A stretch of DNA of 64,000 nt from Chitinophagaceae bacterium (GTDB taxonomy: Bacteria; Bacteroidota; Bacteroidia; Chitinophagales; Chitinophagaceae): contig CANGTN010000007.1 of the NCBI GenBank assembly GCA_947456805.1, forward strand, positions 1 to 64,000, in the 5' to 3' direction. Made by a program: the position numbers and the translations under genes. This document shows positions 1-64,000 of this stretch, piece after piece. Position 1 is the first letter of the stretch, and each line of letters begins with the position of its first letter. Below the pieces are notes generated by a model, which worked only from the letters and a program-made list of their open reading frames with translations, was not told where the DNA came from and did not search any database.

Positions 1-3
1 ATT

Positions 4-699
4 ATGAATATTGAAAATGAATTTAAAAAATTTGCTGTACAACATAGAAATATCAGCAGCAATACATTGCATAGTTATCAAACGCATTTTAACCCAACCA
101 ATCTTACGCCTTACATCATTGAGGAACGTCCAATGAATATTGCGCAAATGGATGTGTTCAGTAGGTTGATGATGGATAGAATTATTTTCCTAGGAGAAGG
201 CATCAATGACTATGTGGCAAATATTGTTACTGCACAATTGTTGTTTTTGGAAAGTGTAGACAGAACTAGAGATATTCAGATGTATATTAATAGCCCTGGA
301 GGTAGTGTTTATGCAGGTTTGGGCGTTTATGATACGATGCAGTTTATTAGTCCGGATGTAAGTACAATTTGTACAGGAATTGCAGCAAGTATGGGGCAAA
401 TATTGTTGTGTGCAGGGGTTAAAGGAAAACGTACTGCATTAAAACACAGCCGCATCATGATTCATCAGCCAAGTGGTGCAATTGGTGGTCAGGCTACTGA
501 TATTGGAATTACTGCAAGAGAAATCAAAAAATTAAAAGACGAGTTGTATGCGATTACTGCTCATCATACCGGAAAAGATATTGCCCAAGTTGCAAAAGAT
601 AGCGACAGAGATTTTTGGTTAACCTCAACTGAAGCGAAAGAATATGGACTGGTTGATGAAGTGCTTCTTACCAATCCTCGTAAAGAAAAGAAAGCGTAA
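4..699 (+). CDS. clpP: ATP-dependent Clp protease proteolytic subunit (first copy)
   Basis: Serine peptidase that forms the barrel-shaped proteolytic chamber fed by ClpX in the cytoplasm. The 231-residue product has the ClpP signatures NSPGG (97-101), the nucleophile Ser129 in AASMG, His154 in MIHQP and Asp203 in DRDFW, so the triad is complete. Residues 1-33 look like a propeptide, and the mature protein would begin near LTPYIIEE, the canonical N-terminal strand that forms the axial gate. The ATG lies three bases inside the window, so its upstream signals cannot be judged. It is followed by a second clpP and by clpX in the same direction. This copy is the closer to textbook ClpP. Confidence 0.96.
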   Translation: MNIENEFKKFAVQHRNISSNTLHSYQTHFNPTNLTPYIIEERPMNIAQMDVFSRLMMDRIIFLGEGINDYVANIVTAQLLFLESVDRTRDIQMYINSPGGSVYAGLGVYDTMQFISPDVSTICTGIAASMGQILLCAGVKGKRTALKHSRIMIHQPSGAIGGQATDIGITAREIKKLKDELYAITAHHTGKDIAQVAKDSDRDFWLTSTEAKEYGLVDEVLLTNPRKEKKA

Positions 700-868
700 T
701 TGTTTGAAATTTTTTTTAGTTCTTTAAAAAATTGTCTGGAATAATCTGAAAAAAAAGAGGTTTTATTTTTTCCTCAACTTTTTACACAGATACCTTGTTT
801 TAGTCAAATAAATTCAATAAAGCTATATTGTTGAGCTACTTATTTTTATATTAAAATTTTATAAAATC

Positions 869-1510
869 ATGATACAAAATAATTACAGTTTGCACCCATA
901 CAAAATGGATGATGAAGAAAACCAAGAAACTGCTAAAGAAGAAAAGCAAGAAGCTATGAGCCAGGGCATGGTTAAAAAAATGGAAAAACTATTTTTTGAA
1001 AAACGTGCTGTTTATTTATGGGGTGTTGTAGAAGACAAATCAATCAAAGAAGTAGTAAGCAAATTACTTTTACTTGAAGCTGATAAACCCGGCGAGGAAA
1101 TAAAATTATATATAAATAGCCCTGGAGGTGTTGTAACAAGTGGATTTGTTTTGTACGATACTATCAAAATGATTTCTTCTCCGGTAAGTACAATTTGTAT
1201 GGGTTTAGCTGCAAGTATGGGAAGTATTTTATTAAGTGTAGGTGCAAAGGGAAGGCGTTTTATTTACCCTCACGGAGAAGTAATGATTCATCAACCAAGT
1301 TTGGGTGGTTATTATCAGGCTACAAGTGCTGATATTGAAATTCAGGCAATACAAATTGAAAAAACAAAATTGATTGGTGCAAAAATATTAGCAGAAAATT
1401 GCGGAAAAACGGTTGAACAAGTAATGATTGATTTTGATCGTGATTATTGGATGGATGCCCAAGAAGCAATCGCATACGGCATTGTTGATGGCGTACTAGA
1501 TAAGTTGTAA
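869..1510 (+). CDS. clpP: Second, divergent ClpP peptidase subunit
   Basis: A 213-residue ClpP paralogue lying between the first clpP and clpX. The triad is intact: Ser116 in AASMG, His141 in MIHQP, Asp192 in DRDYW, with NSPGG at 83-87. Unlike the first copy, its N-terminus is a charged Glu/Lys-rich stretch (about residues 13-45). It lacks the usual hydrophobic strand (xVPxVIE-like) that builds the axial gate and contacts the ATPase. There is also a one-residue insertion after the His motif (LGGYYQATSAD). It may form mixed ClpP1P2 particles with the first copy, as in actinobacteria, but that is inference. The 169-bp gap upstream could hold its own promoter. Confidence 0.93.
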   Translation: MIQNNYSLHPYKMDDEENQETAKEEKQEAMSQGMVKKMEKLFFEKRAVYLWGVVEDKSIKEVVSKLLLLEADKPGEEIKLYINSPGGVVTSGFVLYDTIKMISSPVSTICMGLAASMGSILLSVGAKGRRFIYPHGEVMIHQPSLGGYYQATSADIEIQAIQIEKTKLIGAKILAENCGKTVEQVMIDFDRDYWMDAQEAIAYGIVDGVLDKL

Positions 1511-1659
1511 GCTGACACTTTTAATCCACAGTTTTTATTGTTTCAAGATTATAATGTTTGATTTGCATAAATTTGCAAATTGCTGATAACATAAAATTTT
1601 CAATTTTTGTTAAAAATATCAGAGGAAATGCATTCAAATATTTGAACAACTAACTATTA

Positions 1660-2901
1660 ATGGCTAAACAAACACATTTACATTGTTCTTTTTGTGGAAG
1701 AAGCCGCGATGAGGTTAAAATTCTTATTGCCGGTCAGGAAAGCCATATTTGTGAAAACTGTGTTGAACATGCACAAGAAATAATTGGTCAGGAGCTCATT
1801 GTATCTCAAGAACAAAATGCATCTACACAAAATTTTAAACTAACTGTTCGCAAACCTACAGAAATAAAAAAGTTTCTTGATGAATATGTAATTGGTCAGG
1901 ATGAAGCTAAAAAAATATTGTCAGTTGCTGTTTACAATCATTTTAAACGAATTACCAACAAAGTTGAGAAAGATGAAGTTGAAATTGAAAAAAGCAACAT
2001 CATCATGGTTGGTGAAACAGGTACAGGGAAAACCTTACTTGCAAAAAGTATTGCTAGAATGTTGAATGTACCTTTTGCAATTGTAGATGCAACTGTGTTC
2101 ACGGAAGCCGGTTATGTAGGAGAAGATGTTGAAAGTATGCTTACTAGATTATTGCAAAATTGTAATTATGATGTAGTGGCTGCAGAACGCGGAATTGTTT
2201 ATGTTGATGAGCTGGATAAAATTGCACGTAAAGGTGATAACCCCTCAATAACAAGAGATGTCAGTGGAGAAGGTGTGCAACAAGGATTATTAAAAATGTT
2301 AGAAGGTACAGAAGTATTGGTTCCTCCGCAAGGTGGAAGAAAACACCCAGATCAAAAAATGATTAAGGTGGATACTAAAAATATTTTATTTATCTGCGGT
2401 GGTGCTTTTGACGGTATTGATAAAGTGATTGCACGCAGAATGAATACCAATGCCATTGGATTTAACGTAAACAAAGTAGAGCAGGAAATGCAGCGAAAAA
2501 ACTTGTTGCAATTTATCAACGCACAAGACTTAAAAGGCTTTGGATTAATTCCTGAATTATTGGGCAGGTTGCCTGTTGTTACTTATCTAAATCCTTTAGA
2601 TGCAGAAACACTCAGAAATATTTTAACTGAACCCAAAAACTCTTTGATTAAACAATTTACAAAGTTGTTTCAATTAGAAGGCATTGCACTAACTATAGAA
2701 GAAGAAGTATTGAGCTTTATGGTAGAAAAAGCATTGGAATACAAGCTTGGTGCAAGAGGCTTGAGAAGTATCTGTGAAAGTATTTTAACGGATGCAATGT
2801 TTGAATTACCAGGTACAGGAGAAACTGAATTGATTGTTACTTTAGACTATGCAGAAAATATGTTTTCTAAAAGTAAAATGAGTTTGTTGAAAGTGGCTTA
2901 A
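1660..2901 (+). CDS. clpX: ATP-dependent Clp protease ATP-binding subunit ClpX
   Basis: AAA+ unfoldase that selects tagged substrates and threads them into ClpP. The 413-residue protein has the N-terminal zinc-binding domain with Cys9, Cys12, Cys31 and Cys34, then the ATPase core with Walker A GETGTGKT, Walker B VYVDELDK and a C-terminal small domain containing GARGLR. Length is typical for the family. The ATG is followed directly by the zinc domain, which fixes the start. The gene is third in a clpP-clpP-clpX arrangement. A 149-bp gap before it contains TAAATTTG (1568-1575), matching the Bacteroidota -7 motif, so it may also be transcribed on its own. Confidence 0.97.
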
Positions 2902-2966
2902 TATTTCTTTTAATACAATGATTTTTACAAATATCACAAACAAACAAAAAGATTAAAAACTATATC

Positions 2967-3122
2967 ATGGAAGAGTTAGTAACAAAATTGACTGAAGAAG
3001 TAGGCATAACAAAAGAACAGGCACAAAAATCTATAGAAACAATCGCAAGTTTTGTAAAAGAAAAATTCCCAATGTTGGGTGGGGCTGTTGATAATATTTT
3101 TGGCGTTTCAAGTGCTGATTAA
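2967..3122 (+). CDS. Small helical protein of unknown function (51 aa)
   Basis: A 51-codon ORF starting at ATG 2967, 65 bp after clpX, ending six bases before the stop of the convergent permease gene. The product is acidic and helical: MEELVTKLTEEVG, then ITKEQAQKS, a hydrophobic helix (IASFVKEKFP) and a Gly-rich end (LGGAVDNIFG). The pattern of two short helices, then a glycine/hydrophobic tail, resembles small DUF2267/DUF2780-like proteins, but I cannot assign it firmly. Clean reading frame, ATG and codon use like its neighbours support a real gene. It could be co-transcribed with clpX. Confidence 0.6.
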   Translation: MEELVTKLTEEVGITKEQAQKSIETIASFVKEKFPMLGGAVDNIFGVSSAD

Positions 3123-3128
3123 AAGTAT

Positions 3129-4355
3129 TTAGCTTTTTAATGAGAATATTGCCCTGCTTGCTCTTCTTGCAGGCAAAAACGATGCAGCAATTGCAACGAT
3201 AAATATGGTACTTATTACTATCACAAAATCAAGCCAGTACATTTTTACAGGATAATAATCAACAACAAAGCTTCCCGTACCCAATTCAAGAATTTTGAAT
3301 TTTTGTTGTGACCAGCAGATGATTGTGGCAATCAGAATACCACTTGCACCGCCAACAGTTGCCAATAATAAACCTACAGATAAAAAAATATTTTGTATAG
3401 AAGTGTTGTTTGCTCCAATTGCTTTTAAAACTGCTATGTCTTTTTGTTTTTCGAGAACCAACATTGTCAACGCTCCAATCATATTAAATGCTGCTACTAT
3501 TAAAATTAATGAAAGGATTGCATAGATAAACCATTTTTCCATTTTCATCACAGTATACAAACTTTGATTTTGTTGGTACCTTGTTTGTATAGTGTAGTTA
3601 CTGCCCAACATTTTTGAAATGGTTTCCACAATTGTATTGGTTTCGTTTTCTGATGTGGCTAAAAGTTTTACTTCGGCAGCAGTATATTCATCAGGTTGCA
3701 TGTCAAGCATAAATTTCATAAAACCAATGTTGGTAAAAATATATTTATTGTCAAATTCCTGCTGAATCATAAAAGTACCAGTAGCCAATACATTATACGA
3801 GTTAAATGCATCATTTAAATTACTGAAGTTTGTTGATTTTTTGTTGGGTAAATAAAGCGTTGCTTTCTCAGTAGATTTTTCAATATAAATTGCAGTAGCA
3901 CTTTCAATTCCTGCTCCTATGACAATTTGAGGATTTTCTGTATCGCCTGTATTAAATAACCCTCTGATGATATGTTTATCGATATTGGTTACCTCTGTAA
4001 AATGTTCATCAACACCTTTTACAAAAACAGTGGTTTGGTTATCACCATTTTTCAATAATGCTTTTTCCTCTGCAATTAAACTTACAGAATGAATGCCTTT
4101 TGTTTTTTGTAGTGCAGTTATTTGTTCTCTAGTAAGGTTTACGACTTTTCCTTGTGAAGCTGTAATTTTTGCATCAGCATAAAAATCACCATAAAGTCCT
4201 TTTACTAAATCTTCAAAACCATTAAAAACACTTAGTACAAGAATTAATGCAGCAGCACCAACGCCAATAGCAGTAATGCTAATCCATGAAATAATGTTTA
4301 CGGCATTAGTTCTTTTTTTACTTTTAAAGTAACGCCAGGCAAATAAGAATTTCAA
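3129..4355 (-). CDS. FtsX-like ABC transporter permease (LolC/LolE type)
   Basis: Inner-membrane permease of the lipoprotein-release or MacB-like class, probably passing lipoproteins from the inner membrane to a periplasmic carrier. The 408-residue protein has the family layout: an N-terminal AxRYFKSKK element, one membrane helix (about 24-48), a large periplasmic domain (about 50-265), then three helices near 270-300, 318-345 and 370-398. The frame has no ATG before the first helix, so translation must begin at TTG (4353-4355), 11 bp after the rbfA stop. It is the last gene of a minus-strand run with rbfA. No ATPase partner is adjacent. Confidence 0.87.
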   Translation of the reverse strand: MKFLFAWRYFKSKKRTNAVNIISWISITAIGVGAAALILVLSVFNGFEDLVKGLYGDFYADAKITASQGKVVNLTREQITALQKTKGIHSVSLIAEEKALLKNGDNQTTVFVKGVDEHFTEVTNIDKHIIRGLFNTGDTENPQIVIGAGIESATAIYIEKSTEKATLYLPNKKSTNFSNLNDAFNSYNVLATGTFMIQQEFDNKYIFTNIGFMKFMLDMQPDEYTAAEVKLLATSENETNTIVETISKMLGSNYTIQTRYQQNQSLYTVMKMEKWFIYAILSLILIVAAFNMIGALTMLVLEKQKDIAVLKAIGANNTSIQNIFLSVGLLLATVGGASGILIATIICWSQQKFKILELGTGSFVVDYYPVKMYWLDFVIVISTIFIVAIAASFLPARRASRAIFSLKS

Positions 4356-4366
4356 AAGTGTATAAT

Positions 4367-4765
4367 TTATTTGGTACTATCTGTTACTGCATCAGTTTCA
4401 TCATCATGCTTTTTTTCAGCTTCAATTTTTTTAAATATTTCTTCCATTTTAAAAACGTAATCCAAAGTGTCGTCTAAATAAAAATGCAATACCGGCATTC
4501 TGCGTAGTTGATTTTTTACTTTATTCGCCATTTCTTTTTTTATTTCCCAAGCTTTGGCTTCAATTTTTTTCATTGCCAGTTCAGGTTGTTGCACCTGAAA
4601 AAAACTAAGATAAATTCTTGCTTCTAATAAATCTGGAGTAACCTTTACTGAAGAGATAGATACCATGCCTCCATCTATCATATTCAAGTTTAATTTTCTG
4701 AATATTTCATTAAACTCATCTTGTAATACTGCCGCTACTTGTTTTTGACGTTTCCCTTCCACCAT
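4367..4765 (-). CDS. rbfA: 30S ribosome-binding factor RbfA
   Basis: Small KH-fold protein that helps mature the 5' end of 16S rRNA and the 30S subunit, mainly in the cold. The 132-residue product starts with the expected basic segment (MVEGKRQKQVAAVLQDEF). It contains VTPDLLEARIYLSF, a central strand/helix region, and the diagnostic LRRMPVLHFYLDDTLD near the C-terminus. The tail is acidic and lysine-rich. Upstream of the ATG is a 109-bp AT-rich gap holding its likely promoter. It is followed on the same strand by the LolC/E-type permease. Confidence 0.92.
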   Translation of the reverse strand: MVEGKRQKQVAAVLQDEFNEIFRKLNLNMIDGGMVSISSVKVTPDLLEARIYLSFFQVQQPELAMKKIEAKAWEIKKEMANKVKNQLRRMPVLHFYLDDTLDYVFKMEEIFKKIEAEKKHDDETDAVTDSTK

Positions 4766-4874
4766 ATCATTTTCTTTTTTGTGCGTGTAAAAATACCTGA
4801 TTTCTGATTGAATAGCTTTTAATATTGCTGTTTCATGTTTTTTAAAATTTTTCTAATTTGTAGTTATTAAATCA

Positions 4875-7109
4875 TTACAACTCCTCTGCATCAAATCTAT
4901 CCACTCTTTGTATACCTTGTAATGATTTCAATCTTATTACTAATTCTTCTAGTTCATCTTTATCATGTACAAAAATTTTTATTGTGCCTTCAAATAAACC
5001 CTCTCTGCTTTCAATAGTTAATCCTGCAATATTTATTTTCATATCTCCACTGATAATATTGGTAATTTTATGAACAACGCCAACATCATCCATACCCACA
5101 ATTTTAAGCTCGGTTAAGAATGAAATTTCTTTGTTTTTTGCCCACTTTGTTTTTACAACCCGATGCCCATAATTTGCCATCATTTGTGCCGCATTTGGGC
5201 AGTTAATTCTATGAATTATTAATCCTTTACCGATGCTTACAAATCCAAAAACATCATCTCCCGGAATTGGGTTACAACACTTTGCTAATGTGTATTGAAT
5301 TTTATCACTGCTTTCTCCAAAAATGATTAATTCACTTTCTTTTTTGGTGTATGTTTTTTGATAGGGAACTTCAATAATTTGCTCAGCCGGTATTGCTTTT
5401 GGTTTTGGGGCTTCTATCTTATCTCCTAAAACTTTAAATGTTTTTAATTCTTTTAAATCAATATTCTTTGTTGCAATTCTATAGAAGAACTCTAAGTTAG
5501 AATTGAGTTTGTAAAACTGTGTCAGCTCATCAATATTATGTGTATTATAACTGGCACCAATTCCTTCAAGCTTCTTTTGTAGAATATATTTACCATCTTC
5601 TGATATTGCTCTCTTTTCTTCTTTTAAAGCATCTTTTATTTTATTTTTAGCTTTAGCTGTTACTACGATATTTAACCAGTCTTCAGAAGGTTTTTGTTTG
5701 TTGCTGGTAATAATTTCTATCTGATCTCCGCTGCGTAGTTTATGTGAAATAGGAACCAATTTATGATGCACTTTTGCACCAATACATTTGCAACCGATTG
5801 CACTGTGAATTGAGAAAGCAAAATCCAATGCAGAACTACCGGTGGGCAACATTTTTACTTCGCCTTTAGGCGTATAAACATAAATTTCTTCAGCAAGAAA
5901 ACTCGTTTTAAAATCTTGTAAAAAGTTTACACTGTCTGTATCATCCTGGCTTAGTACTTCTCTGATTTGTCCAAACCATTTATCAAATCTGTCTTCATCA
6001 TTACTACCTTCTTTGTACTTAAAATGTGCCGCCAAACCTTTCTCTGCAATTTCATTCATTCTGTTGCTACGAATTTGAATTTCAACCCACTTACCCTGAG
6101 GTCCCATTACGGTTGTATGTAAAGCTTCATATCCATTGCTTTTTGGATTGCTTAACCAGTCTCTTAAACGTTCAGGACTTGGGTTGTATTCGTCAGTTAT
6201 TATGCTGTAAACTTTCCAGCATTCTTCTTTTTCTTTTTCGGGAGCTGCATTTAAAATAATTCTGATAGCAAACAAATCATAGACTTCATCAAAGCTTACA
6301 CCTTTGTTTTTTATTTTGTTCCAGATACTATGTATACTTTTTGGTCTTCCATAAATTTCAAAATCAAAATTACTGAGCGCTAATTTTTCTTTAATGGGTC
6401 TTATAAATTCATTGATATATCTGGTCCGTTCTCTTTTTGTTTCAGCTAATTTTTTAGCGATGCCTTTATATGCCTCAGGCTCCAGATATTTCATAGATAA
6501 ATCTTCCAACTCAGTTTTTATATTATACAATCCCATTCGATGGGCTAATGGGGCATATACCCAAACTGTTTCACTTGCAATTTTTAATTGCTTTTCATTT
6601 TTCATGAAATCCAGTGTCCGCATATTGTGCAATCTGTCGGCAAGTTTGATTAATATGACACGAGGATCATCAGTAAGCGTTAATAGTATTTTCTTGAAGT
6701 TTTCTGCTTGCTGCGAAGTATTGGTATCTACAACATTTGAAATTTTTGTTAGTCCATCTATAATTTTTGCAATTTCAATTCCAAATTCTCTTTGTACATC
6801 TTCCAATGTGATATCTGTATCTTCTACAGTATCATGTAATAAGCTGCATATAGTGCTTCTTACACCCAACCCAATTTCTTCCACACAAATCATTGCTACA
6901 GCCAATGGATGCAAAATGTATGGTTCGCCACTTTTTCTACGCATGGTTTTATGAGCTTCTGCACTCATTTCAAAAGCTGCTCTCACCATTTCTTTATCAC
7001 CCTTTTTCAGTTTTGGGCGTAGTGCTTTCAGTAAGCTTCTGTAATGCCTAAGTATCTCTTTTTTTTCTTGCTCAGTATCGAGCGAATATTTTTGAATTGT
7101 GGTTTCCAT
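4875..7109 (-). CDS. Bifunctional (p)ppGpp synthetase/hydrolase (RelA/SpoT family)
   Basis: Makes and degrades the alarmone (p)ppGpp. Domains in order: an HD hydrolase (HPLAVA and the catalytic LLHDTVEDT motif are intact, so hydrolase activity is expected); a synthetase (GRPKSIHSIWNKI, then VYDLFAIRIIL); a TGS domain (YVYTPKGEVKMLPTGSSALDF); a helical/zinc-finger-like region with KCCNPIPGD; and a C-terminal ACT domain (VGMDDVGVVHKIT). The start is uncertain: ATG at 7109 (METTIQ, 744 aa) is used here, ATG at 7133 adds eight residues, and a TTG further out is unlikely. It is the only long RSH enzyme in the window and resembles the single Rel/SpoT enzyme usual in this phylum. Confidence 0.93.
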   Translation of the reverse strand: METTIQKYSLDTEQEKKEILRHYRSLLKALRPKLKKGDKEMVRAAFEMSAEAHKTMRRKSGEPYILHPLAVAMICVEEIGLGVRSTICSLLHDTVEDTDITLEDVQREFGIEIAKIIDGLTKISNVVDTNTSQQAENFKKILLTLTDDPRVILIKLADRLHNMRTLDFMKNEKQLKIASETVWVYAPLAHRMGLYNIKTELEDLSMKYLEPEAYKGIAKKLAETKRERTRYINEFIRPIKEKLALSNFDFEIYGRPKSIHSIWNKIKNKGVSFDEVYDLFAIRIILNAAPEKEKEECWKVYSIITDEYNPSPERLRDWLSNPKSNGYEALHTTVMGPQGKWVEIQIRSNRMNEIAEKGLAAHFKYKEGSNDEDRFDKWFGQIREVLSQDDTDSVNFLQDFKTSFLAEEIYVYTPKGEVKMLPTGSSALDFAFSIHSAIGCKCIGAKVHHKLVPISHKLRSGDQIEIITSNKQKPSEDWLNIVVTAKAKNKIKDALKEEKRAISEDGKYILQKKLEGIGASYNTHNIDELTQFYKLNSNLEFFYRIATKNIDLKELKTFKVLGDKIEAPKPKAIPAEQIIEVPYQKTYTKKESELIIFGESSDKIQYTLAKCCNPIPGDDVFGFVSIGKGLIIHRINCPNAAQMMANYGHRVVKTKWAKNKEISFLTELKIVGMDDVGVVHKITNIISGDMKINIAGLTIESREGLFEGTIKIFVHDKDELEELVIRLKSLQGIQRVDRFDAEEL

Positions 7110-7264
7110 GCCTAGTTCTTGCTCCTGAATCATAGTAAACGAATGTATGAAAAGTATTTGTACAAATAGCAACTTCAAATTTCTCTTAACAACTGTTTTA
7201 ATTTATTTCAATTGGTTTTAATAACCTTGTTTGTACTTCTCATTTCAACTTACATTTGCATTTT

Positions 7265-9088
7265 ATGAATCCATCTTCACCCAAGAAAAAAACTTTTAAA
7301 TTTTCCCTCCTCCAAAAAATTTTCTTTTTTGTAAAGCCTTACAATTCATTCTTTAGAATTAGTTTATTGCTGGCTTTGGTGATGGCTTTTTTTGCACCGA
7401 TTCGTCCTTACTTAATTCAATTAACAATTGATAAAGTTACCAAGCCAAATATTCAATTACCTGAATGGCTGAATACACTTTTTTTTCATGCCGATGTTCA
7501 CTTGCCTGTGCGATTTATTTTATATGTTACTATTTTTCAAATCATATTCATTATTGTAGAATCTGCCATTCGTTTTTCATTTACATTTTTAACCTCATGG
7601 CTTGGTCAGAATGTAGTGAAAGATTTACGTGTTGCTGTTTTCAAAAAAATTATTGCGTTGCCTTTGAAACACTTTGATACAACACCGATAGGAACACTTA
7701 CTACAAGAACAATTAATGATATTGAAAGCATCAATGATATTTTTAGCGATGGATTAATTCCTATTATTTCTGATTTGCTGATTATCATTTTTACTCTGGC
7801 TACTATGTTTTGGATGGATTGGCAATTAACCTTGATTGCGTTAATTCCATTTCCATTTTTAATCGTTGCTACTTATTTTTTTAAGGAAAGCGTAAATAAA
7901 AGTTTTGTCAGCGTACGCAATGCCGTAGCACAATTGAATGCATTTGTGCAGGAACATATTACCGGAATGAGCATTGTTCAGTCATTTGCTGCTCAAGACA
8001 GAGAGTTTGATAAATTTAAGAAAATCAATAAAGATCATCGAGATTCAAACATCAAGGCAATTTTTGCTTACAGCGTTTTTTTTCCGATTGTGGAGTTGGT
8101 TTTGGCAATCAGCATCGGACTGGCAGTTTGGTATGTTGCAGGTAAACAGTTACAGCCCGGTTTGTTAATTGCTTTCATACTTTATTTAAACCAAATTTTT
8201 AGACCACTACGTGTAATTGCCGATAAGTTTAACGTACTGCAAATGGGTATGATTGCTGCTGAACGTGTATTTAAAATTTTAGAAATCCCCGAAGAGCCCG
8301 GATGTGTTTCAGTTGAAGAAAAAGAAGCAACTAAATCTGCAGGAAAAATTAATTTCAACCAAGTTTGGTTTGCTTACAATGATGAAAACTATGTACTTAA
8401 AAATATTTCTTTTGAAGTAAAAGCTGGGGAAACTGTCGCTTTGGTAGGTCATACAGGCAGTGGTAAAACTTCTATCATCAGTTTATTAAATAGATTATAT
8501 CCTATTCAAAAAGGTACAATTGCAATTGATGATGTAAATATTGATGCTTATGATTTACATAATTTAAGAAAACAAATTGGCGTTGTTTTGCAAGATGTGT
8601 TTTTATTCTCGGGAAGCGTGATGGATAATATTACTTTACGAAATCCTGCCATCACCAGAGAACAAGTAATTGCTGCAGCAAAATTGATTAATGTGCATGA
8701 TTTTATTTTAAGCTTACCCAATGGCTACGATTACCATGTAATGGAAAGAGGAAGTACATTGAGTTTGGGGCAACGGCAATTAATTTCTTTTATTAGGGCA
8801 ATTTTATATAATCCGACTATTTTAATTTTAGATGAAGCTACTTCAAGTATTGATACCGAAAGTGAACTGTTAATTCAACATGCTATAGATACTTTAATCA
8901 CCGGAAGAACATCTATTGTAATTGCCCACAGATTAAGCACTATTCGCAAAGCCAATAAAATTATTGTCTTAGATAATGGTGAAATAAAAGAAATGGGCTC
9001 TCATGACGAACTATTGGCAATCAATGGGTTTTATGCTCAATTACACAAAATGCAATTTGAAAACGGGAATGGTTTACCAATTTCATAG
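7265..9088 (+). CDS. ABC exporter, fused permease/ATPase (MsbA/MdlB-like)
   Basis: Half-size exporter that would work as a dimer in the inner membrane. The 607-residue protein has six membrane helices in residues 25-330, then a nucleotide-binding domain. The ATPase has Walker A GHTGSGKT (about 395-402), the Q-loop LQDVF, the signature LSLGQRQ, Walker B ILILDEATS and the H-loop AHRLST, all intact. A TTG at 7256 lies in frame, but ATG 7265 (MNPSS) is the natural start. The gene stands alone, divergent from the (p)ppGpp enzyme and 84 bp before the ATP synthase operon. Substrate cannot be told from sequence; lipids or drugs are usual for the group. Confidence 0.92.
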   Translation: MNPSSPKKKTFKFSLLQKIFFFVKPYNSFFRISLLLALVMAFFAPIRPYLIQLTIDKVTKPNIQLPEWLNTLFFHADVHLPVRFILYVTIFQIIFIIVESAIRFSFTFLTSWLGQNVVKDLRVAVFKKIIALPLKHFDTTPIGTLTTRTINDIESINDIFSDGLIPIISDLLIIIFTLATMFWMDWQLTLIALIPFPFLIVATYFFKESVNKSFVSVRNAVAQLNAFVQEHITGMSIVQSFAAQDREFDKFKKINKDHRDSNIKAIFAYSVFFPIVELVLAISIGLAVWYVAGKQLQPGLLIAFILYLNQIFRPLRVIADKFNVLQMGMIAAERVFKILEIPEEPGCVSVEEKEATKSAGKINFNQVWFAYNDENYVLKNISFEVKAGETVALVGHTGSGKTSIISLLNRLYPIQKGTIAIDDVNIDAYDLHNLRKQIGVVLQDVFLFSGSVMDNITLRNPAITREQVIAAAKLINVHDFILSLPNGYDYHVMERGSTLSLGQRQLISFIRAILYNPTILILDEATSSIDTESELLIQHAIDTLITGRTSIVIAHRLSTIRKANKIIVLDNGEIKEMGSHDELLAINGFYAQLHKMQFENGNGLPIS

Positions 9089-9144
9089 TAAATTTTTTTT
9101 AAAAAAATACAAAATCCATACCCTTTAAATCAGTTTCAACCCCC

Positions 9145-9152
9145 TATCTTTG
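9145..9152 (+). promoter_or_regulatory. Candidate -7 promoter motif of the atp operon
   Basis: TATCTTTG fits the Bacteroidota sigma consensus TAnnTTTG and lies 20 bp before the atpB ATG. A clear TTG at -33 is not visible; only an AT-rich TTTAAA lies at that distance. The start codon is preceded by AGAGAAGGAT, an unusually good Shine-Dalgarno-like stretch for this phylum. Confidence 0.5.
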
Positions 9153-9172
9153 CCGCAAATTTAGAGAAGGAT

Positions 9173-10547
<1,375 letters not shown>

Positions 10548-10561
10548 TCCACCAAAAAAAT

Positions 10562-10594
10562 TACAGACCTCAAGCACAGGGCGGCGGGTCTGTA
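10562..10594 (+). terminator. Intercistronic hairpin between atpE and atpF
   Basis: TACAGACC (10562-10569) pairs perfectly with GGTCTGTA (10587-10594) around a 17-nt G-rich loop, followed by TTTTATTTTTATAATTTTT. It could partly terminate transcription or protect the atpE message so that more subunit c is made. The operon clearly continues downstream, so it cannot be a complete stop. Confidence 0.6.
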
Positions 10595-10633
10595 TTTTAT
10601 TTTTATAATTTTTATTTGAATAAATCATTCGAT

Positions 10634-11143
10634 ATGTTTTTAGAAATTAATCCTTTAGTATTGCCTGATGTTGGCTTGGTATTTTGGAGTTCAGTAGCTT
10701 TCATAGTGTTGTTGGTAGTATTGGGCAAATTTGCCTGGAAACCAATTATGACTGCTATCAGCGAAAGAGAACAAGGTATTGAAACTGCTTTGGCTAAAGC
10801 CGATCAGATGAAAGCTGAAATGGCTACCATGCAAGGTGAAACTGAAGCTTTAATGCAAAAAGCCCGTGAAGAACGTGCTACTTTAATTAAAGAAGCAAAA
10901 GAGCAGTCTGATAAAATGATTGCTGACGCAAAAGAAAAAGCAAAAAGCGAATACGATAGAATTGTTGCAGATGCTCAGTTAGCAATCACTCAACAAAAAA
11001 ATGCAGCTTTAATTGATGTTAAAAATCAAGTGGGTGCTTTGGTTGTAGAAGTAAGTGAGAAGATTTTGAGAAGAGAATTAAGCAACAAAACTGAACAAGA
11101 AAGTTACATTCAACAATTAGCAGAAGGTGTAAAGTTGAATTAA
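10634..11143 (+). CDS. atpF: F0F1 ATP synthase subunit b
   Basis: Peripheral stalk subunit that holds the F1 head against rotation. From ATG 10634 the product is 169 residues: one N-terminal membrane helix (VGLVFWSSVAFIVLLVVL), then a long charged coiled coil rich in Ala, Glu and Lys (about 35-140), and a C-terminal end that binds delta. A TTG at 10616 is in frame, but it adds six residues without family support. Gene order and length match the family. It lies 86 bp after atpE, behind a hairpin, and 28 bp before atpH. Confidence 0.94.
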   Translation: MFLEINPLVLPDVGLVFWSSVAFIVLLVVLGKFAWKPIMTAISEREQGIETALAKADQMKAEMATMQGETEALMQKAREERATLIKEAKEQSDKMIADAKEKAKSEYDRIVADAQLAITQQKNAALIDVKNQVGALVVEVSEKILRRELSNKTEQESYIQQLAEGVKLN

Positions 11144-11171
11144 TTAATTTGCTAATTAGAAAATTAAAAAA

Positions 11172-11735
11172 ATGCCCAATCCACGTTTAGCAAATAGATA
11201 TGCAAAAAGTATAGTTGATTTAGCAATTGAGCAAAATCAATTAGAAGTTGTGTATGCCGACATGAAATACATTCAGGCAGTTTGTATGGCAAGCAAAGAA
11301 TTTACTACATTGCTGAAAAGCCCTGTAATTAAGGCTGATAAGAAAATTGCAATTATTGAAGCGGTTACAAAAGGAAATGTTTCTGAACTAACTAATTTGT
11401 TTAATAAATTATTGGTGAACAAAGGTCGTGAGAGTGAATTGTTTGAAATTGCAAATGCCATTATTGACCAGTACAATGAAATTAAAGGTATTCATCAGGT
11501 AACACTTACCACTGCTGTTGAAGTTAGTGATAACATTAAATCTGCAATTGAATCGAAAATCAAGGCTGAACAAGGTTTGCAAAATGTAGAATTGAATACA
11601 AAAGTTGATGAATCGTTGATTGGCGGATTTGTTTTGGAGTTTAATAATAATTTGGTAGATGCAAGTATAGCACGGGATTTGAGAGATGTAAAAAAACAAT
11701 TTGCCAAAAATTTTTACGTTAATCAATTAGCGTAA
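11172..11735 (+). CDS. atpH: F0F1 ATP synthase subunit delta
   Basis: Stalk subunit (OSCP-type) that links subunit b to the top of the alpha/beta hexamer. The 187-residue protein begins MPNPRLANRYAKSIVDLA, the typical N-terminal helix of the delta domain. It has a helical N-terminal domain (to about 105) and the conserved C-terminal segment VDESLIGGFVLEFNNNLVDASI, which carries the family signature. The last residues read RDVKKQFAKNFY. It sits between atpF and atpA in the standard order. Confidence 0.94.
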   Translation: MPNPRLANRYAKSIVDLAIEQNQLEVVYADMKYIQAVCMASKEFTTLLKSPVIKADKKIAIIEAVTKGNVSELTNLFNKLLVNKGRESELFEIANAIIDQYNEIKGIHQVTLTTAVEVSDNIKSAIESKIKAEQGLQNVELNTKVDESLIGGFVLEFNNNLVDASIARDLRDVKKQFAKNFYVNQLA

Positions 11736-11742
11736 AATATTG

Positions 11743-11790
11743 TTCAGCAATGTACAAAGCGTAAAATGGTGCGACGCCGGTAATGCTGAA
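11743..11790 (+). repeat. Stem-flanked short repeat between atpH and atpA
   Basis: TTCAGCA (11743-11749) and TGCTGAA (11784-11790) form a 7-bp inverted repeat around a 34-nt loop that contains GGTGCGACGCC. The reverse complement of that core, GGCGTCGCACC, recurs at 21096-21106, and GCGTCGCAC recurs at 47111-47119. It may be a dispersed intergenic element or an operon-internal RNA fold. Confidence 0.45.
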
Positions 11791-11847
11791 TAACTTGATA
11801 CAGTTGACAAACAAAAAGTAAACAATTATAATTTTTAATTTAAGTAT

Positions 11848-13425
11848 ATGGTAAACATTAAGCCGGATGAAATATCAGCGATATTAAGGGAGCAATTGAG
11901 CAACTTTAATGCAAGTGCTGACTTAGAAGAAGTAGGTACCGTATTACAGGTGGGTGATGGTATTGCCCGTGTATATGGATTGAACAATGTACGTAGTGGA
12001 GAATTGGTGGAGTTTGAAAGTGGCGTACGTGCAATTGCCTTGAACCTTGAAGAAGACAATGTGGGTGTGGTGTTGATGGGTGAAAGCGGATCGATTAAAG
12101 AAGGTGCTAAAGTAAAACGTACCGGACAAATTGCTTCTATTAAAGTAGGCGATGGTGTTGTAGGTCGTGTAATCAATACTTTAGGCGAACCAATTGATGG
12201 TAAAGGTCCGTTGACTGGTGAATTATATGAGATGCCTCTTGAAAGAAAGGCACCAGGTGTAATTTATCGTGAGCCTGTAAAAGAGCCGTTACAAACAGGT
12301 ATCAAAGCGATTGATGCGATGATTCCGATCGGTCGTGGTCAACGTGAGTTGATTATTGGTGACCGTCAAACAGGTAAAACAGCAATTGCTGTGGATACCA
12401 TCATCAATCAAAAAGAATTTTACGCAGCTGGTCAGCCGGTGTATTGTATATATGTTGCAATTGGACAAAAAGCAAGTACTGTTGCGGGAGTGATGAAAAC
12501 ACTTGCCGACAATGGTGCAATGGCTTATACGACTATTGTTGCTGCAAATGCATCTGATCCTGCACCTCAACAATTCTATGCACCATTTGCGGGTGCTGCA
12601 ATTGGAGAGTTTTTCCGTGATACCGGTCGTCCGGCATTGATCATTTATGATGATTTGTCAAAGCAAGCGGTGGCTTATCGTGAGGTGAGTTTGTTGTTGC
12701 GTCGTCCGCCGGGTCGTGAGGCTTATCCTGGAGATGTATTCTACTTGCATAGTCGTTTATTGGAAAGAGCTGCGAAGGTTATTGCCAATGATGAGGTTGC
12801 AAAAAATATGAATGACTTACCTGAAAGCATTAAGCATTTGGTAAAAGGTGGTGGTAGTTTAACTGCATTGCCAATTATTGAAACGCAAGCGGGTGACGTA
12901 TCTGCTTACATTCCAACAAACGTAATCTCTATTACTGACGGACAAATATTCTTGGAAGGAAACTTATTTAATGCGGGTATTCGTCCGGCAATTAACGTGG
13001 GTATTTCTGTAAGCCGTGTGGGTGGTAATGCACAGATTAAGTCTATGAAAAAAGTATCCGGTACATTAAAATTAGATCAGGCTTTATACCGTGAATTAGA
13101 AGCGTTTTCTAAGTTTGGTGGTGATTTGGATGCTGCTACAAAAAATGTAATTGACAAAGGTGCACGTAACGTAGAAATATTGAAACAAGCGCAGTACACG
13201 CCATTTACAGTAGAAAAACAAGTAGCAATTATTTACTTAGGTACACAAGGTTTATTAAAAGATGTTGCTGTTAAAAATGTGAAAGCATTTGAAGAACATT
13301 TCTTGGTAGAAATGGAAAATAAATTACCTGAAGTATTGGTTGAATTTAAGAAAGGTCAGTTGAATGACGATAGTTTGGCTAAGATGACAGAATTGGCTAA
13401 AAATCTTGCAGTTCAATACAAATAA
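11848..13425 (+). CDS. atpA: F0F1 ATP synthase subunit alpha
   Basis: Non-catalytic nucleotide-binding subunit of the F1 hexamer. The 525-residue protein has a beta-barrel N-terminal domain, Walker A GDRQTGKT (171-178), the segment [12 protein letters not shown] and the arginine-finger region [10 protein letters not shown], all as expected. Codon choice shifts towards CGT and GGT here, as is usual for strongly expressed genes. It is the last gene of the operon; a strong terminator lies 20 bp after the stop. The gamma subunit gene, which often follows, is absent, and beta and epsilon are not in the window. Confidence 0.97.
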
Positions 13426-13444
13426 AGTCATTTCATTTTTATAA

Positions 13445-13478
13445 AAAAACAGCCTCCATGAAAATTGAGGCTGTTTTT
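13445..13478 (+). terminator. Rho-independent terminator of the atp operon
   Basis: A perfect 12-bp stem (AAAAACAGCCTC with GAGGCTGTTTTT) and a 10-nt loop, ending in a T run. It lies directly after atpA and separates the atp operon from the sigma factor gene. Confidence 0.9.
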
Positions 13479-13538
13479 ATTTTATCATTTACCACTCATC
13501 ATTTTGTTTAGCTTTTATTAAAAATACTTAAACAAATA

Positions 13539-13571
13539 TTTGGTGGTCTTGCTGCATTCTGTTTAACTTTA
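13539..13571 (+). promoter_or_regulatory. Candidate promoter of the ECF sigma/carotenoid cluster
   Basis: TTTG (13539-13542) and TAACTTTA (13564-13571) are spaced by 21 bp, close to the Bacteroidota layout of TTTG and TAnnTTTG (last base differs). The -7 element lies inside the left half of an inverted repeat. Confidence 0.4.
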
Positions 13572-13593
13572 CATTCTAATAATTAAACAGAAT
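13556..13593 (+). promoter_or_regulatory. 11-bp perfect inverted repeat before the sigma factor start
   Basis: ATTCTGTTTAA (13556-13566) and TTAAACAGAAT (13583-13593) are exact inverted copies 16 nt apart. The right arm ends five bases before the ATG at 13599. In DNA it could bind a dimeric regulator; in RNA it would fold the leader next to the start codon. Confidence 0.55.
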
Positions 13594-13598
13594 ACATT

Positions 13599-14099
13599 AT
13601 GGCAACGATAGACTTTAATCAAATGTTGGTCAACAATGCTGATTTTTTAAAGCCATTTGCATTTACACTTACAAGAGACAACGAAGCAGCAAAAGATTTG
13701 ATGCAGGAAACAATGTACAGGGCAATGGCGAACAAGGACAAGTATAATGTTGGTACAAATATTAAAGCCTGGTTGTATACCATCATGCGTAATATTTTTA
13801 TTAATAACTATCGTCGTAAAAGCAAACAACAAGTAATTTTTGACGATTCTCCTAACGATTTTTTATTAAACATTCAACAAGGTGCTGTTGCAAATGAAGC
13901 AATTGCAACACTCAATATGAAAGAGGTACAAGAGGCAATCTATCAACTTCCCGAGATTTTTAAAACGCCTTTTCTTTTAAACTTTGATGGCTATAAATAC
14001 AATGAAATTGCAGAAATGCTGGAAGAACCTTTGGGAACCATTAAAAGCAGAATTCACTTTGCAAGAAGACTACTCAAAGCACAAATAAACAGACATTAA
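13599..14099 (+). CDS. ECF-type RNA polymerase sigma factor
   Basis: Alternative sigma factor of 166 residues. Region 2 lies at about 15-80 (LTRDNEAAKDLMQETMYRA, then IKAWLYTIMRNIFINNYRR). Region 4 lies at about 105-160, with a helix-turn-helix reading YKYNEIAEMLEEPLGTIKSRIHFARR. No anti-sigma gene is adjacent. It lies 27 bp before crtI in the same direction, so it may be co-transcribed with, and control, the carotenoid genes. Similar ECF-like regulators are common in this phylum without a dedicated anti-sigma factor. The inverted repeat just before the start may serve autoregulation. Confidence 0.9.
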   Translation: MATIDFNQMLVNNADFLKPFAFTLTRDNEAAKDLMQETMYRAMANKDKYNVGTNIKAWLYTIMRNIFINNYRRKSKQQVIFDDSPNDFLLNIQQGAVANEAIATLNMKEVQEAIYQLPEIFKTPFLLNFDGYKYNEIAEMLEEPLGTIKSRIHFARRLLKAQINRH

Positions 14100-14126
14100 A
14101 AATTTCTGCTTAACTTTCACGCATCA

Positions 14127-15620
14127 ATGGGTAAAAAAGTAATTGTTATAGGTGCCGGTTTTGCCGGTTTATCTGCTGCATCTTTCATGGCTAAAGCCGG
14201 CTGGCAGGTAACTGTTTTAGAGAAAAATGCAATCCCCGGAGGCAGGGCAAGACAAATGAAAGCCGAAGGGTTTACATTTGATATGGGCCCAAGCTGGTAT
14301 TGGATGCCTGAAGTTTTTGAAAGATATTTCAACCAATTTGGTAAAAAAGTTTCCGATTATTATACACTCGAAAGATTAGATCCATCATACAGAGTTTACT
14401 GGCATGATGAACCAATGGATATTCCTGCCAATTACGAAGCGCTCAAAGAATTATTTGAATCTATCGAACCTGGAAGTGGTACATCTCTGGATAAATTTTT
14501 AGCAGAAGCTGCTTACAAATATGAAGTTGGTGTTAATAAACTTGTTCACAAACCCGGTCAAACACTTACTGAATTTTTAGATTGGGAAGTAATAACAGGT
14601 GTGTTTAAGCTGGATGTGTTCAATTCCATGAAAAGCCATGTGGCAAAGCATTTCAGACATCCTAAGTTAAAAGAACTCATGGAGTTTCCGGTGCTTTTTT
14701 TGGGAGCATTACCCGAAAAAATTCCTGCTCTTTATAGTTTAATGAATTATGCAGACATCAAAGGAGGAACTTGGTATCCTAAAGATGGCATGTATAGCAT
14801 TGTAAAAGGAATGCATCAACTGGCAACAGAGTTGGGAGTTGAGTTTCGTTTTAATGAAGAAGTTCAGCAAATTGACTTAAAAGGACAATCAGCAAAATCG
14901 GTTACTTCAAAAAATACAACCAATCAGCTGATTTCTACTTATGAAGCCGATGTAGTTATTGGCGGTGCAGATTATCATCATATAGAAACAAAATTATTGC
15001 CTGCACAATTTCGCAGTTATACAGATAAGTATTGGGAAACTAGAATCATGGCACCTAGTTGCTTGATTTACTACGTAGGACTCAATAAAAAAATTAAAAA
15101 TATTTTACACCATTCTTTGTTTTTTGATACTTCCTTCGAAGTTCATGGCAATGAAATTTATACTACCAAAGAATGGCCAAGTAATCCTTTGTTTTATGTA
15201 AGTGCAACAAGTGTCTCAGATACTACAGTTGCACCTGAAGGTCATGAAAATTTATTTTTCCTGATACCTGTTGCTACAGGCTTAAAAAATGATACTGAGG
15301 ATATTCGGGATCAATATTTCAATTCAATTGTTGAAAGAATGGAAAAGCATTTGGGGGAGCCAATTTTGCAACATGTTGTTTATAAAAAAAGTTATGCGCA
15401 TAGTGATTTTATAGCGGATTACAATGCCTTCAAAGGCAATGCTTATGGGTTGGCAAATACATTAATGCAGACAAGTATTTTAAAGCCTGCTTGCAGGAGT
15501 AAAAAAGTAAAAAATTTATTTTATACAGGACAATTAACAGTTCCCGGTCCGGGTGTGCCGCCTTGCCTAATCAGCGGTGAAGTGGTTGCAAAAGAAGTGG
15601 TCAGGCATTTTGATAATTAA
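14127..15620 (+). CDS. crtI: Phytoene desaturase (CrtI type)
   Basis: FAD-dependent enzyme that desaturates phytoene stepwise to lycopene at the membrane. The 497-residue protein begins with the dinucleotide-binding motif VIGAGFAGLSAA. It continues with GGRARQ and FDMGPSWYWMPE. It ends with the bacterial CrtI signature YTGQLTVPGPGVPPCLISGE. Length fits the family. It follows the sigma factor by 27 bp and is followed after 107 bp by crtB. A second, paralogous desaturase (crtD) lies further on; the first copy, beside crtB, is the better candidate for phytoene. Confidence 0.92.
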   Translation: MGKKVIVIGAGFAGLSAASFMAKAGWQVTVLEKNAIPGGRARQMKAEGFTFDMGPSWYWMPEVFERYFNQFGKKVSDYYTLERLDPSYRVYWHDEPMDIPANYEALKELFESIEPGSGTSLDKFLAEAAYKYEVGVNKLVHKPGQTLTEFLDWEVITGVFKLDVFNSMKSHVAKHFRHPKLKELMEFPVLFLGALPEKIPALYSLMNYADIKGGTWYPKDGMYSIVKGMHQLATELGVEFRFNEEVQQIDLKGQSAKSVTSKNTTNQLISTYEADVVIGGADYHHIETKLLPAQFRSYTDKYWETRIMAPSCLIYYVGLNKKIKNILHHSLFFDTSFEVHGNEIYTTKEWPSNPLFYVSATSVSDTTVAPEGHENLFFLIPVATGLKNDTEDIRDQYFNSIVERMEKHLGEPILQHVVYKKSYAHSDFIADYNAFKGNAYGLANTLMQTSILKPACRSKKVKNLFYTGQLTVPGPGVPPCLISGEVVAKEVVRHFDN

Positions 15621-15692
15621 TAGATCAAGTGTGCGTTTATAAAATAATATTTTTTAGTAAATGCAATAGTATTAATTTTAATAAAATTGAAA

Positions 15693-15713
15693 AGTTGGTT
15701 TAAGAAACCGACT
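15693..15713 (+). promoter_or_regulatory. Hairpin in the crtI-crtB gap
   Basis: AGTTGGTTT (15693-15701) pairs with AAACCGACT (15705-15713) over nine positions with one G-T wobble, loop AAG. It is followed by a T-rich stretch and sits 14 bp before the crtB ATG. It could attenuate transcription into crtB or shape its leader. Confidence 0.45.
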
Positions 15714-15727
15714 ACATACTTTTTCTT

Positions 15728-16570
15728 ATGAATAATATGCAACATTTTCTTGAAGTTAGCGAAGCTTGCAGTAAGTATACTACTGAGCGTTACAGCACTA
15801 GCTTTTCTTCGGCAATCAGGTTGCTGCATAAAGAAATCAGACAGCCAATTTTTAATATCTATGGATTTGTACGTTTTGCAGATGAAATTGTAGATACATT
15901 TCATGGTTTCGACAAATCTTCATTGTTGGCTGATTTTAAGAAAGAAACTTATGATGCAATTGAAAGAAAAATAAGTTTAAATCCCATACTGCACAGCTTT
16001 CAGACAACTGTAAATAAGTACAATATTGACCATGCCTTAATCGAAGCATTTTTGCACAGCATGGAAATGGATTTGAGTGAAAAAAAATATGACAGGGCAG
16101 GTTACGATGAATACATTTATGGAAGTGCTGAAGTGGTGGGTTTGATGTGTTTGTTTGTATTTTGTGATGGAGATAAAGCTTTGTATGAATCTTTAAAACC
16201 CGGCGCAAGAAGTTTGGGTGCAGCTTTTCAGAAAGTAAATTTTTTAAGAGATTTAAAAGCCGATTTTGAAGGCTTGGAAAGGGTTTATTTTCCGGGATGT
16301 GATTTCAGAAATTTTACAGAAAGCGATAAACGAAATATTGAGTCCGACATTCAAAAAGATTTTGATGATGCTTATGCAGCAATACTTGAATTACCTATTA
16401 AATCTAGGTTTGGGGTATATGTAGCTTACAAATATTATTTGTCTTTGTTCAAAAAAATTAAGCAACTTGAAGCACAAAGAATCATGCAGGAACGCATTCG
16501 AATTCCTGATTACGGTAAAATGTTTATTGTCGCAAAAGCAGGACTTCGTTCTCAATTAAATATTTTATGA
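15728..16570 (+). CDS. crtB: Phytoene synthase
   Basis: Condenses two geranylgeranyl diphosphates to phytoene, the first committed carotenoid step. The 280-residue protein has both aspartate-rich magnesium-binding motifs, DEIVD (52-56) and DLKAD (175-179, within NFLRDLKAD). It also has the squalene/phytoene synthase pattern GFVRFADEIVD and YFPGCDF. Length is typical. It is in the same orientation as crtI and separated from it by a 107-bp gap that holds a hairpin. Confidence 0.94.
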   Translation: MNNMQHFLEVSEACSKYTTERYSTSFSSAIRLLHKEIRQPIFNIYGFVRFADEIVDTFHGFDKSSLLADFKKETYDAIERKISLNPILHSFQTTVNKYNIDHALIEAFLHSMEMDLSEKKYDRAGYDEYIYGSAEVVGLMCLFVFCDGDKALYESLKPGARSLGAAFQKVNFLRDLKADFEGLERVYFPGCDFRNFTESDKRNIESDIQKDFDDAYAAILELPIKSRFGVYVAYKYYLSLFKKIKQLEAQRIMQERIRIPDYGKMFIVAKAGLRSQLNIL

Positions 16571-16632
16571 ATCTTTTTTTTTGTTGCACATTAGATCTTC
16601 TTATTGAAAGAAATGAGAAAGCGGAAAAGATG

Positions 16633-16644
16633 CCGAAATTTCGG
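16633..16644. promoter_or_regulatory. Perfect 12-bp palindrome upstream of idi
   Basis: CCGAAATTTCGG in the 176-bp crtB-idi gap, about 100 bp before the idi start. It could be an operator, but its small size means that chance is also possible. Confidence 0.3.
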
Positions 16645-16746
16645 GTTTAAATTTTATCTAAATTTTTGTTACTATATTTATTGTTCTACGCTGTACTGTG
16701 CAGTAATTAAAATATTGTTTATTGTAAATCAGCTACGGATTTATTT

Positions 16747-17268
16747 ATGGAAAAAGTTGTATTGGTAGATAGGAATGACAACCAAATTGGATTGATGGGA
16801 AAAATGGAGGCTCATGAAAAAGCCTTATTACACAGGGCTTTCAGCGTTTTTATTTTTAACAGCAACGGAGAGATGCTGCTACAAAAAAGAGCCGTTACCA
16901 AATACCATTGTGGCGGTATGTGGGCAAATACTTGTTGCAGTCATCCAAGAGAACATGAATCAGATTTAGATGCAGCTACAAGAAGATTGAAAGAAGAAAT
17001 GGGTATTGAAACACCTTTGTCAGAAATATTTAATTTTATTTATAAAGCTGAATTGGATAAAAACTTAACCGAACATGAATTTGATCACGTATTTGTTGGG
17101 TATTATGATGGTGAAATTTCATTGAATAAAGCTGAAGTGGAAGATTATTGCTTTGGAACAATAGAAGAGATTAATGAAAAAATACAACTCAATCCCTCTC
17201 ATTATACACCTTGGTTTTTAATCGCTTTTCCAAGAGTTTCCGAATGGTGGAAATCAAAACAATTATAA
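16747..17268 (+). CDS. idi: Isopentenyl-diphosphate delta-isomerase, type I
   Basis: Interconverts isopentenyl and dimethylallyl diphosphate, feeding prenyl chain growth. The 173-residue Nudix-fold enzyme has the catalytic cysteine in NTCCSHPR (Cys64) and the catalytic glutamate in LTEHEFDHV (Glu111). The Nudix-like helix reads RRLKEEMGIE. It lies inside the carotenoid cluster, 3 bp before the crtD ATG. The 176-bp gap upstream suggests its own promoter. Placing idi in the cluster links precursor supply to pigment synthesis. Confidence 0.95.
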   Translation: MEKVVLVDRNDNQIGLMGKMEAHEKALLHRAFSVFIFNSNGEMLLQKRAVTKYHCGGMWANTCCSHPREHESDLDAATRRLKEEMGIETPLSEIFNFIYKAELDKNLTEHEFDHVFVGYYDGEISLNKAEVEDYCFGTIEEINEKIQLNPSHYTPWFLIAFPRVSEWWKSKQL

Positions 17269-17271
17269 TTG

Positions 17272-18768
17272 ATGCAATCTTCAAAAGCAATTATTATAGG
17301 GGCAGGAGTAGCAGGTTTGTCATCGGCTATAAGGCTTGCTGTACAAGGATTTGAAGTGAAGGTTTTTGAAAAAAACAGTTATCCCGGCGGCAAACTCAGC
17401 CATTTTAAATTGGGTGATTATAATTTTGATGCAGGTCCGAGTTTATTTACACAACCCCAACATTTAGAGGCATTATTTTCATTGGCTAATGAGCCTATTG
17501 AAGATTATTTTAAATACTCTGCTGTTCCAATTTCTTGTAAATATTTTTATGAAGATGGAACAATTGTAAATGCATTTACCGATACCAAAAAATTTACCAA
17601 CGAACTGAAAGAAAAATTACATGAGCCCGAAGATGCTGTTGTTAATTATCTGCAACAATCAGAAAATATATATGCTAACATCGGTTCTGTTTTTTTAAAT
17701 TTCTCTTTGCATAAAAGCAAAACATTACTGAACGCCCCAATTTTAAAGGCGGTTAAGAACACCAAACTGAAATATTTGTTCAACACCATGAATGGCTTGA
17801 ACAAAAAACAATTTAAAAACGAGAAGACTGTTCAGTTATTCAATCGTTATGCTACATACAATGGAAGCAATCCTTATCAGGCACCCGGTATGCTTACGCT
17901 CATTCCACATTTAGAACATAATGAGGGTGTATTTTATCCCGAAGGCGGAATGATTAGTATTACCAATGCTTTGTACCAATTGGCTTTAAAAAAAGGTGTA
18001 CGATTTTCATTTAATTCTCCCGTACAAAGTATTATAAATGAGGATAAAAAAGTTGTAGGTGTAGTAGTAAACAATCAAAATGAATATGCCAATATTGTTG
18101 TAAGCAATATGGATGTTTACTTTACTTACAAACACTTATTAAATCAGCCGTTGATGGCTACCAAAATTTTAAAGCAGGAGAGAAGCAGCAGTGCTTTAAT
18201 TTTTTACTGGGGAATTAAAAAAACATTTCCTGAATTAGAATTGCACAATATTTTTTTTACAGAAAATTACAAAGCAGAGTTTGATGCATTATTCAATACA
18301 AAAAAAATCTATTCAGATCCAACTGTATATATCAACATCACATCAAAATGTGCGTTAGGTACACAAGCACCTGAAGGCAAAGAAAACTGGTTTGTAATGG
18401 TAAATGCTCCTGCAAATGTTGGTCAGGATTGGGAAAAATACAGAGTTGAATATCGGGCATCAATTATTCAAAAGCTGAACAAACTTTTACAAACAGATGT
18501 TGAGCAATTTATTGAAGCAGAAGAAGTTTTGGATCCTGTTTTAATTGAAAGTAAAACTTCATCTTATATGGGGTCATTATACGGAACTTCTTCAAACAGT
18601 AAATTAGCAGCTTTTTTCAGGCATCCAAATTTTAGTAAAAAACTAAAAGGGTTGTATTTTGTGGGCGGAAGTGTTCATCCGGGTGGTGGTATTCCTTTGT
18701 GTATGCACAGCGCTAAAATTATGAGTGAGATTGTAATTGATGATTTTAAAAAACGCAATGAAAAGTAA
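17272..18768 (+). CDS. crtD: CrtI-family desaturase, probably CrtD (hydroxycarotenoid 3,4-desaturase)
   Basis: Second FAD-dependent carotenoid desaturase of the cluster, about 498 residues from ATG 17272 (a TTG three bases earlier is in frame). It has IIGAGVAGLSSAIRLA at the N-terminus, GGKLSHF, FDAGPSLFTQP and the C-terminal GGSVHPGGGIPLC. The FDAGPSLFT pattern and its partnership with a CruF-like gene point to CrtD, which adds the 3',4' double bond to a 1'-hydroxylated end. The first desaturase has FDMGPSWYW at this site. Its gene overlaps the next one by 11 bp. Substrate assignment is inferred from neighbours. Confidence 0.8.
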   Translation: MQSSKAIIIGAGVAGLSSAIRLAVQGFEVKVFEKNSYPGGKLSHFKLGDYNFDAGPSLFTQPQHLEALFSLANEPIEDYFKYSAVPISCKYFYEDGTIVNAFTDTKKFTNELKEKLHEPEDAVVNYLQQSENIYANIGSVFLNFSLHKSKTLLNAPILKAVKNTKLKYLFNTMNGLNKKQFKNEKTVQLFNRYATYNGSNPYQAPGMLTLIPHLEHNEGVFYPEGGMISITNALYQLALKKGVRFSFNSPVQSIINEDKKVVGVVVNNQNEYANIVVSNMDVYFTYKHLLNQPLMATKILKQERSSSALIFYWGIKKTFPELELHNIFFTENYKAEFDALFNTKKIYSDPTVYINITSKCALGTQAPEGKENWFVMVNAPANVGQDWEKYRVEYRASIIQKLNKLLQTDVEQFIEAEEVLDPVLIESKTSSYMGSLYGTSSNSKLAAFFRHPNFSKKLKGLYFVGGSVHPGGGIPLCMHSAKIMSEIVIDDFKKRNEK

Positions 18769-19453
18769 CCTGTCAATTTCTAAACTCCATGTATCTGTTT
18801 TTGTTGCATTACTATTTCATATTAGTGGTGCAATTGGTATATTGTGTACACCCTACAAAAATTGGTTTATTCAAAATACGCCGGTAAACTTAACGGTCAT
18901 GGCTGTTTTGTTGTTAATCAATCAATCACAAAAAAATAAATATTTTATCGTCTTTGCAATCATTGCATTTGCAACTGGAATGTTTACTGAAATGATAGGA
19001 GTCAATACTGGATTACTTTTTGGACATTATACGTATGGGTCGGTAATGGGTTTTGGTATTAAAGGAGTGCCCTTATTAATTGGCATACAATGGTTGGTTA
19101 CGGTTTTATGCAGCGGTGCAATTATGCATCAGTTTCAACATGGAATTGAAAACAGGTATAGTAACGCCGGATTGAAAATGAAGCCGATATTACATACCAT
19201 TTCCTTTGTGTTTGATGGCGCAATCTTGGCAACCTTTTTCGATTTTGTAATGGAGCCTGTAGCCATGCAACTCGGATTTTGGAACTGGCAAAATAATGAA
19301 GTCCCCAATTACAATTATTGGTGTTGGTTTATCATCAGTGCGCTTTTATTGGGATTGTATAAAATATTGCCATTCAATAAAGCCAACCAATTTGCAATAC
19401 ATTTGTTTATCATTCAGCTGTTATTTTTTATAGCATTAAGATTTTTTTTATGA
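18758..19453 (+). CDS. cruF: CruF-like carotenoid 1'-hydratase (DUF422 family)
   Basis: Membrane enzyme of 231 residues with about seven helices. It has the DUF422/CruF patterns: TEMIGVNTGLLFGHYTYG, GVPLLIGIQWL, and DFVMEPVAMQLGFWNWQ followed by VPNYNYW. CruF adds water to the psi-end of carotenoids to give a 1'-hydroxyl. ATG 18758 overlaps crtD by 11 bp; earlier in-frame starts (18737, 18740) lie deeper inside crtD and add a poor N-terminus. The stop overlaps the crtZ start (ATGA). It lacks the WDxxxT and PxEE patterns of CrtYc/d lycopene cyclases, so it is not the missing cyclase. Confidence 0.82.
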   Translation: MKSNLSISKLHVSVFVALLFHISGAIGILCTPYKNWFIQNTPVNLTVMAVLLLINQSQKNKYFIVFAIIAFATGMFTEMIGVNTGLLFGHYTYGSVMGFGIKGVPLLIGIQWLVTVLCSGAIMHQFQHGIENRYSNAGLKMKPILHTISFVFDGAILATFFDFVMEPVAMQLGFWNWQNNEVPNYNYWCWFIISALLLGLYKILPFNKANQFAIHLFIIQLLFFIALRFFL

Positions 19454-19929
19454 CAACATTAGTTATAGCTGCATTGTTTACTTTTTGTTTAATGGAAGGC
19501 ATTACATGGCTTACACACAAATATGTGATGCACGGGTTTTTATGGCACTTACACGAAGATCACCATCAGCCAAACGGACATATTTTTGAAAAAAATGATG
19601 CCTTTTTTTTAATTTTTGCAATACCAAGCTGGTTGTGCATCATGCTTGGATTACAACATAATAACTATCTGGCAGCCGGGATTGGTTTTGGTATTGCCAT
19701 GTATGGTTTTGCTTATTTTATTGTGCATGAAGTAATCATTCACCAAAGAATAAAGTGGTTTACAAGAAGCAATAATCGCTACATTAAATCAATCCGATGG
19801 GCACACAAAATGCACCACAAGCATTTGTACAAAGAAGATGGCGAAAGCTTTGGGATGTTGATTGTTGCCAAAAAATATTGGGATAAAGTAAGAAGAGATG
19901 ATGCTATCAAAACAAATTCAAGTTCATGA
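19450..19929 (+). CDS. crtZ: Beta-carotene hydroxylase (CrtZ, fatty acid hydroxylase superfamily)
   Basis: Di-iron membrane hydroxylase that adds the 3-hydroxyl to a beta-ionone ring. The 159-residue protein has the histidine clusters THKYVMH, HEDHH, HEVIIH and HKMHHKH, with four membrane segments. Length fits CrtZ. It is translationally coupled to cruF by a 4-bp overlap and is the last gene of the cluster. Its presence implies that the pigment carries at least one beta ring, so a lycopene cyclase must exist elsewhere in the genome. Confidence 0.9.
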   Translation: MTTLVIAALFTFCLMEGITWLTHKYVMHGFLWHLHEDHHQPNGHIFEKNDAFFLIFAIPSWLCIMLGLQHNNYLAAGIGFGIAMYGFAYFIVHEVIIHQRIKWFTRSNNRYIKSIRWAHKMHHKHLYKEDGESFGMLIVAKKYWDKVRRDDAIKTNSSS

Positions 19930-20020
19930 TTTCAGGCTTTTTATCAGAAATCAGGTCATAATTACTTGCTTATGTTTAATATTTATTGTTTTTTCTTACC
20001 CAAGATTATCTTATAATTTC

Positions 20021-20028
20021 TATATTTG
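20021..20028 (+). promoter_or_regulatory. Candidate -7 motif of greA
   Basis: TATATTTG matches TAnnTTTG. No TTG lies at the usual -33 spacing. If used, transcription would begin around 20035, at the foot of the hairpin that follows. Confidence 0.4.
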
Positions 20029-20034
20029 TATTTG

Positions 20035-20071
20035 CAACGCTACACTAAATATGTGGCGTTGTATTTTTTTT
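20035..20071 (+). terminator. Hairpin with T8 tail in the greA leader / end of crt operon
   Basis: CAACGC (20035-20040) pairs with GCGTTG (20056-20061). An inner CAC/GTG extends the stem after a 2-nt bulge, and eight T residues follow (20064-20071). It may end crt transcription, or act as an attenuator in the greA leader, as it lies just after a -7 motif and 22 bp before the greA ATG. Confidence 0.6.
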
Positions 20072-20093
20072 ATCTATTCTAAACAAAAAGTGT

Positions 20094-20561
20094 ATGAGCG
20101 AATATGTAACAAAAGAAACCTTTGAAAAACTAAAAGCAGATTTGCACCACATGAAATCTGTTGATCGTCCTGCAGCTTCAAAAGCAATTGCAGAGGCAAG
20201 AGAAAAAGGTGATTTGAAAGAAAATGCTGAGTATGACAGTGCAAAAGAAGCACAGGGCATGTTGGAAGCAAAAATTAAACAATTAGAAGGCATTATTGCA
20301 ACAGCAAAAATTGTAGACACCAATACAATTGATACCAGCAGAGTAAGTATTTTAACCAAAGTAACCATTACCAATATGGCTACTAAAAAAACAGTCACTT
20401 ATCAGTTGGTAGGAGAGAAAGAGGCAGATTTAAAATCTGGCAAAATCTCAGCATCTTCTCCCATTGGAAAAGGATTAATGGGAAAAGTAAAAGGAGAAGT
20501 TGCAGAAGTACAGGCACCAAACGGAGTGATGAAATTTAAAATTGATGATATTACTGTGTAA
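20094..20561 (+). CDS. greA: Transcription elongation factor GreA
   Basis: Rescues backtracked RNA polymerase by stimulating transcript cleavage through its secondary channel. The 155-residue protein has an N-terminal coiled coil with the acidic tip (GDLKENAEYDSAKEAQ, where D and E activate cleavage) and a C-terminal FKBP-like domain ending SSPIGKGLMGKVKGE. Length and motifs are standard. A hairpin with a T run lies in its leader and a strong terminator follows its stop. Confidence 0.96.
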   Translation: MSEYVTKETFEKLKADLHHMKSVDRPAASKAIAEAREKGDLKENAEYDSAKEAQGMLEAKIKQLEGIIATAKIVDTNTIDTSRVSILTKVTITNMATKKTVTYQLVGEKEADLKSGKISASSPIGKGLMGKVKGEVAEVQAPNGVMKFKIDDITV

Positions 20562-20585
20562 ATATTTTCGGTGATTACATCATGT

Positions 20586-20618
20586 ATCAGAATGCAGCTT
20601 ATTGGGCTGCATTCTGAT
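20586..20618 (+). terminator. Rho-independent terminator of greA
   Basis: A perfect 13-bp stem (ATCAGAATGCAGC and GCTGCATTCTGAT) with a 7-nt loop, then TTTAAAA. It lies 24 bp after the greA stop and before the HIT gene. Confidence 0.85.
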
Positions 20619-20657
20619 TTTAAAATCAATTATTTTGCGGTTACTAAACAATTCAAT

Positions 20658-21050
20658 ATGACTATTTTTTCAAAAATTATTGCAGGAGAAATTCCTTCTT
20701 ATAAAATTGCGGAGAACAAACATTTCTTTGCCTTTCTCGATATTTTTCCTTTGCAACTTGGTCATACTTTGGTTGTTCCAAAAATTGAAGTAGATAAAAT
20801 ATTTGACGTCCCGGATGAATATTTATCATCGCTGCTAACCTTTGCAAAACCCATTGCACATGCTATTGAAAAAGCATATCCCTGCAATCGTGTAAATATC
20901 GTTACGGTTGGGTTAGAAGTGCCTCATGCACATGTACATTTAATCCCAATCAATCACCTTCATGATATGGATTTCACCAAAAAAAAACTTAAACTAACTC
21001 CCGAACAGTTGAAGCAAGTACAAGATAATGTTTTGAGTGTATTACAGTAA
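20658..21050 (+). CDS. HIT family protein
   Basis: Small nucleotide-binding hydrolase or transferase of the histidine triad family, 130 residues from ATG 20658. The triad motif HAHVHL is intact, and the N-terminus MTIFSKIIAGEIPSYKI is typical of HINT-like bacterial HIT proteins. The frame is open upstream to 20571, but that stretch contains the greA terminator, so the later ATG is right. The natural substrate is unknown; purine nucleoside phosphoramidates are usual for the family. Confidence 0.92.
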   Translation: MTIFSKIIAGEIPSYKIAENKHFFAFLDIFPLQLGHTLVVPKIEVDKIFDVPDEYLSSLLTFAKPIAHAIEKAYPCNRVNIVTVGLEVPHAHVHLIPINHLHDMDFTKKKLKLTPEQLKQVQDNVLSVLQ

Positions 21051-21095
21051 ATGTTTGATTTGGTAACCAGCCAAAGTCCGCTATTGAACTGCATT

Positions 21096-21106
21096 GGCGT
21101 CGCACC
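21096..21106 (+). repeat. Copy of the GGCGTCGCACC intergenic motif
   Basis: GGCGTCGCACC lies in the 89-bp gap between the convergent HIT and ruvC genes, flanked by ACTGC and GCAGT. The same core, inverted, lies between atpH and atpA. A shorter match (GCGTCGCAC) lies at 47111-47119. Confidence 0.4.
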
Positions 21107-21139
21107 CTTCAGCAGTATAACTTTATGGGGCAAGACATA

Positions 21140-21703
21140 TTACTTTTTACTAACCCTTCCCGGATTTTTTGTAATAAAATCTTCCCAGCCTTTTGCTTTT
21201 TTACCCTCTATAAATGTGGGGCTGCTGCTTTGGTAATGATGACAAAGTGCTACAGCCAATGCATCGGTGGCATCAAAGTATTGAGGCTTTTCTTCAATGT
21301 TTAAAATACGTTGCAACATCTTCCAAACCTGCTCTTTATCGGCATTACCATTGCCAGTAATAGATTGCTTCACTTTTTTTGGGGAGTATTCTGTAACTAA
21401 AATTCCGGCATGCATAGCAGCTGCAATCGCTACACCTTGTGCTCTGCCCAACTTTAACATGCTTTGCACATTTTTACCAAAAAATGGCGCTTCAATTGCA
21501 AATGTTTGTGGTTTATACAATTTAATAATTTCAGATACCTTGCTATGAATTTTTTCTAATCGTTCGTATATGTCTTTATGTTGTGTCAATTTCAAAACAT
21601 CTATCAACAATACCTGGGTTTTGTTGCTATCTACTTTTAGTAAAGCATATCCCATGATTTGTGTGCCGGGATCTATCCCTAAAATGATTTTTGGTTTTTG
21701 CAT
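21140..21703 (-). CDS. ruvC: Crossover junction endodeoxyribonuclease RuvC
   Basis: Resolves Holliday junctions during recombination and repair as a dimer, working with RuvAB. The 187-residue protein has the four acidic catalytic residues Asp11 (GIDPGT), Glu71 (AIEAPFFGKN), Asp144 and Asp147 (FDATDALAVA), all in family positions. Length is usual, with a short basic C-terminal tail. It is a single gene convergent with the HIT gene; ruvA and ruvB are not in the window. Confidence 0.95.
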   Translation of the reverse strand: MQKPKIILGIDPGTQIMGYALLKVDSNKTQVLLIDVLKLTQHKDIYERLEKIHSKVSEIIKLYKPQTFAIEAPFFGKNVQSMLKLGRAQGVAIAAAMHAGILVTEYSPKKVKQSITGNGNADKEQVWKMLQRILNIEEKPQYFDATDALAVALCHHYQSSSPTFIEGKKAKGWEDFITKNPGRVSKK

Positions 21704-21863
21704 TATTGAGTGAAAATAGTAAAATCTAAATTGATAGCGATGATGTTTGAATGATAAGTGTTAAATAAAATGATTTTTGAGTTAACTTGTAATGTTGTTT
21801 AGTTGCTGAAATAATTTTCTATATGCAGCCTAAATCTTTTCTTTGTGAAGAAAAAAAAATAAT

Positions 21864-22853
21864 CTGAAGCGTAATAAAAAAATATTTTTTAATTATATAC
21901 TTGGCCCTATATTGTTTATATGGCTTACGTATAGTATTTATGAGCAAATATTACGTCAACCGGATTTGCCAAAAGCCTGGCATTCAATTATCGAATCCTT
22001 ATATACTGCAAGTTCGTGGAGGTTGTATGTAGTTTTTGTTTTGATGTTTGTAAACTGGGGTTTAGAAGCAAGAAAATGGCAACTGCTTGTGGCACATGTT
22101 CAAAAAATATCTTTTTTCCGTTCCTATCGTGCAATCTTTACAGGGCAAGCGATTGCATTGAATACCGTAAATGGAATGGGTGAATATGTTGGCAGGGTGG
22201 TGTACTTAGAAGATGGTAACAGAATCAGGGCAATTTCATTATCTATCATAGGTAGTCTGAGTCAGATTATTGTAACAATGGTGCTTGGATTAACCGGTTT
22301 GTTTTTTGTGAAGTATACCATTTTAAGCGACTTACATATGTTGCAAGGGTTAAGTAAATTTTGGTTGAATGGCTTTATGTATGCCATGAGTTTGGGTACT
22401 TTGATAATTGTAGTTTTTTATTTTAATTTATCATGGATTACGAAGCTGTTAGAAAAAATACCCTTCGTAGCCAAATACAGTTTTTATATTCAAAAAATTG
22501 AAGACTTCCATTGGAAAGAATTGACAAAAATTTTGATACTTTCTTTCGTGAGATACATTGTGTTTGTAATACAATATTTATTATTGCTACAATTATTTCA
22601 TGTAGAGGCAGATGCGGTGAGTTTGGTTTGGATGGTTTGTGTATTATTTTTGGTTTTGGCTGTAGTGCCAACGATACCTGTCGCAGAGTTGGGATTGAGG
22701 GGCGAAGCTAGTAAACAACTATTTGGATTGCTCAGCACCAATGCATTGGGAATCGTTTTTACGGCTGTTTTTATTTGGTTAATCAATCGAGTATTACCTG
22801 CAATTGCAGGGAGTTTGTTTATTTTAGGCGTAAGATTATTTAAAAGCAAATGA
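21864..22853 (+). CDS. Flippase-like membrane protein (lysylphosphatidylglycerol synthase TM family)
   Basis: Polytopic inner-membrane protein of about 313-330 residues in the COG0392/AglD-like group, whose members are linked to lipid or glycolipid transport. Seen: about eight hydrophobic helices, GLEARKWQLL, and NGMGEYVGRV near the middle of the first half, which is typical of the family. The 5' end is uncertain. The first normal start codon is TTG 21912, but it cuts into the first helix. The frame stays open to 21849 and encodes a natural N-terminus (KRNKKIFFNYILGPILFIW) with only CTG 21864 as a start. An ATG at 21823 is one frame off across an A9 run. It overlaps the DUF3108 gene by 4 bp. 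Confidence 0.8.
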   Translation: MKRNKKIFFNYILGPILFIWLTYSIYEQILRQPDLPKAWHSIIESLYTASSWRLYVVFVLMFVNWGLEARKWQLLVAHVQKISFFRSYRAIFTGQAIALNTVNGMGEYVGRVVYLEDGNRIRAISLSIIGSLSQIIVTMVLGLTGLFFVKYTILSDLHMLQGLSKFWLNGFMYAMSLGTLIIVVFYFNLSWITKLLEKIPFVAKYSFYIQKIEDFHWKELTKILILSFVRYIVFVIQYLLLLQLFHVEADAVSLVWMVCVLFLVLAVVPTIPVAELGLRGEASKQLFGLLSTNALGIVFTAVFIWLINRVLPAIAGSLFILGVRLFKSK

Positions 22854-23644
22854 TAAAATCAATCACCGTTATAGTGGCTTTTTTTTGGACAATTAGATTG
22901 TCCGGTGGAGATGATTTTTGTGGGTTGCGCAATAATTCATTTCAAGATGGAGAGAGTATTACATTTACTGTTTTTTACAATGCATTGGGGATTTATGTAA
23001 ATGCAGGAAGTGCAACTTTTTCAGTTTCGCAAGAGCGATTAAATAATAAAGAAGTATATCATATTACCGGAATAGGAACAAGTAATTCAAGTTACGACTG
23101 GATTTTTAAAGTAAGAGATCGATACGAAAGTTTTATAGATACCTCAACTTTACGACCAATAAAATTTGTACGAAATGTAGATGAAGGCGGCTATAAAATT
23201 TATGAAAATATCAACTTTAATGCACGAACAAATACAGCAATTACTACAAAAGGAGTCTTCAAAGTACCGCCTTGTGTACAAGATGTGTTGAGCAGTATTT
23301 ATTATGCCCGAAATATTGATTTTGATAAATATAATGTTGGAGATAAAATTCCGTTTACCATGTTTTTAGATAATGAAGTTTACAACTTGTACATCAAATA
23401 CATGGGAAGAGAAACAGTGAAAACAAGGTATGGTAAATTTAATACCATTAAGTTTAAACCATTGTTGGTGAAAGGTACCTTGTTTGAAGGCGGAGAAAAA
23501 ATGACTGTTTGGGTAAGTGATGATGCCAACCATATCCCCCTTCGTATCGAAAGTCCAATTGTTGTTGGCTCTGTAAAGGTTGATATGATGATGTATAAAA
23601 ATCTACGTCATCCACTTACCTCAATGATTAGTTTTAAGAATTGA
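22850..23644 (+). CDS. DUF3108 domain-containing protein
   Basis: Predicted exported protein of 264 residues, function unknown. It has a hydrophobic N-terminus (MIKSITVIVAFFWTI) that looks like a signal peptide. A beta-rich DUF3108 fold follows: ESITFTVFYNALGIYVNAG, then DWIFKVRDRYESF and LFEGGEKMTVWVSDD near the end. The ATG overlaps the stop of the flippase-like gene (ATGA), so the two are translationally coupled and probably share a role in the envelope. It is convergent with the LytTR regulator gene. Confidence 0.85.
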   Translation: MIKSITVIVAFFWTIRLSGGDDFCGLRNNSFQDGESITFTVFYNALGIYVNAGSATFSVSQERLNNKEVYHITGIGTSNSSYDWIFKVRDRYESFIDTSTLRPIKFVRNVDEGGYKIYENINFNARTNTAITTKGVFKVPPCVQDVLSSIYYARNIDFDKYNVGDKIPFTMFLDNEVYNLYIKYMGRETVKTRYGKFNTIKFKPLLVKGTLFEGGEKMTVWVSDDANHIPLRIESPIVVGSVKVDMMMYKNLRHPLTSMISFKN

Positions 23645-23688
23645 TTGTTAGATTAACTGACTTTTTTCAAGTGAATTTAGTAAAGAAA

Positions 23689-24417
23689 CTACAAACTCAT
23701 CATCTCTTTAAACTTTACAGTTTGTCTTCTGCTAACTTCAATTTTTTCACCGCCTTTTAATTCTATTAGTAATCCGCCATTAAAGTACGGTTCTATTTTT
23801 TCTATCCAGCGTAGGTTGATAATGTGTTTTCGATTGGCTCTGAAAAAATTACGTTCGTCTAATCTTTCTTCCAAAGCATTTAATGATTTTAAAATTAAAG
23901 GTTTATTTGTTCCAAAAAATACTTTTGCATAATTGCCAACACTTTCAAACAAGCGGATTTCATGCAGTTTTACAAACCAGCATTTTTCGCCATCTTTTAC
24001 AAATACCTGATCATCTTCAGTTAATAAACCACGCCCGTTTTGTGCACTGGCTTGTTCTTTCTGAATTTCATAATGCAGCTTTTGAATAGCGTCGTTAAGG
24101 CGTTTGGGCTCAATCGGTTTTAATAAATAATCTAATGCATTTACTTCAAATGCTTTAATCGCATATTCATCATAAGCAGTTGTAAAAATTACTCTTGGTG
24201 CTTTGTCTATTTCTGCCAACAAATCAAATCCAGTTTTTCCAGGCATTTGAATGTCTAGAAAAATTAATTCGGGTGCTAATTCTTCAATTTTTTCAATGCC
24301 TTCATCTACATTAGTTGCTTCTTCAATTACGTCTATATCACTATGCTGTTGCAATAATTTTTTTAGTTCATTTCTTGCTAATCTTTCGTCGTCAATAATA
24401 ATTGTTCTGATAGGCAT
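23689..24417 (-). CDS. LytTR family response regulator
   Basis: Two-component output protein of 242 residues. It has an N-terminal receiver domain with the acidic pocket (IIDDERLARNE), the phosphoacceptor aspartate in LIFLDIQMPGKTG, the conserved Thr in IFTTAYDEYA and the Lys in LLKPIE. A C-terminal LytTR DNA-binding domain follows (about 135-240: RANRKHIINLRWIEKIEP). It lies 11 bp after the sensor kinase gene on the same strand and is its evident partner. Targets are not visible from sequence. Confidence 0.94.
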   Translation of the reverse strand: MPIRTIIIDDERLARNELKKLLQQHSDIDVIEEATNVDEGIEKIEELAPELIFLDIQMPGKTGFDLLAEIDKAPRVIFTTAYDEYAIKAFEVNALDYLLKPIEPKRLNDAIQKLHYEIQKEQASAQNGRGLLTEDDQVFVKDGEKCWFVKLHEIRLFESVGNYAKVFFGTNKPLILKSLNALEERLDERNFFRANRKHIINLRWIEKIEPYFNGGLLIELKGGEKIEVSRRQTVKFKEMMSL

Positions 24418-24428
24418 ATGATTCTGTT

Positions 24429-25469
24429 TTAATTTTTAATGGGCATAATTACTTTTGCTTCAACTTTATTATTATCCAATTCATGCAATGAAAAAGTTGC
24501 TTCATTGCCATAAAGATGTTGTAGTCTGTTTTGTGTACTTACAACTCCAAAACCAACACTGTTAACCGTACCATTTAAGGTTCCGGAATTTTGCACAATC
24601 AATACATGATGTTCGCTTTCAATTTTAGAAATAATTTTTACAATGCTGCCCTTTGTTTGTTTATTAATTCCGTGTTTAATTGCGTTTTCCGCAAGGGTTT
24701 GAAGCATCATAGGTGGGACATTCAAATCCAAAGTTTCATCATCAATTTCATACGCTAATTGTAGCCTTTCTTCAAAACGAATTTTTTCAAGTGCCAGATA
24801 ATCTTTCACAATATTTAATTCTGCTTCCAATGATGTTGTTTCTATTTTTTCTGCCAACATGCTACTTCTTAAAATATTACTCAATTCAGTAATTGCTGTT
24901 CTTGCCCTTATTGGGTTTTCATCTACCAATGCACGAATGCTATTCAGTGCATTAAAAATAAAATGTGGATTGATATGAGATTTAATTGTCTTCAATTCTA
25001 GTTCTTTAATCAATGTTTCCATACGTATTTGATCTACCTGTGCTCTTCTTCCCGCAACCACATAATGCCATACGTAGTAAATAGAAATCCACAATAAAAT
25101 AATGGGAGAATCATTGAATAAATTATATAAAAATCTTTGCTGAATAGAAGCTTTTCTTTGCGGGTTATACCAGCCCAAATATTCCACCATCCAGCTGTTG
25201 GTAAGGCTATAGCAAATACAAGCGGTGAATACACCAATTAATAAAATAAACCAATGCTTTTTTATAATCGGTGGCAACAACTTAAATCTTCTAATGTATA
25301 AACGTAATAAATGCGTAAATAAAATTCCAAATCCTACGGATAACGATAGTCGTTTAAAAAAAAGTGGTGTCATTCCTCTGTCAAAAACAAACGAAAAAAA
25401 CATTATGGCTAGACTGTAAAAAATCCATCCTGTTAATTGACATATCCAGTAATCTCTGTTTTTTTTCAT
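24429..25469 (-). CDS. LytS-like sensor histidine kinase
   Basis: Membrane-bound sensor kinase of 346 residues from ATG 25469; an in-frame TTG at 25496 adds nine residues and is less likely. Four membrane helices span about residues 8-150. The His_kinase domain (PF06580 type) carries the phosphoacceptor histidine in KSHINPHFIFNALNSIRAL, then an ATPase domain with ENAIKHG and GFGVVSTQNRL. There is no periplasmic sensor domain, so the signal may come through the membrane itself. It forms a pair with the LytTR regulator directly downstream. Confidence 0.92.
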   Translation of the reverse strand: MKKNRDYWICQLTGWIFYSLAIMFFSFVFDRGMTPLFFKRLSLSVGFGILFTHLLRLYIRRFKLLPPIIKKHWFILLIGVFTACICYSLTNSWMVEYLGWYNPQRKASIQQRFLYNLFNDSPIILLWISIYYVWHYVVAGRRAQVDQIRMETLIKELELKTIKSHINPHFIFNALNSIRALVDENPIRARTAITELSNILRSSMLAEKIETTSLEAELNIVKDYLALEKIRFEERLQLAYEIDDETLDLNVPPMMLQTLAENAIKHGINKQTKGSIVKIISKIESEHHVLIVQNSGTLNGTVNSVGFGVVSTQNRLQHLYGNEATFSLHELDNNKVEAKVIMPIKN

Positions 25470-25656
25470 ATTCGGTAAAGATAATTTTACAACCAAACAA
25501 AAATTCTGAATTATTGTTTCAATGGTGAATAATGTATGTGTACGGCAAAAACGAAATTAAAAAGTAGTTTACAATTTAATTTTTTGTATTTTTAATATCA
25601 CCCAACTAACGATTAGCAATTCACAAATCACTATTTTTACAAATCAAATTAGCAAT

Positions 25657-27591
25657 ATGGAGATAACTCCCGGAAAATTACTTGCAGGTATCAATAGCCC
25701 TGATGATTTAAAAAAAATCAGTAGAGAAGAATTACACCAGGTTTGCAATGAATTGCGTCAATATATTATTGATATTGTAAGTGTACACGGTGGACATTTT
25801 GCTGCAAGCTTAGGCGTAGTAGAACTAAGTGTGGCATTGCATTACGCCTACAATACACCATACGACCAGTTGGTTTGGGATGTAGGTCATCAGGCATATG
25901 GGCATAAAATTTTAACTGGTCGCAGAGATAATTTTCACACCAATAGAAAATACAATGGCTTAAGCGGATTTCCAAAACGTAGCGAAAGTGAATATGATAC
26001 TTTTGGAGTAGGACATTCCTCTACATCAATATCTGCTGCATTAGGAATGGCCATTGCATCAAAATACAAAGGCGAAAACAGAAAAAGTGTTGCAATTATT
26101 GGCGATGGGAGTATGACAGCAGGTATGGCTTTCGAAGCCATGAATCATGCCGGCGTTGCCGAAGCTGATATGCTCGTAATATTGAACGATAACTGCATGA
26201 GTATTGACCCAAATGTGGGTGCTTTGAAAGAATATTTAACCGACATCACCACTTCTCATACTTACAATAAAGTACGTGATGATGTTTGGAAGTTAATGGG
26301 TAAACTCCCTATTGGTAAAAGTTTCACCAGAGAGATGGCTAGTAAGTTAGAAGCAAGTGTAAAAGGAATGGTGAGTAAAAGCAGCAACTTATTTGAGGCA
26401 TTAAATTTTAGATATTTTGGCCCGATTGACGGACACAATATTACCAAGTTGGTAGATACATTAAAAGATTTGAGAGATATTCCGGGTCCTAAATTATTGC
26501 ATGTAATTACTGTAAAAGGAAAGGGTTATGCATTGGCAGAAAAAGATCAAACCAAATGGCATGCACCAGGTTTATTTGATAAAGTAACCGGCGAAATATT
26601 TAAGAAACCAATACTTGCACCGCAGCCTCCAAAATACCAGGATGTTTTTGGACATACCATGATTGAGTTAGCAGAAATGAATGATAAAATAATGGCAGTT
26701 ACTCCGGCAATGCCAAGTGGTTCTTCCTTAAAATATATGATGGAAAAAATGCCACATCGTGCTTTTGATGTAGGTATTTGCGAGCAACATGCAGCAACCT
26801 TAAGTGCAGGTTTGGCAACCCAAGGAATGAAAGTATTTTGTAATATTTATTCTTCATTCATGCAGCGTGCATATGATCAAGTAGTGCATGATATTGCGAT
26901 ACAAAAATTACCTGTCACATTATGTTTAGATAGGGCCGGGTTGGTAGGCGATGATGGTCCTACACATCATGGATGCTATGACATTCCATACTTCCGTTGT
27001 ATTCCCAATATGATTATTGCTGCTCCAATGAACGAGCAGGAATTAAGAAATTTAATGTACACTTCACAATTAAAAACTACCACACTTCCTTTTGTCATTC
27101 GCTATCCACGTGGCGAAGGTGTTATGCCCGAGTGGAGAACTCCATTCGAAGCAATTGAAATTGGTAAAGGCAGAAAGATTAAAGATGGAGAAGGTATTGC
27201 TATTTTATCTTTCGGTCATCCGGGCAATTTTGTACAAGCTGCTATTCGCGAACTGAAAACAGAAGGCATCAATCCGGCACATTACGATATGCGTTTTGTA
27301 AAACCAATTGATGAAGCTTTGTTGCATGAAGTGTTTGGTAAATTTAATAAAGTAATTACCATTGAAGACGGAACAGTTGTTGGCGGATTCGGCAGTGCTG
27401 TTTTAGAATTCATGGCACAACACAATTATACAGCGCAGGTTAAAATGCTGGGTATTCCGGATAGATTGGTAGAACATGGAACCCCAAAAGAATTGCACAG
27501 AGAATGTGAGTACGATGCACAAGCAGTTGCCAATGCCGTTCGTGAAATGAAGCATGCCGAAGTGGCTGTAAAAAGTAAAGTAGTTAATTAA
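25657..27591 (+). CDS. dxs: 1-deoxy-D-xylulose-5-phosphate synthase
   Basis: Thiamine diphosphate enzyme that joins pyruvate and glyceraldehyde 3-phosphate, the first step of the MEP isoprenoid pathway. The 644-residue protein has VWDVGHQAYGHKIL, the TPP motif GDGSMTAGMAFEAMNHAG followed by LNDNCMS, and the transketolase-like DVGICEQHAATLSAGLA and DRAGLVGDDGPTHHG. Length is normal. It stands alone, divergent from the LytS kinase, and would supply precursors to the carotenoid cluster and to GGGP synthase in this window. Confidence 0.97.
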   Translation: MEITPGKLLAGINSPDDLKKISREELHQVCNELRQYIIDIVSVHGGHFAASLGVVELSVALHYAYNTPYDQLVWDVGHQAYGHKILTGRRDNFHTNRKYNGLSGFPKRSESEYDTFGVGHSSTSISAALGMAIASKYKGENRKSVAIIGDGSMTAGMAFEAMNHAGVAEADMLVILNDNCMSIDPNVGALKEYLTDITTSHTYNKVRDDVWKLMGKLPIGKSFTREMASKLEASVKGMVSKSSNLFEALNFRYFGPIDGHNITKLVDTLKDLRDIPGPKLLHVITVKGKGYALAEKDQTKWHAPGLFDKVTGEIFKKPILAPQPPKYQDVFGHTMIELAEMNDKIMAVTPAMPSGSSLKYMMEKMPHRAFDVGICEQHAATLSAGLATQGMKVFCNIYSSFMQRAYDQVVHDIAIQKLPVTLCLDRAGLVGDDGPTHHGCYDIPYFRCIPNMIIAAPMNEQELRNLMYTSQLKTTTLPFVIRYPRGEGVMPEWRTPFEAIEIGKGRKIKDGEGIAILSFGHPGNFVQAAIRELKTEGINPAHYDMRFVKPIDEALLHEVFGKFNKVITIEDGTVVGGFGSAVLEFMAQHNYTAQVKMLGIPDRLVEHGTPKELHRECEYDAQAVANAVREMKHAEVAVKSKVVN

Positions 27592-27701
27592 TCAATTCTT
27601 ATTATTTACTTACATAAAAAGTAATTTAATATTTATTTGTTGGGGCAATCGGCTGTAACGCTTTGCCAATCTGCATTTGGGGCTTTACGCATGTAGTCCT
27701 C

Positions 27702-27772
27702 GCAAAGCTGCGGGCTACTTTGCTGCAATCCCTATGCCTTTGTACTGTTGCACTTGATTGAACTTTTGAATT
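27702..27772 (+). repeat. CTGCGGGCTA intergenic repeat, copy 1
   Basis: A stretch centred on GCTGCGGGCTACTTTGCTGC, with diverged copies at 29215-29284 and 30953-31025. The three copies share the order CTGCGGGCTA, TTTGCTG, AAT(C/T)CCT and a CACTT/TGAAC-like end. All lie beyond the 3' ends or upstream of the tail-fibre-like genes. No function is apparent. Confidence 0.5.
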
Positions 27773-27804
27773 TTTATTGGTGTAGCAAATGCTATCAATA
27801 AAAA

Positions 27805-27826
27805 CGGCGTAGTGAATACTACGCCG
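27805..27826 (-). terminator. Terminator of the first tail-fibre-like gene
   Basis: A perfect 9-bp stem (CGGCGTAGT and ACTACGCCG) with a 4-nt loop, 25 bp beyond the stop of the minus-strand gene. On that strand it is followed by TTTTTATTG. Confidence 0.8.
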
Positions 27827-27850
27827 AGTGTGAGGAATCGACTAAAAAAA

Positions 27851-28966
27851 TTACTCTACCGACTCTATCCTGAAAAATGTGTGATAATCTCCGCGATAAA
27901 TTCTTGCGCCGCTACCAGCTACCTTCCAGTTGATATATTCTCCCTGATTCAATTGTATTATTGCTGATGTGCTTGTTGCAATATCTTGACTTGTATTATT
28001 TGCGGAAGTGATATTACATATGGTATTATTATTCTTAAATGCATATAACCGGGGATTAGCGTAACTAGATGAGTAATTAAAATATGCATTTGTGGTAATT
28101 CTGAATTTGCCGGTATAAGGGGCAACCCATCTATCACCACTGGCTCCACTTCCTGTGCCGTTAATGAAACCAAAGGATGTTCCATAAAGGCTTTTTACAT
28201 TATCAGCTGTTGTCATACCGAAATCATTAAAGTCTGCTCCACTGGCATAATCTGCGCCATTGCCAGCAGATGTATGCACCTCTGTGTATATGGTCACAGA
28301 CCCATTTTGCCATGAAGCATTACCGTTTTGGTCAGAGGTCAATATCTTGCCTGAGGCTGCAGCAGTTGGAAGTCTAAGCCCTGCCCCTGTTCCTCCGGTG
28401 CCATTGATCACTACAGAATTTGTAAATGTTTGTGTGCCCGAAAAAGTTTGTGCATCATCTGCTCTCGCAACAGTTGCATTATTTGAAGGGAAGGTAATGG
28501 TTGTGCCATCAGTTCCGGCTAATGTGACAGAATTATTGGCGGTGAAGGTTTTCCCATCGGCAATGTTTATAGTTGCACTAGTTGCTGGTGTTGTAAGCGC
28601 AACTTTATTAATACTAGTCGCGGTTGCAACACCTAAAGTTGGGGTAGTTAATGTAGGCGAAGTCAGCGTTTTGTTGGTAAGTGTTTCAGTACCTGTAAGT
28701 GTAACCAGTGTCAGCCATGAGGAGGCGGATCTTATCTCTAGTCTGTTATTGGTAGTGTTGTAAATAATTAAGCCATTTGCAGGCGTTGTTATTGCATCTC
28801 TTTCTGATGTGGTCATCCTCGGAGGCAAAAACCCTTTGTTACTGCTATTCACATCCAGCTGTGCAGATCCGTTGGGAGTTGTTGTTCCGATACCCACTTG
28901 TGCATATACAGCAAAATTGGTGATTAAAGTAAGGAGTAAAATACTAAAACGTAAAGTAATTCTCAT
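27851..28966 (-). CDS. Secreted tail-fibre-like protein with C1q-like C-terminus
   Basis: Predicted secreted protein of 371 residues from ATG 28966; the frame is open to 29050 but ATG 28966 starts a clean signal peptide ending VYAQ (23). Next is the block VGIGTTTPNGSAQLDVNS...GFLPPRMT, shared with the two following genes. A Thr/Pro/Asn-rich repetitive stalk like that of phage tail fibres follows (TLTSPTLTTPTLG, about 95-220). The last 145 residues look like a C1q/TNF-type jelly roll (WVAPYTGKFRITTNAYF, ending YHTFFRIESVE). No T9SS sorting domain is visible. Likely a surface fibre or adhesin; ligand unknown. The C1q match is by pattern only. Confidence 0.75.
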   Translation of the reverse strand: MRITLRFSILLLTLITNFAVYAQVGIGTTTPNGSAQLDVNSSNKGFLPPRMTTSERDAITTPANGLIIYNTTNNRLEIRSASSWLTLVTLTGTETLTNKTLTSPTLTTPTLGVATATSINKVALTTPATSATINIADGKTFTANNSVTLAGTDGTTITFPSNNATVARADDAQTFSGTQTFTNSVVINGTGGTGAGLRLPTAAASGKILTSDQNGNASWQNGSVTIYTEVHTSAGNGADYASGADFNDFGMTTADNVKSLYGTSFGFINGTGSGASGDRWVAPYTGKFRITTNAYFNYSSSYANPRLYAFKNNNTICNITSANNTSQDIATSTSAIIQLNQGEYINWKVAGSGARIYRGDYHTFFRIESVE

Positions 28967-29148
28967 AAAAGGTGATTTTTGCAAAAATAATGTAGTAAGT
29001 AAAATAAAAAAAATATCAAAAAAGTTCTTGCGTTTATACCTCTCAACCACTTTTTATTTATGGTCAACTCGGGTAGCTTGTATTTGAAGTGACTGGGCGT
29101 ATGGCTAGGTTTCCGCCCTAAATTTTAGGTAGCATTTATTACAATACT
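28817..29148 (-). repeat. Duplicated promoter/signal-peptide block, copy A
   Basis: Covers the 5' coding end and upstream DNA of the first tail-fibre-like gene and is nearly identical by eye to 30542-30875. Similarity then fades into the divergent CTGCGGGCTA element. Confidence 0.75.
28982..28989 (-). promoter_or_regulatory. Candidate -7 motif of the first tail-fibre-like gene
   Basis: On the minus strand this reads TATTTTTG, matching TAnnTTTG, 16 bp before ATG 28966. It is part of the duplicated block, and the other copy (30707-30714) also keeps the consensus. Confidence 0.45.
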
Positions 29149-29214
29149 GAAAAAACAATTTAAACATCCCAACCACCTTGGATACCAGAGAAATCAGCTT
29201 ATGCAAGTAATACA

Positions 29215-29284
29215 AGCAGAGCTGCGGGCTAATTTGCTGCAATTCCTGTACTTTTTACTTTGGTACTTTATCAAATAATTGTAA
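29215..29284 (+). repeat. CTGCGGGCTA intergenic repeat, copy 2
   Basis: Contains GCTGCGGGCTAATTTGCTGC and AATTCCTGTACTTT. It is a diverged copy of the elements at 27702 and 30953, located between block A and the terminator of the second gene. Confidence 0.5.
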
Positions 29285-29319
29285 TCACTCCTGAAATTGA
29301 ACAAAAATCTAAAAAATAA

Positions 29320-29361
29320 ATTGGCGCAAGTGTTCTGCATTTACGGTTCACTTGCGCCAAT
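29320..29361 (-). terminator. Terminator of the second tail-fibre-like gene
   Basis: A perfect 13-bp stem (ATTGGCGCAAGTG and CACTTGCGCCAAT) with a 16-nt loop, 34 bp beyond the stop. On the minus strand it runs into TTTATTTTTT. The hairpin after the third gene is related, and its loop matches better when this one is read in reverse complement. Confidence 0.8.
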
Positions 29362-29395
29362 GAAGTTGTATTAAAATTTAAAAACAATATTTTTA

Positions 29396-30691
29396 TTATA
29401 ATTCAACAATAGATAGGTTGTTAAAGCCATTTTCCAAGCTTCTGGTTGCCCCGGTAACATGCCAGATAGTAGGTCTGATTGACTCCCCGGCAGTCAAATT
29501 CACCACAAATGAAATCATGGCACCACACCTTTGGGTGACATTTATTGGGGAAGCAAGAAGTTGTTTTCTGAGCTTATTGCCCAACCAATTCGTACCATCA
29601 GCAGAATGATTCATCCAGGCCTCTATATTGAAGTTGCCGGATCCATATGCGGAAGCTTGGAGCGCATAACTAAAATTAAATACATAATTCCCTGTACGCG
29701 GTGCAACAAAAATGCCTGTTGTGGGATTAAATGCATTGGCATTGTCATTGATTTCAACCCAGTCTGTAACATCAGTAAAGAGATTATCTGGAAAACTTTG
29801 GGCAGAAGTTTTATTTGCAATAACCGTAGCTTTTGTCACGTTGCTTTGAAGTGTATTCCAGTTTACTCCATTGCTATATTCCAATGTACCTCCGCTATTT
29901 GTACTATAGCGAATCGCACCTGCACCGGCCGTATTTGCAGCGGTGGTGGATCCTGTTCCGATTCCCAGATAACCGGCACCGGGGTCAGTAGTGCTGGTCG
30001 GATTGGTACGGATGTCTAATCGGGCATTGGGTGTTTCATTTCCTATACCGATATTTCCGACTGTGTTTATTACTAGTCTAGAAGGATAGGTTGTTGGCGA
30101 ACCCGGCACAGTCTGCCCAATTGAGAAATTCTTTGTTCCGTTGCCTTGGAGATCTTGCAATAAAGACCAACCGTCAATCCAAATGGAAGCTCTCTGACTG
30201 GTTCCATGTGTTGTTGGGGTAATCGTTAACGAATTGGCCCATTGACTGCTGCCACTGGCAATTGTGGGAGTGGTTAAATTGGGTGAGGTAGACAAAACTA
30301 CACTTCCTGTACCTGTGGAAGTGGTTGTACCCGTACCGCCATTTGCCACAGCAACTGTACCTGTTACATTTGTCGCATTATCTGTAGGTGTAGTCAAACG
30401 TACCCATGCTGTACCACTATAATAATAAAATCCGGGGGTAACATTATTTGGCGAGGTTCCTGCAGTGGCGGTATTGTATACCAATAAACCTGCTACGGGA
30501 GAAGTGATTGGGCCTGCTGAATTTGTAGCTGTTAATGCCACCCTCGGAGGCAAAAACCCTTTGTTAGTGCTATTCACATCCAGTTGTGCAGATCCGTTGG
30601 GAGTTGTTGTTCCGATACCCACTTGTGCATATACAGCAAAATTGGTGATTAAAGTAAGGATTAAAATACTTAAACGTAAAGTAATTTTCAT
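29396..30691 (-). CDS. Secreted tail-fibre-like protein, C1q-like tip, middle shared with next gene
   Basis: Predicted secreted protein of 431 residues. Signal peptide MKITLRLSILILTL...VYAQ and the VGIGTTTPNGSAQLDVNS block are almost identical to the previous gene. The middle (about 110-285: VANGGTGTTTSTGTG, WIDGWSLLQD, NGTKNFSIGQT, IGNETPNARLDIRTNP) closely matches the next gene. Motifs such as VANGGTG occur in phage tail fibres. The C-terminal 140 residues are again C1q-like by pattern (GIFVAPRTGNYVFNFSYALQ). The gene thus combines one neighbour's front with the other's middle. A surface fibre or adhesin is the best guess. Confidence 0.75.
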   Translation of the reverse strand: MKITLRLSILILTLITNFAVYAQVGIGTTTPNGSAQLDVNSTNKGFLPPRVALTATNSAGPITSPVAGLLVYNTATAGTSPNNVTPGFYYYSGTAWVRLTTPTDNATNVTGTVAVANGGTGTTTSTGTGSVVLSTSPNLTTPTIASGSSQWANSLTITPTTHGTSQRASIWIDGWSLLQDLQGNGTKNFSIGQTVPGSPTTYPSRLVINTVGNIGIGNETPNARLDIRTNPTSTTDPGAGYLGIGTGSTTAANTAGAGAIRYSTNSGGTLEYSNGVNWNTLQSNVTKATVIANKTSAQSFPDNLFTDVTDWVEINDNANAFNPTTGIFVAPRTGNYVFNFSYALQASAYGSGNFNIEAWMNHSADGTNWLGNKLRKQLLASPINVTQRCGAMISFVVNLTAGESIRPTIWHVTGATRSLENGFNNLSIVEL

Positions 30692-30875
30692 AAAAGGTCA
30701 TTTTTGCAAAAGTAATGTAGTAAGTAAAATAAAAAAAATTATCAAAAAAGTTCTTGCGTTTATACCTCTCAACGACTTTTTATTTATGGTCAACTCGGCG
30801 TAGCTTGTATTTGAAGTGACTGGGCGTATGGCTATGTTTACGTCCTAAATTTTAGGTAGCATTTGCTTCAATACT
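30542..30875 (-). repeat. Duplicated promoter/signal-peptide block, copy B
   Basis: The counterpart of 28817-29148, at the 5' end and upstream of the second tail-fibre-like gene. The few differences are scattered single-base changes and small indels (for example AACTCGGG versus AACTCGGCG). Confidence 0.75.
30707..30714 (-). promoter_or_regulatory. Candidate -7 motif of the second tail-fibre-like gene
   Basis: Reads TACTTTTG on the minus strand, a full match to TAnnTTTG, 16 bp before the ATG at 30691. No TTG is seen at normal -33 spacing. Confidence 0.45.
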
Positions 30876-30952
30876 AAATTTTACTACAAAAAATAACTTC
30901 ATCTTCCAACCGCCTTGGTTACCGGAGGAATAAGCTTTTTGTAAGTAATATT

Positions 30953-31025
30953 AGCAAATCTGCGGGCTATTTTGCTGTAATCCCTGTGACTTTAAACTGC
31001 AACACTTTATTGAACATTTGCAACT
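30953..31025 (+). repeat. CTGCGGGCTA intergenic repeat, copy 3
   Basis: Contains TCTGCGGGCTATTTTGCTGT and AATCCCTGTGACTTT, then CAACACTTTATTGAACATTTG. That last part matches copy 1 (TGCACTTGATTGAAC) better than copy 2. Confidence 0.5.
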
Positions 31026-31054
31026 CTGAATTTGGTCACAAATTCAAAAAATAA

Positions 31055-31096
31055 ATTGGTGCAAGTGAACCGCTTTCGGAGAACACTTGTACCCAT
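31055..31096 (-). terminator. Terminator-like hairpin of the third tail-fibre-like gene
   Basis: A 13-position stem (ATTGGTGCAAGTG with CACTTGTACCCAT) with one mismatch and one G-T pair, loop of 16 nt, 29 bp beyond the stop. On the minus strand a TTATTTTTTG run follows. Confidence 0.65.
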
Positions 31097-31124
31097 ACAA
31101 CACTAAGCCAAGCAGAAGTACTTT

Positions 31125-32513
31125 TTAATTACCCAAATAAATAAAAGTATTTATAGAAAGGCTTATTGGCACAATATCGATAGGAGTTGATGAACCACCA
31201 GACGATACGTTAACGGTGTGGGTATGGCCAACGGCTGTAGATGAAGTTGTAGATGGAATAACAACAGAATGCGTATGATCTCCAGCGGAATTAATTGTTA
31301 ACGTGGGTGTAAAAAAGCCAAATCCTCCTGCCGCAAATCCTCCTGCATAAGCACCCCCTCCATTCCAATTCGACCCACCTACAGAACCTGTATGCGAATG
31401 AGCGCCAGCTAAACCTGTAGTTACTGTACCTGGATCTACTGTATGTGAATGGCTTCCAGCTGAAGATGAAGTTGCAGTAGGGAAATTAACATTAGGAAGA
31501 TTTGCTTGCGTAAGGGTTCTTTGATTGCTTCCTGTAACACTACCCAAAGTTGTTCCATTCTGAACTAAAAAGGCGTTGGTGGCATCCGGTAAATTTGTTC
31601 CGATACCCAATGCGGTTGCTTGTGCTTGTTGTGTAGTTGTAAGGCTTGATTTTAATCTTCCATTAAGTCTTACCCATCCATTATGGTCTGCAGATTGAAT
31701 TCCCGTTTTTATATCACCAAAATTAGGATTGGATAATGTGACCCAGGAAGAACCATTGCTGTATTCTATTGCACCGATAGTGTTGTAACGAACGGCACCG
31801 GCACCGGCCGTATTGGCGGCGGTTGAAGTAGTACCAATTCCCAGAAAACCTGTACCAGGGTCGGTAGTGCTGCTAGGATTGGTGCGGATGTCTAATCGGG
31901 CATTGGGCGTTTCATTTCCAATACCTATATTTCCAACAGTATTAATTACCAGTCTAGCAGGGTAGGTTGTTGTTGAACCCGTCACAGTCTGCCCAATTGA
32001 AAAATTCTTTGTTCCGTTGCCTTGGATATCTTGTAATAAAGACCAACCATCAATCCAAATGGCAGCTCTCTGACTGGTTCCATGTGTTGTTGGGGTAATC
32101 GTTAACGATTGGGCCCATTGACCGCTGCCACTGGCAATGATGGGAGTGGTTAAAGTGGGTGAGGTAGATAGCACTACGTTTCCTGTTCCAGTAGAACTTG
32201 TTACGCCTGTGCCGCCATTTGCGACCGGTAACATACTACTGGTTGAAGTGTTGATGATGTATATCCAGGCACTTCCGTCATAGTAATACAATCCTGCTGT
32301 TCCATCGGTTTGATACACCATCAAACCTGCAACAGGAGAAGTGATACCGATACGTTGAGCACTTGTCATCCTCGGTGGCAAAAATCCTTTATTGGTGCTA
32401 TTCACATCTAGCTGTGCAGAACCGTTGGGAGATGTTGTTCCTATACCTACTTGTGCTTGCGTAAATGTTGTTGCAATCAGTAAAATGAAAATAGTAAAAA
32501 TTGATTTTTTCAT
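31125..32513 (-). CDS. Secreted tail-fibre-like protein with HxH collar-like C-terminus
   Basis: Predicted secreted protein of 462 residues. Signal peptide 1-21 (ending TQAQ) differs from its neighbours, but VGIGTTSPNGSAQLDVNS...GFLPPRMTS is the same block. The middle (about 95-265) closely matches the second gene. The C-terminal part instead resembles phage tail collar or microcystin-dependent-protein tips: DIKTGIQSADHNGWVRLNG, QRTLTQANLPNVNFP, then four HxH motifs (SHSHT, AHSHT, DHTHS, GHTHT), Gly-rich turns and the end INTFIYLGN. In T4-type fibres HxH motifs bind metal along a trimeric needle. A trimeric surface fibre is therefore plausible. Confidence 0.78.
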   Translation of the reverse strand: MKKSIFTIFILLIATTFTQAQVGIGTTSPNGSAQLDVNSTNKGFLPPRMTSAQRIGITSPVAGLMVYQTDGTAGLYYYDGSAWIYIINTSTSSMLPVANGGTGVTSSTGTGNVVLSTSPTLTTPIIASGSGQWAQSLTITPTTHGTSQRAAIWIDGWSLLQDIQGNGTKNFSIGQTVTGSTTTYPARLVINTVGNIGIGNETPNARLDIRTNPSSTTDPGTGFLGIGTTSTAANTAGAGAVRYNTIGAIEYSNGSSWVTLSNPNFGDIKTGIQSADHNGWVRLNGRLKSSLTTTQQAQATALGIGTNLPDATNAFLVQNGTTLGSVTGSNQRTLTQANLPNVNFPTATSSSAGSHSHTVDPGTVTTGLAGAHSHTGSVGGSNWNGGGAYAGGFAAGGFGFFTPTLTINSAGDHTHSVVIPSTTSSTAVGHTHTVNVSSGGSSTPIDIVPISLSINTFIYLGN

Positions 32514-32533
32514 AATTAATTCTTAATTTATTA

Positions 32534-32541
32534 CAAATATA
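32534..32541 (-). promoter_or_regulatory. Candidate -7 motif of the third tail-fibre-like gene
   Basis: Reads TATATTTG on the minus strand (TAnnTTTG), 21 bp before the ATG at 32513. The surrounding sequence is unrelated to the duplicated blocks upstream of the other two genes. Confidence 0.45.
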
Positions 32542-32641
32542 TTAATAAGGTCCAAACTTTTATTTTCTGTTATTTAATCCATAGTTAAATTTACAACCAA
32601 ATGTTTTATCATTTGTAATACTAATACTATCATAAATCAAA

Positions 32642-33583
32642 ATGTCTATGTCATCCATTCTGCAGTTACAAAATCTTCAAAAATACTTTGCTACACAAAA
32701 GGCTGTAGATGATATTAGTTTCAATATAGAACAAGGCAGCATATTTGGATTACTTGGTCCGAATGGTGCAGGTAAAACCACTTTGATCAGAATGATCACC
32801 GGAATTTTTTATCCGGATAGTGGCTCCATCACTTTTGATGGTAAACCTTTTGATGGCTTGAATGATGCAATTCGAATTGGTTATATGCCTGAAGAAAGAG
32901 GGTTATATAAAAAAATGAAAATTGGAGATCAAGCACTGTACCTCGCTCAGCTAAAGGGTTTGAGCAGAGCAGAGGCAATGGAGAAAATAAAATACTGGTT
33001 CAAGCGTTTGGAAATGGAAAGCTGGTGGAATAAAAAAGTAGAAGATCTGAGTAAAGGGATGAGCCAGAAATTGCAGTTTGTTACTACTGTGTTGCACGAA
33101 CCAAAATTGATTATTTTAGACGAACCTTTTAGTGGTTTAGATCCATTGAATGCCAACTTAATTAAAGATGAAATTTATGGATTGGCAAAACGAGGCAGCA
33201 CCATTATTTTCAGTACGCACCGCATGGAACAAGTAGAAGAAATTTGTGACCATATTGTTTTAATCAACTTAGGCAGAAAAATATTAGACGGAACAGTACA
33301 GGAAGTGAAACAGCAATTTAAAGAAAATAAATTCAGTATTAAATTTTCTCATAAGCCTGAAAGCACTGATAATGCTGTGTTTCAGGTTTTGCAACAAAAA
33401 GACAATGCACTTACTGTAAAAATTAATGAAGGATATTCGAGTAATGATGTGTTGCAATATTTTTTAAATGAGCAATTGAATATTGAATCTTTCAATGAAA
33501 TATTACCATCCTTGAATGAAATTTTTATTGGCTTGGTTGAAAATACCAGTGCTACTGCAAGGGCGTTTCAAACAATCAGTTAA
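32642..33583 (+). CDS. ABC transporter ATP-binding protein (NatA-like)
   Basis: Cytoplasmic ATPase of a two-gene exporter, 313 residues. Walker A GPNGAGKT, the Q-loop MPEERGLY, signature LSKGMSQKLQ, Walker B LIILDEPFSGLDP and the switch His in STHRM are all present. The C-terminal 80 residues form the extra domain seen in NatA-like ATPases. The permease gene begins 41 bp downstream and is its partner. NatAB-type systems export sodium in Bacillus, but the substrate of this one is unknown. Confidence 0.92.
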   Translation: MSMSSILQLQNLQKYFATQKAVDDISFNIEQGSIFGLLGPNGAGKTTLIRMITGIFYPDSGSITFDGKPFDGLNDAIRIGYMPEERGLYKKMKIGDQALYLAQLKGLSRAEAMEKIKYWFKRLEMESWWNKKVEDLSKGMSQKLQFVTTVLHEPKLIILDEPFSGLDPLNANLIKDEIYGLAKRGSTIIFSTHRMEQVEEICDHIVLINLGRKILDGTVQEVKQQFKENKFSIKFSHKPESTDNAVFQVLQQKDNALTVKINEGYSSNDVLQYFLNEQLNIESFNEILPSLNEIFIGLVENTSATARAFQTIS

Positions 33584-33624
33584 TGCTATTTTTTTAATAC
33601 CAATTATTTACGCAACAATATTTT

Positions 33625-34962
33625 ATGAGTAAGATTTTAATTATAACACAAAGGGAATTTTTGAGCAGGGTTCAGAAGAAAACATTTTTATTAACAACTA
33701 TCGGATTGCCGATTTTGATTTTTGTTTTTTACGCAATGATTATTTATTTTTCTGTAAAAACTACTGACAATTTTCAAATTGCAGTTCTCGATCAACCCAA
33801 TCTTTTCAATGGAAAATTAGCTGATGAAGATGCGGATATAGTTTTTTCATTTGTACAAAATGAAACAGCATCATCGTTGAAACAAAAAGTAGATACCGAA
33901 AAGTTGGATGCTTATGTAATTATTCCAAAAACCTTTGATTTAGCTGCAATTAAGGACTCGTTGCAAATTGTTTCTAAAAAGAGTATTGGTATTATGACTC
34001 GTCAAAAAATTCAACATACCATATCAAGTGCAATTGAAGAAAAGAAATTGTTGACCGGTTTAAGTATTTCTAAAAATCAATTGGATAGTTTGCAAAGATC
34101 TAATGAAATAAAATTTGCTTCTACCGAGGGAAAAAATGATAGTGATATAAAAGCCGGCATTAGTTATGGCGTTGGCTTTGGCTCCGGTTTTTTGATTTAC
34201 ATTATTTTGTTTATTTATGGAACAATGGTAATGCGTGGCGTAATGGAAGAAAAAACAAATCGTATTGCCGAAGTAATTATCAGTAGTGTAAAACCTTTTC
34301 AATTGATGATGGGAAAAATTACAGGTATTGGTTTGGTGGGATTGGTTCAGTTTTTAATTTGGATCGTTTTGGTAATTGGTTTACAACTTTTATTACCAAT
34401 TATTTTTCCGGATATGTTGCATCAAATACAGGCACAGCCTATGCAGCCGGGTATTGCAGGAGCCGCAAATGTTGCACAAGAAAGTGGTGCTATGGCAGGA
34501 ATTATGAATGGAATTGGTTTGATTAATTGGCCGCTTATTTTAGGATGTTTTGTATTTTACTTTCTTGGCGGTTATTTTTTATACTCAGCTTTATTTGCAG
34601 CAGTAGGAAGCGCTGTGAATGAAGATGCACAAGATGCACAAAGCTTGATGTTGCCGATTACAATGCCTATCATTTTTGCAATGGTGATAATGACAAAAGC
34701 TGTAAATGATCCGAATAGTTCTCTTGCAGTATTTGGTAGTTTGTTCCCGCTTACTTCACCAATTGTAATGATGGCAAGGGTTGCACATGGGGTGCCCGAG
34801 GGCGTAACAGTTGTTCAGTTACTTTTAAGCATGCTTTTTTTAGTAATAGGATTTATTGCAACAACCTGGCTTGCCGCTAAAATTTACAGAACAGGAATTT
34901 TAATGTATGGGAAAAAGCCAACGCTTAAAACCCTTTGGCAGTGGGCTATTCGTAAAAGTTGA
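33625..34962 (+). CDS. ABC-2 type transporter permease (NatB-like)
   Basis: Inner-membrane permease of 445 residues, partner of the ATPase just upstream. It has an N-terminal helix (about 21-43), a large extracytoplasmic domain (about 45-175), then a bundle of helices from about 180 to 430. The typical segment MVMRGVMEEKTNRIAEVIISSVKPFQLMMGK follows the second helix. This ABC2_membrane_3 layout is that of NatB. It is convergent with uvrC. Confidence 0.92.
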   Translation: MSKILIITQREFLSRVQKKTFLLTTIGLPILIFVFYAMIIYFSVKTTDNFQIAVLDQPNLFNGKLADEDADIVFSFVQNETASSLKQKVDTEKLDAYVIIPKTFDLAAIKDSLQIVSKKSIGIMTRQKIQHTISSAIEEKKLLTGLSISKNQLDSLQRSNEIKFASTEGKNDSDIKAGISYGVGFGSGFLIYIILFIYGTMVMRGVMEEKTNRIAEVIISSVKPFQLMMGKITGIGLVGLVQFLIWIVLVIGLQLLLPIIFPDMLHQIQAQPMQPGIAGAANVAQESGAMAGIMNGIGLINWPLILGCFVFYFLGGYFLYSALFAAVGSAVNEDAQDAQSLMLPITMPIIFAMVIMTKAVNDPNSSLAVFGSLFPLTSPIVMMARVAHGVPEGVTVVQLLLSMLFLVIGFIATTWLAAKIYRTGILMYGKKPTLKTLWQWAIRKS

Positions 34963-35003
34963 TGCTAAAATATTTGTTGGAATGAGTGGCTTTTTTTGAG
35001 TAT

Positions 35004-36827
35004 TTAAGAATCAATTTTGGAAGTTGAATTTTTAAAATGATTCGATAAAATCGTTGCTCTTGCAACACCGATTACTTTGCTTATTTCTTCAAAATTTGCT
35101 GCTTTGATATTTTTTACAGATTTGAATTTTTTCAATAAATCATCGATTGTTTGTTTGCCAATACCGGAGATTGTTTCTAGTTCGTTTTTAAAAGTTCCTT
35201 TGCTGCGTTGGTTTCTGTGAAAGGTAATACCAAAGCGGTGTACCTCATCTCTTATCATTCTAATCAGCTTTAAACTGTCGCTGTCCCAACTCAGTTTCAA
35301 AGATTGTTGATCTCCGGGAAAGAAGATTTCTTCTTCGTTTTTTGCAAGTCCAACCACGGTAACTTTCCCAGTTAAATCCAAAGCTTTGATGCTTTCCATT
35401 GCTGCACTCAATTGTCCTTTGCCACCATCTATAATAATGAGTTGAGGTAGTTCTTTTTCCTCGTCTATTAATCTTTTGTATCTACGAAATACAACTTCTT
35501 TCATTGTAGCAAAATCATTAATTCCATCTACTGTTTTTACATTAAATCTCCGGTAATTTATTTTATCGGGCATTCCATTTTTAAAACAAACCATTGCACT
35601 TACAGGATAACTTCCTTGAAAATTTGAGTTATCAAAACATTCAATATGTGTAGGTAATTCTTGCAGTTGAAGATTGCTTTGCAGTTCGTACAAAACTTTC
35701 TTTTTTTCCATATCACTCTTTCCTTCCAATCGTAATATTTTTTTCTTTCGAAGTTCTTCTTTGAAATAATTTACATTTTTTATTGAAAGGTCTAATAGAT
35801 GTTTTTTGTCGCCTACTTTTGGGATTGTGAAAGTAATATTTGTGTCAGCATAATCAATCGGAAAGGGAACAATTATTTCTTTGGATAAACTATTAAATTT
35901 CAGTCTCAGATTGCTAATTGCAAAGCTCAAAATTTCTTCGTCTGATTCTTCTAATTGGCTAACTAATTCTACCGTGTGTGTATGTACAATTGTACCATTT
36001 TGTACCATCAAAAAATTGACATACGCCGTTTCATTTTCACGAAGAATAGAGAACACATCCATATTGGTAAGATACTTACTTACAATGACAGATTTAGATT
36101 GATAGCTTACTAAATTGCTGATTTTTTTCTTGAGTGATTCAGCTTTTTCAAATTCTAAATTAGCTGCACACTCAATCATTTCTTTTTTGAATTCAGTAAT
36201 TACATAATTTAAATTTCCTTTTAGCATATTGCGAACTTGCTGCAAACTTTCATTGTATTCATCCAATGTTTGTAGTCCTTCGCAAGGACCTTTGCAATTT
36301 CCTAAATGGTATTCCAAACAAACTTTGAATTTATGCTTTGCAATATTTTGTTCAGATAAATTGAGCTTGCAAGTTCTAAGCGGAATATTTTGTTTGATAA
36401 AATCTATCAATTCGTAACCGGTAGATATATTAGTAAAAGGACCTAAATATTCTGAGCCATCATTGAATTTTCTTCGGGTAATGAAAACCCTGGAAAAAGT
36501 TTCTTTTTTTATAACGATGTATGGATATGTTTTATCATCTTTTAAATTGATATTGTATTTCGGTTGATGATTTTTGATTAAAGCATTTTCTAATAAAAGT
36601 GCATCATGTTCACTGTTTACAATTGTAAATTCGATGTGATTTATTTTACTGACTAACTCTTGTGTTTTTAGATTGTCTATATTTTTATTAAAGTAGCTGC
36701 TGATTCTTTTTTTTAAATTCTTTGCCTTACCAACATAAATTATTTTTTTACTTACATCAAAGTACTTGTAAATACCAGGGTCTTGGGGTAAGGTGTAAGC
36801 AATATTTTGAAATTCAGCACTCGTCAT
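35004..36827 (-). CDS. uvrC: Excinuclease ABC subunit UvrC
   Basis: Nuclease that makes both cuts around a damaged base in nucleotide excision repair. The 607-residue protein has an N-terminal GIY-YIG domain (PGIYKYFD, then KIIYVGKAKNLKKR), a UVR motif (about 205-235, LEFEKAESLKKKI), the C-terminal RNase H-like nuclease (HIECFDNSNFQG, LIIIDGGKGQLSAA) and helix-hairpin-helix repeats (ISGIGKQTIDDLLKKF). It lies 7 bp after a lipoprotein gene on the same strand. Confidence 0.96.
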   Translation of the reverse strand: MTSAEFQNIAYTLPQDPGIYKYFDVSKKIIYVGKAKNLKKRISSYFNKNIDNLKTQELVSKINHIEFTIVNSEHDALLLENALIKNHQPKYNINLKDDKTYPYIVIKKETFSRVFITRRKFNDGSEYLGPFTNISTGYELIDFIKQNIPLRTCKLNLSEQNIAKHKFKVCLEYHLGNCKGPCEGLQTLDEYNESLQQVRNMLKGNLNYVITEFKKEMIECAANLEFEKAESLKKKISNLVSYQSKSVIVSKYLTNMDVFSILRENETAYVNFLMVQNGTIVHTHTVELVSQLEESDEEILSFAISNLRLKFNSLSKEIIVPFPIDYADTNITFTIPKVGDKKHLLDLSIKNVNYFKEELRKKKILRLEGKSDMEKKKVLYELQSNLQLQELPTHIECFDNSNFQGSYPVSAMVCFKNGMPDKINYRRFNVKTVDGINDFATMKEVVFRRYKRLIDEEKELPQLIIIDGGKGQLSAAMESIKALDLTGKVTVVGLAKNEEEIFFPGDQQSLKLSWDSDSLKLIRMIRDEVHRFGITFHRNQRSKGTFKNELETISGIGKQTIDDLLKKFKSVKNIKAANFEEISKVIGVARATILSNHFKNSTSKIDS

Positions 36828-36834
36828 TCAATAA

Positions 36835-37413
36835 TTAATTTTTCAAATTCCATTGTATGTTTGTACGGGATAATTTTCCTTTACCATTTGCTTCAGCGTA
36901 TTTTACCAGATATAGTTCTTTGCCAATTATCCATGTATAATTTTCGGTGAAACTAGAATCAACTTTCATATAAAGTACTTTTATATCTATACGTTTGAGA
37001 TTGTTATTGTTTCCATCTAAATAAATATCAACATTTTTTATTGTGCTATTATCAGACTTTGTTGAGTAAGTCATGACAATACTATTGGTGGTTAGATCTC
37101 TAAAAACTGTTTCTTGAAAATATTTTTTAATAGCACTGTCTGTAATATCTTTTGATGTAAACTGATTAACAATATTTTTGAAATAATCAGTGTTAATTAC
37201 TTGTGGCTTTTTATTTCCACTACTGTCTGTAAAAATTCCTAAAAATGTTTTTTTGGTTTTTAATAAACTATCTGCTTCTGTTTGAATGTAGTAGGTATAA
37301 GGATAAAATATGGTGTTGTCAGCGTTGGTATTTTTGGTGGATTCTTTATTTTTTTCTTTTGAATTGCATGCTAAAATTAATGTTGCGATACAGATAAAAA
37401 ATAGTTTGTTCAT
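36835..37413 (-). CDS. Lipoprotein of unknown function
   Basis: 192 residues with a lipoprotein signal (MNKLFFICIATLILAC, lipid cysteine at 16), then a Lys/Asn/Thr-rich linker and a mostly beta body (YYIQTEADSLLKTKK, DVYILDGNNNN-like turns, YTWIIGKELYLVKY). No known domain recognised. It is 7 bp upstream of uvrC on the same strand, so the two may share a transcript, but a common role is not implied. Confidence 0.75.
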   Translation of the reverse strand: MNKLFFICIATLILACNSKEKNKESTKNTNADNTIFYPYTYYIQTEADSLLKTKKTFLGIFTDSSGNKKPQVINTDYFKNIVNQFTSKDITDSAIKKYFQETVFRDLTTNSIVMTYSTKSDNSTIKNVDIYLDGNNNNLKRIDIKVLYMKVDSSFTENYTWIIGKELYLVKYAEANGKGKLSRTNIQWNLKN

Positions 37414-37481
37414 GCTGTAAAAGTATTTTTAAACCTGCAATATACAAACTATGCTTTCGTGCTTAATTGTTAATACTTCGG

Positions 37482-38897
37482 TTATTTAAACAAGCGTTTG
37501 GTGAAACCAATTCTGAATCCATAATCCATCCTAAATTCTTTGATAGGATATTGGTCATTATAGGTAGGTAAATGTTGGTAACGAATTTGAGGTCCTGCAT
37601 ATAGTTGATAGTTTCCGGCTTTGTAAGTAAGGTTTAGTTGAGCACTACTGTTAATGTTCCATTTTCTTAAAAATGGAGTGCCATCTGTATAATATTTATA
37701 ATCAGTTGAAATTAGATACACATTTTTATTCAGTGTAATTGTGGGTTCTATACTTCCACCAAAAGTTAGACCAAATTTTTTATAATGTAAAAAGTCCCAT
37801 TGAATACCAATTGGAACAGATACTTGGTACAGCTTTGTATCTAATTGAGTTTCGGCATAACCAAGGTTTGCGCTAAGATTGGTAATTTGATTGATGGTAT
37901 CTAATCTGTTATTTCTTATAATGGCAATACCTGCAACTGTTGATCCGCTTTTATAACTATCAATATAGTATTTACGTATGTTGTATTGTAATCCAGTTTT
38001 AAATTTTAAATTGTTTGTAATGTGGTACATGATACCAATTCCTATCTCAGAACCCATTGCTGCTTTATGGTTCACTACATCATTTATATTTTGTGTGTAA
38101 GCTGGTGCAATTGGTCCGTTTGCAATAGGAGCAGGTTCAAAATTATTTCTTAGCTTGTCATCTAATAATTTTCTGTAACTGATAGAAGGTGTCACATAAA
38201 TATCTAGCTCAAATTTAGAAGATTTATTTTTTTGCAAAGATGGGATTTGCAACTGCGGTTCGGTTAAATGAATCTTTGGATTTTTAATAGTTGGGAAATA
38301 GATTTTTTTTGCAGGAATATTGGTCAACGCTTTATTGGAAATTAATGCTATTTCACTCGAGTTATTAATATTTAATGAAACTTTTTCGATTTTATTCAAC
38401 TTGTTTGAAGTGTTATTAAATTTATTTTCTTGATATACGTTTTGTGTTTTATTTGAAGCAATTGCAACATTGGATACTACTACATTTTGTTTTGCATTTG
38501 TTTCAATATCATCAATTTTACTATTATTATAAACCCTTGTTTCTACTGTATTTGATGTAGTTTTTTGATAGTTCAGTTTATGATTTATATCTGATTTTTT
38601 ATTATTGTTTAAGCCGGAAAAGAAAGGATAGGTGTTTTGAAATGAATTTAAATTACGACCACTATTTGTTTGCAATTTTTTATATTGTAATTCAGAAGGA
38701 TAATCATTTAAAATAGTAGAAATACATAATGCTGTAGTCATCAATACAGCTGTGATTGTAAGTGCGGGCCATTGTTTCTTACCATGCAATTCTTTATGAA
38801 TGTTTCTCCAGATATGATCGGAGGGGTACATTCTGTGTTGTGAGGTTTCTCGTTGTAAAAATTCCTCCAAGCTATTGTCAAAGTTGTGATTTTCCAT
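37482..38897 (-). CDS. Membrane-anchored protein with C-terminal outer-membrane beta-barrel-like domain
   Basis: 471 residues with an unusual layout. Residues 1-45 are soluble and contain HIWRNIHKELHGKK, resembling the short cytoplasmic head of Bacteroidota anti-sigma-like proteins. A single helix follows (about 45-66, LTITAVLMTTALCISTIL), then a long Asn/Lys/Thr-rich linker (about 70-225). The C-terminal 240 residues have alternating beta-strands (YVTPSISYRKLL, GIGIMYHITNNLKFKTGLQY, DYGFRIGFTKRLF) like a PorT/OMP_b-brl barrel. It starts 22 bp after an ECF sigma factor gene and could regulate it. A role as anti-sigma factor is inference. Confidence 0.65.
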   Translation of the reverse strand: MENHNFDNSLEEFLQRETSQHRMYPSDHIWRNIHKELHGKKQWPALTITAVLMTTALCISTILNDYPSELQYKKLQTNSGRNLNSFQNTYPFFSGLNNNKKSDINHKLNYQKTTSNTVETRVYNNSKIDDIETNAKQNVVVSNVAIASNKTQNVYQENKFNNTSNKLNKIEKVSLNINNSSEIALISNKALTNIPAKKIYFPTIKNPKIHLTEPQLQIPSLQKNKSSKFELDIYVTPSISYRKLLDDKLRNNFEPAPIANGPIAPAYTQNINDVVNHKAAMGSEIGIGIMYHITNNLKFKTGLQYNIRKYYIDSYKSGSTVAGIAIIRNNRLDTINQITNLSANLGYAETQLDTKLYQVSVPIGIQWDFLHYKKFGLTFGGSIEPTITLNKNVYLISTDYKYYTDGTPFLRKWNINSSAQLNLTYKAGNYQLYAGPQIRYQHLPTYNDQYPIKEFRMDYGFRIGFTKRLFK

Positions 38898-38919
38898 TTT
38901 CGTATTCGGTAATCCTTAT

Positions 38920-39492
38920 TTAAATACTACCCATCCAATTCAGTTCAGACTTCGGATTGTTGATGATTCGTTTCTTAATTAAAATTGTTTCTAACATTGC
39001 CTTTGCTCTTGTGTATTGACTTCGGCTTGTGCTTTCTTCAATATCAAGCAAATTGCCAATTTCTTTATGGCTGTATCCTTCTATTGCATACAAATTTAAT
39101 ACTGTTTTGTAACCTAACGGGAGTAGCTTAATACATTCAACCACTTGTTTTGCTTGCATAATGCTTGGTATAGTTTCCTCTTTTACATAAACTGTTGTTG
39201 CATAGGTGATATCAACATTGTCTGAAAATTTTTTATTCTTTTTCAAAAAATTAATGCAGGTATGTACAACAATTCTTCTGATCCATCCTTCAAATGCTCC
39301 TTTGTTTTGGAAAGTATGTATCTGGCTGAATATTTTTATAAAAGCCTCTTGCAGCATGTCTTCCGCATCTTCCCTGTTGTGCGCAAACCTGTAACTAACG
39401 CTTAGCATTTTAGGACTATACCTGTTATATAATTCTTTTTGCGAAGCTGCATCATTTTGCAAACAACCGGCAATAATAGATTGTTCTGTCAT
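38920..39492 (-). CDS. ECF-type RNA polymerase sigma factor
   Basis: 190-residue alternative sigma factor. Region 2 spans about 20-90 (NRYSPKMLSVSYRFAHNREDAEDMLQEAFIKIF, GWIRRIVVHTCINFLKK). Region 4 spans about 125-180 with the helix-turn-helix YSHKEIGNLLDIEESTSRSQYTRAK. It is the first gene of a minus-strand pair with the membrane-anchored barrel protein and is divergent from the DUF1800/DUF1501 genes. The two directions share a 131-bp control region. Confidence 0.92.
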   Translation of the reverse strand: MTEQSIIAGCLQNDAASQKELYNRYSPKMLSVSYRFAHNREDAEDMLQEAFIKIFSQIHTFQNKGAFEGWIRRIVVHTCINFLKKNKKFSDNVDITYATTVYVKEETIPSIMQAKQVVECIKLLPLGYKTVLNLYAIEGYSHKEIGNLLDIEESTSRSQYTRAKAMLETILIKKRIINNPKSELNWMGSI

Positions 39493-39623
39493 ACAGTTAC
39501 ATTCATTTTATTCCCATAAAATTAGGACATTCATCTAGAAAAATGTGCTGCTTGATTACAAACATTAAAATAATTGATTTTAATTGGTTTTTTGTATAAC
39601 TTACGGTTTCTAATTTTTTGCTT

Positions 39624-41285
39624 ATGGAAACAACTAAAGATTTGCAATCAATAATTGTAGAATCGGATAACAATACTCCTAACGGTAGAACCAACACAAC
39701 ACTTAATCCATATACAGGTTCTTGGACAGAAAATGAAGTAATACATTTATTAAAAAGAACAATGTTTGGCGCAAGTAAAGCAGATGTAGATTATTTTAAA
39801 AGCAAAACACTTAATCAAACAATTAATGAGTTATTAAATCCAACTGCAACTCTTCCTTTGCCCCCTGTAAAAGAATATAGTTCTGCATCTGCACTAACAC
39901 AACCCGATACATTAATAAACGCAGGACAAACTTGGGTAAATGATCCGAATGTTGATGGTACAATTGCAAGCCTTAGAAGATCTTCATTTAAAAAATGGTG
40001 GATGGGTGTTATGATTAATCAGGATAGAAGTATCAGAGAAAAAATGACGCTTTTCTGGCACAATCATTTCGCTACGGAAACGACAGATGTCAGCTATCCA
40101 AATTATGTATACTTCCATCATAATTTGCTTCGGACCAATGCTCTTGGAAATTTTAAAACATTAACTCGGGCTATTACATTGGATCCTGCAATGCTAGTTT
40201 ATTTAAATGGACAAGTAAATACTGCTACTGCACCCGATGAAAATTATGGAAGAGAGTTGCAGGAGTTGTTTTGTTGTGGCAAAGGCCCCGATTCAAAATA
40301 CACGGAAGATGATGTGAAAATGGCCGCTAAAGTGTTAACAGGTTGGCGTAATAACAGTACAACATTCTCTTCTTATTTTACCTTGTCACGCCATGATACA
40401 ACTAGTAAACAATTTTCATCTTTTTACAACAATACTATTATTACAGGCAGAACAACTGCTAATGCGGGTGATGCAGAATTGGATGACTTGTTAAATATGA
40501 TTTTTGCTACCAATGAAGTTTCAAAATATATCTGCAGAAGAATTTACAGGTGGTTTGTATATTATGAAATTGATGCAAATACAGAAGCCAATATCATAAC
40601 ACCATTAGCCAATATATTTAAAGCCAATAATTATGAAATTAAACCGGTATTAGATGCGTTGCTGAAAAGTGAACATTTTTTTGATGTTGCTAATATGGGT
40701 TGTCAAATCAAAAGTCCTGTTGATTTGGTAGTAGGTATGTGCAGAGAACTAAATGTACAATTTCAACCAAGAACTGATTACATTTCTAATTATGGACATT
40801 GGAGTTATTTGGCTACATGGGCGGCTAATATGCAGCAAAATATTGGCGATCCTCCCGATGTGAGTGGTTGGAAAGCTTATTACCAAGAACCACAGTTTTA
40901 TGAAATTTGGATTAATAGCGATACGCTGCCAAAGCGCAATCAATTTACAGATACCATGTGCCTAACCGGGTATACTTTCAATTCTAAAAAGATTATTATT
41001 GATGCTGCTGAGTTTGCTAAAAGTTTATCCAATCCCGGAGATCCAAATATTTTATTGAATGATATTTTGAAATATTTATACAGGATTGATTTGTCTGCTG
41101 CTTCCAAAGCTCAAATTAAAAAAGATATTTTATTAGCAGGTCAGGTGAGTGATTATTACTGGACAAATGTCTGGAATATATTTATATCAACACCTACAGA
41201 TACAACGAATGCTACAACAGTAAAAACAAGGTTAAGAGATTTAGTAAAATATTTAATGAATTTAGCTGAGTATCAATTGGCATAA
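39624..41285 (+). CDS. DUF1800 domain-containing protein
   Basis: 553 residues from ATG 39624 (an in-frame TTG at 39618 is less likely). It has the DUF1800 hallmarks: VIHLLKRTMFGASKADVDYF, KMTLFWHNHFATE, NYGRELQELFCCGKG followed by YTEDDVKMAAKVLTGW, and ICRRIYRWFVYYE. No clear signal peptide is seen at the N-terminus, which begins with a polar stretch. It is followed by a DUF1501 gene 57 bp downstream, the standard partner. Function is unknown; the pair is common in Bacteroidota and Planctomycetota and is thought to be exported. Confidence 0.9.
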   Translation: METTKDLQSIIVESDNNTPNGRTNTTLNPYTGSWTENEVIHLLKRTMFGASKADVDYFKSKTLNQTINELLNPTATLPLPPVKEYSSASALTQPDTLINAGQTWVNDPNVDGTIASLRRSSFKKWWMGVMINQDRSIREKMTLFWHNHFATETTDVSYPNYVYFHHNLLRTNALGNFKTLTRAITLDPAMLVYLNGQVNTATAPDENYGRELQELFCCGKGPDSKYTEDDVKMAAKVLTGWRNNSTTFSSYFTLSRHDTTSKQFSSFYNNTIITGRTTANAGDAELDDLLNMIFATNEVSKYICRRIYRWFVYYEIDANTEANIITPLANIFKANNYEIKPVLDALLKSEHFFDVANMGCQIKSPVDLVVGMCRELNVQFQPRTDYISNYGHWSYLATWAANMQQNIGDPPDVSGWKAYYQEPQFYEIWINSDTLPKRNQFTDTMCLTGYTFNSKKIIIDAAEFAKSLSNPGDPNILLNDILKYLYRIDLSAASKAQIKKDILLAGQVSDYYWTNVWNIFISTPTDTTNATTVKTRLRDLVKYLMNLAEYQLA

Positions 41286-41342
41286 ATAACAACCCTGTGA
41301 AGTGTTTTTTATTAAAGACACTAAGCAATAAAAAATAGTATT

Positions 41343-42923
41343 ATGAAACGCAGAGATTTTCTTAAAAATACTGTTCCTGTGGGTATTATGTTACCTGCAT
41401 TATTTAATGGATTTTCACTTAAAGCATTTGGCGCAACTTCACCTTTATTAGACGCTCTTTTGTTACCTGTAACAGAAACAGATCATGTGTTGGTATTGGT
41501 GCAACTTACCGGTGGAAATGATGGTATCAATTCAGTCATTCCATTAGAGTTTTACAGCAATTATAATAATGCAAGAACAAATATTGCTATTCCTGAATCA
41601 AAAGTTTTGAAGCTCGATGGAACTACGAAAATAGGCTTTAACCCAGCTATGACCGGCTTGCAAACTTTATTTAATGAAGGCAAATTGAAAGTTATTAATA
41701 GTGTTGGATATCCTACACCAAGTTTTTCTCATTTCAGAGCAACGGATATTTGGATGAGTGCCTCCGATTCAAATCAAGCTGTTGCAAGTGGTTGGGCAGG
41801 TAGGTACTTGAATTATGAATATCCTAATTTCCCTAATGGATATCCAAATGCTACGATGACAGATCCATTGAGTATTCAAATTGGTTCAATAACATCTCTT
41901 ACTTCACAAGGTCCGTCAGTAAATATGGGAATGAGTATTAGCAATACTTCCAGTTTTTATAATTTAATTAATGGTGTTCAAGATCCAGCCCCAAACACCA
42001 AAGCGGGTAAGGAACTTACATATGTTAGAAATATAGCTCAGCAAACACAGCAATATGCAACAGTTATTAAAGAAGCTGCAGCAAAAGTTACACAGCAAAG
42101 TACCTATCCATCTAATAACACTCTGGCAGACCAGCTTAAAATTGTTGCGAGGCTTATCAAAGGCGGATTAAGAACTAGAATATATATGGTAAGCTATGGT
42201 GGCTTTGATACCCATTCATCACAAACAAATTCAACCGATACCACAACTGGCGCACATGCCAATTTGTTACGAAATGTAAGTACCGCCATCAAAGCTTTTC
42301 AAGATGATTTAAAATATTTGAATATTGAAGATAGAGTAATTGGTATGACTTATTCCGAATTTGGCAGAAGAATAAAAAGTAATGCAAGTGGCGGTACAGA
42401 TCATGGTTCGGCTGCGCCCATGTTTTTGTTTGGAAAAAATATTTTACCCGGAGTATTGGGTGATACACCAAAAATTCCAGCTGCCGCAACTGTAAATGAT
42501 AATCTCCCTTATCAATATGATTTTAGAAGCATATACGCAACATTATTAAGCAATTGGCTTTGTGTTAAGGAAACGGATTTGCAACAAGTAATGCTTAAGA
42601 ATTTTCAATTGCTTCCATTGGTAAATGCAGGAGATTGTAACAAGGGTATTCCAAATACTAGCGGACTTAATTTAATTACCAATTATCCCAATCCATTTAC
42701 CAATAACACTACCATCAGATTTACAACTGCCGGAGGACATACAATGGTACAGATAATGGATACAATGGGAAGAGTATTGATGAATTTGGTAGATAAGGAA
42801 TATACAAATGCAGGAACTTATATTGTTACATTTGAAAGTGGCGCATTACCAATGGGTGTTTATTATGCACGTTTGCAAAACATGGCTGTACAACAGGTAA
42901 GAACGATGTTGAAAGTAAGGTAG
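41343..42923 (+). CDS. DUF1501 protein with Tat signal and T9SS type A sorting domain
   Basis: 526 residues. The N-terminus MKRRDFLKNTVPVGIMLPALF is a twin-arginine (Tat) signal. The DUF1501 body belongs to the sulfatase/alkaline-phosphatase-like fold (LVQLTGGNDGINSVIP, SHFRATDIWMSA, MVSYGGFDTHSSQ, MTYSEFGRRIKSN, DHGSAAPMFLFG). The last 75 residues form a T9SS type A sorting domain (NYPNPFTNNTTIRF, QIMDTMGRVL, LPMGVYYARLQN). The protein would be folded in the cytoplasm, cross by Tat and then reach the surface by T9SS. It pairs with the DUF1800 gene. Confidence 0.92.
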   Translation: MKRRDFLKNTVPVGIMLPALFNGFSLKAFGATSPLLDALLLPVTETDHVLVLVQLTGGNDGINSVIPLEFYSNYNNARTNIAIPESKVLKLDGTTKIGFNPAMTGLQTLFNEGKLKVINSVGYPTPSFSHFRATDIWMSASDSNQAVASGWAGRYLNYEYPNFPNGYPNATMTDPLSIQIGSITSLTSQGPSVNMGMSISNTSSFYNLINGVQDPAPNTKAGKELTYVRNIAQQTQQYATVIKEAAAKVTQQSTYPSNNTLADQLKIVARLIKGGLRTRIYMVSYGGFDTHSSQTNSTDTTTGAHANLLRNVSTAIKAFQDDLKYLNIEDRVIGMTYSEFGRRIKSNASGGTDHGSAAPMFLFGKNILPGVLGDTPKIPAAATVNDNLPYQYDFRSIYATLLSNWLCVKETDLQQVMLKNFQLLPLVNAGDCNKGIPNTSGLNLITNYPNPFTNNTTIRFTTAGGHTMVQIMDTMGRVLMNLVDKEYTNAGTYIVTFESGALPMGVYYARLQNMAVQQVRTMLKVR

Positions 42924-42954
42924 GATTTATTCAGAATACAATTTATTTTTTTCT

Positions 42955-42980
42955 AAAGCTTATCCTACTCGGTGAGCTTT
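42955..42980 (+). terminator. Terminator after the DUF1800/DUF1501 pair
   Basis: AAAGCTTATC (42955-42964) pairs with GGTGAGCTTT (42971-42980) with two G-T wobbles and a 6-nt loop, followed by TTTTTATTATT. It lies 31 bp after the DUF1501 stop. Confidence 0.8.
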
Positions 42981-43060
42981 TTTTATTATTCAAATGCTCA
43001 AATTTTTTTTGGCAACAGTGATGTAATTTATTAGCATACTATAATTGCAATATAGTATCA

Positions 43061-43347
43061 AAAAATAAAATTATATTCTTATCAATTCTAATCCTTTCTT
43101 CTATTGTTTTTTCAACAACCAAAGCCCAAAATAATTTCCCAAAAAATAGAATTAAAATTTGATAAGACGAATTAGAAAGTAACATTCACAGGAATTGTAA
43201 CAGATGCAAAAACTGGTACAGGGTTGTTAGGTTCCTGCAATTTCAATGCTGCTAATAAGATGTTCGGGATATGACACTTATAAAATGCAAAAGATTATCA
43301 AAACAAATATGATGGAAGGGTTTTCAATAGTCGATAACATTAAATAA
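43061..43347 (+). pseudogene. Decayed gene for an exported protein
   Basis: Within the 474-bp gap 42924-43397 a clear signal peptide is encoded (KNKIIFLSILILSSIVFSTT, then KAQ) but it has no ATG, and the frame stops after about 35 codons. Further on a fragment reads VTFTGIVTDAKTGTGLLG, like the start of a carboxypeptidase-regulatory or OmpA-associated domain, ending at a stop (GI*). A third piece (YKMQKIIKTNMMEGFSIVDNIK*) follows. Together these look like a gene broken by a lost start and several stops or frameshifts. Parent family unknown. Confidence 0.55.
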
Positions 43348-43397
43348 ATTATAGCATCAAACTACAAATCCCTTTAAAATTTTATTTGAAATATACT

Positions 43398-44378
43398 TTA
43401 ATAAATTTTCCATCTTCTAATCGTCTGACTAAATGATGCAGGTGCATCTAAATTAATCAGTCCAATATTTTTCGCATAAAAAGTATTGAATGTTGTTGCA
43501 GTTGTGTAAGTTCCAAAAACTTTGTACTGTAAATCATTTTGTATTTTAATTACACTATCAATACTATTGCCATTCACAGTAATAGAAGTATTCATAGCAA
43601 GAATGGTAAAACGCATTTTTACTTGTGTTGCAATTCCTTGATAAGTGGTATTATTTATAGGACTTTCCCATTGAGATAAAATGGGTTGGTTGTCCTTTAA
43701 AAATAAAATTTCAATTTTAGGACTATTGGCATCTAAGGCTGCATACCTATAATAATTGCCCGAATTTTTTCTGTAATATGTACTATCATCAGGTAATAAA
43801 TTTTGCTTACCAATAAATACTCGGTAAGTACTTCCTCCAATAACAGAATCTTTTGGAGTTGCATATACATGCAGTGTATCTGTTGTTCCTGTAATATTGT
43901 AAGCCCAGTTGCTACCAACTTCAGTTGGAAAGTAATCTCTGATAACTGGCGATGGTGGTAAAATTGCAGTAAGGTTAATTTGAAAAGTACAAACTGAATT
44001 GTTGTAGCTAACTAAAAAATTTGTATTTAACGGGAGTATCGGTTTTCCAAATCCTTTCAGTTTTATAGTTTGTAAGCCAGGTAATACAAATCCTGAGTCT
44101 CTAAACCAAAAACCATTTGCAGTATCTGAACTAATTAGGTATTTCCCGGCACTTGTAATGTTTACTTTAACCAATACATAGTTACTATCAGTGAGTGTAG
44201 TATCTGCATAGTAGTTTCCTTTGATTTCAATATTTTGGCAATTACCTAAACTGTCTTTCAAGCTTCCCGATGAAACTGTGCTGTTTAACTTTCCCGTTTC
44301 ATAACTATATTCTTTTATGCAGCCTATGGTAAATACAACAATATAAATTCCTAAAAATAATTTGGTGCTTACATTCAT
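43398..44378 (-). CDS. Lipoprotein of unknown function
   Basis: 326 residues. The N-terminal signal ends in the lipobox FTIGC (lipid cysteine at 20). The body is mostly beta-strand with Ser/Thr/Asn-rich turns. The first half (LKDSLGNCQNIEIKGNYYADTTL, YLISSDTANGFWFRDSGF, TIKLKGFGKP) looks like an immunoglobulin-type repeat common in Chitinophagaceae surface lipoproteins. The second half begins DYFPTEVGSNWAYNITGT. Not assigned to a named family. Single gene, minus strand. Confidence 0.75.
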   Translation of the reverse strand: MNVSTKLFLGIYIVVFTIGCIKEYSYETGKLNSTVSSGSLKDSLGNCQNIEIKGNYYADTTLTDSNYVLVKVNITSAGKYLISSDTANGFWFRDSGFVLPGLQTIKLKGFGKPILPLNTNFLVSYNNSVCTFQINLTAILPPSPVIRDYFPTEVGSNWAYNITGTTDTLHVYATPKDSVIGGSTYRVFIGKQNLLPDDSTYYRKNSGNYYRYAALDANSPKIEILFLKDNQPILSQWESPINNTTYQGIATQVKMRFTILAMNTSITVNGNSIDSVIKIQNDLQYKVFGTYTTATTFNTFYAKNIGLINLDAPASFSQTIRRWKIY

Positions 44379-44518
44379 ATTTCTATATTTTCAAAATATG
44401 GGGGTTTCATTACCCCAAAAATTATTTCACTAAGTTATTACAATTTCAAAAGAAATGAAATAATATTCTTGATTTTAAACAATTTTGTCAACTTGCTTTT
44501 AATGAAATATTTGTAAAT

Positions 44519-44549
44519 AAAAGCCGCTTCAACATATGAAGCGGCTTTT
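44519..44549 (-). terminator. Terminator of fumC
   Basis: A perfect 12-bp stem (AAAAGCCGCTTC and GAAGCGGCTTTT) with a 7-nt loop, 26 bp beyond the fumC stop on the minus strand. The A/T flanks would let it act in both directions. Confidence 0.88.
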
Positions 44550-44574
44550 ATTCGGTTAACTTTAAAAAATAAAA

Positions 44575-45978
44575 TTAAGATTTTATTTCACCAACCATTT
44601 CACTAGGAATTACCCAAGCATCAAATTCTTCAGCAGTTAAGTATCCCAAAGCAATAGCAGTAGCTTTTAAAGTACTTCCATTTTTATGCGCTGTTTGCGC
44701 AATTTCTGCAGCTTTATAATAACCAATTTTGGTATTTAATGCAGTCACTAACATAAGGCTGTTGTCAACGTGTTTTTTGATATTCTCTTCGATTGGTTCT
44801 AATCCAATGGCACATTTATCATTGAAGCTCTCACAACCTTCACCGATTAATCTGGCGCTATGTAAGAAATTATAAATCATAACCGGTTTAAAAACATTTA
44901 ATTCAAAATGACCTAAGCTGCCACCAACTCCAATTGCTACATCATTTCCCATTACTTGTGCTGCGATCATAGTTAATGCTTCGCACTGTGTAGGATTTAC
45001 TTTTCCGGGCATGATTGAGCTTCCCGGCTCATTATCAGGAATAAAAATTTCTCCGATTCCACTTCTCGGTCCACTGGACAACATTCTGATATCATTCGCA
45101 ATTTTCATTAAACTAACAGCTACCGTTTTTAAGGCTCCATGTGCTTCAACAATTGCGTCGTGAGCAGCCAAAGCTTCAAATTTATTTTCAGCAGTTACAA
45201 AAGGCAAACCTGTAAGCATAGCAATATGTTTGGCAACGGTTACGTCATAGTTTTTAGGTGTATTAATTCCTGTTCCTACAGCTGTTCCACCCAGTGCTAA
45301 TTCACTTAAATGCGGTAACGTATTGTTAATTGCTTTTAATCCATGGGTTAATTGAGAAACATATCCGCTAAATTCCTGACCAACTGTTAATGGAGTTGCG
45401 TCCATAAAATGTGTACGGCCAATTTTCACAACATGCATAAACGCTTTACTTTTTGCAGCAAGAGTATCACGTAGTTTGGTAATGCCGGGAATAGTAGTTT
45501 CAACCAACATTTTATAAGCTGCAATATGCATGGCAGTTGGGAAAGTGTCATTACTGCTTTGGCTTTTATTTACATCATCATTAGGGTGAATTGATTTTTT
45601 TTCATCCATTAAACTACCGCCACCATTTACGTGTGCTTTGTATGCTACAACTTCGTTTACATTCATGTTACTTTGTGTTCCGCTACCAGTTTGCCACACT
45701 ACTAATGGAAACTGATCATTTAGTTTTCCTTCTAAAATTTCATCACATGCAGTTGCAATTGCTGCTTTCTTTTCATCTGATAAAACGCCCAATTCGTTGT
45801 TAGTAATTGCAGCTGCTTTTTTTAAGTAAGCAAATGCAGTAATTATTTCTTTAGGCATTTTATTAATGTCCTGAGCAATTTTAAAGTTATCGATACTTCT
45901 CTGGGTTTGTGCTCCCCAATATACATTGGCAGGTACTTTTACTTCACCCATGGTGTCTTTTTCTATACGGTATTCCAT
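44575..45978 (-). CDS. fumC: Class II fumarate hydratase
   Basis: Converts fumarate to malate in the TCA cycle; iron-independent tetramer. The 467-residue protein has the N-terminal [35 protein letters not shown], the active-site segment with [20 protein letters not shown], and the signature [15 protein letters not shown]. All are as expected for class II. It is a single gene with its own terminator, divergent from the GNAT gene. Confidence 0.97.
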
Positions 45979-46101
45979 ATTTTCAAAATTTGCAGCAAAG
46001 GTAAGGGTTGACTTTTTTTACTTGCACTCAAAATTTTGTGCTCTGTATTTAAGTTGCTGGTTCTAAAAAAAATAATTATATTGTCATTTTTATATAATAT
46101 T

Positions 46102-46530
46102 ATGGCACTTAAAATAATTGATCACGGTAGCAGCTCTTATAAAAAAATGGTAGAAATACGCAACGAAATTTTGCGTAAACCATTGGGTTTGTCTTTTTCT
46201 GATGAGGAGTTGGAGAAAGAGAAAAATGATATTTTAATTGGTTGTTTTGAGGATGATGAATTAGAAGGCTGTTGCTTGCTCACAATAGAAGGAAATGGAA
46301 CAGTCAGGCTTCGCCAAATGGCTGTTACCAATATTTTACAGGGAAAGGGAATCGGCAGGGTATTAATGCAATTTGCAGAAAATATTGCAAGAGATAGGGG
46401 TTTTAATTTAATGACTATGCATGCAAGAAGCAATGCGGTTGGTTTTTATGAAAAATTGGGTTACAAAATCGTTGGCGATGAATTTTACGAAGTAACAATA
46501 CCCCATTATATGATGGAAAAAGAACTGTAA
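46102..46530 (+). CDS. GNAT family N-acetyltransferase
   Basis: 142 residues from ATG 46102; an open frame upstream to 46036 lacks an ATG and adds a poor N-terminus. It has the acetyl-CoA binding pattern LRQMAVTNILQGKGIGRVLMQFAE (motif A, Q/RxxGxG as QGKGIG) and the C-terminal YEKLGYKIVGDEFYE. It resembles ElaA/YjcF-like small GNATs. The acceptor is unknown. It is convergent with the YcxB-like gene, 12 bp apart. Confidence 0.88.
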   Translation: MALKIIDHGSSSYKKMVEIRNEILRKPLGLSFSDEELEKEKNDILIGCFEDDELEGCCLLTIEGNGTVRLRQMAVTNILQGKGIGRVLMQFAENIARDRGFNLMTMHARSNAVGFYEKLGYKIVGDEFYEVTIPHYMMEKEL

Positions 46531-46542
46531 TTATTTTATTAA

Positions 46543-47013
46543 TTAGCCAATATGTTTATTGAGTAAACCTCTCAATTCATGCATTGATTCATCACCAATT
46601 CCTTCCTTTGGAATCAAAAAGAAAGTTTTTGCACTGAAGTATAAATGGAAAAAATTTGGTGATTCAAAAAAACTTTTAAATTGATTCCATTTCCAAACTA
46701 CTTCTCCTTTCTGGTTTTGCAATACAATATTTTCGTTGTTTAAGAATATTGTAAATGATTCTTTAAAAGTGCTACTTTTTGTATAAATGCTATATGGTAA
46801 AATATACCAAACTGCAAGCATCATAAACACCCAAATAAATGAACCTAACAAAAATGGTTCAGGCCTTATTTTTTTGGTATAAAATAATACCGCAGATCCA
46901 ATTGCAAATACATTCACTAAAATCATCATCAATTTTATTTCTCTTCTTGAAATAAAGTGATAACGCAATCCCTGAATGATTTGTTTTTTATTGTAAGAAA
47001 ATTTAAAGTGCAT
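46543..47013 (-). CDS. YcxB-like membrane protein
   Basis: 156 residues with two membrane helices (about 30-50 and 55-75), followed by a small beta-rich cytoplasmic domain (YTKSSTFKESFTIFLNNENIVLQNQKGEVVWKWNQF, then FFLIPKEG). This is the pattern of the YcxB-like C-terminal family (PH-like fold). Function is not known. Single gene. Confidence 0.7.
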   Translation of the reverse strand: MHFKFSYNKKQIIQGLRYHFISRREIKLMMILVNVFAIGSAVLFYTKKIRPEPFLLGSFIWVFMMLAVWYILPYSIYTKSSTFKESFTIFLNNENIVLQNQKGEVVWKWNQFKSFFESPNFFHLYFSAKTFFLIPKEGIGDESMHELRGLLNKHIG

Positions 47014-47110
47014 ATATAGTTTTAATTATTGCGCAAAAGTAATTGTTCAAAACAAATTAATTTATTTGTTGATTTTGATGTCGGCTTTATCGCTTTATTC
47101 AACATTTGTT

Positions 47111-47119
47111 GCGTCGCAC
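47111..47119 (+). repeat. Copy of the GCGTCGCAC intergenic motif
   Basis: Contains GTTGCGTCGCACACTTCAACG in the 164-bp gap between the YcxB-like gene and phoD. The core matches 21098-21105 and, inverted, 11770-11777. No other structure is seen there. Confidence 0.35.
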
Positions 47120-47177
47120 ACTTCAACGTGCCAAAACTCGAATCAACATTTTTTCTGTTTAATTAATTTTTCTTTTG

Positions 47178-48527
47178 TTATCTCAATTGCTTTGCATCAA
47201 TGCTCCAATCCTTTAAAATATTTCCTTTGGCATCTATAAATTCAACTTTCATTTTTCTGTCTTTTCTTGTACCCGAAAAACTTATTTTGCTATAGTTTTG
47301 AATGTTGTCAATTCCAGCAACTCTGTATGGATTATTCTTTTCCGGACCGCCAAATTTGTGAGAACCACTTGTTAAAGGAGATGATGTAATATCATATAAG
47401 GTGTATCCGTTTGTTCTCTCTGCTTTTATCACTTCACTGTGGTGTCTGTCACCTGTTAAAAAAACAACACCATTGATTTTTGTTTCTGTTAAAAAATCCA
47501 TTAACTCTTTGTATTCAGCACTAAAATGTCTGAAACAATCATATGGGCTCATTGGATTTAAAACCTGACTGCCGGTTGCAATAAATCTAAAGTTGATACT
47601 TCCGTTTCCATTGCTTTGTAGCAAAGCATTTTTTAACCATTCCATTTGTTGCTTGCCATACATTCTTTTTTCTTCATTTGCTTTGCCATTCAAACTATCT
47701 GGCATTTCATCGTTGCTTCTAAACCATCTATCATCCAATAAAAAAACATCCACATCATTCCATGTAAATTTTGAATAAATACCTTGGTTATTTTCTCCAT
47801 AACTTGGGTTGTTCCAAAATGTTTTAAAAACTTCTCTGCTATTTTCTTTCAAAGGGAAACTTTTATCTGCATCATTCCATCCAAAATCATGGTCATCCCA
47901 TATTGCATAATGTGGCATTGCTTTTAGTAATGGTTGATATACCTGCATTGCACGTTCATGTGCAGGTCTGTAATGTAATCCCCAATTACTGTAATAATCT
48001 ACTTCACGTGTATACCAGTTATCGCCTAGCCACAACATAAAATCTGCTTTTTCTTTTGCCATTGTTTCAAAAATGGAAGAATCGTTTCCATAGGGTTTTC
48101 CGGGTCTGTCAAATTTTGGTTCATTAATATAGGCACAGCTTCCTGTAATAAATGAAAATGCAGGTGGATCGGTTCTCCATTGCCAAAGTGATTGTGTTGT
48201 TAACGAACCATTTGCCAATACTTCTTTTGAGTTTTTTTGAAAAATGTTATAATTGTATGTTCTTCCAGGTTCAAGTCCTGTCAATGTAGCTGTAGCAATA
48301 TTGAAATCTCCACCCGGTAATGCAGTGAAGTTTATAAGCCTTGGTGGATTTGTTGTGTTGTTTTTTTCTGTAAATTTTAAAACTGCTTCTTTCATATCTG
48401 CTTTAAAATGAACCCAAACTTTTGCAGTTCTAAAATCAGTATGACCCAACATAGGTCCTGCAATTATTTTTTGTGCATTTGAAGCAATAGAAATTAAAAA
48501 GAACAGCGCAATAAATATATTTTTCAT
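47178..48527 (-). CDS. phoD: PhoD-like alkaline phosphatase/phosphodiesterase
   Basis: Predicted secreted metallophosphatase of 449 residues. It has a signal peptide (MKNIFIALFFLISIASNAQ), an N-terminal fibronectin-like domain (about 20-110) and a calcineurin-like core with the metal ligands in TGSCAYI, FMLWLGDNWYTREVDY, AIWDDHDFGWNDADKS and GVVFLTGDRHHSEV. The PhoD family hydrolyses phosphate monoesters or diesters at the cell surface. No Pho box or T9SS domain is seen. Single gene, minus strand. Confidence 0.88.
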   Translation of the reverse strand: MKNIFIALFFLISIASNAQKIIAGPMLGHTDFRTAKVWVHFKADMKEAVLKFTEKNNTTNPPRLINFTALPGGDFNIATATLTGLEPGRTYNYNIFQKNSKEVLANGSLTTQSLWQWRTDPPAFSFITGSCAYINEPKFDRPGKPYGNDSSIFETMAKEKADFMLWLGDNWYTREVDYYSNWGLHYRPAHERAMQVYQPLLKAMPHYAIWDDHDFGWNDADKSFPLKENSREVFKTFWNNPSYGENNQGIYSKFTWNDVDVFLLDDRWFRSNDEMPDSLNGKANEEKRMYGKQQMEWLKNALLQSNGNGSINFRFIATGSQVLNPMSPYDCFRHFSAEYKELMDFLTETKINGVVFLTGDRHHSEVIKAERTNGYTLYDITSSPLTSGSHKFGGPEKNNPYRVAGIDNIQNYSKISFSGTRKDRKMKVEFIDAKGNILKDWSIDAKQLR

Positions 48528-48613
48528 GAAGAATTTTTGTGCAATTTAGTAATAATCCTTCACGGGATAACAAACATTAGATGAATCTGTTATTTCTAAA
48601 AAATTGAACAAAA

Positions 48614-48641
48614 AAAACCACCTCTTAGCAGAGATGGTTTT
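48614..48641 (-). terminator. Terminator of nrdJ
   Basis: AAAACCACCTCT (48614-48625) pairs with AGAGATGGTTTT (48630-48641), one mismatch, 4-nt loop. It lies 23 bp beyond the nrdJ stop and ends in a T run on the minus strand. Confidence 0.8.
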
Positions 48642-48663
48642 ATATATTCAATTAAAGGTTAGT

Positions 48664-51600
48664 TTAGCTACAACCCATGCTGTTGCCACAGTTCAGGCAT
48701 TTGTAACAAGTGCCGCTTCTGATGGTTATATGTCCGCAGGTGTTACAAGCAGGAGCATCACTTTGCATATTTTTAGCAGCTGCATTTACAGCGTCTAATC
48801 CGGCTTCAGCTTTTACTGCTGTGCGTTGTGCTTTGTGAGCAGGTGTTGATGCAGCGTTTGTACTTGGTGCAGTAACATGCACACTACTCAACTCTGGCTG
48901 ACCCATAAAACTTAGTTCTTTATCATCACCGGTGTTTCCAACTTCTGGTTTGTCTAACACATGAACCAAATCTGTTCTACCCAAATATTCATATGCTAAA
49001 GCTCTAAATACAAAGTCAACTAATGAAGTAGTTGTTTTAATGTTTGGATGATCTACCATGCCTGATGGTTCAAACTTAGTAAATACAAATTTCTCTACAA
49101 ATTCTTCTAAAGGAACACCGTATTGTAGGCCTACAGAAACAGCAATTGCAAAACAGTTCATCAAGCTACGAACTGTAGAACCTTCTTTGTAAAGGTCAAC
49201 AAAGATTTCACCTAAAGTTCCGTCATTGTATTCGCCACTGCGTAAGAAAATTACCTGTCCACCAACTCTTGCTTTTTGTGTAAATCCTCTTCGTTTTGCT
49301 GGTAAAGATTTTCTTTCAACAATACGAGATAATTGACGCTTTAAGGTAGTATCGGTTGATGCGGTCATTCTTCTGTTAACTTCATCTAATAATTCGTCAA
49401 CACTTAATTTGCTTAAATCTACAATATTAGATTCTGCTGTTTCTGCAACAATTTCTTCCGCTTTGGTTTCATCTGTATCAGTGTCTGATTTTTTCTTTTT
49501 ATCACTTTTTGTACTCAATGGTTGTGATAATTTACTTCCATCTCTGTACAAGGCATTTGCCTTCAAACCCAGTTCCCAGCTCATTTTGTAGCAATCAGCA
49601 ATTTCTTCAACTGTTGCTTCATGAGGCAAGTTGATTGTTTTGCTGATAGCACCGCTTAAGAATGGTTGACAGGCAGCCATCATTCTGATATGTCCATGTG
49701 CATGAATATAACGCTCACCTTTTTTGCCACATTTATTTGCGCAATCAAATACAGCTAAATGTTCCTCTTTTAAGAATGGAGCACCTTCAACAGTCATGGT
49801 TCCGCAGATATAATCGTTTGCTGCTGCAATTTCATCTTCCGTAAATCCAAGACCTTCAAGCATGTTGAAACTCCAGTCACTGTATTGTTCTTCCGTAAAT
49901 CCAAGACGTTGCAAGCAAGCATCTCCTAAACTGAATCTGTTGAAAATAAATCCAATTTCAAAAGCAGCTTTTGCTGCGCCATTAAGTTTTGTAATTTCTT
50001 CTGCAGTAAATCCTTTTGCACTTAATGTTTGGTTGTTGATAAAAGGAGCACCTTCAAAACTTGCAGCTCCTACTGCATATTTAATGATTGCATCAATCTC
50101 TTTATCAGCGTATCCTAAAGTTTTCAATGCATTTGGTACAGCGCCATTGATGATTTTGAAATATCCGCCCCCACTTAATTTTTTAAATTTCACCAATGCG
50201 AAATCAGGCTCTACTCCTGTGGTGTCACAATCCATTACCAAGCCAATTGTTCCTGTTGGAGCAATAACGGTAGTTTGTGCATTTCTGTATCCATATTTCT
50301 CACCCATTTGTACAGCTGCATCCCATGCTTTAGTTGCAGATTTTAAAAGATAATCAGGGCAATATTTTGCCTTGATACCAATTGGGCTCACACTTAATCC
50401 CACATAAGCTTCTTCAGCATCATAAGCTGCCGCTCTATGGTTACGCATTACACGTAACATATCTTCTTTATTCTCTTCATATTTTGCAAATGTGCCTAAG
50501 AAGCTAGCCATTTCTGCAGAAGTTTTGTAGCTGATACCTGTCATGATAGCACTTACAGCTCCCGCAATTGCTCTTGCTTCTTCGCTATCGTATGCAATAC
50601 CACTGATCATTAAGATTGTTCCCAGGTTTGCAAAACCTAAACCTAATGTTCTGTAGTCGTAACTTAATTGAGCAACTTCTTTACTTGGAAACTGAGCCAT
50701 TAATACAGAGATTTCCAAAACAACTGTCCATAATCTACTGATGTATTCTAATCCTTCAACATCAAGTGTATTGTTTTCTTCGTTGAAGAATCTTCTAAGA
50801 TTGATGGAGGCCAAATTACAGGCAGTGTTGTCTAAGAACATGTATTCAGAGCAGGGGTTACTTGCATTGATTCTTCCGCCTTTTGGACAAGTATGCCATT
50901 CGTTGATTGTTGTATCATATTGAGTACCTGGATCTGCACAACGCCATGCAGCATAAGCTACCTGATTCCATACTTCACGAGCAGGAATTTTTTTCATTGT
51001 TCTGCCATCAGTTCTTGCTTTTAATTCCCAGTCGCCATCTTCTGCCAATACTTTAAAAAATTCATTTGGAATACGAATTGAGTTATTGCTATTTTGTCCG
51101 GCAACGGTCATATAAGCTTCACCTTCGTAACTATTATCATATCCAGCGGCTACCAATGCAGCAACTTTCTTTTCTTCTTCAACTTTCCAGTTGATGAACT
51201 CCATAATTTCAGGATGATCTAAATCAAGACAAACCATTTTAGCTGCACGTCTTGTTGTACCGCCACTTTTAATTGCACCTGCAGCTCTATCACCAATTTT
51301 TAAGAAACTCATTAATCCACTGCTCGTACCTCCCCCGCTTAATTTTTCTCCACCACCACGTATTTGAGAAAAATTAGTTCCTACACCACTACCGTATTTA
51401 AAAATCCTTGCTTCACGAACCCATAAGTCCATGATACCTCCATCATTCACCAATTCATCATTTACACTTAAAATAAAGCATGCATGAGGTTGAGGACGTT
51501 CGTAAGCATTTGTAGATTTTTTCAATACACTGTCAACAGGGTCTACATAATAGTGTCCCTGAGGTGCTCCGGTAATTCCGTAACTTTCGTGTAATCCTGT

Positions 51601-52014
51601 ATTGAACCATTGTGGACTATTTGGTACACAACTTTGATTTAGTATGCTATATACTAGCTCTTCATAAAAAATTGTTGCATCTTTTGCAGAAGCAAAGTAG
51701 CCATAACGTTCGCCCCAAACTTTCCAGCAATTTGCCATTCTGTGTGCAACTTGTTTGGCACTTGTTTCTCTGCTTGTGCTACCATCTGCTTGTGGTACCC
51801 CTGCTTTTCTAAAATATTTTTGAGCAATAATATCTGTAGCAATTTGGCTCCATTGTTTTGGAACTTCTACATTATTCATTTCAAAAACTGTTTCACCTGT
51901 AGGATTCTTAATTACACTTGTTCTGTAATCGTATTCAAACTGGTCGAATACGTTCGTGTCTTCTTTTGTAAAGCGGCGCTCGAATTGCAGCTTTTGTTTT
52001 TTTGCATTGGCCAT
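48664..52014 (-). CDS. nrdJ: Adenosylcobalamin-dependent ribonucleotide reductase (class II)
   Basis: Reduces ribonucleotides to deoxyribonucleotides with B12 as radical source, independent of oxygen. The 1116-residue protein has CVPNSPQWFNTG, the substrate-site segments GSGVGTNFS and NPCSEYMFLDNTACNLAS, and a C-terminal zinc-type tail with CNTCG, CYKCLNCG and a final GCS. Length suits the long NrdJ class. No intein is seen. The upstream 558 bp contains one perfect DnaA box. No cobalamin riboswitch is visible. Dependence on B12 means the cell must make or import cobalamin. Confidence 0.95.
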   Translation of the reverse strand: MANAKKQKLQFERRFTKEDTNVFDQFEYDYRTSVIKNPTGETVFEMNNVEVPKQWSQIATDIIAQKYFRKAGVPQADGSTSRETSAKQVAHRMANCWKVWGERYGYFASAKDATIFYEELVYSILNQSCVPNSPQWFNTGLHESYGITGAPQGHYYVDPVDSVLKKSTNAYERPQPHACFILSVNDELVNDGGIMDLWVREARIFKYGSGVGTNFSQIRGGGEKLSGGGTSSGLMSFLKIGDRAAGAIKSGGTTRRAAKMVCLDLDHPEIMEFINWKVEEEKKVAALVAAGYDNSYEGEAYMTVAGQNSNNSIRIPNEFFKVLAEDGDWELKARTDGRTMKKIPAREVWNQVAYAAWRCADPGTQYDTTINEWHTCPKGGRINASNPCSEYMFLDNTACNLASINLRRFFNEENNTLDVEGLEYISRLWTVVLEISVLMAQFPSKEVAQLSYDYRTLGLGFANLGTILMISGIAYDSEEARAIAGAVSAIMTGISYKTSAEMASFLGTFAKYEENKEDMLRVMRNHRAAAYDAEEAYVGLSVSPIGIKAKYCPDYLLKSATKAWDAAVQMGEKYGYRNAQTTVIAPTGTIGLVMDCDTTGVEPDFALVKFKKLSGGGYFKIINGAVPNALKTLGYADKEIDAIIKYAVGAASFEGAPFINNQTLSAKGFTAEEITKLNGAAKAAFEIGFIFNRFSLGDACLQRLGFTEEQYSDWSFNMLEGLGFTEDEIAAANDYICGTMTVEGAPFLKEEHLAVFDCANKCGKKGERYIHAHGHIRMMAACQPFLSGAISKTINLPHEATVEEIADCYKMSWELGLKANALYRDGSKLSQPLSTKSDKKKKSDTDTDETKAEEIVAETAESNIVDLSKLSVDELLDEVNRRMTASTDTTLKRQLSRIVERKSLPAKRRGFTQKARVGGQVIFLRSGEYNDGTLGEIFVDLYKEGSTVRSLMNCFAIAVSVGLQYGVPLEEFVEKFVFTKFEPSGMVDHPNIKTTTSLVDFVFRALAYEYLGRTDLVHVLDKPEVGNTGDDKELSFMGQPELSSVHVTAPSTNAASTPAHKAQRTAVKAEAGLDAVNAAAKNMQSDAPACNTCGHITIRSGTCYKCLNCGNSMGCS

Positions 52015-52572
52015 GTTGTGAAAAAATTAATGGTGGTTAATTAGTAGTTAGTTGGCTCGTTAGGTTTATTTAACGGGAGACGAATATAAATTTCGAAAAT
52101 TAAAAATCGATGCGATTTAAATCCACAATTTGTGGATAATCTTTGTCTATTTTTTCAAGGCTCAAATCCACATTGTATTTCATGAGTTTCTAACATATTG
52201 TTAGTAATATTTTTTATTTTGTATGGAGTTAAAGAGTATTAAATTAACCTTTTTTTCTGAAAAAATCTATTACGCCTATTTTTTTATTTCGATTGATAAA
52301 TCAGTACATCAAATAGTTGTATTTCTATGTATATAAAGTTCGAATAATTGGTTGATAAAATTCTCTTTAAATCCAAGCATTCTGGGTTAAAAAATTATCT
52401 TGTTTGTCTTTAAAATAAAATAAAATTCAATAATTATGTCTTTTAAACAAGAGATATTGTATTTTGCTTTATTGAATTTCGGCTAGAATGATTACTGTAA
52501 GGAATATTTTGTAATTATGACAATAAACAAAAAAGTTTATGCATTTTTGCAACCATATCTATAAACAATTGC
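52015..52572. other. 558-bp intergenic region between nrdJ and GGGP synthase genes
   Basis: A divergent control region, AT-rich, with no ORF of note. It contains a perfect palindrome of two 8-bp arms (52121-52137) overlapping a DnaA box, a further AATCCACA copy, and AT-rich DNA towards the GGGP synthase start. I see no tRNA-like or riboswitch-like fold. Confidence 0.7.
52119..52172. promoter_or_regulatory. DnaA-box-like sites upstream of nrdJ
   Basis: TTATCCACA, a perfect DnaA box, lies on the minus strand at 52131-52139. AAATCCACA, which differs in the first two bases, lies on the plus strand at 52119-52127 and 52164-52172. The first two form an inverted pair. They lie 105-158 bp before the nrdJ start. 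Confidence 0.5.
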
Positions 52573-53328
52573 ATGAAGCAGGATTTATTTAATCAATTTG
52601 CATCTCGAAAGCGTCAGGGACGAAAGTCTTTTTCTGTCCTGATAGATCCGGACAAGGTGGATAGTAAATCTATTGACCAGATTGTAAATTTATCTATTGA
52701 TGCAAAAGTTGATTATTTTTTTGTAGGTGGTTCTTTAGTTATTTCTAATCATTTGGATGAATGTATTCAAATGATTAAATCACAATGTGATATTCCTGTT
52801 GTATTATTTCCTGGTTCTCCTTCACAAGTGAGTAAATATGCTGATGCACTATTGTACTTGTCATTGATATCAGGCAGAAACCCTGAGTTACTAATTGGGC
52901 AACATGTTATTTCTGCACCATTTGTAAAAATGAGTGGCTTGGAAATAATGCCAACCGGGTATATTGTAGTAGACGGTGGTGCTCCAACCACAGTAAGTTA
53001 TATTTCTAATGCAACTCCTGTTCCTGCTGATAAAAATGAAATTGCTATGTGTACTGCAATGGCAGGTGAAATGTTGGGAATGAAATTAATATATATGGAT
53101 GCCGGAAGTGGAGCAAAGAGGCCTATTTCAGAAGCAATGATTCAAAAAGTATCAACCCATATAGAATGCCCGTTGATTATTGGCGGAGGAATTATTGAAC
53201 CGGAAAAAGCATATAAAAATTGTAAATCTGGTGCTGACATCATTGTTGTAGGAAACGCAATTGAAAAAGAGCCTTCTCTTATTAAAGAAATGTCTGCAGC
53301 AGTACATAGCGTTAGTGTTTCTGCATAA
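52573..53328 (+). CDS. Geranylgeranylglyceryl/heptaprenylglyceryl phosphate synthase (PcrB/GGGPS family)
   Basis: Forms the ether bond between sn-glycerol 1-phosphate and a polyprenyl diphosphate, the step that starts archaeal-type ether lipids. The 251-residue TIM-barrel protein has SVLIDPDKVD, FFVGGSLV, VLFPGSPSQ, LLIGQHV, YMDAGSGAK and the phosphate-binding IIGGGI plus IIVVGNAIE. Length fits the group II enzymes found in Bacteroidota. No glycerol-1-phosphate dehydrogenase is in the window, so the acceptor supply is unclear. Chain length cannot be read with certainty. Confidence 0.92.
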   Translation: MKQDLFNQFASRKRQGRKSFSVLIDPDKVDSKSIDQIVNLSIDAKVDYFFVGGSLVISNHLDECIQMIKSQCDIPVVLFPGSPSQVSKYADALLYLSLISGRNPELLIGQHVISAPFVKMSGLEIMPTGYIVVDGGAPTTVSYISNATPVPADKNEIAMCTAMAGEMLGMKLIYMDAGSGAKRPISEAMIQKVSTHIECPLIIGGGIIEPEKAYKNCKSGADIIVVGNAIEKEPSLIKEMSAAVHSVSVSA

Positions 53329-53352
53329 TATTCTATACAGTAATTACAAAAA

Positions 53353-53377
53353 TAAACCCTGCTATTTGCAGGGTTTA
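53353..53377. terminator. Shared bidirectional terminator
   Basis: A perfect 10-bp stem (TAAACCCTGC and GCAGGGTTTA) with a 5-nt loop. It lies between the convergent GGGP synthase and small membrane protein genes, 24 bp after the former's stop. Confidence 0.8.
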
Positions 53378-53399
53378 ATATTTTGAGGTAAAATCAAAA

Positions 53400-53561
53400 T
53401 TATATTAAATCCATTCCGTAAGCAAAATGTGTGCAAACACCCGGTAATGCTAACCAGAAAAAAGGCCTTAATTCAGGCTTAACCAACATCACTGTAATAA
53501 TTACCAACCAAATTGAAAAATAAATCCAGTTTTTTGTTTTTGACTTTTTTACAGTTTCCAT
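53400..53561 (-). CDS. Small membrane protein (53 aa)
   Basis: From ATG 53561 the product has 53 residues: a basic head (METVKKSKTKNW), two hydrophobic segments (IYFSIWLVIITVMLV and FFWLALPGVCTHFAYG) and a short end. An in-frame GTG at 53591 would add ten residues but lacks support. Function unknown. It is the last gene of the run lipoprotein-crcB-ppa-TSUP, 47 bp after the TSUP stop, and may belong to that operon. Confidence 0.6.
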   Translation of the reverse strand: METVKKSKTKNWIYFSIWLVIITVMLVKPELRPFFWLALPGVCTHFAYGMDLI

Positions 53562-53608
53562 AGCATTAATTTTTGGCAAATATAAGGGCACATTTTATTT
53601 CAAAAAAT

Positions 53609-54034
53609 CTAAGTTTTATTTTGGAGATCTTCTGTAGGATTTTTAAGTGAAGGTTCTTTTTTTGCTTCATCTAGGAATAACATTTTAAAAGCAATTAAAA
53701 TTAATACAATCGCAAAAATTTTTTTCAATATCGATTCAGATAAATGCAAAGCAATTTTGCTTCCAAAAAAACCACCAATGATAAATGCAGCAGAAACAAT
53801 TAATACCACTTTAATGTCTACATAACCTTGCTTGTAATACTGCATTACTGCTAATATACCTACCGGCAGCAACAGAATTCCGAGTGAAGTTCCTTGTGCT
53901 TGTTTTTGCGAAAATGCAAGTAGATAAACCAATGCAGGAACAATAATAATCCCACCGCCAACTCCTATCAGGCCACTTAGTATGCCTGCTGCAACACCTA
54001 TGATTATTAATAAAACGATAGTGCTTGTTGTCAT
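53609..54034 (-). CDS. Half-size sulfite exporter TauE/SafE (TSUP) family protein
   Basis: Membrane protein of 141 residues with four helices and the TSUP motif GILSGLIGVGGGIIIVPALVYLL in the first half. Full-length members have two such halves, so this one probably works as a dimer, as short versions in Bacteroidota do. The C-terminal tail (about 122-141) is polar. It is 10 bp after ppa on the same strand. Substrate unknown; sulfonates, sulfite or other small anions are usual for the family. Confidence 0.88.
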   Translation of the reverse strand: MTTSTIVLLIIIGVAAGILSGLIGVGGGIIIVPALVYLLAFSQKQAQGTSLGILLLPVGILAVMQYYKQGYVDIKVVLIVSAAFIIGGFFGSKIALHLSESILKKIFAIVLILIAFKMLFLDEAKKEPSLKNPTEDLQNKT

Positions 54035-54044
54035 AACATCTGAT

Positions 54045-54596
54045 TTATGAGGTCATCCCAAATTTTAAATTGTAATATTTCATTGCTTCTTCGATAATTT
54101 TTAGTGCTGCACTTTTATCTCCAAATTCTTCTACGCTTACTGTTTTGTTTTCTAGTTTTTTATACTCTTCAAAAAAGTGCCTAAGTTCGTCAAAGAAATG
54201 CTTCGGTAATTCTTCAATATTGTTGTAATGGTTTACTCCCGGATCATTGGCAGCTACAGCAATAATTTTATCATCGGCATCACCGCCATCTATCATTTGC
54301 ATTACTCCTACCACTTTTGCATTCATTAAAGTTAAAGGAACTACGGGCAAAGAGGTAATAACCAAAATGTCTAATGGGTCTTTATCATCACCATAAGTTT
54401 TTGGAATAAAACCATAATTACATGGGTAATAAAAAGATGAGTAAATAACTCGGTCTAACTTTAATAAACCGCTTGCCTTGTCAATCTCATATTTACATCT
54501 GCTACCCTGAGGGATTTCGATAACTGCATTTACAACTCTTGGTGCATGTTCTCCGCTAGGAACCCCGTGCCATGGGTGTAAAACATTTGTTTGCAT
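54045..54596 (-). CDS. ppa: Inorganic pyrophosphatase (family I)
   Basis: Hydrolyses pyrophosphate from biosynthesis and so drives those reactions forward. The 183-residue enzyme has the family I signature YGDDKDPLDILVI with the metal-binding aspartates, plus EIPQGSRCKYEID and YPCNYGFIPKTYG, and DGGDADDKIIAV. It lies 20 bp after crcB and 10 bp before the TSUP gene. Family I pyrophosphatases are strongly inhibited by fluoride, so a place beside a fluoride exporter gene makes sense. Confidence 0.95.
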   Translation of the reverse strand: MQTNVLHPWHGVPSGEHAPRVVNAVIEIPQGSRCKYEIDKASGLLKLDRVIYSSFYYPCNYGFIPKTYGDDKDPLDILVITSLPVVPLTLMNAKVVGVMQMIDGGDADDKIIAVAANDPGVNHYNNIEELPKHFFDELRHFFEEYKKLENKTVSVEEFGDKSAALKIIEEAMKYYNLKFGMTS

Positions 54597-54616
54597 AATA
54601 ATTTTTAGTGATTTTT

Positions 54617-54979
54617 TTATTTGATTAAACTAAAACCTAAATAGGTAGCACCAATTCCAATGATAAAACTGACAATCATATAAGAAAACGCTATTAAATA
54701 TTTTTGTTGTTGAAACAATTGTAAACACTCCCAACTAAAAGCAGAGAATGTTGTAAAACCGCCACAGATTCCTGTTGCCAACAACAATCGCCAGTTATCA
54801 AAATTGCTTTTGGTTAATGAAACAGACATAATTAAACCAATTAAAAAAGAGCCCACTAAATTTACAACTAATGTTCCAATGAAAAGTTGATTGTTCTTTA
54901 ATAAAAGACTGATACCAAATCTTGCAGCAGATCCCAATCCACCTCCTAATGCTACCAATAATATTTTTTTTAGAATCAT
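54617..54979 (-). CDS. crcB: Fluoride ion exporter CrcB/Fluc
   Basis: Dual-topology fluoride channel of 120 residues and four helices. It has GGGLGSAARFGISLLL, the pore segment TLVVNLVGSFLIG (with the conserved Asn) and the motif GICGGFTTFSAFSWE. Length is normal for the single-gene homodimer. Its ATG overlaps the stop of the preceding lipoprotein gene by 4 bp, and ppa follows after 20 bp. No fluoride riboswitch is visible upstream of the operon. Confidence 0.94.
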   Translation of the reverse strand: MILKKILLVALGGGLGSAARFGISLLLKNNQLFIGTLVVNLVGSFLIGLIMSVSLTKSNFDNWRLLLATGICGGFTTFSAFSWECLQLFQQQKYLIAFSYMIVSFIIGIGATYLGFSLIK

Positions 54980-55386
54980 AAATTGGGATTGAATGAATAC
55001 TTAAAATCAACTAGCCATGTATTATTCACAGAAATCACTTTTACTTTTCTACCCGTTTTATCAATGCTGTTTTTAAATTTTACTATTGTTTCTTTAGCTG
55101 ATACTTCTTCTATTGAAATATTTTGTAAAGAAGATTCGGATAATTGTTTTTGTTGTGCATTTGTTTTTGCCCTATACTTTTCTTCTTCTTCCTTTAATAG
55201 TTGTTTGTTTTTTTCATCCTGTAACATATAAGCGTTTGCCTTTTCAAAATCTCCTTTAATACTGGCATCTATGAATTCTCTTGCAGCATCTAATGCATCT
55301 GCAGCCGGTGGATATTGATGTGTTGTGTTGCAGCTTACAAGTATTGTAAGAAGTAACATTTGCAGAAATTGTTGTATTCTTCTCAT
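54976..55386 (-). CDS. Lipoprotein, NTF2-like (DUF4878 type)
   Basis: 136 residues with a lipoprotein signal ending in ILVSC (lipid cysteine at 19). The body starts AADALDAAREFIDASIKGDFEKANAYM, the common opening of NTF2-like DUF4878 lipoproteins, then a charged helix (KEEEEKYRAKTNAQQKQL) and a strand-rich end (ETIVKFKNSI, NNTWLVDFKYSF). It is the first gene of the crcB-ppa-TSUP run and is translationally coupled to crcB. Function unknown. Confidence 0.8.
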   Translation of the reverse strand: MRRIQQFLQMLLLTILVSCNTTHQYPPAADALDAAREFIDASIKGDFEKANAYMLQDEKNKQLLKEEEEKYRAKTNAQQKQLSESSLQNISIEEVSAKETIVKFKNSIDKTGRKVKVISVNNTWLVDFKYSFNPNL

Positions 55387-55469
55387 TGGTAAGCGAAGGT
55401 AAGTTTTGAAGTTGAATTGTTTTAATCAATTACTATATAATAAATTTATTTATGAGCTATGAAATGAAA

Positions 55470-55501
55470 AAAGGCTATTTCTTGTATTTGAAATAGCCTT
55501 T
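55470..55501 (-). terminator. Terminator of phoH
   Basis: A perfect 12-bp stem (AAAGGCTATTTC and GAAATAGCCTTT) with an 8-nt loop, 19 bp beyond the phoH stop. On the minus strand it ends in a TTTTCATTTC stretch. Confidence 0.8.
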
Positions 55502-55519
55502 GTTTTAATGCAAATTGAT

Positions 55520-56509
55520 TTATTTTGACTGTTGTTTTGAGTAATAAGCTTCTTCTGCTTCATGTTCTTTGTCGTATGCTTTAATGATTGCTTTTACAAG
55601 CTTATGTCTTACAACATCTTCCTCGTCTAACTGGATATGTGCTATGCCTTCAATATTTTTTAAAATTCTGGTTGCTTTTTCCAATCCACTTCTTTGATTT
55701 CTTGGTAAATCAATTTGTGTGGGATCGCCGGTAATAATGGCTTTTGCATTAGCACCAATACGTGTTAAAAACATTTTCAACTGCAAATCATTGGTATTTT
55801 GACTTTCATCTAAAATAATAAATGCATTATCTAATGTGCGACCACGCATGTATGCTAATGGTGCAATTTCAATGGTGCGTGTAGTCATGTAATAACCCAA
55901 TTTGTCAGCAGGAATCATATCATCTAATGCATCATATAATGGTCTTAAATATGGGTCAATTTTTTCTTTTAAATCGCCGGGTAGAAATCCTAAATTTTCT
56001 CCTGCTTCAACTGCAGGTCGGGTTAAAATAATTTTTTTAACAACTTTGTTTTTTAATGCCCTTACCGCAAGTGCTACTGCTGTATATGTTTTACCCGTTC
56101 CGGCAGGGCCTACTGCAAAAACAATATCATTTTTATCCGCTGCTTCAACCATTTTCTTTTGGTTGGCAGTTCTTGCTCTGACGGTTTTTCCGTTCGGTCC
56201 AAAAACCAAAATATCTGATGGATTTTTATCAATAAAATTGTCTATTGTTTCTGCATCATCTCCACCTAAAATTTTTTCAAAATAATTTTCGCTTAAATGC
56301 CCGTTGCGCTCTAAATACTGAACAATTAATTCAATTTTTTCTTTGGCTGAATCAATTTGTTCGGGCGAACCTGATAGCTTAAGTTGTGTGCCTCGGGATA
56401 AAATTTTTAGTAATGGAAATTTTTTCTTTAATACATCGAGTTTACCATTATTAACTCCGAAAAATTCTATTGGATTGATAGATTGAAGGCTGATAATTGT
56501 TTCTGTCAA
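55520..56509 (-). CDS. phoH: PhoH family protein
   Basis: P-loop ATPase of 329 residues, cytoplasmic, linked to RNA metabolism and often found near ybeY. Walker A reads GPAGTGKTYTA and Walker B FIILDESQN, with ITGDPTQIDLP as the next motif. An N-terminal KH-like region (about 1-90) begins INPIEFFGVNN. No ATG exists in frame before the conserved start; TTG 56507-56509 is the start, and a stop lies 5 codons upstream. It has its own terminator. Confidence 0.93.
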   Translation of the reverse strand: MTETIISLQSINPIEFFGVNNGKLDVLKKKFPLLKILSRGTQLKLSGSPEQIDSAKEKIELIVQYLERNGHLSENYFEKILGGDDAETIDNFIDKNPSDILVFGPNGKTVRARTANQKKMVEAADKNDIVFAVGPAGTGKTYTAVALAVRALKNKVVKKIILTRPAVEAGENLGFLPGDLKEKIDPYLRPLYDALDDMIPADKLGYYMTTRTIEIAPLAYMRGRTLDNAFIILDESQNTNDLQLKMFLTRIGANAKAIITGDPTQIDLPRNQRSGLEKATRILKNIEGIAHIQLDEEDVVRHKLVKAIIKAYDKEHEAEEAYYSKQQSK

Positions 56510-56715
56510 AATGTTTAGAATTTATAAGTGATCAAATGAAATATTATACATCCAAATTTAAATTAATTATGCTCAAGTATTGCATGATTATTATACACAG
56601 ATTGTTAAGATTTTTTGAAGTTATTTTTTTGTTAACACAAACTTTGGATTTTAAAAATTTGCAGTAAATAAATGTAGTCACAAAGATTTTACAGGGAATA
56701 AAAAATAGAAACTAG

Positions 56716-59190
56716 TTACCACTTAGCTACCAGTTTTAAATTGATCAATCTTGGAGTAAGTCTGTTGGGCATTGTAAAAAGATTGTTTTGAAAATCTTTT
56801 ATAAGCAGGTAGCTGATTGTATTTGGTCTGTCAATTAGATTAAAGATTTCTAAATTAGCCCAAATACTTTCAAAATTTTTAAAAGGAGAGTGGCTTCGTC
56901 TGTAATTTTTTTCTGCGCCTAATAACAAACAACTTAATCCGAGGTCAACTCTGATATAAGGGTCAATTACCAATGAATTTCTATAGCGAGTACTGTTTGG
57001 AATATTGTACGGTAAGTTACTTCCGTATAAAGTATTCAGATAAAGTTTAAAGTTTTTATTGGTACTTAAATAATCCTGAAAAAACATACCAAAAGTAAGC
57101 ATTCTGTCTGTGGGTCTTCTAAGCCACCCTACATCAACGGTAGTGCTGTCAATAGGTTTATTGTTTGCATCCAAAGTGTATTTTTGATAACTATCATTGT
57201 TTAAATTTTCTTTGGTATTCATTAATCCAAAGCTGATCCAACTTTCTGCATCTTTCACCAGCTCTGCGTATAATCTTGTTTCTATTCCAACTGCGTAAGC
57301 CCTTGCATTATTCTCACCAAAATACCTGATCCGAACATTATCAATATCATATGGGACTGCATCGGTTATGTTTTTATAATAAGCTTCTGTAGTAATCCGT
57401 GCCGGTCGTTGTAACATTTTGAAATTGTAATCAAACCCAACACTTGCCTGCCAGCTTTTCTGAGATTTTAAATTGGTATTTACTGTGCCATCGTATCGTC
57501 TTAGCTCTCTGTAAAAAGGTGGTTGTACATACCTGCCAACTGCTGCTTTTATGACAACGTCTTTTTTCCATTTTTTAGGAATAAATGAAAGCCCCACTCT
57601 TGGTGAAAACAACAATTCATTGTTCATGGAATTATAGTTGTATCGAAGTCCTAATTGTACTGTAACATCTGCTGAATCCTTTAGTTGAATATTGTCCTGT
57701 ATATATCCGCTTAGTCTGAAAATATCTAATGCAGCTTTGTTTTTTATTACTTTATTTAACTGGAGTGAACTTCCTGTATATGGTAAAGAATAACCTGCAC
57801 TATCGCTGTATTCCCATTCATTAATTTGGTCGTTGACTATTTGTTTTTGAATGCTGTTGCCCCACTGAATAATATGGTTGCCTTTGTCTAGATTACCTTT
57901 GTGGCTTGCATCCCAGAGGGTAATGTCTAAAGTATTTCTGCTGAAATTTTGAAATACACCTGCGCCTAATGGGTTGCTGATTAAACCAAAGGTGGCGCTG
58001 CTTTTATCAAAATCTCTGTCGCCAAATAAGTAAGCACCTGAAATATCAATATTTTCTTTTTCATTGTTATTGAAGCGGCTGAGCATCCATTTTAAACGAA
58101 GGTTTTTATTGGGTTGATGTGTGGTTGACAAACCAATAAAATTAGTGCTGTAGCCGTCTTTTTCTTGTCCTTCAAAATAAATATCCAAGCCAAAATTAGC
58201 CGTGAAAAATGGCGAAAAAACAGAACTAGATAATTTACTTTCTTCGGGGTATAAAGTAAATTTTGAAGTGGATGTATTTGCAAAAAATTCAAACTGCCAT
58301 TTGTTATTTGGAGCGTAAGTAATTAAAGTTTGCAAATCGCTGGAAGAGGGTATATAATTGCCTTTAGTTTCCTGGCTGCTTAATAAATTACGGTTACTTC
58401 TGTTTCTTACACCAAACAAATAAGTTACTTTATTTTTTGCTGAAGTGCCTTCCAGATGAAAGCCTTGTTCCAACAAACCAATGTATGCACTGCCTCCAAA
58501 TGATTTTGGTTTTTTGTAAGTAATGTCCAATACACTACTCATTTTATCACCATACTTTGCCTGAAAACCACCATTGTAAAACTTCAGTCCTCCAGTTAGT
58601 TCCGGATTGATAAAACTCAATCCTTCCTGTTGTCCGTTTCTTACTAAGTAAGGTCTGAAAACTTCAAAGTCATTTACGTAAATTAAATTTTCATCAAAGC
58701 TTCCTCCACGAACAGAATATTGAGAAGTCAGCTCATTATTGCTGCCTACAAATATTTTAATCAGTTGTTCAATACCACTTATTGGAGATGGGTTAACATT
58801 TGCTTTGGTGGCATCAATTACTATTCTTCCGGCTTCTCTTCTTTCTCTTTTGTCTTTAACGGTAACACCTGTCAAATTACTCACAGACAGCTTCATTCGG
58901 ATGACAACATTTTCAGTTGCACCAGCACTTAAAAAAATATTTTTTTGAAAATTGCTGTAGCCTGTGTGAGAAAAAACAACTGCAACTGTTTTGTTTGGCG
59001 TAATTTCTAGTTTAAAATAACCTGAATCGTTGCTGATAGTTCCTTTTTGTTTACCCAAAATTTCAACAGATACACCTTTCAAAGGTTTTTGGTTTTCATC
59101 TATAATTTTACCTTGTAAGATTGTAGTGTTTTGGGCGTACAAACTAGAAAAAAATAATATAGACCATAAAAAATTAAAAAAAAACCTCAT
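56716..59190 (-). CDS. TonB-dependent outer membrane receptor
   Basis: 824 residues. Signal peptide (ending LYAQ, 19-20), then a CarboxypepD_reg-like domain (about 22-110: LQGKIIDENQKPLKGVSVEI, FSHTGYSNFQ), a plug domain (about 125-235: YSVRGGSFDENLIYVNDFEV) and a beta-barrel ending in LKLVAKW, the usual aromatic outer-membrane signal. No SusD-like gene follows, so it is not a glycan PUL. The substrate is unknown. It is divergent from a T9SS cargo gene. Confidence 0.92.
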   Translation of the reverse strand: MRFFFNFLWSILFFSSLYAQNTTILQGKIIDENQKPLKGVSVEILGKQKGTISNDSGYFKLEITPNKTVAVVFSHTGYSNFQKNIFLSAGATENVVIRMKLSVSNLTGVTVKDKRERREAGRIVIDATKANVNPSPISGIEQLIKIFVGSNNELTSQYSVRGGSFDENLIYVNDFEVFRPYLVRNGQQEGLSFINPELTGGLKFYNGGFQAKYGDKMSSVLDITYKKPKSFGGSAYIGLLEQGFHLEGTSAKNKVTYLFGVRNRSNRNLLSSQETKGNYIPSSSDLQTLITYAPNNKWQFEFFANTSTSKFTLYPEESKLSSSVFSPFFTANFGLDIYFEGQEKDGYSTNFIGLSTTHQPNKNLRLKWMLSRFNNNEKENIDISGAYLFGDRDFDKSSATFGLISNPLGAGVFQNFSRNTLDITLWDASHKGNLDKGNHIIQWGNSIQKQIVNDQINEWEYSDSAGYSLPYTGSSLQLNKVIKNKAALDIFRLSGYIQDNIQLKDSADVTVQLGLRYNYNSMNNELLFSPRVGLSFIPKKWKKDVVIKAAVGRYVQPPFYRELRRYDGTVNTNLKSQKSWQASVGFDYNFKMLQRPARITTEAYYKNITDAVPYDIDNVRIRYFGENNARAYAVGIETRLYAELVKDAESWISFGLMNTKENLNNDSYQKYTLDANNKPIDSTTVDVGWLRRPTDRMLTFGMFFQDYLSTNKNFKLYLNTLYGSNLPYNIPNSTRYRNSLVIDPYIRVDLGLSCLLLGAEKNYRRSHSPFKNFESIWANLEIFNLIDRPNTISYLLIKDFQNNLFTMPNRLTPRLINLKLVAKW

Positions 59191-59321
59191 CGTTTCATTT
59201 TGAAGGTATGAAGGTAAGGATTGAGCAGTTGAATATTAACAGTGGATTATTTTTTTATGTTTGTTAATAAATTAACCTGATTATTTCCGTTATTTGTATA
59301 ACAATCTTAAAATTATACTTT

Positions 59322-60632
59322 ATGAAGAAATTATTTACACTATCTATTTTCATTATTGCAGTAAACATAAACTTAAGTGCTCAATTTGTTGAAAATTTCA
59401 ATTATACCTCTACAGGAGTTGTGAATGACGATTCACTTACAAATGTGAATATCGGTGGGGCAATTTGGAAAAAACATAGTGGAACTACCTTCCCTATTAA
59501 ATTTGTAACTACTGGTTTGAGTTATGCTGGTTATTCGGGAAGTAATATTGGTGGAGCAATCACTATGGAACATAAAACTGGATCTTCAGAGGATGTGAAC
59601 GCTGCTGTAGGTTCTTATACAACGGATAGTGTTTATTGTTCATTCCTTTTAAATGTTACCAATTCTGGAGGTACTACTGGTGATTATAATTTAGCATTTG
59701 GTGCAACTAGTGGTAGTACTGTAACTGATTTTAAAGGTAGAATATTTTTCAAAGATGGCACAGTAGCTAATACTTTTAATATAGGTATCTCAAAAGCTGG
59801 TGCAGCAGCTGCTGCCTCTTTTACCACAGCTAATTATCCATTAGGAACGCCTGTACTTGTTGTATTAAAATACAAAATTGTTTCAGGTACATTGAATGAT
59901 GTAGCAAGTGCTTTTGTATTTACAAGTGGCGTTCCGACTTCAGAACCAGCAACCCCTACTATAACTGCCAATGATAATGCAACAGGAACTGATATTGGAG
60001 CTACTGGAGTAGTTTCTCTGATTTTACGACAAGGAACAGTCGGCGTTGGTGCTTGTACTATTGATGGTATTAGGGTTGCAAATGCATGGTATAATGCTCC
60101 TCTACCCGTTTCAATAAAATCTTTCAAAGCATCTTTACTAAATAATTCAGCTTCTTTGATATGGAATACAACCAACGAAAACAATGTTGACGGATTTACC
60201 ATTGAAAGAAGCAACGATGGCAATACATACACCAATATTGGTTTTGTAGCTGCAAAAAATTCAGCATCTAATTCTTATACTTTCAATGATGTTTTGCAAA
60301 TTAAAAATGCAACTTACTATCGTTTAAAGATTACTGATAAAGATGGTAGTTTTAAATACAGTTCAGTAATTGTAATGAACGCAAAATCCGGGATTAAATT
60401 AGATATTTACCCCAATCCTGCTAGCAATACATTGGTAGTTACTCATCCTAAAGCATCTGTAAATAGTTTAGTGAAAATAATCAATATAGATGGCAAAAAT
60501 ATTTTTGCGCAAAATATGCAAAATGGTGCTACACAAAGCACAATTGATGTGAGTAATTTAATCAAAGGAAATTACTTAGTAGTATTTGAAAATGACGGAG
60601 CAAGAAGTGCAATACAATTTGTAAAACAATAA
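59322..60632 (+). CDS. T9SS type A sorting domain-containing secreted protein
   Basis: 436 residues. Signal peptide ends LSAQ (about 21). The N-terminal 240 residues are beta-rich and Gly/Thr/Asn-rich with no family I recognise. A segment starts LPVSIKSFKASLLNNSASLIW and contains VDGFTIERSNDGN, the linker domain that often precedes sorting domains in this phylum. The last 75 residues are a T9SS type A domain (LDIYPNPASNTLVV, IINIDGKNIF, LIKGNYLVVFE). It is expected to reach the cell surface or medium. Binding target unknown. Confidence 0.9.
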   Translation: MKKLFTLSIFIIAVNINLSAQFVENFNYTSTGVVNDDSLTNVNIGGAIWKKHSGTTFPIKFVTTGLSYAGYSGSNIGGAITMEHKTGSSEDVNAAVGSYTTDSVYCSFLLNVTNSGGTTGDYNLAFGATSGSTVTDFKGRIFFKDGTVANTFNIGISKAGAAAAASFTTANYPLGTPVLVVLKYKIVSGTLNDVASAFVFTSGVPTSEPATPTITANDNATGTDIGATGVVSLILRQGTVGVGACTIDGIRVANAWYNAPLPVSIKSFKASLLNNSASLIWNTTNENNVDGFTIERSNDGNTYTNIGFVAAKNSASNSYTFNDVLQIKNATYYRLKITDKDGSFKYSSVIVMNAKSGIKLDIYPNPASNTLVVTHPKASVNSLVKIINIDGKNIFAQNMQNGATQSTIDVSNLIKGNYLVVFENDGARSAIQFVKQ

Positions 60633-60650
60633 TTTGTAATTCATATTTAT

Positions 60651-60684
60651 AAAAAACCCTCTTTTTTTTCGAAGAGGGTTTTTT
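60651..60684. terminator. Shared terminator between the T9SS protein and rpe
   Basis: A 13-bp stem (AAAAAACCCTCTT and AAGAGGGTTTTTT) with an 8-nt loop. It is symmetrical and A/T-flanked, so it can serve both convergent genes. Confidence 0.9.
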
Positions 60685-60687
60685 ATT

Positions 60688-61335
60688 TTATAAATTTTTC
60701 AGTTTTGCTATTGTCTCTAAAGGATTTGAAGATTTAAAAACAGTATTCCCTGCCACTAAAACATCTGCTCCTGCCGATAGGATAGATGCAGCATTTTCAA
60801 GCGTTACACCACCATCAATTTCAATTAATGTTTGTAATCCTTTGGCATCACACATGCTTCTTAATTGTTTGATTTTTTCAATGGTCTGAGGAATAAATTT
60901 TTGTCCGCCAAATCCTGGGTTAACGCTCATCAAACAAACCAAATCAATATCTGCCAGTACATCTTCCAACAGATGCACCGAAGTATGCGGATTGATTGCT
61001 ACTCCGGCTTTCATTCCCAAATTTTTTATCTGTTGTAAATTCCGGTGCAAGTGGTTGCAAGCTTCAATATGAACGGTAAGAATATCGGCACCTGCATTTT
61101 TGAATTGCTCCGCAAATTTTTCAGGCTCTTCAATCATTAAATGTACATCACAAATTTTTGAAGTAGCTTTTCTAAAAAATTCAACAAGCATTGGTCCAAA
61201 AGAAATATTCGGTACAAATCTTCCATCCATTATATCTAAATGATACCAATCAGCTTCACTGACGTTCAGCATATCGCAATCCTGTTGCAGTTGTAAAAAG
61301 TTCGCACTTAATAATGAAGGAGCAATGATTGGCAT
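60688..61335 (-). CDS. rpe: Ribulose-phosphate 3-epimerase
   Basis: Interconverts ribulose 5-phosphate and xylulose 5-phosphate in the pentose phosphate pathway. The 215-residue TIM barrel has IAPSLLSANF, the metal-site segment WYHLDIMDGRFVPNISFG, DVHLMIEEP, MSVNPGFGGQKFI and the phosphate-binding GADVLVAGNTVF. Active-site histidines and aspartates are intact. It is a single gene, minus strand. Confidence 0.96.
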   Translation of the reverse strand: MPIIAPSLLSANFLQLQQDCDMLNVSEADWYHLDIMDGRFVPNISFGPMLVEFFRKATSKICDVHLMIEEPEKFAEQFKNAGADILTVHIEACNHLHRNLQQIKNLGMKAGVAINPHTSVHLLEDVLADIDLVCLMSVNPGFGGQKFIPQTIEKIKQLRSMCDAKGLQTLIEIDGGVTLENAASILSAGADVLVAGNTVFKSSNPLETIAKLKNL

Positions 61336-61407
61336 ACAATTTTATTTAATGAGTTAAGGCTTATAAATCAAAGGTTGTTATAATTTATATAAAAACAAAT
61401 TTACGAG

Positions 61408-62202
61408 TTATTGATTGAGTCTTTTTAACGCAATTTCTGCTTCTTTCAAATTCTTATCAAGTGAAAATGCTTTTTGATAATTATTGATAGCTTCCGTTTT
61501 ATTGTTCATCGCTTCAAAACACTTTGCTTGCCAATAGTAAGCATCAGCATATGCATTGCTGATAGTAGCTGCTAATTGAAATATTTTTAAAGCTTCGTTA
61601 TAATTCTTAAGGTCATAATAGATAAATCCTTTTTCTAAGTAGGCTACAATGTATGTGTAGCTATTGTTGATGCATTCATCAAACAATGCAAATGCTTTAC
61701 TGTAATGCATTTTTCTTGCATAATAAACACCTGCAATGAAATTAGCATGAGCATCATATTGTCTGCCTAATTTCATTTGTAAAACATTATTGCATAAAAC
61801 TAATGCGGTATCATTTTTAGTTTCTGCATAAATATTTGCAAGGGTTAACATTGCATCAGGTGATGCATATACTCTGATAGATCGATGGTAAGAAATTATT
61901 GCCCCTGAAGTGTCTTTTGAATGTTCCTGTATTTGACCTTTAGTAAGCCAAAATTGTGCATTCAGGCTGTCTTTAGAAATGAGTTGATTTATTTGGTTCA
62001 TCGCTTCTAAATAATATCCTGCACTATCTAAACTATTGACTAATGTATATTGAAGGTTAACATTTTCAGGGTTTGCAAGAACCTCCTTTTGGAGTGTTTT
62101 TATATATTTTGAAGTGATCGTTGTATTCTCTGTATTATTTTGATTAGAACAAGAAAAGACAAATAAAATAGAGGCAAATATTAAAAAATGATTTCTTATC
62201 AT
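61408..62202 (-). CDS. TPR-repeat lipoprotein
   Basis: 264 residues from ATG 62202; the open frame reaches a TTG at 62223, but ATG gives a clean lipoprotein signal ending FVFSC (lipid cysteine at 18). About six tetratricopeptide repeats follow (VNLQYTLVNSLDSAGYYLEAMNQINQ, AQFWLTKGQIQEHSKDT, AYYWQAKCFEAMNNKTEAINNYQKA). TPR lipoproteins act as periplasmic or outer-membrane scaffolds. Partner unknown. Divergent from the PD40 gene, 91 bp apart. Confidence 0.85.
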   Translation of the reverse strand: MIRNHFLIFASILFVFSCSNQNNTENTTITSKYIKTLQKEVLANPENVNLQYTLVNSLDSAGYYLEAMNQINQLISKDSLNAQFWLTKGQIQEHSKDTSGAIISYHRSIRVYASPDAMLTLANIYAETKNDTALVLCNNVLQMKLGRQYDAHANFIAGVYYARKMHYSKAFALFDECINNSYTYIVAYLEKGFIYYDLKNYNEALKIFQLAATISNAYADAYYWQAKCFEAMNNKTEAINNYQKAFSLDKNLKEAEIALKRLNQ

Positions 62203-62293
62203 GAAGCAAAAATATGGCAGCAATTCAATCGTTTTCTATTTTCTGATATTTTATAACTTAACTAACAATATTTTTGTAAATATTTTAAACACT

Positions 62294-63364
62294 ATGAAAT
62301 CTTTTGTATTATTTATTGCTATTAGTATTCATTCAGTTGCATTTGCACAACTTATTATTGCAGATTCAACACAGTATTATGGAGAGAAACATTTTAAAAA
62401 TATACAACAATTAACCTTTGGTGGTGATAATGCCGAAGCATATTTCAGTTTTGATGGAAAGCACATTATTTTTCAAAGAACGAACTCTAAGGATGGAATT
62501 TATTGTGATCAAATGTTTGTTGGAAAAGTACCAAAGCAAAGAGAAAAATTTATTTATAATTTAGTAAGTACAGGCAAAGGCAGAACTACTTGTGGAGCAA
62601 TTTTAAAAGATGGTAAACATATCATTTATGCATCTACGCACATTGGTGCAGATACTTGTCCGCCTACACCAGACAGAAAAAAATATGGCAATAAATATAT
62701 TTGGCCTTTGTATAATACCTATGATATTTTTATGGCTGATATCAATGGAAAAAACATTCAACAACTAACATACGAAAAAGGCTATGATGCAGAAGGAACA
62801 ATTTCTCCTGATGGAAAAACAATGGTATTTACTTCAACAAGAGATGGAGATATTGATCTTTATTTAATGGATTTAAAAACAAAGAAAGTAAACAGAATAA
62901 CACAATCATTGGGTTATGACGGTGGTGCTTGTTTTAGTCCTGATGGAAAAAAAATTGTTTGGCGTGCAAGCAGACCAATTACTGAATCTGCAATAAAAGA
63001 GTACAACGATTTATTAGCTGAAGATTTGGTTGCACCAACTAATATGGAGGTTTGGGTTGCAGATGCAGATGGAAAAAATCCGCATCAAGTTACTAAATAT
63101 GGTCAGGCAAATTGGGCACCTTCATTTATGCCCGATAGTAAACGTATCATTTTTGCAAGCAATCATGAATACAAAAGAGGCTATCCTTTTAATTTATATA
63201 CCATCAATTTAGATGGGACAAATCTTCAAAAAATAAGCAGGGATAAGGGTTTTGATGCTTTCCCAATGTTTAGTCTTGATGGCAAAAAAATAATATTTTG
63301 CAGTAATAGAAATAATGGTGGTACAAGAGATACCAACGTGTTTATTGCAGATTGGGTTGAATAG
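62294..63364 (+). CDS. PD40 (TolB-like) beta-propeller secreted protein
   Basis: 356 residues from ATG 62294; the frame is open to an ATG at 62201, but that would place 31 residues before a good signal peptide (MKSFVLFIAISIHSVAFAQ). The body contains at least five PD40 blades, each with the xxSPDGKxIxFxS pattern: SFDGKHIIFQR, SPDGKTMVFTSTRDG, SPDGKKIVWRAS, MPDSKRIIFASN, SLDGKKIIFCSN. The fold is a six-bladed propeller. No enzyme domain or sorting domain is attached. Probably a periplasmic binding scaffold. Confidence 0.85.
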   Translation: MKSFVLFIAISIHSVAFAQLIIADSTQYYGEKHFKNIQQLTFGGDNAEAYFSFDGKHIIFQRTNSKDGIYCDQMFVGKVPKQREKFIYNLVSTGKGRTTCGAILKDGKHIIYASTHIGADTCPPTPDRKKYGNKYIWPLYNTYDIFMADINGKNIQQLTYEKGYDAEGTISPDGKTMVFTSTRDGDIDLYLMDLKTKKVNRITQSLGYDGGACFSPDGKKIVWRASRPITESAIKEYNDLLAEDLVAPTNMEVWVADADGKNPHQVTKYGQANWAPSFMPDSKRIIFASNHEYKRGYPFNLYTINLDGTNLQKISRDKGFDAFPMFSLDGKKIIFCSNRNNGGTRDTNVFIADWVE

Positions 63365-63446
63365 CCATTACTATCAAATTAATAAACTTTAAATCAAATT
63401 AGTAAAATTCACCTTTCCAAATTAGATTTGTACAAACTATAATAAT

Positions 63447-63893
63447 ATGAATACAGGATTATTGCATTTACACAATTTACTTCGCTGGGTAATTATCATT
63501 TTGTTATTGATAACAATATTTCAATCTTTTAGTAAGAAGCAGGGACTAGTAAAATCAAGTTTATACTTACTTATTGCGGCTCATATAACATTGGTAATTG
63601 GATTGTATCAGTGGTATTTTAGTGTAAATGTTGGATTAAAAGGGTTCTTAGAAAGAATGGGAAGTATTGGTGCAATAATGAAAGATGGCTTTGCAAGATT
63701 TTGGGTAGTAGAACATTTTTTAGGAATGGTAATTGCAATTCTTCTAATCACAATAGCCAGAGGCAAAGCAAAAAAATTAAATTACGGGGCAGCAGGTTGG
63801 TTGTATTTAATTGCTTTTATTATAATCATGGTTTCAATTCCATGGCCTTTTCGTTTGGGTATTGGTCGTCCTATTTTTCCAGGAGTACATTAA
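63447..63893 (+). CDS. Small four-helix membrane protein (cytochrome b-like pattern)
   Basis: 148 residues with four membrane helices (about 10-30, 38-58, 85-105, 112-135). Conserved-looking histidines lie near helix ends: HLHNLLRW, AAHITLVIG and VVEHFLGMV. Such spaced histidines could bind heme, as in small cytochrome b-like proteins of this phylum, but this is not proven. It is 82 bp after the PD40 gene on the same strand. Confidence 0.65.
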   Translation: MNTGLLHLHNLLRWVIIILLLITIFQSFSKKQGLVKSSLYLLIAAHITLVIGLYQWYFSVNVGLKGFLERMGSIGAIMKDGFARFWVVEHFLGMVIAILLITIARGKAKKLNYGAAGWLYLIAFIIIMVSIPWPFRLGIGRPIFPGVH

Positions 63894-64000
63894 TATTTTT
63901 CAATTTTTTAGTTGATAAAATAACTTTTTAAAATTGAAGTATTGATTGCAACTTGTTTTGTTCTTTTTATATTTTTTAAACCAATTTCAATAAAATGGTT

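Follow-up and report, generated by a model that had tools for sequence, protein, structure and literature searches.

The ECF sigma gene and the gene directly after it in the window (the whole 64,000-nucleotide stretch of Chitinophagaceae DNA that was analysed) are best explained as a sigma/anti-sigma switch of the Reo/Dma type, a reading to which we assign a probability of about 0.78. The partner protein would be an anti-sigma factor that spans both membranes, with a head, an inner-membrane helix, a linker, and an outer-membrane barrel in a single chain (Table 1). This proposal is supported by the constant pairing of the partner with the sigma gene, the conserved promoter, the relation of head and barrel to other such proteins at the profile level, and the model of the barrel. 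The idea of a spanning anti-sigma factor is already known, as it is the published Reo/Dma model in the accessible parts of PMC13088901, PMC9308784, and PMC13114119. As far as the literature covered goes, the Chitinophagaceae branch and its promoter are new, and so is the head, which has no Pfam entry and is also carried by proteins lacking a barrel, although the PNAS 2024 Dma1 and 2013 EcfO papers may hold part of this. A literature search on Chitinophaga ECF sigma factors, anti-sigma factors, and the outer membrane found nothing.

Table 1. Features of the sigma/partner locus and its neighbours, in window positions.
Feature	Position	Strand	Basis
ECF-type promoter GCAGC-N17-TGTC, 5′ of sigma	39526..39551	(-)	pattern search
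ECF sigma factor, 190 aa	38920..39492	(-)	ORF call and Pfam
Partner, 471 residues: head, inner-membrane helix, linker, and barrel	37482..38897	(-)	ORF, alignment, AlphaFold2
Cytoplasmic head, residues 1-43, two predicted helices, putatively sigma-binding	38769..38897	(-)	alignment of 67, model
Single inner-membrane helix, residues 44-64, basic residues before it	38706..38768	(-)	hydropathy, model
Linker, residues 65-228, mostly disordered in model, sequence unconserved, presumed periplasmic	38214..38705	(-)	model, alignment
Predicted 8-stranded outer-membrane barrel, residues 229-468	37494..38213	(-)	model, fold matches, Pfam of relatives
Predicted outside loop 3, residues 389-412	37662..37733	(-)	conservation; topology read from model
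Lipoprotein, weak LolA/LolB-like fold match, not part of module	36835..37413	(-)	context, model, fold search
uvrC (presumed), conserved neighbour	35004..36827	(-)	context

The sequence-only reading had placed an ECF sigma gene and a partner gene at 37482-39492, and both open reading frames were confirmed there. The sigma protein has the Pfam domains Sigma70_r2 (E = 8.1e-18) and Sigma70_r4_2 (E = 6.9e-11), and among the 25 NCBIfam matches listed for it, only the general sigma70-ECF model is above its cut-off. The order on the minus strand is sigma, partner, a lipoprotein gene, and a gene that we take from its sequence to be uvrC, with 22 nt between the sigma stop and the partner start. A single-protein search matched the partner in 99 of 147 Chitinophagaceae genomes. 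Sixty-nine of these genomes provided the 69 distinct loci examined, and at every one a same-strand sigma gene lies immediately 5′ of the partner, with a gap of -4 to 76 nt. In an overlapping set of gene contexts, where one contig is counted twice (L070 and L087), sigma adjoins the partner in 80 of 82 rows, and the remaining two (L121 and L162) are adjacent beneath a longer antisense ORF, giving 82 of 82. Among the 80 loci kept, the closest ones come from Chitinophagaceae MAGs, and Sediminibacterium, Hydrotalea flava, and Segetibacter are represented among the rest. The genome of the window itself (2.4 Mb, 128 contigs) has one partner of this kind by the single-protein search and eight ECF matches over the Pfam cut-off; no adjacent partner of this kind was seen for the other seven.

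How is the partner built? In an alignment of 67 full-length relatives, the mean frequency of the commonest residue is 0.55 in the head and 0.47-0.69 in the barrel strands, and 0.19 in the linker. This pattern is more than chance, since head and barrel are conserved across the family and the linker alone is not. Trp-30 of the head is invariant in all 67 sequences, Pro-25, His-38, and Trp-43 are nearly so, and the family consensus of the head has the signature P-S-x-x-V-W-x-x-I. The AlphaFold2 model has helices at residues 8-19, 27-38, 44-64, and 69-80, with moderate confidence in the head (blocks of 70-80) and pLDDT <50 across residues 78-193. The short head and one inner-membrane helix that had been read from the sequence are borne out by hydropathy and the AlphaFold2 model, which give a single hydrophobic segment in the partner. 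Of the 67 relatives, 64 likewise have one hydrophobic segment in their first 120 residues, and the other three are below the threshold used. Pfam and NCBIfam searches of the partner gave no recognised anti-sigma domain and no FecR match at E ≤ 1. Pfam reported eight families over the 67 members, none assignable to the head, and a sequence comparison of the partner with solved structures gave one chance-level match, to a designed protein.

The linker had been described as 150 residues long and rich in Asn, and this description holds in part. It is indeed long (164 residues in the model, 168 by the hydropathy cut) and contains 18% Asn, but the Asn content ranges from 1 to 20% over the 67 relatives, so the Asn-richness is a matter of composition rather than a feature. 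By the hydropathy cut, its length in the relatives is 130-287 residues, with a median of 175. An unconstrained sequence together with a minimum length fits what would be expected of a tether crossing the periplasm. A candidate linker motif (INPxxxTxxTI-like) was rejected: it occurs in 13 of 67 relatives (0.33 in shuffled sequences), nearly all of them close to one another, and is absent from the window protein. A looser form, in 43 of 67 against 29.8 in shuffled sequences, is a minor effect.

The C-terminus was earlier described as barrel-like. The structure prediction gave a closed 8-stranded outer-membrane barrel and not a soluble β-sandwich, the count of eight being our reading of the predicted model. 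The barrel region has pLDDT values of about 90-98, except near residues 250-270. With Foldseek and VIA-align, residues 226-470 fit the solved outer-membrane barrels NspA (Z = 16.5), OprF (Z = 17.1), and OmpA (Z = 15.9), and the best structural match is a Legionella porin (Z = 17.8, rmsd 4.3). PF13568 (OMP_b-brl_2) was matched by 52 of the 67 aligned family members at E ≤ 0.01. It was not listed by hmmscan for the query partner alone, which scored 25.8 bits in the genome search, below the cut-off of 27. In the model, the short turns lie on the same side as both termini of the barrel, which is the usual outer-membrane plan, so this side would be periplasmic. The predicted outside loops differ in conservation (mean commonest residue 0.28, 0.39, 0.58, and 0.53 for loops 1 to 4). 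Loop 3 is conserved like the strands, and 7 of its 24 positions have values of at least 0.7. Conservation of a loop on the outside suggests that whatever it binds, a partner or a ligand, is conserved too.

A conserved ECF-type promoter was found upstream of the sigma gene. The pattern GCAGC-N14-19-TG[TC]C is present in 116 of 131 distinct upstream regions of up to 220 nt, compared with a mean of 0.285 and a maximum of 2 for shuffled regions. The spacer is 16 in 100 of these, 17 in 14, and 18 in 2, and the second element is TGTC in about 96%. One of the 15 regions without the pattern is only 54 nt long, and several have apparently misplaced starts. When a longer, stricter pattern was searched in ten genomes, there were 39 matches versus 1 for the reversed pattern, and the sigma promoter was among the matches in all ten. 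Thirty loci were taken from this stricter search: 13 are inside ORFs >100 aa, 4 are at the 3′ ends of genes that we take to be adk (3) and rpsT (1), 8 are sigma promoters (two of them the same region), and the remaining 5 lie elsewhere between genes, two of them ahead of SusC-like genes. A second match in the window, at 26012-26039, was rejected as a promoter, as 1.29 matches are expected by chance. Judging from this conserved promoter, the sigma/partner pair is very probably autoregulated. Outside Chitinophagaceae, the strict promoter was found at 2 of 23 loci (0.07 shuffled) and at 0 of 16 Bacteroidales-like loci, which makes it chiefly a family feature. The conserved promoter also makes the regulon predictable and testable.

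The accessible part of PMC13088901 describes Dma1-3 as anti-sigma factors with domains from the cytosol to the outer membrane, found solely in Bacteroidota, with the sigma domain of Dma3 within the same chain and a vesicle phenotype for Dma1 and Dma2 of Bacteroides thetaiotaomicron. Reo, which acts with EcfO in Bacteroides fragilis and Phocaeicola vulgatus, spans from the cytoplasm to the surface, and outer-membrane or envelope stress is the proposed signal, according to the accessible parts of PMC9308784 and PMC13114119. For comparison with the window partner, a reference set was assembled from the genomes taken as Bacteroides-like because they have NigD (8 of the 295 in the class), their sigma relatives, and 12 downstream partners; four of the reference loci (L354-L357) have a NigD_N match. 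Judging from NigD and the architecture, these reference proteins would be Dma/Reo. A plain profile search with the family head at E ≤ 1 found none of the 12 Bacteroidales-like partners, and a barrel profile search found one (L365, 2.1e-4). In hhalign, the head aligned with the Bacteroidales-like heads, a set picked by NigD and missed by the plain search, with a probability of 94.9 (E = 4.4e-8, 34 columns), compared with 8.1 for the reversed control. The barrel profiles aligned with a probability of 90.2 (E = 1.6e-6, 162 columns), compared with 2.2 for the reversed and 0.6 for an unrelated control. Since the plain search misses nearly all of them, the relation to the Bacteroidales-like partners rests on profile-profile comparison.

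The window pair resembles Dma1 and Dma2 in that the gene lies beside an ECF sigma gene, the domains are predicted to run from the cytosol to the outer membrane, and the profiles match proteins of the same plan from NigD-bearing genomes. It differs in coming from Chitinophagaceae and in having its own promoter, the one absent from the Bacteroidales-like loci. With Reo, it shares the predicted span from cytoplasm to surface; however, the Reo regulon includes NigD lipoproteins, and we found only a remote sequence relation, to the NigD-marked relatives. NigD_N had no match in the genome of the window. The membrane plan is also common to Dma3, whereas the window sigma is a separate gene and the Dma3 sigma is fused. 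Two reference loci (L361 and L362) show the Dma3 form, with an ECF sigma domain, a membrane helix, and a C-terminus resembling a barrel all encoded by one ORF (547 and 567 aa). The RpoE-RseA-RseB system is similar in having a sigma factor, a membrane anti-sigma factor, and an envelope signal, but RseA is not known to enter the outer membrane, and the third gene of the window locus is not tied to the pair. The FecR-type anti-sigma factors that work with a TonB receptor differ in the FecR domain, which had no match in the window partner at E ≤ 1 in Pfam or NCBIfam.

In the proposed mechanism, which agrees with the sequence-only reading of a chain that could sense the outer membrane directly and free the sigma factor, the head would hold the sigma factor at the inner membrane and the barrel would sit in the outer membrane. 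The trigger may be something bound at the conserved loops (a ligand or partner), or a barrel that does not fold or insert. The change at the outer membrane would be relayed along the linker, most likely by periplasmic proteolysis, and the freed sigma factor would raise its own operon and a small regulon, which may include a SusC-type transporter. A design of gut Bacteroides would thereby be extended to another family.

The head reaches further than the barrel. Its profile matches 76 of 295 genomes of the class Bacteroidia at E ≤ 0.001, with none of the eight NigD genomes among them. At the 30 best-placed loci of this search, 24 of them outside Chitinophagaceae, an ECF sigma gene is directly upstream in all 30. 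By our reading, the proteins comprise 15 with a barrel by profile, 8 long ones (448-598 aa) without a profile match, 5 short ones (173-255 aa), and 2 truncated at the end of a contig. Tandem heads precede the membrane helix in three of the long proteins (L304, L305, and L309), each of which directly follows a sigma gene. The short ones (L301, L302, L306, L311, and L314) have a head and one helix, with no barrel by profile, and each follows an ECF sigma gene. In the accessible part of PMC7406223, a class I anti-sigma domain lies near 6% of Bacteroidetes ECFs, and the gap in recognised anti-sigma domains is thus already known. We tentatively suggest, at somewhat less than even odds, that the head of roughly 45 residues is an unlisted, class-wide anti-sigma domain carried on barrels, on short tails, and in tandem copies, and that the barrel forms read the outer membrane through a conserved partner-binding loop. 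If so, the head would account for many Bacteroidota ECF factors that have no recognised anti-sigma domain, and with the barrel versions a single molecule would be enough for the cell to read its outer membrane. Such a head was not found described in the literature covered, though it may be in the PNAS 2024 Dma1 paper. The head signature offers a way to find such switches where Pfam sees nothing.

These matches bear on two other explanations of the pair. The chain could be cut soon after synthesis, giving an ordinary outer-membrane barrel and an ordinary anti-sigma factor from one gene, with no spanning, and a disordered, unconserved linker is what a cleavable spacer could look like. However, in every one of the 67 relatives the linker reaches a length of about 130 residues or more, which is enough to cross the periplasm, judged by the width of that compartment, and a long C-terminus is found in 23 of the best 30 class-wide head matches (the 15 barrels by profile and the 8 proteins without a profile match). 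Early cutting is therefore unlikely. It is still less probable that the partner is an outer-membrane protein merely co-transcribed with the sigma factor, or activating it, rather than an anti-sigma factor. The lack of a recognised anti-sigma domain in Pfam and NCBIfam would be explained, but an ECF sigma gene precedes the head at all 30 of the best loci, whether a barrel follows or not, and the probable relatives are anti-sigma factors in the accessible parts of PMC13088901 and PMC9308784.

Does the downstream lipoprotein belong to the switch? It comes next after the partner in 74 of 81 context rows, and this conserved operon order had suggested an RseB-like third component. The lipoprotein model is confident (pLDDT 90.9), and the nearest folds are LolB, LolA, and RseB, which make up 14 of 50 VIA rows by hand count. 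The best Z is 6.6; no match reaches a Z of 8 or a Foldseek E of 0.001, and there is no consistent Pfam family. The lipoprotein is present in 128 of the 147 family genomes (a few as fragments); by hand tally, 34 of these are among the 48 genomes with no partner match. In genomes without a partner match, it is directly before uvrC at 15 of 20 loci (the contig begins there at L263). Four of the other five have different neighbours (L257, L265, L266, and L274), and the fifth, L258, is cut off by the contig end. At 7 loci from genomes that keep partner and lipoprotein separate, the lipoprotein stays with uvrC in 5 cases (L278 to L282), with no uvrC nearby at L277 and L283; L284 has all four genes in order. 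At L278, two genes that look to us like SusC and SusD lie between the partner and the lipoprotein. Because the lipoprotein is present without the partner, beside uvrC, it goes with uvrC and not with the pair.

Evolutionary distances at 66 loci were compared after removing the contribution of uvrC, which is an imperfect control. The distances of sigma and head still correlate (r = 0.27, p = 0.02), and the residual correlation of sigma with the barrel is as high, so co-evolution fails to single out the head. Lipoprotein distances show no correlation with those of sigma (r = 0.0) or the head, and they correlate with those of the barrel (r = 0.39, p = 0.001), both of these proteins being fast-evolving. 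A switch on the model of rpoE-rseA-rseB, in which the LolB/RseB-like lipoprotein would be the third part, is thus the least probable explanation, since its gene order, fold resemblance, and barrel correlation are outweighed by the occurrence of the lipoprotein with uvrC in genomes lacking the partner, the low scores of the fold matches, and the missing correlation with sigma or head.

What else might the sigma factor of this Reo/Dma-type pair transcribe? The promoter pattern precedes a SusC-like gene in two genera (G000:C1:55493-55523, at L175, and L194), a possible regulon member. The strict GCAGC form is within 220 nt of 7 of the 30 best SusC-like matches (L197, L198, L200, L210, L215, L222, and L225), where well under one would be expected by a figure borrowed from the sigma-upstream shuffles, in a set built from one promoter-bearing site. 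SusC-type genes as targets of the sigma factor are a lead only, drawn from these upstream patterns.

Two other parts of the window may be noted. Divergent from the sigma gene, at 39618-42923, are a DUF1800 gene and a DUF1501 gene, and the DUF1501 product carries a type IX sorting tail. Beyond sigma, DUF1800/DUF1501 gene clusters are found in 29 of 76 rows and in 24 of 68 rows of the context set. At 13599-16570, another ECF sigma gene is directly followed by two genes that, as we read them, resemble those for phytoene desaturase and phytoene synthase, and the three may form a pigment operon linked to this sigma factor.
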